43,582 nucleotides of DNA, taken from positions 1 to 43,582 of the forward strand of contig NZ_LLYW01000034.1 in assembly GCF_001484195.1 (NCBI RefSeq). Reading direction: 5' to 3'. Of this stretch, positions 1 through 43,582 are shown piece after piece. A program made the position numbers and the translations under genes. The notes beneath the pieces are model-generated. The model saw only the letters and a program-made list of their open reading frames with translations, was not told the DNA's origin and searched no databases. Source of the stretch: Thermococcus celericrescens (GTDB lineage: Archaea > Methanobacteriota_B > Thermococci > Thermococcales > Thermococcaceae). Within the stretch, counting starts at the first letter, position 1; every line of letters starts with the position of its first letter.

Positions 1-1
1 C

Positions 2-256
2 CTTCAGGCCGAGCGGCTTCCCGCGGGCTCCCACGTGACGGGACACGTGAGGGCGGAGCACCCGTTCTCCGTCTACATCGTCACCTCTGAATCCGGCTAC
101 TTTGAGAACGTCACTGCTGACAGCGTCATCCTCCGCTGGGAGAACGTGACGGAGGTTAACGTGGACCTCATAACGTCTGAGGGGGCTCAGTACCTCGTCG
201 TAAAGAATGGGAACACGGGACAGGAGATAGAGATAGCGTTCAGCGCGGACCGCTGA
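2..256 (+). CDS. 3' end of an uncharacterised protein, truncated by the window edge
   Basis: An open frame runs from the first bases of the window to a TGA at 254-256. The visible 84 residues are rich in Val, Thr, Glu and Asn with alternating hydrophobic residues, as in an extracytoplasmic beta-sandwich; NVT motifs could be N-glycosylation sites. A GTG at 35 could act as a start, but the frame is open and protein-like upstream of it, so this is probably the C-terminus of a longer gene. Its last 17 bases overlap the convergent methyltransferase gene. Family not recognised. Confidence 0.5.
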   Translation, partial: LQAERLPAGSHVTGHVRAEHPFSVYIVTSESGYFENVTADSVILRWENVTEVNVDLITSEGAQYLVVKNGNTGQEIEIAFSADR

Positions 257-1034
257 AGTCATCGAGGACGAGGGCGGCGATGTCCTTTCTTGGGCGTTTG
301 AAGTAGAGGACGTCTCCCACGCGCGTGAATCCGTGCTCCCCCGGCCGTATCAGTCTGGCCTCCCCGAAGAATATCCGCCCGATCGCCAACTGGGTCGCCA
401 GGTCCCAGTGATGGAAGTCGAACTCCCCCACTTTCTCAAATCCTGGCAGGAGGTAGTAGGCTCTTTTGAATGTCCCCCTTCTGACGTCGTATCCCTCGTG
501 GACGGAGGCGAGGGTGTGGTTTTCTCCCTTGCTCTCGACGAAGAATTCCTTGTAGCCGATGCTGTATAATATCCTGTAAACCCTGTCGGTGTCCTCTACC
601 ATGAAGATCCCGTCCCCGCTCAGTGTTAGGGCGACGCCGGCGAATATCCTGACCGCGTCGAAGGGATCGAAGTGTATCATGGTGTTGCCAAAGAGCACCG
701 CCACATCGTGTTCCTCCACAAGACCGGGAATTTTCCTCACATCTCCTTGGACTTTGGTGGGTATTGTGCTCAGACCTGCCGACTCGAGCCACTCGTGAAC
801 CCTTTCGAGGTCCTCGGCCCGGGCATCTAGGACAGTTAACCTGCTCGCTCCAGTGGCCTTGGCGGCGGCCGCTCCGGCTATGCCAGTGCCGGCGCACAGG
901 TCAAGGATCCTTCCCCCTCTGGGGAGCTCCAGCTTTTCAAAGAACTCCGCCAGTTCCCTGAACCTTTTTCTCGCCCCCTCATTGTCCGGCTCCATATATG
1001 CCCTAGCGTAACGGTAGAGCCCTTCAAGGGACAT
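240..1034 (-). CDS. Class I SAM-dependent methyltransferase
   Basis: This 264-residue protein has a Rossmann-type methyltransferase fold. The SAM-binding motif I (ILDLCAGTGIAG) lies near residues 43-54, an acidic motif II (LTVLDA) about 20 residues later, and a motif IV-like segment (VAVLFGNTMIHFDP) near 111-124. The substrate cannot be read from the sequence; the C-terminal half is rich in aromatic residues, as in small-molecule or ubiquinone/methionine-type methyltransferases. The ATG is preceded by GGTGAT, and an AT-rich TTTAAAT box lies about 30 bases upstream near 1065, so the gene is probably transcribed alone. Its 3' end overlaps the convergent gene at 2-256. Confidence 0.8.
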   Translation of the reverse strand: MSLEGLYRYARAYMEPDNEGARKRFRELAEFFEKLELPRGGRILDLCAGTGIAGAAAAKATGASRLTVLDARAEDLERVHEWLESAGLSTIPTKVQGDVRKIPGLVEEHDVAVLFGNTMIHFDPFDAVRIFAGVALTLSGDGIFMVEDTDRVYRILYSIGYKEFFVESKGENHTLASVHEGYDVRRGTFKRAYYLLPGFEKVGEFDFHHWDLATQLAIGRIFFGEARLIRPGEHGFTRVGDVLYFKRPRKDIAALVLDDFSGPR

Positions 1035-1109
1035 GGCATCACCACGGTAAAGAATGTGTGAAATTATTTAAATCCATCGGAATATGGATGTCGATAAAAT
1101 CTTTGGGTG

Positions 1110-1859
1110 TTAGTAGTAGCCTTCCTCATATGCTCCTGTTAGGGCCGTGAATGCTGCGTAGAAGATAACACCGAGCGAGATTATGAGAATGAACACGATG
1201 CCAAGCGGACCCGGTTCGTAACCGAGTGCCGCTAAGGCAACCTCCGCCGTTATTAGGCCTGAGACAAGGGTCAGCGCCCTTGCGAACTTCCGTGCCATGA
1301 TTCCGGCGAAACCGGGCGCCAGCTGGAAAACCAGCGGACGGGATGCGAGAACCGTCAGTGCAAGGAGCAGAGGGAGCGCCCCACCGAGGATCAGTGTGGT
1401 TTCCTTTGAAACGCTTCCCATTGTGGAGAAAAGCGCAAAAATCCCGAGAAACGCCGCCTGGAGACCAATGTATGCCTTTAGATCGGGAGGCTCTATCTTT
1501 CTCCCCGGCCCTTTGGGGGCTTCCTTCGAGAGCTCCTCAAGCTCGTACTCGCGCTTTGCAGTCCGATAGGCAAAGAGCATGGTTGTTCCAAGGCCCAGGA
1601 GCAGGACAACCGCCAGCCATGCAAACGTCAGAAACGGCGAGAGGATTATAAGAAACACTCCGGTGAGGATCGTCCCGATTCCGGAAACGCGGTTGGCTTT
1701 TCTCCTTGCCCTCTCCGAGATATAGGTGTAGCCTATCCTGAACCCTATTCCAGGCTCACCCTTTGAGGTGAGGGTAATAACTCCCGCGGCAATTATACCG
1801 AGGCCGAGGAAGACCGCCCAGAGGATTCTGAGGAGCTCATACCCGTCCATCCACACCAC
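1110..1859 (-). CDS. SdpI/YfhL-like integral membrane protein
   Basis: The protein has about 249 residues and roughly seven hydrophobic segments. Residues 38-60 carry the sequence IGFRIGYTYISERARRKANR, which fits the SdpI family signature of a G-x-R segment, a Thr/Ser pair and an Asn-Arg after a Trp/Arg-rich stretch. In Bacillus, SdpI gives immunity to the SDP peptide and signals its presence; whether this protein does so is unknown. A second ATG at 1850 is an alternative start. The gene is the last of a minus-strand cluster with PadR, YhfC and YbjQ genes, and its start overlaps a possible 40-codon membrane-peptide frame. Confidence 0.7.
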   Translation of the reverse strand: MVWMDGYELLRILWAVFLGLGIIAAGVITLTSKGEPGIGFRIGYTYISERARRKANRVSGIGTILTGVFLIILSPFLTFAWLAVVLLLGLGTTMLFAYRTAKREYELEELSKEAPKGPGRKIEPPDLKAYIGLQAAFLGIFALFSTMGSVSKETTLILGGALPLLLALTVLASRPLVFQLAPGFAGIMARKFARALTLVSGLITAEVALAALGYEPGPLGIVFILIISLGVIFYAAFTALTGAYEEGYY

Positions 1860-1959
1860 CCGTAATCAGGCGATAAATCCCTATGAGAACGGCGGCTATA
1901 AGGAGAACCCCCGCGTAGCTGACGGCCTTTCCGGAAGTTGCAGCAGTAGGTAAAACCAC
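1837..1959 (-). CDS. Possible 40-residue single-pass membrane peptide
   Basis: Between the PadR gene and the SdpI-like gene one frame reads 40 codons from a GTG at 1959 to a TGA at 1837. It encodes a short hydrophilic head, a clear hydrophobic span (YAGVLLIAAVLIGIY) and a short charged tail. It overlaps the first bases of the SdpI-like gene. No convincing ribosome binding site precedes the GTG, but the frame is also open back to the PadR stop, so the true start is uncertain. The call rests on one membrane span and position only; it may be a chance frame. Confidence 0.3.
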   Translation of the reverse strand: MVLPTAATSGKAVSYAGVLLIAAVLIGIYRLITGGVDGRV

Positions 1960-2001
1960 ACCGCATCTTTTGTCCCATTGGAACTGAGAGCGGACCCCTT
2001 T

Positions 2002-2373
2002 TCAGTCCCCATCACCCTCCATCCTCTCCAGAGTCTCTGTTATCGCCCCTATCTCTGTCCTCAGCTCGCTCAGGACCTCCCTGCCCAGCTTCGTCAGGGA
2101 GTAGTACTTCCTCGGCCTCCCCCCGACCTCCGCCCAGGTGTCTCCCACCAGGCCGCTCTTCTTCAGGCTCTTGAGGATGTCGTAGAGTGCCCCCTCACTC
2201 GGCACGATTCTGCCGTCGCTGAGCTCTTCTAGTCTTTTTCGTATTGCGTAGCCGTGGAGTTCTTCTTCCCTCTCCAGGAGTAGGAGCACCAGGTACGAGT
2301 AGAGCCCGGAGCGGAGGTCCTTTCTCAGCTTCTTGAGGGCCTTTTCCTTTCTGTCCGCCAGCACGTCGCTCAC
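2002..2373 (-). CDS. PadR-family transcriptional regulator
   Basis: The 123-residue protein is a winged-helix PadR regulator: the core LHGYAIRKRLEE, then PSEGALYDILKSLKKSGLV, then a wing GGRPRKYYSLTKLGREVLSE, ending with a short dimerisation helix. The GTG start at 2373 overlaps the TGA of the upstream YhfC gene as GTGA, so translation is probably coupled. PadR proteins usually repress neighbouring membrane or detoxification genes and respond to a small ligand or peptide. The likely target here is its own operon (YbjQ, YhfC, PadR, SdpI-like). The much longer frame running to 3099 is an artefact that reads through the YhfC gene. Confidence 0.85.
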   Translation of the reverse strand: MSDVLADRKEKALKKLRKDLRSGLYSYLVLLLLEREEELHGYAIRKRLEELSDGRIVPSEGALYDILKSLKKSGLVGDTWAEVGGRPRKYYSLTKLGREVLSELRTEIGAITETLERMEGDGD

Positions 2374-3074
2374 CACAGGGCTTCCTCTTCCTTCGGTAGC
2401 TCGACCTTTGCCTTTGGAATCGTGTAGTACAGCAGTCCCAGTGCGACGAGGGCGGTTATAAATTCTACCGCGTACATGACCGGCTCGCTTTTCGTGAGCT
2501 GGTAATAGGCCGCCATTGAGTCCATAACTGTGTGGATGCCTATCACCGCTAGAAGGCCGCTCTTTCCGAATCCTTCCCGGTAGGCATACGCGAGGTATAT
2601 CCCTGTTCCGACGTGGAAGAGGACGACGAAGTAGCGCTCCACCATCGAGAGCAGCGCCGCGCTCGTGGGGACGTCGAGGGGTCCCCCCATGGCCAGGGCC
2701 CCCGCCAGAGCGGCCCCGGCTATAACGAAGACCTCCGTTATTCCGAAGCCCAGCCCCATGAACAGGCCAGTGTTCAGGCTCTTTCCTTTCACCAGGAGGT
2801 ACTTTGCCCCCTCCTGGACTATTCCAGCAATGAGACCGAGCCATATCGAAACACCTATGGTGAACGCGGTTCCCCTCGCTATAACGTCGGCGTTGGACTT
2901 TATCCCAATTCCGAGGAGCGGGAGCTGCTGGACGGGGTTCTGGATAATCATCGCTATGAAAAACGCTGCTAAACCGAGGGCGAACTCCCCCCACCTCTGC
3001 TTTTCGAAGCCCAGGAAATAAATCGTTGCCCACGCCAGCAGCCCGCCGAGTATGGGGAACGGAAGGAGATACAT
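2370..3074 (-). CDS. YhfC-type intramembrane protease family protein
   Basis: This is a multi-pass membrane protein of about 234 residues with seven or eight hydrophobic segments. The middle contains VQEGAKYL and, one helix later, GLGFGITEV, followed by a His in LFHVGTG and IHTVMDS near the C-terminus. This pattern of Glu and His residues inside helices fits the YhfC group of putative glutamic-type intramembrane peptidases (related to CAAX/PrsW proteases). I prefer the ATG at 3074, which has GGAGG seven bases upstream; a GTG at 3080 overlaps the upstream stop. It is translationally linked to YbjQ upstream and PadR downstream. Confidence 0.65.
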   Translation of the reverse strand: MYLLPFPILGGLLAWATIYFLGFEKQRWGEFALGLAAFFIAMIIQNPVQQLPLLGIGIKSNADVIARGTAFTIGVSIWLGLIAGIVQEGAKYLLVKGKSLNTGLFMGLGFGITEVFVIAGAALAGALAMGGPLDVPTSAALLSMVERYFVVLFHVGTGIYLAYAYREGFGKSGLLAVIGIHTVMDSMAAYYQLTKSEPVMYAVEFITALVALGLLYYTIPKAKVELPKEEEALW

Positions 3075-3076
3075 GC

Positions 3077-3415
3077 TCACTCCTCCTCGATCCTCTCAAC
3101 GACCACCGCCGTGCCGTATGCGTATATCTCCGCCATGCCCGATGCCACCGCTGAGGTCATGAAGCGAACACCCACGACCGCATTGGCGCCCATGTCCTCG
3201 GCGTGGAGCTTCATCCTCCTCAGAGCCTCCTCCCTGGCCTCCGCAAGCATCTGCGTGTACTCCTGAACCTCGCCGCCCTTAAGGTTCTTGAAGAAGGCCA
3301 TTATGTCCCTGCCGACGTGGGTGGCCCTGACTATGCCGCCCCTCGCGAGGCCCTTCACCTCGACCACCCTGTACCCGGGCAGGCTTTCAGTGGTCGTTAT
3401 GATGATGTCGTCCAT
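3077..3415 (-). CDS. YbjQ/UPF0145 family protein
   Basis: This is a small soluble protein of about 112 residues with the UPF0145 pattern: an N-terminal strand with TTTESLPGYRVVEVKGLARG, then helices with LAEAREEALRRM, then GANAVVGVRF and a closing strand TAVVVER. UPF0145 members form pentamers; a heavy-metal-binding role is only proposed. The ATG at 3415 is chosen because homologues begin just before the first strand; a start at 3424 would add three residues. It is the first gene of the YbjQ-YhfC-PadR-SdpI cluster and ends in a stop overlapping the alternative YhfC start. Confidence 0.8.
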   Translation of the reverse strand: MDDIIITTTESLPGYRVVEVKGLARGGIVRATHVGRDIMAFFKNLKGGEVQEYTQMLAEAREEALRRMKLHAEDMGANAVVGVRFMTSAVASGMAEIYAYGTAVVVERIEEE

Positions 3416-3420
3416 ACTTA

Positions 3421-4257
3421 TCACCCTGATACATCGAACTTCGAGGTATAATTGACGTCCGGAGTATTTAAGGCTTTCTCCTTGTCTGAAAACTTCGGAG
3501 TAAGGTCAATGAAAAATATGACCGTGGCTGTGCTCAGTGTTAGAGATATTGGGGCCGCCAGAAACAGGCCAACTGTGAAGCCAAACACCCCGGTGTTCGT
3601 TGCAATGAATGTTAGGAGTACCGAAATCAACGCCCCGATGGCGAGGTACTTAAGGGCATAGTCCAGGTATTCACCACCCTTCTTCGCCAGGTTCAGGCTC
3701 TCGATCAGTGCATCACGGAATTTGAGCCCGCGGATTGAGATTAGAAACGGTGTTCCGTAGATGGCGTAGAGAAAGATCATGAGTCCCAGAAAAGCAGAGA
3801 AGAACATGGATGGCAAGGCCATGAGGAAGAGGATTAGGAGCATCATGACGGCATACAGCACCAGGTTGAACTGGAGGAACTCGAGAAAGTCCCTCTCCGC
3901 GTTCTTGAGGAAGCTGCTATCCCGCATAAGAACCTCGTCCCTTATGCTTCCGATGTAGCCCGCTTGGAGATAGCTCCCGAAGAGAACGAGGAGCGCCGTG
4001 AACATGAGGCCCTCAGGTGAAAACGTTGTACCAGATGCTCCCGCGGGCAGGGATACAAAGCTCCAGAGGGTCGGTGAGGGTTCTGGAAGTGGAAACCGAA
4101 TTCCAAAATGAAAACCTTCCAAGTGTAGGGTTCTGATGACTTTGTCGTAGTCCATCAGGCTCATCACGAGCGGTACCGGCAGGAGCCATTTGGTCTCTTC
4201 GAACTTTCCCCATGCCTCACCGAGGAGTCCAAGAAACTCTACCACGTTGTTCACCAT
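3421..4257 (-). CDS. Uncharacterised multi-pass membrane protein
   Basis: From an ATG at 4257 the gene encodes 278 residues with a hydrophobic N-terminal region, a large loop, and four or more strong membrane spans in the C-terminal half. An upstream in-frame start at 4353 would add a charged, non-conserved-looking extension across the dph2 promoter, so the shorter form is preferred. An AT-rich stretch at 4265-4285 could be its promoter. The helix pattern resembles membrane proteins related to the glycerophosphodiesterase membrane domain, but the resemblance is too weak for a family call. It is divergent from dph2. Confidence 0.55.
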   Translation of the reverse strand: MVNNVVEFLGLLGEAWGKFEETKWLLPVPLVMSLMDYDKVIRTLHLEGFHFGIRFPLPEPSPTLWSFVSLPAGASGTTFSPEGLMFTALLVLFGSYLQAGYIGSIRDEVLMRDSSFLKNAERDFLEFLQFNLVLYAVMMLLILFLMALPSMFFSAFLGLMIFLYAIYGTPFLISIRGLKFRDALIESLNLAKKGGEYLDYALKYLAIGALISVLLTFIATNTGVFGFTVGLFLAAPISLTLSTATVIFFIDLTPKFSDKEKALNTPDVNYTSKFDVSG

Positions 4258-4352
4258 TTCGGGTCCGGATTTTTTATTTTTAACTTTTTCTGATAGTACT
4301 GATGCCGATGGGCATTTAAAGGTTTCTCTGCTATGGACTCCGGGTGGACTCA

Positions 4353-5375
4353 ATGCATGAAGTTTCGAGTGGCGAGATACTGAAAATCCTACGAGAGCTC
4401 GGCGCGGAGAGAGTGCTCATTCAGACTCCTGAGGGGCTAAAAGGGGAGGCTCAAGCTCTCGCGGATTTCCTTGAGGAGAACGGAGTCGAGGCGATAATAA
4501 GCGGGGATATAAACTACGGTGCCTGCGACCCAGCCGATAGGGAAGCAAAGCTACTCGGCTGTGACGCGCTGATACACCTTGGCCACAGCTACATGCGCCT
4601 CCACTTGGAGGTTCCAACGATATTCGTTCCGGCCTTTGCGGCCGTTGATGTGGTTCCTTCACTCGAGAGGAACCTGGGTGAGATAAGGCGGCTTGGGAGA
4701 AGGATCGCCCTCGTCACAACCGCCCAGCACATCCACCAGCTTGACCGGGCGAGGAAGTTTCTGGAGAAAAACGGCTTCGATGTCCTTGTGGGTCATGGGG
4801 ACTCCCGCGTCAGCTGGCCGGGCCAGGTTCTCGGTTGCAACTTTGCCGCGGCGAAGGTGGATGCTGAGGGGGTTCTATTCATAGGTGCCGGCTACTTCCA
4901 CCCCATCGGCGTTGCTCTGGCAACTCGGAAGCCAACCCTCGCGGTCAACCCCTACTCCGGCGATGCCATCTGGATGGATAACGAGGCTGAGAGACTCATC
5001 AGGAGGCGCTGGGCACAGATAGCAAAGGCCATGGATGCGGAGCGTTTCGGGGTGATAACGAGCACCAAGAAAGGCCAGCTTCGCCTGGCGGAGGCGAAGC
5101 GCGTGGTTAGGCTCCTCCGCGAGCACGGGAAATACGCAAGGCTCATAGCCATGAACCACATCAGTTATCCCGCCCTCGAGGGTTTCGACTTCGATGCGTA
5201 CGTCATCGTCGCCTGCCCGCGCGTTCCGATAGACGACTACGAGAACTGGAGGAGGCCTGTGCTGACGCCGCCGGAGGTCGAGATACTCCTGGGCCTGCGC
5301 GAGGATTACGAATTCGACGAAATACTCGGGGCTGAAAGGAAAGCTGATGAACCGTTTGGATTGAGTGTGAAGTGA
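4353..5375 (+). CDS. dph2: Diphthamide biosynthesis protein Dph2 (3-amino-3-carboxypropyl transferase)
   Basis: Dph2 carries out the first step of diphthamide synthesis on elongation factor aEF2, using a [4Fe-4S] cluster to cleave SAM and transfer its aminocarboxypropyl group to a His. Counted from the ATG at 4353, the three cluster cysteines are C58 (NYGACD), C162 (LGCNF) and C288 (VACPR). They lie in the three repeated domains and match within a residue the cysteines known in the Pyrococcus enzyme (59, 163, 287). Length 340 residues is normal. GGTGG precedes the ATG, and a TTTAAA box lies at about 4315-4320. A GTG at 4344 is a less likely start. Confidence 0.95.
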   Translation: MHEVSSGEILKILRELGAERVLIQTPEGLKGEAQALADFLEENGVEAIISGDINYGACDPADREAKLLGCDALIHLGHSYMRLHLEVPTIFVPAFAAVDVVPSLERNLGEIRRLGRRIALVTTAQHIHQLDRARKFLEKNGFDVLVGHGDSRVSWPGQVLGCNFAAAKVDAEGVLFIGAGYFHPIGVALATRKPTLAVNPYSGDAIWMDNEAERLIRRRWAQIAKAMDAERFGVITSTKKGQLRLAEAKRVVRLLREHGKYARLIAMNHISYPALEGFDFDAYVIVACPRVPIDDYENWRRPVLTPPEVEILLGLREDYEFDEILGAERKADEPFGLSVK

Positions 5376-5379
5376 TCCG

Positions 5380-5637
5380 TCATCTCTCCCTGAGGCTTCT
5401 GAGAACGGTTAGTGCGTCTTCTTTGGTTCTTACCCTCACCTCAATGCCATTCTCGTCCGCCAGATCTTGAATCAGCTTTTTGGTTGGGAATTCGCCAAGA
5501 AAAACGGTCAGTGTACTGTAGATCTTTTCTGGTTTGCTCTCTTCTTCCAGCTCTTTCATGGCATATTCAACTCCCTCAATCATAGCACTTAGAAAGCTGT
5601 GTTTTCTCCGAAGGATTTTGATTATTTCCTCGGCCAT
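5380..5637 (-). CDS. Small uncharacterised protein of the KaiC operon
   Basis: This 85-residue, charged, mainly helical protein ends the KaiC operon. Its ATG at 5637 overlaps the end of the preceding gene by 16 bases and has GGTGAA upstream. The C-terminal part (LTVFLGEFPTKKLIQDLADE, then a basic strand) resembles part of the neighbouring 104-residue protein (LKELFGEFAARVFIYDLVKE), so the two may share a diverged domain. I do not recognise the family. Its position suggests it is a partner or output protein of the KaiC-like ATPase. Confidence 0.65.
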   Translation of the reverse strand: MAEEIIKILRRKHSFLSAMIEGVEYAMKELEEESKPEKIYSTLTVFLGEFPTKKLIQDLADENGIEVRVRTKEDALTVLRSLRER

Positions 5638-5936
5638 GTTTGTTCACCGAGGTACTCCTCCAGAGCTTTTATCATCTCTTCAATATCCTTTGATTCAATT
5701 GGGAGGTTGAGTTCCTTCACGAGGTCGTATATGAAAACCCTGGCTGCAAACTCCCCAAACAGCTCTTTGAGGGCATTGTAAAATGTGCGGGGGTTATCTT
5801 CGATTATTTCAATCCCCCGGCCGTATTTTGAATTTAGGTAAGCGGTTATCGTGGCCTCAAAAGGCTTTCCGAGTTTCTGTAGGATTTCCTTGGTCGTGGC
5901 GCTAACCAAAGCTGGCCCAACACGTAGCTTAGCCAA
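5622..5936 (-). CDS. NitrOD5-like output-domain protein of the KaiC operon
   Basis: The protein has 104 residues: an N-terminal LVSATTKEILQKLGKPFEAT, a middle YLNSKYGRGIEIIEDNPRTF, and a helical LKELFGEFAARVFIYDLVKE. It resembles the small NitrOD5-type domains that accompany KaiC-like ATPases in archaea and are proposed to be signal output modules; I assign this from pattern memory and not from a search. It begins with TTG at 5936, preceded by GAGGGA, and overlaps the end of the KaiC gene by 8 bases, so the two are probably translated together. Confidence 0.65.
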   Translation of the reverse strand: MAKLRVGPALVSATTKEILQKLGKPFEATITAYLNSKYGRGIEIIEDNPRTFYNALKELFGEFAARVFIYDLVKELNLPIESKDIEEMIKALEEYLGEQTWPRK

Positions 5937-7278
5937 TAGCTATCCCTCCGCGGGTTATTCTGAATTCCATGAGCACAGGCTTGTGGTCAGAGTGCCGGGA
6001 TTTTAGAACGAATATATGGCGTTTCATGGACTCGCCAATCTTACGGGGCAGTTCGTATCCAAGAATTATTATGCTGTCCATTAGTGTGCTGAAGTCCGTT
6101 GAGGCCAGCCCCTGAGAGTTCTTGGGAACATGTGTTAGGATAAGGGTTATGTTGTTCTCTTTGGCCAGCAACTGCAGGTATCTAAGGGCCTTTATGAAGT
6201 CTCTCTCATCCATATGGCTTTTCATGGCTGAAAGAGAGTCTATAACAAGGATTTCTGAAGATGTTTCCTCCAGGAGTTTCTTTATAAGGGCGTAGTACTG
6301 CACGGGGGTTTTTGCCTCCGGGACAAGGGAGATTATACTGAAGTCATCGTCCAAACCGAGCTTGCGCATGGTTTCAAGTATTGCCCCGGGGGATTCCTCA
6401 AAGGTTATGTAGAGGACCTTTCGTCCCTGCTTGGACATGTTTGATGCAATTGTGAGGGCGAGTATAGTCTTACCGCTCCCAGTGGGCCCCGCTATCATGT
6501 TGATACTTCCTTGGTACAGCCCTCCGCCCAGAAGGTCATCAAGGGCTGGGATTCCCGTTTTGAGCCGTTCACTGGTGTTTATGGTTTTTCCGGTGAACTT
6601 CAGTTCTGGGACGGCAATGACATCAATTCCCTCCCTGATTATCACGTATTCGTAGGCGCTTTTGGTTATCTTCCTCCCGCGCATTTTTGGTATCGTAAGG
6701 TATCGTTTTATCACCTCTCCCTTCCGTTCCATCTCCAGGATTATCACACCGTCCACCACAAACTCTTCGACCCCAAAGCCGACCTTTTTCTCCCCATATG
6801 GTATCTCATCTATCAGTATTGCCAAGGTGTTGAGCGCATTTACTATTCGTCCTATAATGGAATGGAGAAACGATCTTAGCATAACCTGCCCAAAAATCTG
6901 TCCCATAACCGTTACAGAATCAAAAACAACAATATCTGGCCGCCACTCTAGGAGATCCTTGATGAGAAAGTCAATGAATTCCTTCATTTCATCCTTTGGC
7001 ATTGTTAGCATGTCGTAGAATCTAAAGAGCCCCTGTTTTTCCATTTTTTCAAAATTGGCCCCGCTCTCCATGGCGTTCTGATAGAACTGTTTCTTGGTTT
7101 CTGCGAAGGAGATATACGCTCCCTTAAGTCCCTTCTTCATGTTGTTATGGAGGACGTGTATGGCTAGGTGAGTCTTTCCGGTTCCGGGATTTCCTGCTAT
7201 TAATATGCTGGTACCCCGAGAGAATCCTCCAGATAGGGCTTTATCAAGACCCGGAATGCCTGTTGATATGAGCTCCAT
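5929..7278 (-). CDS. KaiC/RAD55-family ATPase with two RecA-like domains
   Basis: This 449-residue protein has two tandem RecA-like domains. Domain 1 has Walker A GNPGTGKT at residues 29-36 and Walker B VVFD at 117-120. Domain 2 has Walker A GPTGSGKT at 264-271, the catalytic FEES motif at 293-296, Walker B VIDS at 345-348, and a sensor THVP at 382-385. In domain 1 the equivalent of FEES is FAET, with one acidic residue. Such archaeal proteins are proposed to be signalling hubs and not clock proteins. GAGGGGGAAC precedes the ATG and an ATTTATATTT box lies about 40 bases upstream. It leads an operon with two small proteins and faces the HEAT-like genes. Confidence 0.9.
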   Translation of the reverse strand: MELISTGIPGLDKALSGGFSRGTSILIAGNPGTGKTHLAIHVLHNNMKKGLKGAYISFAETKKQFYQNAMESGANFEKMEKQGLFRFYDMLTMPKDEMKEFIDFLIKDLLEWRPDIVVFDSVTVMGQIFGQVMLRSFLHSIIGRIVNALNTLAILIDEIPYGEKKVGFGVEEFVVDGVIILEMERKGEVIKRYLTIPKMRGRKITKSAYEYVIIREGIDVIAVPELKFTGKTINTSERLKTGIPALDDLLGGGLYQGSINMIAGPTGSGKTILALTIASNMSKQGRKVLYITFEESPGAILETMRKLGLDDDFSIISLVPEAKTPVQYYALIKKLLEETSSEILVIDSLSAMKSHMDERDFIKALRYLQLLAKENNITLILTHVPKNSQGLASTDFSTLMDSIIILGYELPRKIGESMKRHIFVLKSRHSDHKPVLMEFRITRGGIAIG

Positions 7279-7569
7279 GTTCCCCCTCTTCTATTTGTGG
7301 ATGCAAAAATATAAATACATTTCGTTAGAATTCTCGGGGACGAACTCACTGGAGGAACCTACTAATCTCTTCTCGTGGAGGGCGTTGATTTGCAGATTTG
7401 TGCCACTCTAAGGGCAGGTTTGGATTCGTCGGGGTGTCTTCAGCAGGTGTCTCGCTGTGCGGGCGCATGTGGAATCCGTCGAGAAGCTACCCTTGAAGTT
7501 CGATGCATCCATAAAGGTAAACCCATTGATCAAAAAACGTATAAGCTGGAGATTCAAATAACACATGTA
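7279..7569. promoter_or_regulatory. Divergent control region between the KaiC operon and the HEAT-like genes
   Basis: These 291 bases contain no gene I can support. On the minus strand an AT-rich TATA-like element at about 7308-7318 and GAGGGGG next to the ATG serve the KaiC operon. On the plus strand CGTATAAG at about 7538-7545 sits 25-28 bases before the ATG at 7570, the spacing expected for a leaderless transcript. An open frame from 7375 would add 65 residues to the HEAT protein, but that stretch is cysteine-rich, basic and unlike the downstream protein. Confidence 0.5.
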
Positions 7570-8478
7570 ATGTCGCGGAAGGATAATACTATCACAAGAA
7601 CACTGGAGGAATGCTTAGCATCATGGAACATCAAAAAGGCAGTTGAAATGACGCTGTCTGATGACTCCGCACTCACGGCACTGTTTGAACTCCTTCGGAC
7701 TGGAGACAACGAGATCAAACTCAGGGCCCTTATGGTGCTTGAAGAACTGCTGGACTCCATGCCCGACGTCAGAAAGCTGGCTCTAATCCGGAGATTCCTG
7801 GATGAGATACTCCTGGTGATGGAGCGCGGCAACGATGAAGTCTCCATCCACTCGCTGAAGGTCCTAGCCAAGCTCGTACATGGAGTCCCCCTCTATCCAG
7901 ACACGTTCATTAGACTTGCCAATGCTCTTAAGAATCTCGTTAAAAGCCGCAGAAACGAGGCTGTTCTGCTCGAGATACCCCCCGTTATTATGAATATGAA
8001 GGCTGTTTCGTACACTCCCCGCCTAATGGATGTGCTTTCGAGGCTTCTAAGCTCGAAAAATCTACGCTTAAAGGCAATGGGCCTTCGGCTTCTCCTGAAC
8101 ACCAGCGCATACACCGGGGCTACGCCCCTCTTAAAGACGGTGTTTTTTGAAGTTCAGGACATGCTGTCTGAAAAGGATGTTGCACTGGCAGATTTCGCCC
8201 TAGACATTCTTCTGGAGATCTCGAACTTTCCGCTGAGGGAGGAATTTATTGACGATGTCGTAAAAACGCTTACGATAGTTAAGAATCTTGCCCTTGGAAA
8301 GAGTCCTGAGCTAAGGGAAAAAGCGAAGCTTGCGGCCGAAAAACTTGGGGCGGCCATAAAGAAGTACTACGCAAGAAATCCTCAGAAAGCTATGGAAAAA
8401 CTTCACGAGCTTCTGGTGCACGAGCGCTTCTACGAGGCAGTGGATTTAGCCTTGCCGTCGGAGACACGTACATCCTGA
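7570..8478 (+). CDS. HEAT-like repeat protein, N-terminal part (probably frameshifted)
   Basis: From the ATG at 7570 this encodes 302 residues of repeated paired helices, such as LRALMVLEELLDSMPD and LRLKAMGLRLLLNTSA, typical of HEAT/Armadillo-like scaffolds. It resembles the protein at 11519-12457, including the C-terminal RNPQKAMEKLHELLVHERF versus RPDDAIELAKRLREEGF. The frame stops at 8478 after an unusual tail (LALPSETRTS). In the next frame the protein continues as LAVGDTYILKWLAGILEE into the gene at 8505. One missing G near 8454 would join both into a protein of about 594 residues. No clear ribosome binding site is seen; a leaderless start is likely. Confidence 0.7.
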   Translation: MSRKDNTITRTLEECLASWNIKKAVEMTLSDDSALTALFELLRTGDNEIKLRALMVLEELLDSMPDVRKLALIRRFLDEILLVMERGNDEVSIHSLKVLAKLVHGVPLYPDTFIRLANALKNLVKSRRNEAVLLEIPPVIMNMKAVSYTPRLMDVLSRLLSSKNLRLKAMGLRLLLNTSAYTGATPLLKTVFFEVQDMLSEKDVALADFALDILLEISNFPLREEFIDDVVKTLTIVKNLALGKSPELREKAKLAAEKLGAAIKKYYARNPQKAMEKLHELLVHERFYEAVDLALPSETRTS

Positions 8479-8504
8479 AGTGGCTTGCGGGGATTCTGGA
8501 AGAG

Positions 8505-9353
8505 ATGGGAAATGAGACACTGGAAATCAACGAAAGGGTTCTTCCGGGGCCGAAATATCCGGAGGTACCTCCCGAGAAAAAGGCCCAGAGGTATCTCCAA
8601 CCTCCCACCCTCTCTAGGTTTAGGGGAAAGGGCAGAAAGGCCGCGTCATCCTCGCTCCATACCGGTGCATCTGGGCATGGTAAATCTCCGAAGAGACGGA
8701 GGGAAGAGCTCAGTCGCGCCCTTGCGTCAGGTGACGAAGAGATGCTCCTTGAACTGTCCAGAATAAATCCCGAGTTGGTTTTCGAGCTCGTCCGTATGCT
8801 GGATGAGGGTGATAAATTTGAGAAGATGGACGCCCTCTGGGCCCTTTCCAAGCTCGCGGAGGGGCTCGATTCCAGATGGATGTCAGTGCTCAAAACCTGC
8901 GTGAGACCGCTGATAAACTTGGCGCTGTCCAGGAACAGGTGGATGCGCATGAGGGCTGTAAAAACCCTCGCTGTGCTGGCGTCACGGGCCCCCTATGGTG
9001 GCGAGATAGTGGGGCAATTTCTGGAGTTTTATCTCTCCCGGGATGTGTCAAAGGCCATCCCTGCCCTTGAGTTCTTTGGCTACTATTTCGACAGAAAGTG
9101 GGACGATAAAAGTGCAATGGCGGTTCTCCCGGTTCTCGCGGAGTACCTCGATAAGGATGAGACGCGCTTTGATGCGTTGCTCGTTCTTGAGGCGCTTGTT
9201 AGATCTTCCCCTTCGAACAGGGTAGCGCTCTTCAGGCCCTTTGTTGAGGAGCTTAAGAGGATTAAGAAATCGGCGCCATACGAGGATCAGAAGCTTGCGA
9301 TTAGAATTCTCGAGGCCATGGCTGATAGGGAGAAGGGACTCGTCCATGGGTAG
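8505..9353 (+). CDS. HEAT-like repeat protein, probably the C-terminal part of the preceding gene
   Basis: The 282-residue frame starts with a proline- and lysine-rich linker (about residues 10-70) followed by helical repeats such as FEKMDALWALSKLAEG and MRMRAVKTLAVLASRAP. The frame is open and protein-like for about 20 codons upstream of the ATG at 8505 but has no start codon there, and the neighbouring frame ends just before, which points to one gene broken by a single-base deletion. The TAG stop at 9351-9353 lies only eight bases before the insertion point of an IS. Function unknown; HEAT-like proteins usually act as protein-binding scaffolds. Confidence 0.65.
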   Translation: MGNETLEINERVLPGPKYPEVPPEKKAQRYLQPPTLSRFRGKGRKAASSSLHTGASGHGKSPKRRREELSRALASGDEEMLLELSRINPELVFELVRMLDEGDKFEKMDALWALSKLAEGLDSRWMSVLKTCVRPLINLALSRNRWMRMRAVKTLAVLASRAPYGGEIVGQFLEFYLSRDVSKAIPALEFFGYYFDRKWDDKSAMAVLPVLAEYLDKDETRFDALLVLEALVRSSPSNRVALFRPFVEELKRIKKSAPYEDQKLAIRILEAMADREKGLVHG

Positions 9354-9474
9354 CCCATTACTTTTTTCTTTTGAAAGTCTCGCTCTTTAGGGCGGGGACA
9401 GACAACCGCCCAACAGATTCTTAAGCGGGAAAGCAACACTCTTTTAAAACCCAAGAAGGGTACCATACTTTGAG

Positions 9475-10794
9475 ATGAAGCGAACAATAACAGTAAAACT
9501 TCAGCCCTCGAAAGAGCAGGAGAAAGCACTCTTCGAGTTAGCCAATGCAACAGTAGTAATCTGGAACAAGCTTAACTACCAACGACTAAACCAGTTCAAG
9601 GAATTCGGCAAAATAGACTTCCTGGGAACGCAACAAGAGGCATATTACAACTTCAAAAACTGGATTGGGGGATCTACAGTCCAAACGTTAGCGAGAAAGA
9701 ACGCAGAATCTTGGAGAAGTTTCTTCGCCCTCAACAAAAAGAAGAAAAATGGAGAACTGCCCGAATGGTTCAAACCAAAACCACCCGGCTTCATCGGGGA
9801 GAAGAACGGTAAGAAACTATTCATCATCCCAATTAGAAACGACCAGTATAGGATTAATGGAAACACCATCGAAGTTAGACGATTGGGAAAGTTCGGAAGG
9901 CTGAAAATTCAGTTCGGGGGCAGGATTCATCTCAAGGGCAAGCAGGGACGGTTGGAAATAACTTACGATACCGTAAAGCGGAAGTGGTATGCGAGAGTAA
10001 GCTTTACAGTCAGCCAAAAACTCACTAAAAACGGTTGGGTTGGAGTTCCAAGGCAACCATTGGGAAGCCTCTCGGCAGGAATAGACCTCGGAGTGAACAA
10101 CCTGATGGCCGTTTACGTTGAGAACGGCGAAAGCTTCCTCGTGAACGGCAGACCCTTGAAGAGCATCTCTTTTTACTGGCAAAGAAGAATAGCAGATTAC
10201 CAGTCCAAACTCAACAAGTTTGGCTGTGGGAAGAGCCGAAAACTTCAGCGGATACACGAGAAGGCTAAGCTCCAAGCGAGGCACTACATCAACACTGCCG
10301 TGAGGCAGACGGTAGAAAAGCTTTACCGCCTCGGGGTTTCAAGGATTGTAGTTGGCTACCCGAAGGGTATAGCGAGGAACTCCGAGAGGGGTAGAAGGCA
10401 GAATTTCCTTCTCTCTCACGTTTGGCGGTTTAACACGGGGATTCAAAGGCTCAAGGAAGTTGCGGAAGAGTATGGTATTCTGGTTGTGGTTGTTGATGAG
10501 GCTTTTACTTCCCAGCTTTGCCCTCTCTGCGGCCAACGCCACGCTGATGGGAGGATTTTTAGGGGTTTGTTTAAGTGCCGTGGAGAGGGCGTTGTAATGA
10601 ACGCTGATCTTGTGGGAGCTTTCAACATTTTGAGGAAGGTTGTGGAAAAGATAACCCCGAGCCTGCCGGGTTTGACGGCGGGCAGGGGTAACGGGGGGAA
10701 GGCCCTCCCCGAGGGGTCGAAAACCCACTTTTTAGTGGGTTTTAATGAAACCCCTCGAACTTCCCTGTCATCGGCGAGGGTTCCAAAGAGTTAA
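9475..10794 (+). CDS. tnpB: TnpB (OrfB), RuvC-like RNA-guided nuclease homologue
   Basis: This is an intact 439-codon frame with the OrfB N-terminal domain (KRTITVKLQPSKEQEKALF), a beta-barrel middle and a RuvC-like C-terminal half. The first RuvC Asp is D204 (GIDLGVNN) and the last is D378 (NADLVGAFNIL). At the usual second site the motif is VVGYPKGI with Tyr at 295 where many TnpBs have Glu; the nearest acid is E304. The zinc ribbon is incomplete: C349 and C352 (CPLC) and C368, but the fourth Cys is absent (KCRGEG). The last 45 or so codons run through the predicted omega RNA, as is normal. An AT-rich CTTTTAAAA box lies about 35 bases before the ATG. Confidence 0.9.
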   Translation: MKRTITVKLQPSKEQEKALFELANATVVIWNKLNYQRLNQFKEFGKIDFLGTQQEAYYNFKNWIGGSTVQTLARKNAESWRSFFALNKKKKNGELPEWFKPKPPGFIGEKNGKKLFIIPIRNDQYRINGNTIEVRRLGKFGRLKIQFGGRIHLKGKQGRLEITYDTVKRKWYARVSFTVSQKLTKNGWVGVPRQPLGSLSAGIDLGVNNLMAVYVENGESFLVNGRPLKSISFYWQRRIADYQSKLNKFGCGKSRKLQRIHEKAKLQARHYINTAVRQTVEKLYRLGVSRIVVGYPKGIARNSERGRRQNFLLSHVWRFNTGIQRLKEVAEEYGILVVVVDEAFTSQLCPLCGQRHADGRIFRGLFKCRGEGVVMNADLVGAFNILRKVVEKITPSLPGLTAGRGNGGKALPEGSKTHFLVGFNETPRTSLSSARVPKS

Positions 10795-10822
10795 CCCCTC
10801 GCTAAGGGCGGGAGGAGGTCAG
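10650..10822 (+). ncRNA. Predicted omega RNA (reRNA) at the IS right end
   Basis: The 3' end of tnpB and the DNA to the right end are GC-rich and full of hairpins. TAACCCC at 10652-10658 and AGGGGTAA about 30 bases later enclose an inner CCTGCCG/CGGCGGG stem, and AACCCAC/GTGGGTT forms another hairpin at 10725-10742. The GATAACCCC and AGGGGTAA elements recur at matching places in the other two copies, as expected for the scaffold that TnpB binds. If it is processed at the right end, the guide would be the DNA after 10822, starting ACTGGCGG. Assigned from position and structure only. Confidence 0.55.
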
Positions 10823-10846
10823 ACTGGCGGACCGATGGTGAGTTCG

Positions 10847-11457
10847 ATGAGGAAGAAACACCTTGCAATGACCCTCTCGCGACTGGATGGCTTCAAAAAC
10901 CCCAAACCGGAGCTTGAACAGTACAGAACCCCTGGAAATGTTGCGGCGGAGCTGCTCTGGCTGGCACACTCTATGGGTGACCTCGAGGGCAGGGTTGTCG
11001 CGGATCTGGGTGCTGGGACGGGGGTTCTCTCGGTCGGCGCATGTCTGCTCGGGGCCGGAAAAGTCTACGCCGTTGAGGTTGATGGCGATGCCGTTGAGGT
11101 CCTCCATGAAAACTTGGACGGCCTAGGACTGGCGGACTGCGTTGATGTTGTTCACACGGATGTCTCGGATTTTTCGGAGAGGGTTGACACCGTTGTGATG
11201 AACCCCCCTTCGGGAGCCAGAATCCCCATGCGGACAGGCCGTTTTTGATGAAGGCCTTTGAAGTGAGCGATGTTGTTTACTCCATCCACCTTGCCAAGCC
11301 TGAGGTAAGACGCTTCATCGAAGCCTTTGTGAGAGACTTCGGTTTTTCGATAACGCATAGAGTAACCCTTCCCTTTGAGATTCCAGCCCAATTTTTCTTC
11401 CACAGGAAGCGGCTGGAGAGAATTTCCATTGACGTATACAGACTTCAGCGTTCGTGA
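10847..11457 (+). pseudogene. METTL5-like N6-adenine RNA methyltransferase gene, frameshifted
   Basis: The first frame reads from the ATG at 10847 (GGTGAG upstream) through the SAM-binding motif VADLGAGTGVLSVGA to the catalytic motif VVMNPP, then runs into a meaningless tail ending at 11248. The expected continuation (FGSQ, then RPFLMKAFEVSDVVYSIHLA) is in the next frame and ends at 11457. The break lies in the C-run at 11203-11208, which has six C where seven would restore NPPFGSQ. With one C added the protein would be about 203 residues, normal for METTL5-like enzymes, which methylate adenine in rRNA or tRNA. A sequencing error is as likely as a real mutation. Confidence 0.75.
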
Positions 11458-11518
11458 AGCGAAAACAATATATTGGATGAAGTTCAATATCTCGTGGGTA
11501 TAATGAGGGGTGGAGTCC

Positions 11519-12457
11519 ATGGATCAAATTAAAGAACTCGTTCTCTCCTGGCAGATGAAAGAGGTCTCCCGTCTCGTGAAGAGCGATGAGAGTGTACTCG
11601 ATGTGGTGATTGACCTGCTGGGGGAGGAGGACGATGTACTACGGCTCAGGGCACTGTCCGTGCTGGATGATCTGTTGGGGGACTCCTCGGGCTCTTTCCA
11701 TAGAAAGGTTCTCGTCAGGGGCTTTGATCAGTTGACTGATCTGTTGCTGGCCAGGGATGACAGAATCGTCATGAGAACGCTCCTGGTGCTCAGGAAACTC
11801 ATAGAGAACACCTCCCTTACGGAGTCACAGCTCACGCGTCTCCTCAATGCGGTGTACGATCTGGCACCGCGCGGAAAGACAACGTGGATAGGAATCCTTG
11901 ATCTCATATCATCGCTCTCTCCGGGGTACTACTCATCCATCGACGGGCATGTGGCCAGGTTTTTAAGCTCGGATGACATCTGGGTATCCTCGATAGGACT
12001 GAAGCTCGCCGCTTCCACTGGATACGCCCTGGATGGAAACCTGAAGCACGTCGGCAGGGTTTTCTCGGAGATACTTGACCTCAACGATGTCCTCCTCCTG
12101 GAAGTTGCTTTTGATTCGATGGTTCAGATGCTTACAACCCCTTCCCAGGAAATCATCGAGGTCCTCCTCAGATCGTCTTACTTCAGACTTTCCGTTCTGG
12201 CCACTTCCCACGAGGACATACTCGTGCGCTCAAGGGTCAGGGAGATACTTAAGCTTATGAGGAGCGCCATCATGAACTACTACGGCAAAAGACCGGACGA
12301 TGCAATCGAACTTGCTAAACGGCTGAGGGAGGAGGGGTTCACCGAGGAGGCCATCCTCCTTGAGCAGATACTGCCGGCGTACTACTGGAACGCATCCACG
12401 GTTTCATTACTTGAGGAAAGGACAGGCAGACTGCCCCGGTTCCTCAGGGAACTTTAA
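11519..12457 (+). CDS. HEAT-like repeat protein
   Basis: This 312-residue protein consists of helical pairs such as LRLRALSVLDDLLGD and VMRTLLVLRKLIENTS, and resembles the HEAT-like protein at 7570-8478 along its length, especially in the C-terminal segment before FTEEAILLEQILP. It is probably a duplicate. The ATG at 11519 has GGTGGAG four bases upstream; a GTG at 11510 is less likely. An AATATATTGG box at about 11467-11476 suggests its own promoter. It lies between two RNA methyltransferase genes, but a direct link to RNA modification is not shown. Confidence 0.75.
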   Translation: MDQIKELVLSWQMKEVSRLVKSDESVLDVVIDLLGEEDDVLRLRALSVLDDLLGDSSGSFHRKVLVRGFDQLTDLLLARDDRIVMRTLLVLRKLIENTSLTESQLTRLLNAVYDLAPRGKTTWIGILDLISSLSPGYYSSIDGHVARFLSSDDIWVSSIGLKLAASTGYALDGNLKHVGRVFSEILDLNDVLLLEVAFDSMVQMLTTPSQEIIEVLLRSSYFRLSVLATSHEDILVRSRVREILKLMRSAIMNYYGKRPDDAIELAKRLREEGFTEEAILLEQILPAYYWNASTVSLLEERTGRLPRFLREL

Positions 12458-12481
12458 ATAGGCCTCATCGTAGTGTGAACC

Positions 12482-13810
12482 ATGCCGAAACTCAAGCTTA
12501 GCGACAGACAGCTGTATGCACTCATAGAGGCGGTTAAGCTCGGGGAGGAAATCAAGCCCAGCCAGAGCGCCAAGAGAAAGGCCTTCGCAAAGTACAGGAT
12601 CGATGGCTGGGAGAACTCGAAGCTGACGGGCATATTCTACTCCATCCAGCGCAGGCTCGGTCTGATAGACGAGATAATTGAGGAACTCGTCGGCGTTTCG
12701 CCCCTTATCCTCGATCCCTGGCTGAGGGCAACCATGAGGGTGGCCGTTGAGGTGGCCGTTTTTAGGGACCCCAGCGAAAAGACGCGGCAGCATCTGAAGG
12801 GCCTCGCCCAGTTTCTGTCGAAGAGAACCCATCCCTACGCTGGCTATTACTACTACGACATCCTGCCGAGGATCCTCGAGTACATGCCCGTCATCGACAG
12901 TGAGGAGAAGCGTCTGAAGTGGGACTACCTGTTTCCTGAATGGTTCATACGGCGCATGAAGGGGCTCCTCGGCGACGAGGCGGAAGGGCTCCTTAAGGCA
13001 CTCAACGAGACCCTGCCGACGAGCATCCGCGTCAACCTGCTGAAGACCACCGTCGAGGACGTTGAGGGTTACCTCGGGAGAAAGAACGTTAGGTTCGAGA
13101 GAAGCGAGAGGGTGGCTACGGTCATCCGTATCCTCGACCCGTTCAACCCGGAATGGCTCTTCAACAAGGGCTGGGCGATTGCCCAGGAGGAGGCGGCAGC
13201 GGTTGCATCTCTACTTCTGGCCCCGGAGCCTGGAGAAACGGTCGTGGACCTTGCCGCCGCCCCCGGTGGAAAAACGGCCCATATGGCGGAACTGATGAAA
13301 AACGAGGGCAAAATCTACGCCTTCGATGTGGATGGGGCCAGAATAAAACGCATGCGCGAGGTTCTCAAGCGTACGGACGTTGAGATTGCCGAGACCATCC
13401 GGGCAGACGGCAGAAAGGCCCCGGATATGCTGGGGGAGGGAATCGCTGACAGGGTGATGCTCGATGCGCCCTGCACCAGCGACGGGACGATAGCGAAGAA
13501 CCCCGAGCTCCGGTGGCGCCTTCGTGAGAAGAACATTCAGAAGGTGGTGGCCCTTCAGAGGGAGCTCATAGAAAGTGCCTGGAGGCTTCTGAGGCCCGGA
13601 GGAAGAATGCTGTACTCCACCTGCTCCATGCTTCCCGAGGAGAACGAGGGCGTGGTCAAGTGGTTCCTGGGAAGGCATGATGATGCGGAGCTGGTGCCCC
13701 TGAACGGTCCCTACGATGAAGGCTTTTTGCCCGGGACCATGCGGGCGTGGTCCCACAGGCACGGGACGATAGGCTTCTTCTACGCCCTGATGGAAAAGAA
13801 GGGGGATTAA
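12482..13810 (+). CDS. NSUN/RsmB-family RNA cytosine-C5 methyltransferase with NusB-like N-terminal domain
   Basis: The enzyme adds methyl groups to carbon 5 of cytosine in tRNA or rRNA. Residues 1-140 form a helical NusB-like RNA-binding domain, followed by a RsmB-type catalytic domain. SAM motif I is VVDLAAAPGGKT (254-265). The two conserved cysteines are C331 in DAPCT and the expected nucleophile C381 in STCSMLPEEN. The length of 442 residues is normal. CTTTAAATAGG lies 25-30 bases before the ATG, so the mRNA may be leaderless. The exact target nucleotide cannot be told from sequence. Confidence 0.92.
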   Translation: MPKLKLSDRQLYALIEAVKLGEEIKPSQSAKRKAFAKYRIDGWENSKLTGIFYSIQRRLGLIDEIIEELVGVSPLILDPWLRATMRVAVEVAVFRDPSEKTRQHLKGLAQFLSKRTHPYAGYYYYDILPRILEYMPVIDSEEKRLKWDYLFPEWFIRRMKGLLGDEAEGLLKALNETLPTSIRVNLLKTTVEDVEGYLGRKNVRFERSERVATVIRILDPFNPEWLFNKGWAIAQEEAAAVASLLLAPEPGETVVDLAAAPGGKTAHMAELMKNEGKIYAFDVDGARIKRMREVLKRTDVEIAETIRADGRKAPDMLGEGIADRVMLDAPCTSDGTIAKNPELRWRLREKNIQKVVALQRELIESAWRLLRPGGRMLYSTCSMLPEENEGVVKWFLGRHDDAELVPLNGPYDEGFLPGTMRAWSHRHGTIGFFYALMEKKGD

Positions 13811-14910
13811 GCTCCCTCCCCACTTTCCCCCGATTTCTTGCGTGGCTCCTCGATTCTGACCTTCAGCTCGTTGGCGAACCAGTTCACCCTCTGCGGGAAC
13901 GGTATCTCTATTCCCGCCTCGTCGAGGGCCCTCTTGACGTCGTGGATTATCCTCGTCCTGACGTCGAACCATCTCTCGCTGGGCGCCCAGGCCTTTATGG
14001 CTATGTTCACCGAGCTCTCGCCGAGGTTGGTGACGTATACGAGCGGTTCTGGCTCAACGAGAACGAGGGGGATGTCGTCGAGAACTTTTTTTATTATCTC
14101 AACGGCCCTCTCCGCATCGGCGGCGTACGCGATGCCGATGTTCACGTCCACGCGCCTGACCGGATAGCGCATGAAGTTCACTATGTTGCTGTTGAAGAGC
14201 TTCTCGTTCGGTATCCTTATGAGCGTACCGTCCCACGCGCGTATCCTGGTGGAGAGTATCTTTATGTCCTCCACGACGCCCTCCAGCTCGCCTATCTTGA
14301 CATGGTCACCTATCAGCAGAGGCTTGTCGAAGTACATGAAAACGCCTGAGATGAAGTTCGAAACGACAGTTTGGGCCGAAAAACCAAGGACGATACCCGT
14401 TATTCCAGCCGCGGCCAGCAGGGCGCTCAGCTCCGTGCTCACTCCCGCGAAGCTCAGCGCCATGAAGAAGGTGATGGTTATGAAGACGTAGTAGAAGACC
14501 TTCGCCTTGACTATAGTGTCGGGCTGGGCCTTCTTCCCCGAGCTCATTATCATGTAGTCCTTGGACTTCTTTGCTATCAGGTACGAGAAGTAAAAGAAGC
14601 CCATCGCGAAGGCTATGTTGCCCACGGTGGTCGGTCCCAGCCCGTAGCTCATTATGCCGAGCAGGTACAGGGCCCATATGATGCCCCCGAGCACGAACAT
14701 CCTGAAGACTATATCGGCGGTGTCCTCGTTGATTATCCATGTCAGGCTCGTTTCCTTTGATTTTCTGATGATTATCTTCCTGACTACCCTTCCGAGGACT
14801 ATCATGCCGAATACTATCAGGGCCGCTTCCACGATGGTCAGCAGGCTGAGGTCTATCTGAATCGGTGCCGGCGAAGCCGATGGGGCCGTTGTGGTGTTGT
14901 TGGCCGCCAT
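13807..14910 (-). CDS. mscS: MscS-family mechanosensitive ion channel
   Basis: This is a small-conductance mechanosensitive channel that opens under membrane tension. It has 367 residues: an N-terminal transmembrane segment, further spans to about residue 150, and the pore-lining helix AGITGIVLGFSAQTVVSNFI, rich in Ala and Gly as in MscS TM3. A beta domain follows (FDKPLLIGDHVKIGELEGVV) and then an alpha/beta cytoplasmic domain. The ATG at 14910 shares its A with the stop of the upstream DUF432 gene (TGATG) and has GGTGGTC upstream, so the two are coupled. The 3' end overlaps the convergent NSUN-like gene by four bases. Confidence 0.93.
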   Translation of the reverse strand: MAANNTTTAPSASPAPIQIDLSLLTIVEAALIVFGMIVLGRVVRKIIIRKSKETSLTWIINEDTADIVFRMFVLGGIIWALYLLGIMSYGLGPTTVGNIAFAMGFFYFSYLIAKKSKDYMIMSSGKKAQPDTIVKAKVFYYVFITITFFMALSFAGVSTELSALLAAAGITGIVLGFSAQTVVSNFISGVFMYFDKPLLIGDHVKIGELEGVVEDIKILSTRIRAWDGTLIRIPNEKLFNSNIVNFMRYPVRRVDVNIGIAYAADAERAVEIIKKVLDDIPLVLVEPEPLVYVTNLGESSVNIAIKAWAPSERWFDVRTRIIHDVKRALDEAGIEIPFPQRVNWFANELKVRIEEPRKKSGESGEGA

Positions 14911-15551
14911 CACGACCACCTCATCCTGAAGTTAGGGAGCGGTTCCGCCTCATGGGTGGGCTTCAGCGTCCCGTCCGGCGGATTCCCTGTGTTGTTGGCC
15001 TCGTATATTTCCTTCGTCAGCAGGATTATGAGAGGATAGTACGCTCTGTTCTCCTCGTAGAACATCACGCTGTCCCTTATCGGGAACACTATCCTCTCCA
15101 CCAGCTTCCAGCTTTCTGTGGGGTTGTGGATGACGAGCTTCACTATCCCCGGGGAATCGGGGGGCTTTTCGTGGAAGTCGCTCTCGTGGTACCTCGCTAT
15201 GACACCCACCGTCTTCTCGCCGTAGAGGGTGTATTTTTCCCGCCCCACGGTAAAACGGTCTATCTCGAGGTCGCCGCTCCTCACCGAGATATCAATCGGG
15301 GCGGAGAGGTATCCCACCAGCCGTTCCTTGGGGGGGATGGCGATCCTCTCGGAGAGCCTTATGAACAGGAACTTCACACCGTAGCCCTCGGCCGGGGCCG
15401 GAAGGATGAGAAACTTCCCCCTTCCCCTCTTTATCAGAATCCTCGTCCCATCCCGACGGTAGAGGATCTTGTCTCCTGACCCCTCAACGAGATGAATTTT
15501 TTTGTCCATGATTTTGATGAACTGGGTCTTGAGCTCGTGCTCACCGAACAT
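14910..15551 (-). CDS. DUF432 family protein
   Basis: This 213-residue soluble protein is rich in beta strands and has the DUF432 layout: an N-terminal HELKTQFIKIMDKKIHLVE, a middle strand block around GYGVKFLFIRLSERIAIPP, and a tyrosine-rich segment SVMFYEENRAYYPLIILLTK near the end. Its function is unknown. It ends in a TGATG overlap with the MscS channel gene, which suggests the two work together, perhaps in response to osmotic stress. Confidence 0.8.
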   Translation of the reverse strand: MFGEHELKTQFIKIMDKKIHLVEGSGDKILYRRDGTRILIKRGRGKFLILPAPAEGYGVKFLFIRLSERIAIPPKERLVGYLSAPIDISVRSGDLEIDRFTVGREKYTLYGEKTVGVIARYHESDFHEKPPDSPGIVKLVIHNPTESWKLVERIVFPIRDSVMFYEENRAYYPLIILLTKEIYEANNTGNPPDGTLKPTHEAEPLPNFRMRWS

Positions 15552-15611
15552 GGTAGAAAGATACCCCTTGAAAGATTTAAAGTTTGCCTGAAAATTGAAA
15601 GGTTGGAGGGC

Positions 15612-16727
15612 TCAGACCTTCTCGAATACGATGTCCTCGATCTTGACGTGGGTGAAGACGTTGGCCCCTCCCTGCTCGATGAAGACTCCCTTGGCCTCTA
15701 TCGGCACCGGAAGGTTGGCCGCGAGGACCGCTTCACCCTGGCCGGTAATGCCTCCGAAGGTGTACGTCCACGAGACCTTCGATACCTTGAAGTCTTTGCC
15801 TCCAATGGTCATTGTCCCGTCCGGCTTCACCTCGTAGTTGTACTGGTAGCCCATTACCCCCCAGCTGCCAGTGGTTTCCTGGTAGATGTTCTCATCCTCA
15901 AGGGCGGTCCAGAAGCCGAAGTTGTAGAACCCGTACCAGCTCATGTATATGGACTCTATGTCGGCGATGTTCGAGAGCATGTTTATGTCCCCTTCCTGGT
16001 AGGGGGCCACACTCATCTCGCCGACCGCCGCAGGGTTGTAGAACTCAAAAACCTGGTCCCCGTACTTCATCCATACCCCGACGGTGTTGCCCGCGCCGGA
16101 GTACAGGGAAGCGTAGAGGGTCAGGAAGTCCAGCGACGGGAACAGGAAGAAGGTGTCCGTGTCGGAAGTTCTTTCGGTTACCCAGAGGCGGTACTCAAAG
16201 GTGCTGTTCATATCCTCGGCGTTTATCGGGGTGATCTTTCCGTAGTACTCGTAAACCGCGAACTCCCCCAGGTCTGCCTTCTCCTGCTCCCCGGTCTCCA
16301 TGTCTATCTTGTTGCCGTAAACGTGTATCTTCGTCGGTCTCCTGCTCTTCTCGATCTCGTACTCGTAAATCGGGCCGCCTTCCTCGGTCCGTATCCTGAG
16401 CTTGTACTTTATGGAGGTTATGAGGTACTGCTCACCGTCTATCTGGATCGGGTTGTATGCGTCCCACGGGTTCGCCCATGATGCGTACTCCGATGTGCCA
16501 GTTTCAGTTGTGGTTTCCGGGGTGGTGGTTCCGCTCGGGCTCTCCGTCGTGCTGTATCCTCCTCCGCCCGTGGTTCCGCCGGTTCCCGCGCTGGTGGTGT
16601 GGCTTCCCGCGTCGGTGGGGGACTCGGATGTTGTGGGGCTCTCCTCCCCGCCTCCGAGGCATCCACTAACGCTGACAAAAACCAAAAATACTAGAAAAAC
16701 TACAAGAACAGTTCTAAATTTCTTCAT
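15612..16727 (-). CDS. Secreted lipoprotein with Thr/Ser-rich linker
   Basis: The protein has 371 residues. It starts with a signal peptide (MKKFRTVLVVFLVFLVFVSV) and a lipobox-like SGC with Cys at 23, followed by a Gly/Thr/Ser/Pro-rich linker to about residue 85, which would hold the folded part away from the membrane. The rest is rich in aromatic residues and beta strands (YLITSIKYKLRIRTEEG; MGYQYNYEVKPDG). The domain is not recognised. The ATG follows AAGGAG, and a 17-base palindrome lies just upstream at 16749-16765. Confidence 0.75.
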   Translation of the reverse strand: MKKFRTVLVVFLVFLVFVSVSGCLGGGEESPTTSESPTDAGSHTTSAGTGGTTGGGGYSTTESPSGTTTPETTTETGTSEYASWANPWDAYNPIQIDGEQYLITSIKYKLRIRTEEGGPIYEYEIEKSRRPTKIHVYGNKIDMETGEQEKADLGEFAVYEYYGKITPINAEDMNSTFEYRLWVTERTSDTDTFFLFPSLDFLTLYASLYSGAGNTVGVWMKYGDQVFEFYNPAAVGEMSVAPYQEGDINMLSNIADIESIYMSWYGFYNFGFWTALEDENIYQETTGSWGVMGYQYNYEVKPDGTMTIGGKDFKVSKVSWTYTFGGITGQGEAVLAANLPVPIEAKGVFIEQGGANVFTHVKIEDIVFEKV

Positions 16728-16748
16728 ATTTGTTCAACTCCTTTCTTT

Positions 16749-16765
16749 CTTATATTAAATATAAG
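16749..16765. promoter_or_regulatory. Perfect 17-base palindrome upstream of the lipoprotein gene
   Basis: CTTATATT-A-AATATAAG is a perfect inverted repeat 22 bases before the lipoprotein ATG (minus strand). It overlaps or replaces the expected TATA region, so it could be a repressor operator, or simply a symmetric AT-rich promoter element. Confidence 0.35.
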
Positions 16766-16789
16766 CTTGGACTATTTAAATTTTGGGTG

Positions 16790-17907
16790 TTAACTTTTGG
16801 CATAGAGCCAAAAACCTCCCGTCTCCCCCGAAACCAGCATGAGTTTCCCGTCGTCGCTCAGCTTTATGTAGCCGAGTGAATCGCCTGGAACCTTCACGCT
16901 GAAGACCTCATGGAGGTCCTCCAGCGAGTAGCAATGGATTACGCCGTCCTTCGACGTGACGGCGAAGTTCTCGTTTGCGAAGTATGTGAAGCCCGGCAGG
17001 GTTCCGACGTCCGTGAGGTTCCACGTGAGGACATGAGTGTCTTCACAGTACCAGAACAAGTATCTCTCAGTTGGAATCAAGGTCTATCTGAGCAGTATCG
17101 TCTGGTCGAATGGGTAGTTCCCCTCGGTCAGTAACTTCCCGTCCTCAGAGAAAACCTTCAGCTTCCCGTCCTTGCTGACCAGAAGTTTATCGCGGTAGGC
17201 GATTACCCTGCTTGTGTTGAACGTTAGGATTCTTTCCCCCTCCTTGAAGACGAACGCCCTGTCCTTTTCCGACAGAACGACAAGCCCGGAGTCCGAGACG
17301 GATTTGAGGTCGTAGTCGTCGGGTGTGAGCGGATTTTTGCCCCGTCGCAGTGGAGTTCCTGCTCCGTGGGGGAGACTGTCACCAGGTAGCAGACGTGGTG
17401 TCCGCTCGGCGAGCGGAGCATGTAATCCGCAACCGCGCCGGCTCCCCATCGTCTCTCCTCGCCGGCAAGACCGTCCGAGGAAAAGATTCCTATCCCTGCG
17501 AACCCCCCGTACGACGCCAGAACCCAAGCCCGGTCTCCGACCACTGCGACGCCCGAAACTACCGGCCGTATTTCGCCCTCATTCCTCCTGAGGTTCAGGG
17601 TTGTGTTGCTCCCGTCTGGCTTAACCAGATACAGGAGACCGCGGTTCCAGTCTATGGCCGCTGAGAGGCTTCCGTCCTGACTCAGGTCCATGAATGGTAT
17701 TCCTGTGGTGTCAGCGCTCCAGACTATTTTCATCTTCCAGATTGAGGGCTCCTGCGTTGTAGTGGTTTCGGGCTGACTCGCTGACGGCTGGCTTGACGTC
17801 GTGGGGGAGGGAGAGCCCGTAGTGGCTCCTCTTCCCTCCGTGCAGCCGCTGGCGAGGGCCATGCTGGCTATTAGAAGTGCCAGCAGGATCGCTTTAGTTC
17901 CTTTCAT
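16790..17907 (-). pseudogene. Lipoprotein with beta-propeller-like repeats, broken by a frameshift and a stop codon
   Basis: The gene begins at an ATG at 17907 with GGAGG upstream and encodes a signal peptide with lipobox (LASGC) and a Ser/Thr/Pro linker, then repeats such as IPFMDLSQDGSLSAAIDW and IVWSADTTG typical of WD40 or propeller proteins. After CDGAK the frame is lost at the A-run 17334-17338 (five A on the coding strand where six keep the frame) and continues as NPLTPDDYDLKSVSDSGLVV. A TAG at 17084-17086 then interrupts this frame; protein-like sequence continues beyond it (IPTERYLFWYCED) to the real stop at 16790. A nonsense codon plus an indel makes true decay more likely than error alone. 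Confidence 0.75.
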
Positions 17908-18055
17908 GCAAACCTCCTCCATCACCCTCCAAGAAAGAAAAGCGGGTACTGTGAAATATACACCTACCTTGTACACGAATGTATTAAAAATTTTCCAAGG
18001 CTTCAAACGGCTTTGTAGCTCTAAAAAGGTCGTCTGAATGTCAATAGCTCTCTGA

Positions 18056-18703
18056 TTACGTTTTTCCCAGGATTTCAAAGAAACCGCCCGCCTCCTGCCC
18101 GGCGAGCCTTCCCACGTACGCGGCCAGGTCGAAGACGTGGGAAACCTTTGAGATGATCCCGATGTCTGCCGTTGCGACGGTTTCGAAGGCCTTGAGCTCA
18201 AAATCGGGACTTTTGACAAGTCTCACCTCGGAGTTGACCTCCTCACGGATGAGGGCTTCCTCGGTCAGCCTCTTCACCTCCCCGCTCCTTGGAACCGCCG
18301 AGCCGTAGAAGAACACCACCTTTTCAACGCCCAGCTCTCCAAGGGCGCGGACAATGTCGCCGAGGAGCCTCTCCGTACATTCGTTGAGCCTGTATCTCCC
18401 CTGGTACTTCAAATCCCTCACGAGCCCGTCCTCGCAGAGTATGGCCCGCCCTTCGAGAAGCGACTCGAGGGTTATCAGGACGTTGAAGCCGTCTATCCCG
18501 AGAACCCTGCCCCTGAGCTCTTCCGGTCTTAGGAGCTTTCTCATTACTTCGTCTACCCATTCGTCCGAGAACACGCACCTGGCCAGGAGGTATCGTTCGC
18601 CCTTGGTCAGCCTGTAGTGGTTGGCCACGAATTCAAGGGCATACTTCTTCCGGTAGCCCCTGTTGAGGAGGTACTTCAGGTCGCGGTACGCATCGAGGAG
18701 CAT
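18056..18703 (-). CDS. DUF434 family protein
   Basis: This is a 215-residue protein. The N-terminal 55 residues (LLNRGYRKKYALEFVANHYR, then GERYLLARCVF) match the DUF434 pattern. The rest (RVLGIDGFNVLITLESLLEG; VVFFYGSAVPRSGE; VATADIGII) resembles an alpha/beta nuclease-like or PIN-like fold with acidic residues at strand ends. Function unknown. It follows the HD-domain gene by about 20 bases on the same strand and is probably in its operon. Confidence 0.75.
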   Translation of the reverse strand: MLLDAYRDLKYLLNRGYRKKYALEFVANHYRLTKGERYLLARCVFSDEWVDEVMRKLLRPEELRGRVLGIDGFNVLITLESLLEGRAILCEDGLVRDLKYQGRYRLNECTERLLGDIVRALGELGVEKVVFFYGSAVPRSGEVKRLTEEALIREEVNSEVRLVKSPDFELKAFETVATADIGIISKVSHVFDLAAYVGRLAGQEAGGFFEILGKT

Positions 18704-18724
18704 GGATAAAGAAACGGTGGAAGG

Positions 18725-19495
18725 TTAAATAACCTTCTCCATTACCTCGGTGCCGGTGTGTATCCTGAGCCTGACCTTCCCACCCAGAAGGGAGCTTTTG
18801 ACCTTCTTCGTCAGTATCTCGTCCACCTGGAAGATTCCCGCCGGGTGCTTCATCCATATCTCGATGAGTATCGGTTGCTCCTCGTTTCCTTCCCTTATCT
18901 CCACCCTCTCGATGGCCAGGGCCGAGACGGCGTGGATGTCGACCTTGTCCCTCTTGTGGACGAGCCTGCTCCTTCCGGCCTCCATGTCGCAACCGTCCGC
19001 TATTGTAACGAGCGAGCCCTCGATGGTGGTGCATGGAACCGCCTCGTCGTGGGTGTGGATGGCGTTCAGGGTGAGCGCCTTGAGGAGGAGCGGGTCATCC
19101 GTCCCGAACTCCCTCACGAGCTTCTCTATTATCGGTTCCGCCAGGAGAACGCTGAACTGGTAGTGGTTTATCCTGTGTATCATGTTCCCGGTGTCGTGGA
19201 ACAGCGCTCCAAAGGCCACTATGAACTTGCTCCAGCGGAAGGGCTTGCCGAGTTTCTCGGCCGTCGTCTGGATTCCGAACTTCCTGATGATGTTCAGAAG
19301 CTCCAGCGCGCGCCTGGTCGTGAGCAGAACGTGAATCGGTCCGTGGTCGTTGAAGCCGTAGACGTTCAGAACGATGTAGTTGGTCGTCTCGAAGTAGTAG
19401 TGGTACTCCCTGAATGCCCTCTCGTAGAGCCCGTAGAGCTCCTCGTCGCCGAGGAGTTCTCTAATCTCGCCCAGCAGTTCTTCCTCCGTGTACAT
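18725..19495 (-). CDS. HD-domain metal-dependent phosphohydrolase
   Basis: The ATG at 19495 (GGTGG upstream) gives 256 residues. The HD-domain metal ligands can be followed: H51/H55 (NDHGPIHV), H100-D101 in GALFHDTGN, H107, H147/H149 in AIHTHDE, and D167 in TIADGCDM. Such enzymes hydrolyse nucleotides or cyclic nucleotides; the substrate is not evident. The last 70 residues are beta-rich. The upstream extension to 19609 reads through the PIN gene and is not supported. It forms a minus-strand group with the PIN, DUF434 and aIF2 gamma genes. Confidence 0.85.
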   Translation of the reverse strand: MYTEEELLGEIRELLGDEELYGLYERAFREYHYYFETTNYIVLNVYGFNDHGPIHVLLTTRRALELLNIIRKFGIQTTAEKLGKPFRWSKFIVAFGALFHDTGNMIHRINHYQFSVLLAEPIIEKLVREFGTDDPLLLKALTLNAIHTHDEAVPCTTIEGSLVTIADGCDMEAGRSRLVHKRDKVDIHAVSALAIERVEIREGNEEQPILIEIWMKHPAGIFQVDEILTKKVKSSLLGGKVRLRIHTGTEVMEKVI

Positions 19496-19538
19496 CTTTT
19501 CCACCCAAGGGCGTGGAGAAGAGGGTGTTTTAAGGTTT

Positions 19539-19955
19539 TCACTCCAGCATGCCCTCGAGCTCGAGTATCTTCTTCGAGCGGAGGTAGACGACGGGGATTC
19601 CCATCTCACGGAGGCGTCTCTTCAGCCCCTTGTCGTTGGTGCAGACTATTACTCGCTCGTTCTTTACGGCGAAGTCGAAAATCTGGTCGTCTATAGGCCT
19701 CTCACCAAAGCGGCCCATCTCGACGACCTCGAACCTCTCCGCGAGCTTTTTGGCCATCCTGATGGCCATCAGGTCCTTTCCGCGGGACTTCCTCTCTATA
19801 ACCTCCAGCTCCTGGAGGACGACGTTCGGAACGGCTATTCTGAACCTCACGTCGAGAACCCTGTTCAGCTCGCCGATTATGTCGACGCCGAACTGCCCCG
19901 GAACCAGGAGAAAGTTCGTGTCCGGAATCACCAGCCATTCCCGCCTCTCTGGCAT
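19539..19955 (-). CDS. PIN-domain ribonuclease-like protein
   Basis: This is a 138-residue PIN domain with the four acidic positions expected of metal-dependent ribonucleases: IPDTNFLL near the N-terminus, LQELEVIERK, RPIDDQIFDFA, and VCTNDKGLKRRL. The ATG at 19955 has GGTGAGG upstream. It follows aIF2 gamma closely, an arrangement common in Thermococcales, so a role in rRNA or tRNA processing is more likely than a toxin; no antitoxin-like gene is adjacent. Confidence 0.85.
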   Translation of the reverse strand: MPERREWLVIPDTNFLLVPGQFGVDIIGELNRVLDVRFRIAVPNVVLQELEVIERKSRGKDLMAIRMAKKLAERFEVVEMGRFGERPIDDQIFDFAVKNERVIVCTNDKGLKRRLREMGIPVVYLRSKKILELEGMLE

Positions 19956-19990
19956 CTGCCTCACCGAAAGTTAATAGAAAAGAAGAGGGC

Positions 19991-21223
19991 TCACTCCCTT
20001 ATGAAGCCGTAGCCTATGAGGCGCCACCTTGAGCCGACCTGCCTGCTGATGGCGACCCTGTCGCCGACCTCGGCGCAGATGGGTATCTGGAGCTTGAGCT
20101 CGACCTCGTTCTTCCCCAGGCCGGTGACCAGACCCATGGTTCTCGCGGTTCCGACGTTGAGGAGGAGAACCTCGCGCCTCTTTATGGGCTCGACCTTGAG
20201 CTCCTCCTCGGTTCCCACGACCCTCTCGAGGAGGTGAACCTCAAGCCTGAGGTCATCCCAGACCGGCGGAAGCTGGCCGGGCTTTCCGACAACGTTTCCT
20301 GCCATCAGGTCGCCCTTGGTGAGGTACGGGTCGAGCTTGGTTCCAACGCCGACCAAACCGCCAGGATAGGCCTCTTCGACGAACATTCCTCCCGCCTGGA
20401 GGGAGACTATCTCGGTGGTTATCGGCTCGTACTTTATCCTGCCATGGTCCTCGTAGGGGACGCCGGGGCGAATCTCTATCTCGTCACCGACCTTGAGCTT
20501 GCCCTGGATTATCGAACCGCCGATGACGCCGCCGACGAGCTTCTCGGGCTTGGTTCCCGGCTTGTTGACGTCGAAGCTCCTGAGGATGAGCATCTTGGGC
20601 GGCTTCTTGAGGTCGTGCTTCGGGGTTGGTATGAACTCCTCTATCGCCGCGAGGAGAACGTCAACGTTCGCGCCGTGAAGGGCAGAAATCGGGATTATCG
20701 GGGCGTTCTCGGCAACCGTACCCTTGACGAACTCCTTTATCTCGTGATACCTCTCGATGACCTTCTCCCTGTCAACCAGCTCGATCTTGTTGAGCGCTAT
20801 CACTATGTTCTGGTTCCCGACTATCTGAAGGGCCATGAGGTGCTCCCTGGTCTGGGGCATTATTCCCTCGTTGGCGGCTATGACGAGAACCGCGCCGTCC
20901 ATGAGGGATGCTCCCGCGAGCATGGTGGTCATCAGAGCCTCGTGGCCCGGGGCGTCTATGAAGGAAACGCGCCTCTCGAACTCGGTCTCGTGGCCGCAGT
21001 ACGGGCACACCGGGGAGCTGGAGTACCTGCCGCAGCTCGGGCACTTCCTCATCTCAGCGTCGGCGAAGCCTATCTTGATTGTGATGCCCCTTCTCATCTC
21101 TTCGCTGTGGGTGTCGGTCCAGATACCGGTCAGGGCCCTGGTGAGGGTCGTTTTACCGTGATCAACGTGACCAACCATTCCGATGTTAACTTCAGCCTGT
21201 CTAAACTCCTTCTTCTTTGCCAT
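19991..21223 (-). CDS. eif2g: Translation initiation factor aIF2 subunit gamma
   Basis: The gamma subunit of aIF2 binds GTP and initiator Met-tRNA and delivers it to the small ribosomal subunit. The 410-residue protein has G1 GHVDHGKT (18-25), a zinc knuckle with C61, C64, C73 and C76 (CPSC, CPYC), G3 DAPGH (90-94) and G4 NKIE (145-148), followed by two EF-Tu-like beta barrels. The length is normal. The ATG at 21223 follows a GGGGTGTGA sequence. The PIN gene follows downstream; eS6, usually close by, is separated by an AT-rich two-gene insert. Confidence 0.97.
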
Positions 21224-21372
21224 CTTCTCACACCCCTAAGAAGTAGAAACGATGGGCGCTTATTAAGGTTTCTTCACTGTCCCAATGCGGGTGTTCCTGC
21301 ACGTTGGGTGGAACCGGCTTTTAAGCTCCTCCGCTGAGGGGGATGAGTCTAGTATGTTGGGTCTCATGAAGT

Positions 21373-21849
21373 TTACTCGCTCTTGCGCCTGTCACTCGTT
21401 AGGGCCCAGCCCACTATAAAAAGCGAGGATACACTCACCATAAACGCCATTGTCAGAAGATATTCCTCAGGCATATAAGGTGCCTTCTGACATACCCCTT
21501 CGGGGGAGACCTCCCAGGGTGTTAAAATGCTGTTCAGTGGCGTGATGAGTAGTAAGAACGATACGAATGATCCGATGAGGGAGGGTATTCCGATACTCTC
21601 AAGGTTTCCTTTTCCCAGGGATTTCCCGAGGAAGTGCCCAAAGTACAGGAACACCGCAGCAGGAATGAGGAGGTCTAGGTAGAGATTTATCAAGATGCTG
21701 GCTAACCCGGAAGTTCCTTCTTTTTCCATTTCCCCCAATGCTATGGAGACCGTTGTCCAGCCAAGGGCTGAGGTGGAAATAATTAAGGAGAGGAAGACTA
21801 TCATCAGTATTCTCTGGCCTCTCATTCCGGCCACCTTCTGCTTCAACAT
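21373..21849 (-). CDS. Uncharacterised four-helix membrane protein
   Basis: This is a 158-residue protein with about four hydrophobic spans (ILMIVFLSLIISTSALGW; LLIPAAVFLYFGHFLG; IGSFVSFLLLITPL; AFMVSVSSLFIVGWAL). The ATG at 21849 overlaps the stop of the upstream secreted-protein gene (ATGTTGA), so the two are probably translated together. It is more AT-rich than the neighbouring aIF2 gamma gene. No family recognised. Confidence 0.6.
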   Translation of the reverse strand: MLKQKVAGMRGQRILMIVFLSLIISTSALGWTTVSIALGEMEKEGTSGLASILINLYLDLLIPAAVFLYFGHFLGKSLGKGNLESIGIPSLIGSFVSFLLLITPLNSILTPWEVSPEGVCQKAPYMPEEYLLTMAFMVSVSSLFIVGWALTSDRRKSE

Positions 21850-22842
21850 TTGATGGAGTAGTCGCAATGGGCCTTATTCCGGTCTCCGTGCTTCAAGGGA
21901 TAAGACTGCCATGTTTTCTTAATAAGCAGGGGATTAGTGTCCTTCTGACTACTCATCATATGGTTCCAAGTATTGATATATATTTTCCCTGAGTATGGTT
22001 CACTTCCGGTTAGATGAGCTGGCCGGATTGTGAAAAATGTTTGATCACCGCTATAACTTCCGGGGAACTTTGCATTATTTGTTTTCATGTACACGAGATA
22101 GTACTCTGTATCCTCAATCCTCCCAAATCTCCAGAGACGTATAACATCATATGTTTGGTCAATTAGTGGATGATCCTCATCGGCAAATACTAATGTGTAC
22201 TCAATGACTTTCCCCGACTGCGTTTCGTGCACGTACCAGTAAACAGCTATTAGGGGGTTGAGACCCTTCGAGGGGTTAGTCTTGTCACCCTGCGGTAGTA
22301 TGTCAATCCAAGGCTGATAAATTTTAGGAAGAGTCTCTTGAACTTCTGGTGGTACCTGTGAGCTTGTAGTCGCAACTCTCGCTGTATAATCCCTGTTTTC
22401 GAGGATTAGTTGTTCTTCGATCTTTTTGAATTCTCGGCTCTTATATAAATCCCTTAGTATTAGCTCTTCCAGGATTTGTTTTTCACTGGGTGAAAGTTTT
22501 CTCGTGGCTTTTTCTGCGAGCTCTATTAGGGCATCCAAATCATTTTGTGAGACATATCCGTACTTCATGATATTGTTTGTGTATTTTTTCTGACAATCTC
22601 ATGCCAGCTATGTGGATGGGCAACTTCTCAATATCCGTGTAGTACCTCGAGGGCCCTTTGTCATCTAGTGCAACTTTGCTATTGTTATAAACTTTGAATG
22701 TCATCCCATCTAAGGTTACGTATGAAATTATAGTGTGTCCTGATGTAGGCATGGCTGATGTGGCAGTATTCCCAGCCGTCACTCCAACCATCAGCAGTCC
22801 GAGCAGGACTGCTAGCAAAGGCTTCCACTTCACGAGGTTCAC
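21843..22842 (-). pseudogene. Uncharacterised secreted protein, frameshifted at a homopolymer
   Basis: The first part begins at 22842 with a signal peptide (LLAVLLGLLMVGVTAG) and runs to HIAGMRLSEK before leaving frame. The second part (NNIMKYGYVSQNDLDALIEL onward) is in another frame and ends at 21843. The change lies in the T-run 22584-22589: one base fewer would join them into about 332 residues. The second part has a helical stretch and then a beta-rich region with many Trp and Tyr. No family recognised. The gene is AT-rich and paired with the membrane protein downstream, suggesting acquisition as a unit. Confidence 0.6.
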
Positions 22843-23064
22843 CTCTTTGAGGTTTTTGCATTATGCTCTAATCAACTTATCCTTATAAACTTTTCCTTTT
22901 ACTTAACGTAAAAATTCTTTCTTTTTTTTTCGAGTATAAATTTATTCTGAGTTGTGTTTTCCTCTTAGAATGAATCAAAAGAAGCTCAAGTAAAAGAGTT
23001 GCATGGTGATGCACTCGGAGAATTCAAACGCCCGTAGAATGGGGGCAAAGAAAAGGTTTGAAGC

Positions 23065-23442
23065 TCAGAAGACGAGCTTCATGTTAATTTGGACGATCTC
23101 GGGGCTGATGGTGTTGCCCCTGACGGTCTTCTTCCTCCTCTCACCCCTCTCCTTGGGCCTGAAGCCGGGGCCCCTGGAGACGAGGATCTTGACCCTCCTC
23201 GGGCCGTGGACGTCGGGCCTCATGGCGAAGCCGTCCTTGTCAGTTCCGCCGGTTATCCTGAGCTTGACATCGCCCGGAATCTCCTCGCCGAATATCTCGG
23301 TGAGGTTGAGTCCGAGCTCGCTCGCCGGTATCTCCTCTCCAATCCTCTTTCCTATGAGTCTCTCGGCCTCTTCGCCGCTTATCTCGACCTGCCTGGCTAT
23401 GCCGTTCTTCGGGTTGGATATAACGAGCTTAAAGGTCGCCAT
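23065..23442 (-). CDS. rps6e: Ribosomal protein eS6
   Basis: This is a 125-residue small-subunit ribosomal protein. It has the eS6 features [18 protein letters not shown] at the start, [29 protein letters not shown] in the middle and the basic [13 protein letters not shown] and [15 protein letters not shown] near the end. The length is typical of archaeal eS6. GGAGG precedes the ATG. Confidence 0.97.
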
Positions 23443-23549
23443 TTCCTCCCACCTCCTATGTCATTAGCGGGATTCATTGGGTAAACCCCTTATCCAGTGA
23501 GCGGTGTGGCTTGGCCTTTAAAAAGTTTCCTCTAAAATAAACTGGATGA

Positions 23550-23864
23550 TCAGCCACCGCTGAGGTGGTATAACATCTCCCAAAGCCTGATGGTGTACTC
23601 AACCGTTGGAGGATAACTCTGGACTATTTCGGTGATCTCCATGTTCTTATGGAAGGTTGGGGCGTTTATTGTTTTCATGTATTCTTCGAGGGCTTCTCTG
23701 TTCTGGGCCCGCCATATCGTGTAGCTCCCGCCGTTGAAGTTGTACGAGGCCATGAACTCAATATCACCCGTGGGGGGCAATCGCCTAAAGAAATCGGCCG
23801 CTTCCTTAGTTGCTTTGATGCTCTCTTCCCTTGAATAGTGGTGGGTGACGAGGTACATCGGCAT
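23550..23864 (-). CDS. Small protein with a ferredoxin-like (dimeric alpha/beta barrel) pattern
   Basis: This 104-residue protein has a strand-helix-strand-strand-helix-strand order: MYLVTHHYS, ESIKATKEAADFFRRL, IEFMASYNFNGGSYTIWRA, REALEEYMKTI, and a helical C-terminus. This resembles the DUF3303/EthD-type dimeric barrels, but I cannot assign a family. The ATG at 23864 follows GGAGGTG. Its leader contains an unusual GC-rich structured segment (23906-23975), so it may be controlled at the RNA level. Confidence 0.65.
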   Translation of the reverse strand: MPMYLVTHHYSREESIKATKEAADFFRRLPPTGDIEFMASYNFNGGSYTIWRAQNREALEEYMKTINAPTFHKNMEITEIVQSYPPTVEYTIRLWEMLYHLSGG

Positions 23865-23905
23865 ACGGACACCTCCCAGGTATCAATCAAATTTCATACG
23901 TTCTT

Positions 23906-23975
23906 GCCAGAGGGAGCGCCGCTGGGTGAGAAGGGTCGCTGGCTTCCGGGCGCTCCGGTTGGGATTCACCCAGAC
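23906..23975 (-). ncRNA. Candidate structured leader RNA (pseudoknot or switch)
   Basis: In minus-strand sense, CTGGGTGA (23973-23966) pairs perfectly with TCACCCAG (23929-23922), and GGAGCGCC (23956-23949) pairs perfectly with GGCGCTCC (23920-23913). The two helices cross. A third complement, GCCAG (23943-23939) with CTGGC (23910-23906), crosses both. The GC-rich block lies in AT-rich DNA, downstream of a TATA-like TTTATAATAATATAAGG (24001-24017) and about 45 bases before the start of the 104-residue gene. I do not recognise a known riboswitch. It could be a cis-regulator or a separate small RNA. Confidence 0.5.
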
Positions 23976-24140
23976 AGAACCTGCTGTTTGGATGCTCGTC
24001 CTTATATTATTATAAACATTGTCATCAAAAATCTTGATGTTTGTAAATCATGCTTCGGCACGGGGCGGGGCTCTGGAGGGTGTCAATCACAACTTTTTTA
24101 TATATTGGAGAACCCTACCTCCTTTAAGAGGTGAGAGAAA

Positions 24141-24311
24141 ATGGCAAAGGAGAAGACCACACTTCCCCCGACCGGTGCCGGTCTCATGAGGTTCTTCGAC
24201 GAGGACACCAGGGCGATAAAGATAAGCCCGAGGGGCGTCATTGCGGTGACGCTCATACTCGTGGCCCTGGAGATACTCCTGCACGCCTTTGGTCCGCAGC
24301 TCTTCAGCTAA
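24141..24311 (+). CDS. secG: Preprotein translocase subunit Sec61 beta (SecG)
   Basis: This 56-residue tail-anchored protein of the Sec translocon reads MAKEKTTLPPTGAGLMRFFD, then DTRAIKISPRGVIAVTLILV, then a membrane span ending in LLHAFGPQLFS. The Gly-x-Met-Arg-Phe-Phe-Asp segment, the Pro before the single span and the size are characteristic of archaeal Sec61 beta. GAGGTGA lies at 24129-24135, and a TTTTTATATATTGG box at about 24096-24109. The last bases overlap the convergent PRC-barrel gene. Confidence 0.95.
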   Translation: MAKEKTTLPPTGAGLMRFFDEDTRAIKISPRGVIAVTLILVALEILLHAFGPQLFS

Positions 24312-24964
24312 ATGAAGCTCGTCTTCTTTAATCCCCTTGCGTTAAGCTCTTCGTTGATTATTCCCCTAACAACTTCCTCCAGCCGGGTCTGCAGAAGCCT
24401 GTCAACGTCCTCTTTTATTTTGTCTATGTCGTGCCTGAGGCCCTCCAGGAGCCGTATGTATTCCTTGGCCATCTCGAGCTGGCCCTCCTGCCTTACCAGC
24501 TGCTCCTTGAGGTGCTCGAAGTCCTCCTTCATGATCTGCAGCTTCCTGAGTTCGCGCTGGAGCTCATCCAGCTGCTTGGTCTGGCCGTAGTTCTCCTCCT
24601 TGAGCTTTTCAATGGCTTTTTCCTTGGTTTCGAGCTCCCTCACCAGGGCGTTGTACTCCTCGGCTATCTGGTTGAGCCTCTCGATCTCCCGAAGGGGTGG
24701 GACTTTACCGTTTCCGAGGATTATGACGTCAGGACCAACGTTGACTATATCGCTCGGTCTTATCTTGAGCTTCCTCTCGCTGGAGAACATACTCTGACCC
24801 TTACCTAGGTTCTCGACTTCCTTCATCTTGAGGATGAAGTAGAACTGATCGCCTTCAACCTCGACGTTTATGTCCGTCACAAAGCCCAGTATTTTCCCGT
24901 CGATCAGAGATATGACAAATTTGTTGATGAGCTGGTTGGCTTTAGCTTCACTACCCTCTACCAT
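24308..24964 (-). CDS. PRC-barrel domain protein with long coiled coil
   Basis: The ATG at 24964 (GGTGGTG upstream) gives 218 residues. Residues 10-95 form a PRC-barrel-like beta domain (FVISLIDGKILGFVTDINVE; FILKMKEVENLG; RPSDIVNVGPDVIIL). From about 100 on it is a continuous coiled coil rich in Glu, Lys, Leu and Gln, ending in REIINEELNARGL-type helix. A PRC barrel followed by a coiled coil is the layout of the cell-division protein CdvA of Thermoproteota and recalls the PRC-barrel CdpB proteins of haloarchaea; homology here is not established. A longer start at 25015 is unlikely. Confidence 0.7.
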   Translation of the reverse strand: MVEGSEAKANQLINKFVISLIDGKILGFVTDINVEVEGDQFYFILKMKEVENLGKGQSMFSSERKLKIRPSDIVNVGPDVIILGNGKVPPLREIERLNQIAEEYNALVRELETKEKAIEKLKEENYGQTKQLDELQRELRKLQIMKEDFEHLKEQLVRQEGQLEMAKEYIRLLEGLRHDIDKIKEDVDRLLQTRLEEVVRGIINEELNARGLKKTSFI

Positions 24965-25044
24965 AAAACACCACCGGTGGGACTTATTCCTTCGCCTACT
25001 TAACTTTTCCGCCAAGCCTTATAAAGCAAAAAGTCCCATCGCTT

Positions 25045-25686
25045 ATGGTGAGATGGATGATAATATTCGTGGGGCGTTCTAACGTTGGCAAGAGCACGCT
25101 CATCTTCCGCCTGACCGGCAAGTGGGTCAAGAGGGGCAAGAGGCCAGGGGTTACCAGAAAGCCCGTGGAGATAAACTGGCGCGGGAAGCTGGTAGTGGAC
25201 ATGCCCGGCTTCGGCTTCATGAGCGGCGTTCCAAAGGCGAAGCAGGAGAGGATCAAGGACGAGATAGTTCACTTCATCGAGGACAACGCCGAGGAGATAG
25301 AGCTGGCGGTTCTGGTGGTTGACGGCAAAGCCGCCCCGGAGATAATAGAGCGCTGGGAGAAGCGCGGGGAGATACCTATCGACGTGGAGTTCTATGTCTT
25401 CCTCAGGGAACTGGGGATTCCGGTGATAGTCGCGGTCAACAAGATGGACAAGATAAGGAACCTCCAGAGGACCATAAACTTCCTGGCGGAGAAGTTCGGC
25501 GTTCCCTACAGCGAGGTACCCGAGACCTTCATACCGATATCCGCCAAGTTCGGGAAGAACCTTCTTGAGCTGAGGAAGCTCATGGAGAAAAAGCTTGAGG
25601 GGGGCAGGAAGCGGCCCTCCGCGGAAACGGAGTCAGAGAACCTCGAGAACGATGTGGGTGATGGTCTCCTTGACGCCGTCGAGTGA
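25045..25686 (+). CDS. engB: EngB/YihA-type GTP-binding protein
   Basis: This is a TRAFAC-class GTPase of the EngB family, associated with large-subunit ribosome assembly in bacteria. It has G1 GRSNVGKST, G2 region GKRPGVTRKPVEI, G3 DMPGFGF, G4 NKMD and G5 SAKFG. The 213-residue length is normal. A TTATAAAG box at 25019-25026 places the transcript start close to the ATG at 25045 (leaderless). A second ATG at 25057 with GGTGAG upstream is also plausible. The 3' end overlaps the convergent Lrp-type gene by 54 bases, and the last 30 residues are acidic and look unstructured. Confidence 0.92.
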   Translation: MVRWMIIFVGRSNVGKSTLIFRLTGKWVKRGKRPGVTRKPVEINWRGKLVVDMPGFGFMSGVPKAKQERIKDEIVHFIEDNAEEIELAVLVVDGKAAPEIIERWEKRGEIPIDVEFYVFLRELGIPVIVAVNKMDKIRNLQRTINFLAEKFGVPYSEVPETFIPISAKFGKNLLELRKLMEKKLEGGRKRPSAETESENLENDVGDGLLDAVE

Positions 25687-26097
25687 GGATATCTCCTCGA
25701 GTATCTCGTCGAGGCGGGTCTTGTCTGCCTCAATGATGAGGTCTATGTCACCGGTGACGCGGTATATCTTCTTTATTTTGAGCCTCTTTATCGCCTCGTA
25801 AACCTGCCTCCTCTTCGTGGGCTCTATTCTCACGAACACAAACACATCGCCCTTCTTCTCGCCGAGAAGGTCAAGGGCCCTGTCGGTTAGGTCTATGAAG
25901 CCTCTTCCGGTTCTTATGTAGCCCAGCTCCTTGAGAACCTTGAGGTGGTTGCTGAGAGCCTGCCTGGTTATCCCGAGCTCGTCCGCAAGCTCATCCTGGG
26001 TCTTCTCAACGGTGTGAACCTCTATGGTCTTGCCCTCCTCGTGGAACTTCCTGAGCAGTTTGATCTGCCTCGGGGTAAGGGTTGCCTTTTCCTCCAT
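25633..26097 (-). CDS. Lrp/AsnC-like transcriptional regulator with RAM-like C-terminal domain
   Basis: The 154-residue protein has an N-terminal winged helix (LTPRQIKLLRKF; TQDELADELGITRQALSNHL; GYIRTGRGFIDLTDRALDLL) and a C-terminal RAM-type alpha/beta domain (GDVFVFVRIEPTKRRQVYEA; KIYRVTGDIDLIIEADKTR; GVKETITHIVLEVL), which binds small effectors and builds octamers. The ATG at 26097 follows AAAGGAGG with a seven-base spacer. The much longer frame to 26343 reads through the intergenic region and is not supported. Confidence 0.9.
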   Translation of the reverse strand: MEEKATLTPRQIKLLRKFHEEGKTIEVHTVEKTQDELADELGITRQALSNHLKVLKELGYIRTGRGFIDLTDRALDLLGEKKGDVFVFVRIEPTKRRQVYEAIKRLKIKKIYRVTGDIDLIIEADKTRLDEILEEISSLDGVKETITHIVLEVL

Positions 26098-26352
26098 TTT
26101 TAAACCTCCTTTTGCATGATTCCTATTTACACGTTTATTAAACCAACGATTTTCCGGGCCAATGTCAAATTTTTGTTGGCCTATATTCTGTGGCATATAG
26201 CACGTCTTATAAGTCTTTTCATTGTATATGTTCTGCCTTTCCTTCTCGGGCTTCGTATCCCGGCCGAAGGATATAGGTTCCCTTCGAGATGCTGGGTTGT
26301 TCCCGGATGTGCCCGCAGTTATCTTTTTAATTTCTCTTTCCAATGTGCCCCC

Positions 26353-27420
26353 ATGAACAAGGCGGGATACACCACGGATGTCCCGGAGGACCGTTTCGTC
26401 CTTCTCGATGAACTGTCCTCCAGAGACCGGCCCCTTCGGGTTATGCTCGTTGGGGGAACCGACAGCGGCAAGACGACGCTCCTCACGTTCCTGGCCAACG
26501 GCCTCATTGAGAGGGGTCTTAGGGTCGCGATTGTGGACAGCGACGTTGGTCAGAAGGGAATCCTACCGCCCGCAACGGTCAGCCTTGCCTTTGTGGACGG
26601 GCCGTTCTCCAGTCCAAGCGAACTCAGGGGACACGCCCACTACTTCATAGGAACAACCACCCCGGGCCAGTACGTCGGTGAGATGGCAGTGGGGGTTAAG
26701 AGGCTCACGGACATCGCCGCCGAAAAGGCGGACGTCGTCCTGATAGACACCACCGGCTTCGTCACGGGGGCAGGAGTTGAGCTGAAGCGCCTCAAAGCCG
26801 AACTCGTTAGGCCGGATCTCATCGTTCTGCTTGAGCGGGCAGGGGAGATGGAATACCTGCGTAAGGTCCTCGCCCCGTACGGTGAGGTCGTCATGCTCTC
26901 GGTCAGCCCCGCCGCGAGGGAACACTCGCGCCGGGAACGCAGGGAAGTCCGGCGGGAAAAGTGGAGGGCATACTTTTCGAACTCCAGGACTGTTGAGGTG
27001 GATCTGACGAAGGTGATTCCTGGGGGTACGGAGCTCTTCCGCGGCAGGCCCCTGACAGAGGAGGAGCGCGAACTGCTCTCCACGCTCTTCAAGTGGCTCG
27101 TGGTGGCTGGGTGGAAGGGGGAGCACTACACCGTCGTCAAGGTCGATGCTGAGGGCTTTTCGAGGCAGTACGTCCGCCCGGCCCTCCACACCGTTGATTT
27201 TGAGAGGCTGAGCAACCTCCTCGTGGGTTTCATAGACGGGGAGGGGTTCTGCATGGGTGTTGGCATACTGAAGTGGATAAACTTCAGCGGAATGAAGGCT
27301 CAGGTCCTCACCCCCCTCTCTGAGGAAGAGGTTGAGAATGCGGCAGAACTGCGCTTTGGCCGTATACAGGTGTTTGAAAATGGCGAGGAACTTGGTCTCC
27401 TCAGGCGGGAGGAGCTGTAG
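26353..27420 (+). CDS. Clp1/Grc3-type polynucleotide 5'-hydroxyl kinase
   Basis: The enzyme phosphorylates the 5'-OH end of RNA or DNA and may act in tRNA splicing or RNA repair. Counted from the ATG at 26353, Walker A is GGTDSGKT (34-41), followed by the family-specific VDSDVGQKG (61-69) and PPAT (72-75), then TTPGQYVGEM and DTTGF. The 355-residue length agrees with the Pyrococcus enzyme. A CTTTTTAATTT box about 25 bases upstream indicates a leaderless start. The frame is open further upstream to 26116, but that part is not protein-like and overlaps the promoter region. Confidence 0.88.
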   Translation: MNKAGYTTDVPEDRFVLLDELSSRDRPLRVMLVGGTDSGKTTLLTFLANGLIERGLRVAIVDSDVGQKGILPPATVSLAFVDGPFSSPSELRGHAHYFIGTTTPGQYVGEMAVGVKRLTDIAAEKADVVLIDTTGFVTGAGVELKRLKAELVRPDLIVLLERAGEMEYLRKVLAPYGEVVMLSVSPAAREHSRRERREVRREKWRAYFSNSRTVEVDLTKVIPGGTELFRGRPLTEEERELLSTLFKWLVVAGWKGEHYTVVKVDAEGFSRQYVRPALHTVDFERLSNLLVGFIDGEGFCMGVGILKWINFSGMKAQVLTPLSEEEVENAAELRFGRIQVFENGEELGLLRREEL

Positions 27421-27441
27421 CAAAGATTTTTAAGTCAATAA

Positions 27442-27456
27442 CCTAATCGAATTAGG
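27442..27456. promoter_or_regulatory. Inverted repeat overlapping the UbiA-gene start region
   Basis: CCTAAT-CGA-ATTAGG is a perfect 6-base inverted repeat located about 10 bases after a TTTTTAAG promoter element and ending inside the AGGTGAG ribosome binding site of the lipid synthase gene. It could bind a repressor near the transcription start, or form an mRNA hairpin that hides the ribosome binding site. Confidence 0.4.
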
Positions 27457-27464
27457 TGAGCCTA

Positions 27465-28295
27465 ATGGAATTCAAGGCCTTCATCGAGATAACCAGGCCC
27501 CACAACTGCGCCCTGGCCGGAGTGGTGGGTGTCCTCGGGTCGATCGTGGCGGTGGGCCACCTCCCCGACGCCCTAACGACGGCTCTCGTCTTCCTAGTGG
27601 TCACCCTAGGGTGCGCTGGAGGCAACACCATAAACGACTACTTTGACTACGAGATAGATAAAATAAACCGTCCTGACAGACCGCTCCCCAGGGGCGCCAT
27701 GGGCAGGAGAACGGCGATCTACTACTCCCTGCTGCTCTTCGCGGTGGGGCTGGTATTCGCTTACATGATAAACGTCTACGCCTTCCTGCTGGCCCTTGTG
27801 GCGTACGCCGCCATGTTCCTCTACGCCTGGAAGCTCAAGCCTCTGCCCTTCGTCGGCAACCTTGTCGTTGCGTCCCTGACCGGTGCGACGCCGCTTTACG
27901 GTGCGGTCTCCGTTGAGCACCTCGGCCTGGCCGGCTACCTGGCGGTATGTGCCTTCCTAGTCAACGTGGCGCGCGAGGTTATAAAGGACATAGAGGACAT
28001 TGAAGGTGACCTTGCGAAGGGCGCCAGAACCCTGCCCATAGTGTGGGGGAAGAGGAACGCGGCCTACCTCGGTGCGGCCTTTGCGGTGCTGACGGTGGTG
28101 GCGTCTTTCCTCCCGATAACGGCGGGGGTCGGTCTCGGCTACTACGCGATGGTGCCGGTTGACCTTATAATCCTCTACGCGGCATACCTCATACTCCGCT
28201 CCCAGGAGAGGGAAGCGGCCCACAGCTCCCAGAAGCTGCTGAAGGTGAGCATATTCCTCGCCGTGATGGCTTTCCTGGTTGCGGCGCTGGTCTGA
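27465..28295 (+). CDS. ubiA: UbiA prenyltransferase, probably digeranylgeranylglyceryl phosphate synthase
   Basis: The enzyme attaches the second geranylgeranyl chain to glycerol phosphate in archaeal membrane lipid synthesis. It has the first Asp-rich motif NDYFDYEIDKINRPDRPLP (residues 57-75 from the ATG at 27465) and the second, KDIEDIEGD, with seven to nine membrane helices. The 276-residue length is normal for archaeal DGGGP synthase. AGGTGAG lies four bases before this ATG; a GTG at 27456 would overlap it. UbiA relatives in quinone synthesis are an alternative, but Thermococcales lack those pathways. Confidence 0.9.
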   Translation: MEFKAFIEITRPHNCALAGVVGVLGSIVAVGHLPDALTTALVFLVVTLGCAGGNTINDYFDYEIDKINRPDRPLPRGAMGRRTAIYYSLLLFAVGLVFAYMINVYAFLLALVAYAAMFLYAWKLKPLPFVGNLVVASLTGATPLYGAVSVEHLGLAGYLAVCAFLVNVAREVIKDIEDIEGDLAKGARTLPIVWGKRNAAYLGAAFAVLTVVASFLPITAGVGLGYYAMVPVDLIILYAAYLILRSQEREAAHSSQKLLKVSIFLAVMAFLVAALV

Positions 28296-28327
28296 ACCAT
28301 GAGAAACGAGAACTGGAGGTGAAGTTC

Positions 28328-28708
28328 ATGGAGTTTAAGGATGAACTTGCACGTGCGCTTGATGGGGACGGTCTCTGGACCGTCGTTACGTTCAAAACGC
28401 CCTATGGGCCCGGCATGACCATTGAGAAACTCGTTGAGGCCGTGGAGAATGCGGGCTGGAGCGTTACGTTCAGGGCCAACTGGTGGACCGCCGACATACC
28501 CTACGGTCTCGCCAGGCTGGACCTCAGAAAGGGGGGCAGGGAGAAGATACTCCTCGGCAAGTGGATTCTCGGAAGCGGCTGCGAGCTGATACGGCTGGAG
28601 AACATGCCCCTCGAGAAGGGCCGCGACGAGTTCTTCCGGATGGTGGACAGCATAACCTCGACGCTCATCCATGACCCGGTCATAAGGACGATGAGGGAGC
28701 AGTACTGA
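28328..28708 (+). CDS. Conserved-looking hypothetical protein
   Basis: This 126-residue soluble protein has an alpha/beta pattern: LWTVVTFKTPYGPGMTIEKL, WSVTFRANWWTADIPYGLAR, EKILLGKWILGSGCELIR, and a C-terminal helix. GGAGGTGA lies five bases before the ATG at 28328; a GTG at 28319 would overlap it. It follows the UbiA gene by about 30 bases and is probably co-transcribed. No family recognised. Ten bases after its stop codon lies an IS. Confidence 0.6.
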   Translation: MEFKDELARALDGDGLWTVVTFKTPYGPGMTIEKLVEAVENAGWSVTFRANWWTADIPYGLARLDLRKGGREKILLGKWILGSGCELIRLENMPLEKGRDEFFRMVDSITSTLIHDPVIRTMREQY

Positions 28709-28847
28709 GCTCCATTACTTTTTTCTTTTGAAAGCCTCGCCCTTTAGGGCGGGGATGCAGTAATCGAAAGACCAGCCTGAAGGCAGGAAAGCACACCATC
28801 AAAAAGCTTTTAAATCAAACCATACTAATGTAGATTGGTGTTGATTA

Positions 28848-29003
28848 ATGGGGGTTATTAATGTCTCCGTTGATGATGAGGTTGAGAAAAAATTCAGAGA
28901 ACTCGTGAGGAAAAAATATGGGAAAATCCGAGGAGCCTTGGGAGTAGCCGTAACTGAAGCCATGAAGCTCTGGATTAAAAAAGTCGAGAGCGAAGAGGAA
29001 TGA
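28848..29003 (+). CDS. Ribbon-helix-helix (CopG-like) DNA-binding protein within the IS
   Basis: A 51-residue frame (MGVINVSVDDEVEKKFRELV ending in WIKKVESEEE) lies between the IS left end and tnpB. The alternating strand VINVSVDDE followed by two helices (EKKFRELVRKKYG; ALGVAVTEAMKLWIKK) is the standard ribbon-helix-helix layout of small dimeric repressors. Its TGA overlaps the tnpB ATG as ATGA, so the genes are coupled. CTTTTAAAT lies about 40 bases upstream as a possible promoter. It may repress the element's own promoter. The element at 9362 lacks this gene. Confidence 0.7.
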   Translation: MGVINVSVDDEVEKKFRELVRKKYGKIRGALGVAVTEAMKLWIKKVESEEE

Positions 29004-30260
29004 AGAGGAGCGTAACGATAAAACTCCAGCCTTCAAAGGCTCAAGAGAAAACCCTCAAAGAGTTAGCCCAAATTAGCTCGAAAGTTTGGAACAAAGTAAA
29101 CTATCTTCGCAGGCAGGAGTTCTCCGAGGAAAAGCCTGTTGATTTCCTAAAAACCGAGGAAATAGTTTATGAAGAGTTTAAGGCCGAGGTAGGCTCGGCA
29201 ACGGTTCAGCAGATAGCAAGAAAGAACGCTGAGGCCTGGCGCTCATTCTTCTCACTCATTAGGAACAAGAGAAACGGGGAACTCCCCAACTGGCTCAAAC
29301 CCAAACCCCCAAACTACATCAAAGAAGGAGGCTTAATAGTCCTCAGAAACGACCAATACAGGATTGAGGGAAATAAGTTAATCCTTAAGGGTCTCGGAAA
29401 GTTCAAAAGACTGGAAGTCCAGTTTAAAGGGAGAATCCACCTCAAGGGCAAACAGGGCCGCTTGGAGATAACTTATGACCCAATAAGGCGGAAGTGGCAT
29501 GCTCACATCAGCTACACGGTAAAGGAGAAACTTCGGGGTGAAGAATGGGTTGAACTCCCAAGACAACCTTTGGGCAGCCTTTCGGCTGGAATAGACTTAG
29601 GAGTAAACAATTTAATGGCTGTCTACCTCGAAAACGGGGAGAGTTTCTTAGTGAATGGGAGACCGCTTAAGAGCATTGATTTTTACTGGCGGAAGAGAAT
29701 AGCGGATTACCAGTCCAAAATCAACAAAAGCGGGGCAAAGAAGAGTAAGAAACTCTCAGGAATGCACGAGAAGGCTAAACTCCAAGCGAGGCACTACATT
29801 AACACGGTGGTAAGGCAAACAGTTGAAAAGCTCTACCAGTTGGGTGTTAGCAGGATTGTGGTCGTTATCCGAAGGGCATTAGCAGGAACTCTGATAAGGG
29901 CAGGAAGCAGAATTTCATTCTCTCCCACGTGTGGCGGTTCAACACGGTAATAAAACGGCTCAAGGAAGTCGCCGAAGAGTATGGTATTAGTGTTATTGTC
30001 GTTGATGAGGCTTTCACGTCTAAGCGTTGTCCCGTCTGCGGGAAGCCTCACGAGGGGCTCGCTTCCTTCGTGGGTTATTTAAGTGTCCCGTGATGGGGCT
30101 TGTCTTCAATTCAGACTTGGTTGGAGCTTTCAATATTTTGAAGAGGGCTGTGGGAACGATAACCCCGAGTCTGAGCGGGCTTTACGCTCAGAGGAGGGGT
30201 AATTGGGGGGAAGACCGTCCCGGAGGGGTCGAAGACCCGCTTTTTAGTGGGTTTGAATGA
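29000..30260 (+). pseudogene. tnpB: tnpB copy broken by two single-base deletions
   Basis: The first 285 codons parallel the intact TnpB at 9475, including GIDLGVNN and the beta barrel. After SRIVV the frame is lost: one G is missing at 29864 (adding it restores VVGYPKGISRNSDKGRKQN). A second G is missing in the run 30054-30057 (restoring HEGARFLRGLFKCP), after which the frame continues through NSDLVGAFNIL to 30260. The restored protein would have Tyr at the usual RuvC-II Glu position, an acidic residue eight or nine positions later, and CPVC plus one Cys of a zinc ribbon, as in the other copy. Both lesions are in G runs, so error cannot be excluded. Confidence 0.85.
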
Positions 30261-30334
30261 GACCCCTCAAACCTCTCCGCCTTTAACGAGGGGTTAAGCC
30301 GAACCCTCGCCCCTCACGGCGGGAAGGAGGTCAG
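30158..30334 (+). ncRNA. Predicted omega RNA (reRNA) of the second IS
   Basis: This covers the GC-rich 3' end of tnpB through the right end. TAACCCC (30160-30166) can pair with GGGGTTA (30290-30296), enclosing a CTGAGCG/CGCTCAG hairpin and an AGACCCGC/AGTGGGTT hairpin. The segment GAGGGGTTAAGCCGAACC is identical in the 382-bp derivative (39200-39217). If it acts like other reRNAs, its guide would be the DNA after 30334, starting ACTCCTATTT. Confidence 0.55.
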
Positions 30335-30372
30335 ACTCCTATTTCCAGTGCTCTGAGTTAAAAAGAGAATGG

Positions 30373-31182
30373 TCAGAGGGGTTCGTAGTAGCCTATTTCC
30401 GGCTCGTATATATCCCCATCCGCGAGGAGCTGGGTGATTGCGTCCTCGATGAGCTCCTCATCGAAGTCGGAGGAGAGCTTCTTGACGATGAACTTGTGGG
30501 AGAGCGCTTTGCCCTTCTCCTGGAGCAGATTGAGGACTTCTTTCTTAGCTTTCTCGAGCTCAGGGTTCTCCTCTTTGGCCTCTTCGGCTTCGATGATTTC
30601 CTCCTCTTCAAACAGAGCTTCCTCCGTGCTCCTCTGCTCAAGCATCATGGTGTAGAGCTCGTCTATCGTTATCAGCATCTCCTCGCTCACGCCCCGGTTC
30701 TTGGCGATGACCTTTGCCTTCGCGGTGATGCCGTACTTGTCGTATATCTCAAAGGCGATCCGGGCCTTCTTTGCGTGCTCAACCTTCTCTTTGAGGGCCT
30801 CGAAGCGGTGGAGTATCCACATGTTGGGCTCGACCTTGGTTATTCCTTCAACGAGTATCTGCTTATCCTCACGCCACTCCCCGACCTTTCCGATTATCTG
30901 CACGAGGTCACCCTTCTTCACGAGCCTCACAAAGCGCGTGTCGTCGCGGAAGCCGAGAACCCATATCGTTCCGGTCCCGTCGTCGATCTGGAGCTTGCCG
31001 TAGGTCTCGTCTTCGCTTATCACCGGCTCGCGGACAACCGTGGCGACAACCTTGACGCGGTAAACCTTTCTGGCGTCCTTGGTTATCAGGTAGTTCGGCT
31101 CGAAGTCGCCCTCACTCCTGACGTAGTAGCCGTCGATGATGTCCCTGATGTAGACCCTGCTCGCTGGCAGGCGCTTCTTCAT
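30373..31182 (-). CDS. rpa32: Replication protein A, RPA32-like subunit
   Basis: This subunit of the heterotrimeric single-strand DNA-binding complex of Thermococcales has 269 residues. An N-terminal OB fold (YRVKVVATVVREPVISED; GKLQIDDGTGTIWVLGFRDD; GDLVQIIGKVGEW) is followed by a charged linker rich in Glu (about 185-210) and a C-terminal winged helix (LNLLQEKGKALSHKFIVKKL; ITQLLADGDIYEPEIG) for protein contacts. Its ATG overlaps the RPA14 stop as ATGA. It is the last of three rpa genes. Confidence 0.92.
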   Translation of the reverse strand: MKKRLPASRVYIRDIIDGYYVRSEGDFEPNYLITKDARKVYRVKVVATVVREPVISEDETYGKLQIDDGTGTIWVLGFRDDTRFVRLVKKGDLVQIIGKVGEWREDKQILVEGITKVEPNMWILHRFEALKEKVEHAKKARIAFEIYDKYGITAKAKVIAKNRGVSEEMLITIDELYTMMLEQRSTEEALFEEEEIIEAEEAKEENPELEKAKKEVLNLLQEKGKALSHKFIVKKLSSDFDEELIEDAITQLLADGDIYEPEIGYYEPL

Positions 31183-31556
31183 ATCTCCTCACCCCCAAAG
31201 AACTCCACGATGCCCTCCACCCTGGGCAGAACCTTCCTTTCGAGCTCCCTTATCTCCTCAAGGGCGTCCAGGTCGGCGCCGCTGAAGTCCTGCACGACCT
31301 CGCCGTAGATGTGGGTTTCCTCCTCGTTCCTTATCACGCGCCCTATGACCCTGACCACCTGACCCTCCGAGGGGAGGACGTTCTCCTCGCTTTCTATGAG
31401 TATTACGCCGGTTCCGTCGTCGAGCCAGAAGGTGTAGTCCATCTTATCGACCTTAAATGCTTTGCCGATGAGTGAAATCCTCGTATCGTCGTCGCGTATC
31501 TCGCTTATCCGCCTCTCGACGGCGGGCTTTCTACGCCTGAACCTGACTTCCTCCAT
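31179..31556 (-). CDS. rpa14: Replication protein A, RPA14-like subunit
   Basis: This 125-residue subunit is a single OB fold: ISLIGKAFKVDKMDYTFWLD, GTGVILIESEENVLPSEGQV, VRVIGRVIRNEEETHIYGEV. It stabilises the RPA41-RPA32 trimer. The ATG at 31556 follows the RPA41 stop by one base (TGAAATG) with GGTGAG upstream, and is preferred to a GTG at 31574. It ends in an ATGA overlap with RPA32. Confidence 0.9.
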   Translation of the reverse strand: MEEVRFRRRKPAVERRISEIRDDDTRISLIGKAFKVDKMDYTFWLDDGTGVILIESEENVLPSEGQVVRVIGRVIRNEEETHIYGEVVQDFSGADLDALEEIRELERKVLPRVEGIVEFFGGEEI

Positions 31557-31557
31557 T

Positions 31558-32631
31558 TCACTCACCACCCTCAAGCTCCGTTAGGGCCTTTTTCAGTTCG
31601 GCCCTCACCCGGGCTATCTCGCGCCTCGGATCGACCTCGTCCCAGCCGAAGGCCTTCAGCATGAGTCCCAGGAACTTGTCGTCCACGACGTTGCCCCTGA
31701 CGACTATCTCCCTGCCCAGCAGGTAGTAATACTCGTCCTCCGCGAGCTTTCTTCCAGCTTCCCTGAGTGTCAAACCGCTCTCAACAAGCTCCCTGAGCTT
31801 CTCGGCTATCTCTTCAGGGTCCCTGCCGATCAGCTCCGCGGCATCGTCTCCGAATAGGGTTGTCCTTATGTATCCAGTCGAGTCGTCGAGGCCGAAGTCC
31901 ACTATGGTTATCTTCGTGGGCTTCACCTCGCCGTGCTCCGGGCATATCCATGACTCCGTGGTCGGGTCGTAGTCCACCTTCCTCCTGCACTGCGGGCAGG
32001 CGTCGTAGACCGTCACGCGGTAGAGCTTCGCCACGGTTCCGCGAACCTCTACGAACCTCTCCCCTCCCATGAGGTCCCCTATCTTCCTCCTCTGATAGTT
32101 GTAGCTCCTGACCTCCTCGAGCGGGGGTATCTCCTCGGCCCTTGGATCCTCCGGGTTCGGGATTATCCTCGTCCTGAAGTTGGCGTGGAGCTCTATACCG
32201 TTCCTGCCGTCCCTCACGCTGGGGTCGATTATTTTGATGACATCTCCGGGGTTGAGCTCGTTGTAGTACTTGGCGACGAGGCTGTCCCAGAGAACGAGCC
32301 GCGTCTTGCCTGTTGAGTCGTAGATTATGAGGTTGGCCACGTGGCCGGTTGAGCCGTCCCTCTTCTTGTACTCCCTCGGCGGGTACTTCCTCATTATCCT
32401 CGCAACGACGTTAACGCCGGTCATTCCGGGCACGAGGTCGGCTATGTGGAGGAGCTCCTCCCTTCCCTCAAGGTTGACCCCGAGCTCCTCGGCCAGCATA
32501 ACGGCCGCGGCGTGCTCAGAGATGCCCTCACGGACTGCTATCTGGGCTATCTTTTCCTCGATTTCATCCCTCGAAAGGCCCTTCTGCCCCTCGATCATCT
32601 CGATAATCTGCTCTTTGGTCAGTACTCCCAT
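31558..32631 (-). CDS. rpa41: Replication protein A, RPA41-like large subunit
   Basis: This is the large subunit that binds single-strand DNA. Residues 1-60 are helical (KEQIIEMIEGQKGLSRDEIE), then an OB fold (about 68-160: MTGVNVVARIMRKYPPREYK; GDVIKIIDPSVRDGRNGIE), then a second OB-like region with a zinc finger C212, C215, C230, H233 (CPQC, CPEH). The 357-residue length is normal. AGGTGAG lies four bases before the ATG at 32631; a start at 32640 is less likely. It heads the rpa41-rpa14-rpa32 operon, an arrangement seen throughout Thermococcales. Confidence 0.95.
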   Translation of the reverse strand: MGVLTKEQIIEMIEGQKGLSRDEIEEKIAQIAVREGISEHAAAVMLAEELGVNLEGREELLHIADLVPGMTGVNVVARIMRKYPPREYKKRDGSTGHVANLIIYDSTGKTRLVLWDSLVAKYYNELNPGDVIKIIDPSVRDGRNGIELHANFRTRIIPNPEDPRAEEIPPLEEVRSYNYQRRKIGDLMGGERFVEVRGTVAKLYRVTVYDACPQCRRKVDYDPTTESWICPEHGEVKPTKITIVDFGLDDSTGYIRTTLFGDDAAELIGRDPEEIAEKLRELVESGLTLREAGRKLAEDEYYYLLGREIVVRGNVVDDKFLGLMLKAFGWDEVDPRREIARVRAELKKALTELEGGE

Positions 32632-32765
32632 AACACTCACCTTGATGGTAATTGTGGGTTCGGGTATTTAAACCTTTCTCCAAACCCCTCCTGAAGGGAT
32701 TTTTCAAGAAACAGGCCCTGTTTTTCTCCCGTGGGCAGAAATAGGGGGACTTGGGGGCCAAGGAA

Positions 32766-33413
32766 TCACTCCCCGGCCTCAGGAACCTTTTCGACACTGC
32801 CGGATTCTCCGACTTCGGCGGCTTCACCGGGGTTTTCTTCGGAGTCCCCGGACTCTTCATTGCCCCTTCCGTCGAGCTTCGCTATGAGGTCGCTGTACTC
32901 GGCGTGAACCACCTTCCTGAAGGCTTCCTTGATTATGTTGGGGTCGTTCTCAGGGAACCCGTAGAGCTCGGCGAACTTTGGCGTCGTTCCGAGGAGCTTC
33001 GTCCGCTCGTACGGCTCGGCATAGATGAGACCCATCTCGAGGAGCTTCCTTATGTGCTCGTACGCCTGGCTCCCGCGGAGCTTTACCACCTTGCTCTGCT
33101 CTATAGGCTGGAGGTAGGCTATGAGCGCGAGGGTTTTCAGCTCGCCCGTCCTGAGGTCCGGCCTGGGCATTAGATGGACGACACGCTGGCTGTACTCCTG
33201 CTTCACCTGCATGACGTACTTGTCCCCCAGAACCTTGACAACCTCTATGGCGCTCTTTCTCTCGGCGTACTCCGCGGCTATAAGTTCGATGAGCTTTTCT
33301 AGGTAGTCGAGTGACCTTATACCGAGCGCCCTTGAGAGCTCCTTGACGCTCAGGGGCCTTCCAGAAACGAAGAGGGCCGCTTCCACGAGTGCCTTGTCTT
33401 CGAGCAGTCCCAT
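32766..33413 (-). CDS. scpB: Segregation and condensation protein ScpB
   Basis: ScpB is the winged-helix partner (kite subunit) of the SMC-ScpA chromosome complex. It has two winged helices: ALVEAALFVSGRPLSVKELS with LGIRSLDYLEKLIELI, and LKTLALIAYLQPIEQSKVV with LRGSQAYEHIRKLLEMGLI, then GTTPKFAELYGF, typical of ScpB. The last 45 residues are acidic and probably disordered. The ATG at 33413 follows GGGTGAT, and a CTATATACC promoter lies about 45 bases upstream. scpA and smc are not in this window. Confidence 0.92.
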   Translation of the reverse strand: MGLLEDKALVEAALFVSGRPLSVKELSRALGIRSLDYLEKLIELIAAEYAERKSAIEVVKVLGDKYVMQVKQEYSQRVVHLMPRPDLRTGELKTLALIAYLQPIEQSKVVKLRGSQAYEHIRKLLEMGLIYAEPYERTKLLGTTPKFAELYGFPENDPNIIKEAFRKVVHAEYSDLIAKLDGRGNEESGDSEENPGEAAEVGESGSVEKVPEAGE

Positions 33414-33620
33414 TATTATCACCCCTGTTCCATTATCTTAGGTGTGGAGGTATATAGGGTTTACCTTCTGAACTCTTCCTTTAACGATGGGTGTCGGCTG
33501 AATCTGCCCCTCCGTTGTGAAGGGGATTTGTTCGGGGGAATCTGCAGGGCCTTCACTGAACATCACTGGTACGTGGTGTTGAAAAACATCCTGCGGTGGC
33601 CCCGTGACTAAACCGTAAAA

Positions 33621-33628
33621 TTTATAAA
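33621..33628 (+). promoter_or_regulatory. TATA box of the 5S rRNA - tRNA-Asp unit
   Basis: TTTATAAA lies 24-31 bases before the predicted 5' end of 5S rRNA, the usual archaeal spacing, in an otherwise GC-rich neighbourhood. Confidence 0.7.
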
Positions 33629-33651
33629 CCCAAGTCTGGAGGTCAATAGCG

Positions 33652-33774
33652 GTACGGCGGTCATAGCGGCGGGGTCACACCCGGTCTCGTTTCGACCCCG
33701 GAAGTTAAGCCCGCCAGCGATCCCGGCGGTACTGCCCTCCGAGAGGGGGCGGGAAACCGGGGACGCCGCCGGCC
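33652..33774 (+). rRNA. rrf: 5S ribosomal RNA
   Basis: The sequence from TACGGCGGTCATAGCGGCGG through ACACCCGGTCTCGTTTCGAC, CCGGAAGTTAAGCCCGCCAG, CGATCCCGGCGGTACTGCCC and CCGAGAGGGGGCGGGAAACC to GACGCCGCCGGCC is a standard archaeal 5S rRNA. The terminal stem pairs the GGCGG near the 5' end with the CCGCC near the 3' end. The 5S gene stands apart from the 16S-23S operon, as usual in Thermococcales, and is followed after about eight bases by tRNA-Asp. The ends are accurate to a few bases. Confidence 0.95.
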
Positions 33775-33782
33775 ACTCACAC

Positions 33783-33860
33783 GCCCGGGTGGTGTAGCCA
33801 GGCCCATCATACGGGACTGTCACTCCCGTGACTCGGGTTCAAATCCCGACCCGGGCGCCA
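33783..33860 (+). tRNA. tRNA-Asp (anticodon GTC)
   Basis: The 78-base tRNA includes an encoded CCA. The acceptor stem pairs GCCCGGG (33783-33789) with CCCGGGC (33850-33856), the anticodon stem-loop is CGGGACTGTCACTCCCG, the T arm is CTCGGGTTCAAATCCCGAC and the discriminator base is G. It directly follows 5S rRNA and is probably co-transcribed. Confidence 0.96.
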
Positions 33861-33866
33861 TTCTAA

Positions 33867-34170
33867 CAAACTTTTGCCCTGCAAAAGTTTGATCAAAAGT
33901 TGGTGATTCCTTCTGGTTGGCCAATCGTGTGGATTTTTCTGTTTTAATGGTGGATTGTATATTTGGATTTATCGCCAAAAGGGCGCTTTTTGACGGGTTC
34001 AACTTCAACCCACGCTCCTTCGGAGCGCTAAAAAAGCCGAACCTGTCGATAGCTTGCCTTCTTAGAGTGAATCCAGCCAAAATTGCAGATTTTAACGAAA
34101 ATCCTTATTGACTGGTGAATCCTACAGAGGAATCACAAACTTTGATGAAACTTTGCGCAGGCAAAGTTTC
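33867..34170. repeat. 304-bp element bounded by inverted repeats, between two tRNA genes
   Basis: The 355-base gap between tRNA-Asp and tRNA-Lys holds no supported gene. It is bounded by imperfect inverted repeats of about 44 bases. The left one begins with the palindrome CAAACTTTTGC-CCT-GCAAAAGTTTG and runs to GTGATTCC (33910); the right one runs from GGAATCAC (34130) and ends with the palindrome GAAACTTTGC-GCAG-GCAAAGTTTC. The interior has a CGCTCC-TTC-GGAGCG hairpin. It looks like a non-autonomous element, or a pair of related structured boundary repeats. No clear target duplication is visible. Confidence 0.55.
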
Positions 34171-34215
34171 AGGGCAAAGCTTATAAAACCTCTCTGCAGT
34201 TATCCCATCGGATGT

Positions 34216-34293
34216 GGGCCGGTAGCTCAGCCTGGTTAGAGCGCGGGGCTTTTAACCCCGTGGCCGCGGGTTCGAATCCCGTCCGGCCCGCCA
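34216..34293 (+). tRNA. tRNA-Lys (anticodon TTT)
   Basis: The 78-base tRNA includes an encoded CCA. The acceptor stem pairs GGGCCGG (34216-34222) with CCGGCCC (34283-34289), the anticodon stem-loop is CGGGGCTTTTAACCCCG, the T arm is GCGGGTTCGAATCCCGT and the discriminator is G. A CTTATAAAA box at about 34178-34186 is its promoter. Confidence 0.96.
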
Positions 34294-34411
34294 GCACAAA
34301 TTCATTAAATACATTTCTGCCATCACTTCATTTACAGGGTTCTTCTGTGTTCATTTGATTTATACCTAAAAGAGTGCTGTTATCCAAATCAAGAAAAGGA
34401 TTAAGAGCGAT

Positions 34412-35080
34412 TCAAATCTTGATCGGCGCACCAAAGGCCCTGTCTCCGGCATCGCCGAGGCCTGGGAGTATGTAGCCCTTCTCGTTCAGCTCCCTGTCTA
34501 TCGCCGCTACGAATATCTCAACGTCCGGGTGGGCCTCCTTTATTCTGCTTATCCCCTCCGGTGCTGCCAGAACGCCAACTATGACATAGCGCTTGGCATT
34601 CCCGTACTTCTTGACCTCGTCGAGAACCTTGATGAGGGTTGAGCCCGTCGCTATCATGGGGTCGGCTAGGATAACCGTGTCGTCCGGCTTTACCTGGGGC
34701 ACCTTAACGTACTTCATCTCTATCTCAAACTTGGGGGCCTTGCTGCGGGAGGCGGATACGATGCCGACCCTGGAGTGGTCGAGAACCTTGATGAGGCCCT
34801 CCATGAGGGGTATCGCCGCGCGGAGGACCGTGATTATGATGACGTTGCGCCTGTCCTTTATCAGCGTTCCCTCAGTTTCTTCGAGCGGGGTCTTTATGGG
34901 GATCTTCTCGATTTCCATGGTCTTCGTCAGCTCGTAGGCCATGTAGCGGCCGAGCTTAACGAGGCCCTTTCTGAAGGCTATCGGTCCGGTTCTCTCGTCC
35001 CTGAGCTCCGTCAGTATTTCCATGATGAAGGGGCTGTCCTCGAAGGAGTAAACACCTTCCCAGCGTTCGTCCCTCTTCAT
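34412..35080 (-). CDS. upp: Uracil phosphoribosyltransferase
   Basis: The enzyme makes UMP from uracil and PRPP in pyrimidine salvage. Counted from the ATG at 35080 (GGTGGG upstream) it has 222 residues, with [12 protein letters not shown] near 85-97, the PRPP-binding loop [13 protein letters not shown] (136-148), and a C-terminal uracil-binding region [20 protein letters not shown]. These are clear Upp features. The open frame upstream to 35212 lies in the left flank of the neighbouring IS and is not coding. Confidence 0.96.
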
Positions 35081-35201
35081 GTTCCCACCATTCGCCACTT
35101 GGGGCGGAAGGTTTATCTGTTTTTGGGTGGAAGACCCCTTCCGAAAGGGAGGGGATGAAAGCCCGAGAGCCTTAAATACGAAACCTATTAAAAAATAATA
35201 G

Positions 35202-36489
35202 GTGCTCTTCAACGTACCTCACCCAAAAGAACCACCTCAGGGTTGACAAGAAAACCTACAAAATCCTCAGAATACTAACCCACCTATCCAAAAGCCTCTA
35301 CAACCTGACCCTTTACACGGTCAAACAACACTACGAGCTGAACGGCACTTTTCTGCCCTATGCCAAAGCTTATCACCTCGTGAAGGACAGTGAGCCTTAC
35401 AAACTCCTGCCGAGTCAAGCGGCACAGCAAACGATGAAAATCGTGGAGAGGAACTTCCGCTCCTTCTTCCACGTCCTCAACGAGCGGAAAAAAGGAAACT
35501 ACAACCGCCCGGTAAGGCCACCGAAATACCTTCCCAAGGACGGTCAGTTCGTCCTCATCTTCCCCTACCAATCCTTCAGAGTCAAGGGCGACAGGATAAT
35601 CCTGTCCCTCGGCAGGAACTTCGCCAGAAAATACGGGGTTCAGCACCTCGAATTCATCCTCCCGAAGAACGTCAGGAGCCACAGGATAAAGGAAGTCCGC
35701 ATCCTGCCGAGATACAACGCGTTATGGTTCGAAATCGAGTACGTTTACGAGGTCGAACCCGAGAAGAGGGAGCTGGACTACTCAAAATACCTCGCCATCG
35801 ATTTGGGGGTTAACAACTTCGCCACCTGCGTTTCCACCACCGGGACGGCCTTCATTATTGAAGGCCGGGGGTTGAAGAGCTTCAACCGGTGGTGGAACAA
35901 GGAGAGAGCCCGCCTCCAGAGTCAATATGACAAGCAGGGCGTAAAGTTCGGAAAGAAGATGGCTTACCTTTTGAGGAAGGGGAGGAACGTGATTAACGAC
36001 TTTATAAACAAGGCTGTAAGCCACATCGTGAACTACTGCCTCGAAAACGGAATTGGCAACATTGTCATTGGCGAATTGAAGGGGATAAAACAGAACGCTA
36101 ACCTTGGGAGGAAGAACAACCAGAATTTCCAGTACATTCCGTTCGGCCTTTTTAAGCGAAAGTTGAGGGCCAAGTGCGAGCGTTACGGGATTAACTACGT
36201 TGAGGTTGATGAGGCCTACACGAGTAAGGCTGACGCCCTCGCTTTGGAGCCGATTGAGAAAAAGGAGGAATACCTCGGGAGGCGGGTTAGGAGGGGTTTG
36301 TTTCAGTCCTCGACTGGGACTTTAATTAACGCCGACGTGAATGGGGCGTTGAATATTTTGAGGAAGGTAGCCGGCGATTCGCCCGTTCGGGCGATAGCCG
36401 GTAGTGGCCGTGTGAACCGGCCTGTGAGGGTGGGGCTACCTTGGGGTGGTCTCACTCCTCACGAAACCCCGTCCGTAAGGGCGGGGTAG
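35202..36489 (+). pseudogene. tnpB: tnpB of the second IS type, start region apparently broken
   Basis: From 35380 to 36489 the frame is intact and encodes a RuvC-type TnpB with LAIDLGVNNFATC, VIGELKGIKQNANLG (with the usual RuvC-II Glu) and NADVNGALNIL, so all three acidic residues are present. The zinc-ribbon cysteines are missing (SKADALALEPI). The conserved N-terminus is also readable in this frame from about 35215 ([20 protein letters not shown]), yet no ATG, GTG or TTG precedes it in frame before a TAA at 35173. A GTG at 35202 reads VLFN in another frame and would fit with a one- or two-base change near 35214. It may therefore be N-terminally defective, or start at the GTG at 35380. Confidence 0.75.
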
Positions 36490-36497
36490 TTCACTAG
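36365..36497 (+). ncRNA. Possible omega RNA at the right end of the second IS type
   Basis: The tnpB 3' end is strongly structured: TCGCCCG-TT-CGGGCGA at 36379-36394 flanked by TAGCCGG copies, GGCCGTGTGAACCGGCC-like pairing near 36416-36432, and the terminal CCCCGTCC/GGGCGGGG hairpin. This is the place where the guide RNA of TnpB normally lies. Structure and position are the only evidence. Confidence 0.4.
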
Positions 36498-36513
36498 CCT
36501 TCCGCATGACAAA

Positions 36514-37997
36514 TCAGTCCATCGATGCATCTGTTTTTGACTCTTCCCCGATTATCCGCCTCATCCAGCTCCCCCTCAGGAACCAGGCAAGGGCCACTAT
36601 CGCCGCTATGAAGTTGCTCATTCCCATGCCGAAGAACACACCCTTGCTCGTGAAGTCGAAGAGCTCCGCGAGGGGAATTCTAACGGAGATGATCCAGTGG
36701 ACAATCGGTACCATTACGGAGAAAGCCAGGGCTGGAACGTAGCCGAAGGCGTAGCTGAGGGGAATCCTCAGTCCCCAGAGACGGAATATTCCAAGGGCCA
36801 TGCTCTTCTTGGTATGGCCTGCGGAGCTGAAGGTTCTGTTCACGACTATGAAGATGCCGTTGAAGAAGGGCACGGAAATCAGGAAGTACTTGAGAACCAC
36901 CTCGCTCTCCCTGATGACCGCCGGATCGTTCAGGAAGAAGCGGAACACCTCGACGCGGAAGAGTCCGATGACGGCTATGGCAAGGCTGGCTATCGCGAAG
37001 TTTATGACCATCGTCCTCTCCGCTATCTTCTTTGCCCTCCCGTAGTTCTCCGCCCCGACGTTCTGGGCTATCATGGTTCCCATCGCCATGCTTATACCCC
37101 TAGATATGCCCGTCAGGAAGTTCACGAGGCGGGTGGTTATGGTGTAGGCCGCGTAGGTAACGTCGCCGAAGCCGAAGATGATTCTCGTGAGTATCACGAA
37201 TCCAAAGCTGTTTGCGGACTGGCCTATACTCGATGGGAGGCCGATCCGAAAGAGCTTTCCGTAAAATTCAAAGTCTGGCTTGAGGCTCTCAACCCTCAGG
37301 CTTATCCCAACGCGGTCTGTGAAGAGGAGGTAGAGTCCAATAGCCGCTCCCACGACGTTGGCTATAACGGTCGCCAGCGCCGCCCCCGCCACGCCGAGCT
37401 CCGGAAAGCCCAGCCAGCCGAAGATGAATAGGGGGTCCAGGATTATGTTTATCAGCACGGTGAGGAGCGTTATCTTGACGGGCGTCTTTGTGTCGCCCGC
37501 GGCCCTCATGAGGCACCAAAGGCCATGAACGCGAAGGAGAACGGCAGTCCAAGGAAAACTATGGTGGCGTAGGTCAGGGAGTAGGGGTACACGTTCTCGC
37601 TCACGCGCATAAAGTGGAGGGCGTATGGGAGGATCAGGAGAGCTGTCACGGCCGTCGCGACCGAGAAGAACGTCATGAGTGAGTAGAGCGCCCCCGCGGA
37701 GCGGTTTGCCTTTTCGTACTCCTCAGCGCCTATGTACTGCCCCACGAAGGCGAAGCCCGCCGTTGTGAAGCCCAACCCAAGGGCCATCAGCGTTCCTATT
37801 ATCGGCCAGACCGTTCCCGGGGCTGAGAGCGCCTCCCTCCCGAGTTTACCCAGCCAGAAGGTGTCCGTTATGTTGTACACCACCTGAACCAGGTTGTTTA
37901 CTATGAGCGGTCCCGCGAGGATGAGGAGGGTTTTCTCTATCGGGCCGTTCAGTATCTGGTCCCTCATTCTCTGGATTTTCTCACCCTTCATCTTCAC
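36514..37997 (-). pseudogene. MATE-family multidrug efflux transporter, frameshifted
   Basis: The N-terminal part (37997-37506: TLLILAGPLIVNNLVQVVYN; ITDTFWLGKLGREALSAPG) ends in FMAFGAS, while the remaining two-thirds (LMRAAGDTKTPVKITLLTVL onward) is in the next frame. One missing base at about 37512-37513 would join them (compare FNFLLRAIGDTKTP in the neighbouring copy) into a transporter of about 494 residues with twelve helices. It is paralogous to the MATE gene at 39238. Its GTG start at 37997 lies exactly where the ATG lies in the other copy relative to a shared TTTTATA promoter. Confidence 0.85.
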
Positions 37998-38030
37998 TCA
38001 GACCGCAATCGAAACGCTGCTATAAAAGGT

Positions 38031-38822
38031 TTATGATTTTTTCTGGCCGCAGATTGTCCTCAAAAACGCCCTCAGGAAGTCAAGCCCGCCCCCCCGGTTG
38101 ACCACTCCCGGATGAACCGAGAGATAGAAGGGAATCCCATCCTCAGATGCTTTCCTGTAGTCATGGAGAGCGACGGACAGTCTGTCATCCACCTGGTTCT
38201 CGCCTATGTACCACGTGTACTCACGGTTCCATATCCTCTGCCGGGTTCCGTTGGGAAGTATGAGCCAGTTGGGCATGACAACGGTGAGGTTGTGCTCCAG
38301 AATGGCCCGGAGGGATTCGTTGTTGAGCGCCCACGCGGGCGGGAGGAAAAGGGTGAGGTTGCCGAACCCGAGGGAATTCATTAGGGCGGTGGCATTGTCA
38401 AGCTTCTCGTTTGCCGTCTCGTAGGAGCAGTTGAACTCGTGGTAGGTGTGCTCGTAGCCGTGGAGCTCCACCCGGTAGCCCCTCCGCTGGAGTTCGTGGA
38501 GATAGTTCACAAAATCGGGGTGGTTCCGGAGGCTCCACTCGTCCCCGTAGTGGGTGGTGTCAAAGACCGGAATCACGAAAAGAACGGTCCTGTTGGAGTA
38601 GTTGTACTCATCGAGAACCGCTATAATCTGCCTGAGGTCATCGAAGTAATACGGGGTAACGTCGTGGACGAGGATTAATGGCCGCTCGTTGAGGGTTTTC
38701 TGTCCCTCTTCGTCCGGTGGGGGAGTGTACGGGGCGTGATGAGTGACGCTCCCGGCTACGACCGTCAGAACGGCCAGGATTATGAGCATGAGGGTGAGGC
38801 GCCTGGTTCCCAAGGGGTTCAC
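38031..38822 (-). CDS. DUF2334-type polysaccharide deacetylase-like protein, membrane-anchored
   Basis: This 263-residue protein has an N-terminal signal anchor (LTLMLIILAVLTVVAGSV) and an extracellular domain of the CE4/DUF2334 type. The metal-binding Asp is in ILVHDVTPYY and the His pair in VELHGYEHTYHEF; ALHDYR and YLSVHPGVV near the end are further active-site segments. Several N-x-S/T sites suggest glycosylation. It probably removes acyl groups from a surface glycan. It starts with GTG at 38822 without a ribosome binding site, 25 or so bases after a TTTTATCATT box, and a mini-IS is inserted directly upstream of that box. Confidence 0.8.
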   Translation of the reverse strand: MNPLGTRRLTLMLIILAVLTVVAGSVTHHAPYTPPPDEEGQKTLNERPLILVHDVTPYYFDDLRQIIAVLDEYNYSNRTVLFVIPVFDTTHYGDEWSLRNHPDFVNYLHELQRRGYRVELHGYEHTYHEFNCSYETANEKLDNATALMNSLGFGNLTLFLPPAWALNNESLRAILEHNLTVVMPNWLILPNGTRQRIWNREYTWYIGENQVDDRLSVALHDYRKASEDGIPFYLSVHPGVVNRGGGLDFLRAFLRTICGQKKS

Positions 38823-38966
38823 CTGATAATGCTCTGCATCTGAATGATAAAAGGTTTACTTTTTTCTTTGAAAGCCTTGCCCTTTAGGGGGGTGCCGTAA
38901 TCGGTAATCCAGCCTTCCAACAGTCGAAACCCCTTTAAACTTCAAGGTGTAGTAAGGTCTCGGAGG

Positions 38967-39074
38967 GGCCACTCAAAGAGGGTTTCAGCGTGTCCTCCCG
39001 TCCTCGGGAGGAAGACGCCGTAAAGCGTCCTTTCAAAAACCGCTTTCGAGCGGTTTGAAACCTGATGAGTGGCC
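38967..39074 (+). ncRNA. Candidate cloverleaf-like structured RNA within the mini-IS
   Basis: GGCCACTCA (38967-38975) pairs perfectly with TGAGTGGCC (39066-39074), extended inward by GGTTTC (38981-38986) with GAAACC (39057-39062). Inside are three separate hairpins: CCTCCCG/CGGGAGG (38994-39011), GACGC/GCGTC (39014-39029) and AACCGCT-TTCG-AGCGGTT (39037-39055). This gives a closed stem with three arms. No protein frame explains it, and the other IS copies lack it. The Pyrococcus HgcC RNA family, which I recall as IS-associated, is a possible relative, but I cannot confirm it. The strand is uncertain. Confidence 0.5.
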
Positions 39075-39080
39075 TTAAGC

Positions 39081-39241
39081 GATAACCCCAATCCGGTCTG
39101 GCGGTAGGGGTAACGGGTTCAAGGCCGAGCCCTCGGGCTGAACCGAAACCGGCGACGGGAGTAGGTGGATGAGAGCCCGAAAACCTCCCCGTCACTGGCG
39201 AGGGGTTAAGCCGAACCTCGGCCAGGCGGAGAGGAGGTCAG
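39081..39241 (+). ncRNA. Predicted solo omega RNA of the mini-IS
   Basis: TAACCCC (39083-39089) and GGGGTTA (39202-39208) are in the same places as in the second IS, around the common AGGGGTAACGGG element and a GGTTCA/TGAACC hairpin with an inner AGCCCTCGGGCT. The scaffold is therefore kept although tnpB is lost. Its guide, if used, would be the DNA after 39241, starting CGTCTCTGGG, which is the end of the MATE gene. Confidence 0.5.
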
Positions 39242-40641
39242 CGTCTCTGGGAGTGCCCCTCCTCTATGATGCGGCTCATCCAGCTCCCGGTCAGGAACCA
39301 GGCGAGAGCAACAACCGCGCCGAGAACGTTGCTCAGGCCCATTCCCAGCCACATTCCGGCGGTGTCCTTCACGAGGATTCCAAGGCCGTAGCTGAGGGGA
39401 AGCCTCAGCCCCCAGAGGCGGAGCATGCTTAGCACCATGCTCTTCTTGGTGTGGCCGGAGCTCTGGAAGACGTTGTTTACCGCCGAGAATATGCCAAAGA
39501 AGGGTAGCGATGCGGAGAAGTACTTGACGACCTTCGCGCTCTCCGCTATTATCGCCGGGTCCTTGATGAAGAAGCTGAATATCTCGACGCGGAAGATGGC
39601 GAAGAGGAGCGTCCCAACGCTCAGGATGGCAAAGTTTATCGCCATTGTCTTCTCAGCTATGGTTTTGGCCCTCTCGTAGAGCTTTGCCCCAACGGTCTGG
39701 CCGACCATCGTACCCATGGCCATGCTTATTCCGTCCGAGAAGGCGAACATGAAGTTGGTGAGCCTGTTGGTTATGGAGTAGGTCGCAAAGGCCACGTCGG
39801 CGTCTCCGAACTGGCCGCCCAGGGTGAAGATTATCCTGGTGAGGATGACGAAGCCGAGGGCGGTGGTGGACGAGCCTATGCTCGAGGGTATGCCTACGCG
39901 GAAGATGCGCTTGTAGAACTCCCAATCCGGCTTCAGGCCCTCTATTGTTAGGTGTATTCCCACCTTTCCCTTGAAGAGCAGGTATCCGCCAACGAGCGAG
40001 CCGAGGCTGTTGGAGAACATCGTGGCTACGGCAGCACCGACGACTCCAAGCTCCGGAAACGGCCCCCAGCCGAATATTAGGAAGGGGTCTAGGACCAAGT
40101 TAAGAAGCACGGTGGCTATGTTTATCTTGACCGGTGTTTTGGTGTCGCCTATAGCCCTCAGGAGGAAGTTGAAGGCGAAGAGTGTGAAGGCGAAGGGTAT
40201 TCCAGCGAAGATGACGCGGGTGTAGTTGAGTGCGTAGGGATAGACGGTATCGCTCACGTTCATGAACTCGAGGAGATACGGGGCGGAGATGACGCCGAAT
40301 ATCCCAACTCCAATCGCGAAGAGCATCATGAGGGAGTAGAGTGCTCCCGCCGCGCGGTTGGCCTTGTCGTACTCTCTGGCCCCGACGTACTGGCTGACGA
40401 AGGCGAAGCCGGCGGTTGCAAACCCCATTCCTATGGCCATGAAAAACCATACCAGCGGCCACGCCGTTCCCGGGGCGGCAAGCTCCTCCCTTCCAAGCTT
40501 GCCCAGCCAGTATGTGTCGGTGAGGTTGTACAGAACCTGAACGAGCTGGTTTACGATTAGAGGATAGGCTAGCACGATGAGAGTCTTGGCTATGGGTCCG
40601 CTGATAATCTGCTCTCGCATTGCCTCCACTTCACGCCTCAT
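39238..40641 (-). CDS. MATE-family multidrug efflux transporter
   Basis: This is a 467-residue antiporter with twelve predicted helices in two homologous halves. Motifs include LVQVLYNLTDTYWLGKLGRE in helix 1-2, LLRAIGDTKTPVKINIATVL, and GIPSSIGSSTTALGFVI. It is a paralogue of the frameshifted gene at 36514-37997 along its whole length. The ATG at 40641 lies 23 bases after TTTTATA, so the mRNA may be leaderless. The final codons CGC TGA are formed partly by the right end of the mini-IS. Confidence 0.93.
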   Translation of the reverse strand: MRREVEAMREQIISGPIAKTLIVLAYPLIVNQLVQVLYNLTDTYWLGKLGREELAAPGTAWPLVWFFMAIGMGFATAGFAFVSQYVGAREYDKANRAAGALYSLMMLFAIGVGIFGVISAPYLLEFMNVSDTVYPYALNYTRVIFAGIPFAFTLFAFNFLLRAIGDTKTPVKINIATVLLNLVLDPFLIFGWGPFPELGVVGAAVATMFSNSLGSLVGGYLLFKGKVGIHLTIEGLKPDWEFYKRIFRVGIPSSIGSSTTALGFVILTRIIFTLGGQFGDADVAFATYSITNRLTNFMFAFSDGISMAMGTMVGQTVGAKLYERAKTIAEKTMAINFAILSVGTLLFAIFRVEIFSFFIKDPAIIAESAKVVKYFSASLPFFGIFSAVNNVFQSSGHTKKSMVLSMLRLWGLRLPLSYGLGILVKDTAGMWLGMGLSNVLGAVVALAWFLTGSWMSRIIEEGHSQRR

Positions 40642-40764
40642 TGAGATGGCTATCGAAACGTGTGTATAAAAGGCTTATGGTGGATAAAAGAGCCAGCTAT
40701 TTTGCTTCTCAAAACCAAAAGGCTTAAATTCCTAGGCTAAGTAGTACTTTGGGTGGTCTCGTAA

Positions 40765-42813
40765 ATGAGGATTACCGGGATTTACATTAAAAATCTGTTC
40801 TCATATGATGAGTTTGAACTTGAACTTGATAAGAATTTCAATGTCATAGTCGGCCCAAATAATGCAGGGAAAACTAACCTTTTTCGAGTAATTCAATTTC
40901 TGATGGATATCATTGACAACAAGTTAAAAGCTAAAGATATTCGGGAGTATCTACATGATCCAACCAATGAGCAGGCAGAAATTAAGATTTGGGTGGAATT
41001 TGATGATGGTGAGAAAAAGGCTATACGGGAATTTTTTGAGTGCTATTTTGACAGGTACCTTAGTGAGTTGGACAGGGGGATAGCTCAGAGCACCTTTAAA
41101 CTCAATGATGTTCTGCCAGAATATAATGGTCCAGAAAGACACTATGATAAGCTAATTTTAAATCAGAGAGTTAATGAGCTATTCGTTAAGAGTATTAAGC
41201 ACTTTATCAACACTCTCCCCGAATTTTTGAGTTCTGGCGTCTTTGTTTGGCAATATTCTGGGGAATATGATGCCCTCCCCGAAATAAGCTTTTTTACATC
41301 ATATACCATTAATCCTGATTCTGTTAATGTTTTTCTCTCCAGGGTAAACATAACTAAGGAGGCTAGTAAACATCATAAGATCCTTAAAGATTATCTCTTA
41401 CAGGGACCAGTGGAGGTTCTGTTTGCAGTACATCCTGATGATCTGAGGGTGTCCTGTGACAAATCTCTTCACATTGAGTCTCGGGGAGTTCCCAGTATTG
41501 AAAAGGCTATTGAAACTCAGTATACTGACTTTGTCCGAAACACAGGGGTTCCGTATATACTTAAATGCCTTTTTGATACCTCATGTGTAGTACCCTTTGA
41601 AATATTCCTCTTGTTTCTTGCTAAGTCAGAGGGTCTTATAATGCCCACATTCCAAAAAGAAGATATCAGAGAACCCAAAAAAGCATTGGCTGCTAAGGTA
41701 TTTAAACAGGCAGATTTAGATTTTTCTCGTCAAATGCTGAGATTTCACTGGCTAATACTAAGGCTTTTCTATAATGCCATAATCAAATTCTCGGAAGTTA
41801 GGAGCTACCCCCAACCAAACTCTGTGGAGTTCGTTGAGAAGTATAATGGAAATGGATCTGAGTTAGCTAGCTATCTCTTCTATCTTAAAAACTCTCCTGA
41901 TCTTGGAGTACGACAAAAATATCAAAGCATAAAAGAGCAGTTTGAACAAGTGTTTCAATCGGATTCGAAGATATCCTTTGATGTTGTGAAGACGCCAGAT
42001 AGTGCACCAGAGATTATAATCGTGGAAAACATGAGACAATATAGTATCCTGAGGGCAGCATCAGGAATTTTTGAAATCTTAAATCTTCTCACAGTGATCC
42101 ACGGAAATCGAGAAAAGGTCATTCTACTTGATGAGCCCGCGTTACATTTGCATCCTGTCTATCAGAGAAATCTTGCTCAAAGGCTTAAGGCAGTTTCGAC
42201 AGGTAATCAGGTTCTAATGATAACTCATTCCCCCTATCTTGTGGGAGATGCACTTAGACCAGATGCACCAGGAAAAGTTTATCGTTTTTATAGAACTGAT
42301 AGGCATACAAGGGGTGTGGATGTTAAGCAACATCTTGATATGAAAGAAACGAAGATTCTACGTGGAGATCAACATACCAGAACCCTATTTGCAAGTGGAG
42401 TCATTTTAACAGAAGGGGTTTCAGAGTATTTGAGTCTTTTGGAAATTATTCCTAAACTTGGGTATCCATTGGAGGACTACAATCTTGAGTTAGTACTTTG
42501 TAATGGAAAAACAGAGATCTTACAGTTCGTTAGCTTGTTTGGAAACTTGAAAATACCCTACCGCATTGTATGTGATGAAGATACTGTTATCACGACTTTA
42601 AAAGAATTTTACACGGCCCATCCAGGGGTGGTGTTCTATTCAAAGGGTTACCGTGACTGGACCGATTATTTAGGTGCATTGTTCCCTATTAAGGTCTCTG
42701 GTGGAAAAGCAGAACGTGCGTGGAAAATTGCCAAGACAATTTCCCCAGAAGAGGCACAAGAGAAACTTGATGATCTTCAGGAATTCATTAGGAGGTTTAT
42801 TGCTTCTCTTTAG
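40765..42813 (+). CDS. OLD-like ATPase with C-terminal TOPRIM-type nuclease domain
   Basis: The 682-residue protein begins with an SMC/ABC-type ATPase: IYIKNLFSYDEFELEL, Walker A GPNNAGKT (30-37), a long insert, then Walker B KVILLDEPALHLHP (about 450-463) and the switch histidine in MITHSPYLVG (about 485). The C-terminal region has ILTEGVSEYLSLLEII (about 546) and RIVCDEDT (about 600), fitting the Glu and Asp-x-Asp sites of an OLD-type TOPRIM. OLD and GajA-like proteins are nucleases active in phage defence. The gene is clearly AT-rich beside its GC-rich neighbours and stands alone, so horizontal transfer is likely. GGGTGGTC and a CTTAAAT box precede the ATG. Confidence 0.8.
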   Translation: MRITGIYIKNLFSYDEFELELDKNFNVIVGPNNAGKTNLFRVIQFLMDIIDNKLKAKDIREYLHDPTNEQAEIKIWVEFDDGEKKAIREFFECYFDRYLSELDRGIAQSTFKLNDVLPEYNGPERHYDKLILNQRVNELFVKSIKHFINTLPEFLSSGVFVWQYSGEYDALPEISFFTSYTINPDSVNVFLSRVNITKEASKHHKILKDYLLQGPVEVLFAVHPDDLRVSCDKSLHIESRGVPSIEKAIETQYTDFVRNTGVPYILKCLFDTSCVVPFEIFLLFLAKSEGLIMPTFQKEDIREPKKALAAKVFKQADLDFSRQMLRFHWLILRLFYNAIIKFSEVRSYPQPNSVEFVEKYNGNGSELASYLFYLKNSPDLGVRQKYQSIKEQFEQVFQSDSKISFDVVKTPDSAPEIIIVENMRQYSILRAASGIFEILNLLTVIHGNREKVILLDEPALHLHPVYQRNLAQRLKAVSTGNQVLMITHSPYLVGDALRPDAPGKVYRFYRTDRHTRGVDVKQHLDMKETKILRGDQHTRTLFASGVILTEGVSEYLSLLEIIPKLGYPLEDYNLELVLCNGKTEILQFVSLFGNLKIPYRIVCDEDTVITTLKEFYTAHPGVVFYSKGYRDWTDYLGALFPIKVSGGKAERAWKIAKTISPEEAQEKLDDLQEFIRRFIASL

Positions 42814-42855
42814 TATCTCTTTATGGTAGAAACGAAGAGAAAAGGGAAGAAGGCT

Positions 42856-43582
42856 TCACTCGCGGAGGGCCTTCCTGGCGGCCTCGAGCCTGAGCCTGGC
42901 CTCTTCCCTGGCGACGGTCTTCCTGACAAGCTCGACTGCATCTGGGTTGGCGCTGACGCTGTCGATGCCGAGCCTGACGAGGAGCTTGACCATCCTCGGG
43001 TCGCTGCCGGCCTGGCCGCAGATGCTGGTCTCGACGCCGTACTTCTTGCAGGTCTTGATGACGTTCTCGATGAGCTTGAGAACGGCCGGGTGCTTCTCGT
43101 CGTAGAGCTTGAAGACGCGCTCGTTGTCCCTGTCGATGGCGAGGGTGTACTGGGTGAGGTCGTTGGTACCGAAGCTGACGAAGTCAAGGCCCTCCTTGAT
43201 GAGGTCCTCGATGATGAGGCGCTGGCAGGGGTCTCGATCATGACGCCCCACTCGACGTCCTTGTGCGGAACGAGGCCGACCTCAAGGGCGATCTCCTTGG
43301 CCTTCCTGACCTGCTCCGGGTGGCTGACGAGCGGGAGCATGACGCCGATGTTGTCGTAGCCCTCGTCGACGAGCCTCTTGATGGCCTTGAACTCGGCCCT
43401 GAGGAGCTCCGGCTGGTCGAGACCGCGCCTGATTCCGCGCCATCCGAGCATCGGGTTCCTCTCGTCCGGCTCCTCCTCTCCGCCCGGAAGCTCGCGGAAC
43501 TCGTTGGTCGGGGCGTCGAGGGTCCTGTACCAGACGCGCCTCGGGTAGAAGGCCTCAACGACGGTCCTTATGCCCTCGACGA
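42856..43582 (-). pseudogene. ppsA: Phosphoenolpyruvate synthase, C-terminal part, frameshifted and cut by the window edge
   Basis: The enzyme makes phosphoenolpyruvate from pyruvate and ATP (or runs the reverse way in glycolysis of Thermococcales). Visible are GWRGIRRGL, LRAEFKAIKRLVDEGYDNIG, MLPLVSHPEQV, GVMIETPA, then in the next frame DFVSFGTNDLTQYTLAIDRD and SICGQAGSDP with the active-site Cys, all from the PEP-binding TIM barrel. The frame breaks at about 43218-43219, where CC stands for an expected CCC (restoring ETPASALIIEDL). As this is a central metabolic gene, a sequencing error is the likeliest cause. The N-terminal part lies beyond the window. Confidence 0.9.

Follow-up and report, generated by a model that had tools for sequence, protein, structure and literature searches.

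IS605 elements move as single-stranded DNA, and the palindromes at their ends are essential. Non-autonomous or stand-alone omega-RNA elements, which carry a guide scaffold without a nuclease gene, have been discussed for bacterial TnpB and IscB. The PATEs of haloarchaea are short, protein-free elements with near-terminal palindromes and are more numerous than transposons, as has been reported (PMC3119063). HgcC4 of Thermococcus kodakarensis is transcribed and lies outside transposase genes, and the TATA element of promoters in this species precedes the transcription start by a median of 23 bp (PMC4247193).

The window analyzed here, a 43,582-nucleotide stretch of Thermococcus celericrescens DNA, contains a complete tnpB-less element of the IS200/IS605 type (Table 1). 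The coordinates given in a preliminary description of the locus, 38860-39241, proved exact: the TTTAC left flank stops at 38859, the right end ...GAGGAGGTCAG stops at 39241, and both ends agree with the empty sites of relatives. When the genus was searched with the two flanks joined, the uninterrupted site was recovered from six Thermococcus genomes at 85-88% identity, and in all six it reads ...AAAGTTTAC followed directly by TGT..., i.e., TTTAC/TGT. The insertion was therefore precise and without target duplication, and the left flanks of most copies are the short 5' target motif TTAC, TTTAC or TGAC. The element has no transposase gene and shares its ends with autonomous copies, as is found in PATEs and other non-autonomous IS200/IS605 elements. 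Features of a classical MITE are absent, since the ends (TTTTTTC... and ...GGTCAG) differ and form no terminal inverted repeats, and no target duplication occurs at the empty site. The MATE-family transporter gene on the minus strand (39238-40641) obtains its stop codon (TGA in CTGACC) from the right end of the element (39238-39241), which places the insertion at the very 3' end of that gene. The predicted guide segment corresponds to this gene end on the opposite strand, and the homologous sequence lies directly 3' of TTTAC at the empty site of the relatives.

Table 1. Features of the tnpB-less element, in window coordinates
Feature	Position	Strand	Basis or remark
Whole non-autonomous IS200/IS605-type (PATE-like) element	38860..39241	+	382 bp; ends, empty sites, 17 own-genome copies
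Left end (LE), near-terminal palindrome GCCTTGCCCTTTAGGGGGGTGC	38860..38920	+	matches LE of own-genome tnpB elements
BRE/TATA promoter-like motif CGAAAcccCTTTAAA	38925..38939	+	position-conserved TTTTAAA match
Inverted repeat GGTCTC-GGA-GGGGCC	38956..38970	+	spans predicted transcription start, about 38962
5' RNA domain (model R1): closing stem P1 and hairpins H1-H3	38962..39081	+	cmsearch 129.6 bits, window copy being part of the model seed
P1 5' arm (partner 39066-39076)	38965..38975	+	two-sided changes in 9/10 P1 pairs
H1 hairpin TCCTCCCG/CGGGAGGA, 8 bp	38993..39012	+	two-sided changes in 6/7 pairs
H2 hairpin GACGC(Y-GNNA-R)GCGTC, 5 bp	39014..39029	+	most conserved element
H3 hairpin AAACCGCT/AGCGGTTT, 8 bp	39037..39056	+	two-sided changes in 4/5 pairs
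P1 3' arm	39066..39076	+	fold and covariation
3' RNA domain (model R2): omega-RNA scaffold core	39082..39185	+	105.3 bits; covariation
Loop-E-like/GNRA hairpin ACC-GAAA-CCG-GCGA-CGG-GAGTA-GGT	39142..39166	+	specific to tnpB-less omega-RNAs
Right end (RE), imperfect palindrome and GAGGAGGTCAG terminus	39186..39241	+	common to tnpB elements (query 312-387)
Predicted guide segment CGTCTCTGGGAGTGCCCCTC	39242..39261	+	predicted from the known IS605 omega-RNA layout

The genome of the host contains 17 near-full-length copies, the others being 70-88% identical to 38860-39241, and decayed copies besides. The inner segment is present in every near-full-length copy, and tnpB in none. Element bodies that are 95-99% identical (up to 99.4%) occur at sites with unrelated flanks, and the family has been mobile in the past. 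The window copy and L005 represent a shortened form, while most copies have an extra AACCC...GGGTT hairpin. The supposition that the element is non-autonomous and has tnpB-bearing relatives was borne out: the element has no reading frame, and the genome has tnpB copies that share its ends, including two in the window (about 9362-10822 and 28719-30334). In the second of these, the left end and the frame-disrupted tnpB have between them a small ORF (MGVINVSVDDEVEKKFRELVRKKYGK..., 28850-29003), whose product is similar to short proteins of the ribbon-helix-helix type; it was not seen in the 9362-10822 element. Three TnpA fragments were found, all at contig ends, where the assembly splits the whole TnpA gene. 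Two of them (C21 and C58) follow the same left end, which is matched by query positions 1-61, and the third (C36) is followed by TnpB and then by the same right end. An autonomous partner therefore exists and is broken by the assembly.

The inner segment folds into the closing stem and three hairpins that had been described from the sequence, with an energy of -60.9 kcal/mol (z = -5.85 against 200 dinucleotide shuffles). The arms of the closing stem in the window copy are GGGGCCACTCA/TGAGTGGCCTT. When own-genome copies were folded singly, z values ranged from -2.3 to -6.7, and P1, H1, H2 and H3 were recovered in most of them. With a plain MAFFT alignment as input, RNAalifold obtained a poor consensus, since H1 and H3 differ between copies by replacement and not by mutation, and this alignment was superseded by per-copy folds and a model-guided alignment of 96 copies (92 distinct), which was cross-checked without the model by single-copy folds and arm counts. 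In this alignment, 93.1% of the cells are paired compared with 81.1% after shuffling, and the covariation score is 0.386 compared with 0.177 for shuffled and at most 0.104 for slid alignments; the shuffle control keeps the relatedness of the copies, which affects neither the slid control nor the arm count made without an alignment. Compensatory change was the test proposed at the outset for a functional RNA, and it is strong: two-sided changes affect 22 of the 33 pairs (381 cells), including nine of the ten pairs of P1. H2 has 97.6% of its cells paired, its inner pair being CG in 51 copies and UA in 33. For H1, 26 distinct 5' arm strings were counted, each with its complement present (74 of 81 copies), while a 5-bp uninterrupted hairpin appeared in 204 of 830 shuffled sequences.

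The fold, previously undescribed, has been kept by compensating mutations in more than a hundred Thermococcales relatives, and the inner segment is therefore under selection as an RNA. It has no Rfam family: the region 38600-39500 gave no match to the inner segment even at E <= 10. The cloverleaf-like appearance does not extend to a tRNA, as neither ARAGORN nor the Rfam tRNA model found a match. A hammerhead-like core (CTGATGA in the window copy) was rejected, as it is not conserved among copies. The HgcC family (RF00062), which had been put forward for comparison, does not match the window copy even at E <= 10; HgcC and sot0042 (RF02656) match only the omega-RNA/right-end region in sibling copies, and do so under the gathering scores (HgcC: 35.7 bits for L018 and 28.3 bits for L006, gathering score 50), and HgcC was discarded as an identity for the inner segment.

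The 3' domain is an omega-RNA scaffold. A covariance model (R2) built solely from tnpB-less copies retrieves tnpB-linked omega-RNAs at E values of 3.5e-14 to 2.5e-6, including those at 10651 (2.6e-10) and 30159 (2.5e-6) of the window, and the scaffolds are therefore homologous. The domain ends at the right end of the IS, as expected of an omega-RNA of TnpB, and its covariation is far above that of shuffled and slid controls. Selection therefore acts at the RNA level on both domains. Two of the three scaffold motifs listed in the preliminary description, GATAACCCC and AGGGGTAA, are present in the window copy and conserved in the family, whereas GGGGTTAAGCC lies where the right end varies between copies and is not universal. 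The right end and its GAGGAGGTCAG terminus are kept in most copies.

The two domains are coupled. Of 94 genus copies, at least 86 pass from R1 directly into ATAACCCC, and in other genera R2 follows R1 within a few bases in 18 of 20 copies. The inner segment, at first taken for an added RNA, is not a stray insert but the 5' domain of a probable promoter-driven transcript, joined to the omega-RNA. Within the 3' domain, tnpB-less copies have a loop-E-like/GNRA hairpin (ACC-GAAA-NNN-GNRA-NNN-GAGUA-GGU) at a position that is occupied by a plain hairpin in tnpB copies. All three inner-stem pairs of the loop-E-like/GNRA hairpin show two-sided changes. The motif is absent from the 25 own-genome TnpB loci, except for a neighbouring MITE copy caught in L027, and in a single R1 copy (L121) a hairpin of the tnpB type takes its place. 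TnpB ORFs proposed by a regex search to lie beside loop-E-type omega-RNAs were rejected, the ORFs being a transporter and the site a ribosomal-protein leader.

A BRE/TATA-like motif, CGAAAcccTTTTAAA, precedes the RNA start. The best 7-mer matches TTTTAAA at 6/7 or more positions in 77 of 92 distinct copies, compared with 7 of 96 shuffled upstream sequences. Among these 77 scorable copies, 65 have it 29-31 bp ahead of the RNA start. With the TATA spacing of T. kodakarensis, the start is predicted at about 38962, which in full copies would be the GAAGAGGCC/GGAGGGGCC position. The RNA is probably driven by this internal promoter. The inverted repeat at the predicted start, which also occurs as GGCCTC-GRA-GAGGCC, is paired in 89.3% of cells compared with 30-56% in slid controls, and the variants GGTCTC/GAGACC and GACTCT/AGAGTC maintain the pairing. 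Its right half is also the 5' arm of P1, so that the upstream segment and the two P1 arms covary; the repeat is a possible operator or alternative pairing.

Relatives of the 3' domain appear among transcripts that have long been known. The HgcC and sot0042 matches to this domain link the archaeal HgcC RNAs to IS605 omega-RNAs. In genome G011, which we take to be T. kodakarensis, R2 matches 1474378-1474477, where a 5'-truncated copy with a damaged R1 remnant (L225) lies inside a hypothetical gene. From gene spacing, together with order, position and HgcC match, we infer that this locus is the transcribed HgcC4 (PMC4247193). HgcC4 starts at a host gene promoter, and it therefore supports the transcription of a relative but not of the internal promoter. 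A second HgcC match in G011 (L226, about 1630080-1630135) is a fusion of left and right ends of roughly 50 bp without a core, just after a gene, and is probably the published HgcC5 (PMC4247193).

The R1 model, built from 11 own-genome copies, gave 18 matches in the own genome and matches in 26 of 61 genomes of the genus. The proposed search for homologues across the Thermococcales gave copies in 48 of 94 genomes and five of six genera, and no match was obtained in the 21 other genomes of the phylum that were searched. The number of R1 copies rises with that of TnpB (Spearman 0.64, 94 genomes).

The reading that we favour, at a probability of about 0.55, is that a non-autonomous IS200/IS605 element makes its own two-domain non-coding RNA, is moved by TnpA and is served by TnpB in trans. 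We infer the steps that follow, namely transcription of this copy, TnpA action in trans, TnpB loading and cleavage, and also what the 5' domain does. An autonomous relative with matching ends would supply the TnpA that moves the element to a TTAC-type site, and the internal promoter would start an RNA at about 38962. This RNA would fold into the new 5' domain, a closed multi-branch structure, followed by the omega-RNA scaffold, and its 3' end would pass the right end into host sequence that serves as the guide. TnpB made elsewhere in the genome would then bind the RNA and cut the vacated TTTAC site, and recombination after the cut would restore the element. The 5' domain would most likely substitute for the body of the tnpB mRNA, insulating and protecting the 5' end of the free-standing omega-RNA and fixing its fold at 80-100 °C.

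Candidate nucleases are abundant in the own genome, with 45 TnpB matches, about 40 of IS605 type and a few of IS607 type, several of which share the left and right ends of the element. Where the canonical RuvC-II glutamate motif would be expected, resident TnpBs have GYPKG(I), as in the gene at 9475-10794 of the window and in some 20 further frames (own-genome loci L024-L046 and L246, GYPKGI). Many of them keep VDEAFTSxxC, i.e., ExxxxxxC, the alternative site of this glutamate in Fanzors and the TnpBs related to them, which makes nuclease activity plausible. A third TnpB-like gene of the window (35380-36489) is of another type, with a canonical GELKGI and without zinc-finger cysteines at the usual place. 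As first suggested, the element may borrow the TnpB of its tnpB-bearing relatives; the loop-E-like hairpin is unseen beside any tnpB here, and the tnpB-less omega-RNAs may therefore not fit the resident TnpB. Also against the favoured reading, 27 of the 48 genomes with R1 have no recognisable TnpA; two have no TnpB, both being incomplete assemblies, and in a few complete ones the TnpB matches are weak only and probably of IS607 type. In the own genome, the weaker TnpB-like matches near three MITEs belong to IS607-type pairs of a serine-recombinase-like TnpA with TnpB, which we regard as neighbours unrelated to the element. Three such pairs (G000 contigs C15, C35 and C26; L239, L240 and L241) are found no more than about 3 kb from MITE copies, which is more often than a rough estimate predicts for random placement.

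The 3' domain also occurs without the left end or R1 in the 5' UTR of host genes: rpl10e/uL16 in five genomes (L229, L230, L231, L232 and L233), rpl1 in two (L063 and L067) and gdhA, encoding glutamate dehydrogenase, in one (L234). In these leader copies, from several Thermococcus genomes, stem C stays paired despite changes between species. The repeated retention ahead of rpl10e, rpl1 and gdhA suggests host use. A broader proposal, which we consider less likely than not, is that the RNAs constitute a Thermococcales-specific family: a non-autonomous transposon would have evolved a dedicated, promoter-driven, two-domain RNA of guide type whose 5' domain and loop-E-like hairpin would recruit a non-TnpB or additional partner, and whose 3' domain would repeatedly have been co-opted as a regulatory leader by genes for ribosomal proteins and metabolism.

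The leaders would agree with a regulatory or structural role in the host that is independent of TnpB, the mobile ends being a vehicle only. Such a role would account for the persistence of R1 in genomes without a recognisable TnpA (27 of the 48 with R1) and for a few copies that have lost the left end but keep promoter and fold (e.g., L137, L145, L149, L155, L160 and L166). The patchy spread and the copy number that tracks TnpB, however, resemble a mobile element rather than a conserved host gene, and we consider this explanation unlikely.

The same tracking of TnpB copy number could reflect an antagonist or satellite. The RNA would bind TnpB (or TnpA mRNA) in trans and dampen cutting or transposition, letting a parasite of a parasite persist, and a hairpin specific to tnpB-less copies within an otherwise homologous scaffold is consistent with this proposal. 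An antagonist would not be expected to retain the guide-producing right end and its terminus, which most copies do, and its probability appears low.

The single-stranded movement of IS605 and the palindromes at its ends raise another alternative, in which the inner structure acts as single-stranded DNA that aids excision or insertion by TnpA and the RNA is incidental. On the plus strand, however, 207 G-U pairs stand against 61 A-C pairs, a count that the covariance-model alignment may slightly bias toward G-U. This excess is unexpected from strand-neutral DNA pairing and therefore points to an RNA of that sense rather than to DNA, and the fixed distance of the promoter motif and the retention of the fold in copies without the left end also speak against a DNA-only structure, which we regard as highly improbable. 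That the fold is a functionless residue of decaying tnpB, a view to which the overlap of the 3' domain with the region that codes for the 3' end of tnpB in tnpB copies lends something, is given a negligible chance, since the fold of R1 covaries across copies and occurs across genera, and R1 shows no frame open across copies (lengths modulo 3 of 30/33/33), which also disposes of a decayed protein gene as the source of the inner segment.

If the favoured reading, an element-encoded RNA served by TnpB in trans, is true, protein-free IS605 derivatives can evolve promoter-driven guide RNAs and are not just passive, end-only relics. The analysis adds a strongly covarying RNA domain that is missing from Rfam, and the leader copies in rpl10e, rpl1 and gdhA would exemplify the conversion of guide-RNA scaffolds to 5' UTR elements of the host. 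Since genetic tools exist for T. kodakarensis and other hosts can be cultured, the trans programming of TnpB and the role of the 5' domain are directly addressable.

A literature search, with key TnpB papers outside its reach, returned no archaeal tnpB-less element with a guide scaffold. The bacterial stand-alone omega-RNAs of TnpB and IscB share with this element a guide scaffold without a nuclease gene. The 3' domain is homologous to the omega-RNAs of own-genome tnpB copies and in this respect resembles the omega-RNA/reRNA of TnpB (IS200/IS605); unlike the latter, the element RNA is encoded apart from tnpB, lies behind a promoter motif of its own, has an extra 5' domain and carries a loop-E/GNRA-like hairpin in place of the tnpB-type one. 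HgcC4 and HgcC5 of T. kodakarensis likewise lie at related IS sequence outside transposase genes, whereas their loci have neither a complete R1 nor the internal promoter, and the available part of the report does not recognise them as non-autonomous elements (PMC4247193). PATEs share the absence of inverted terminal repeats, the IS605-like near-terminal palindromes and the absence of target duplication, but they are described as end-only or core-deleted, and the accessible portion of that report mentions no promoter, conserved RNA fold or guide scaffold (PMC3119063). The kind of element is therefore already known; what is new is the combination of a promoter, a new RNA domain and an altered scaffold.
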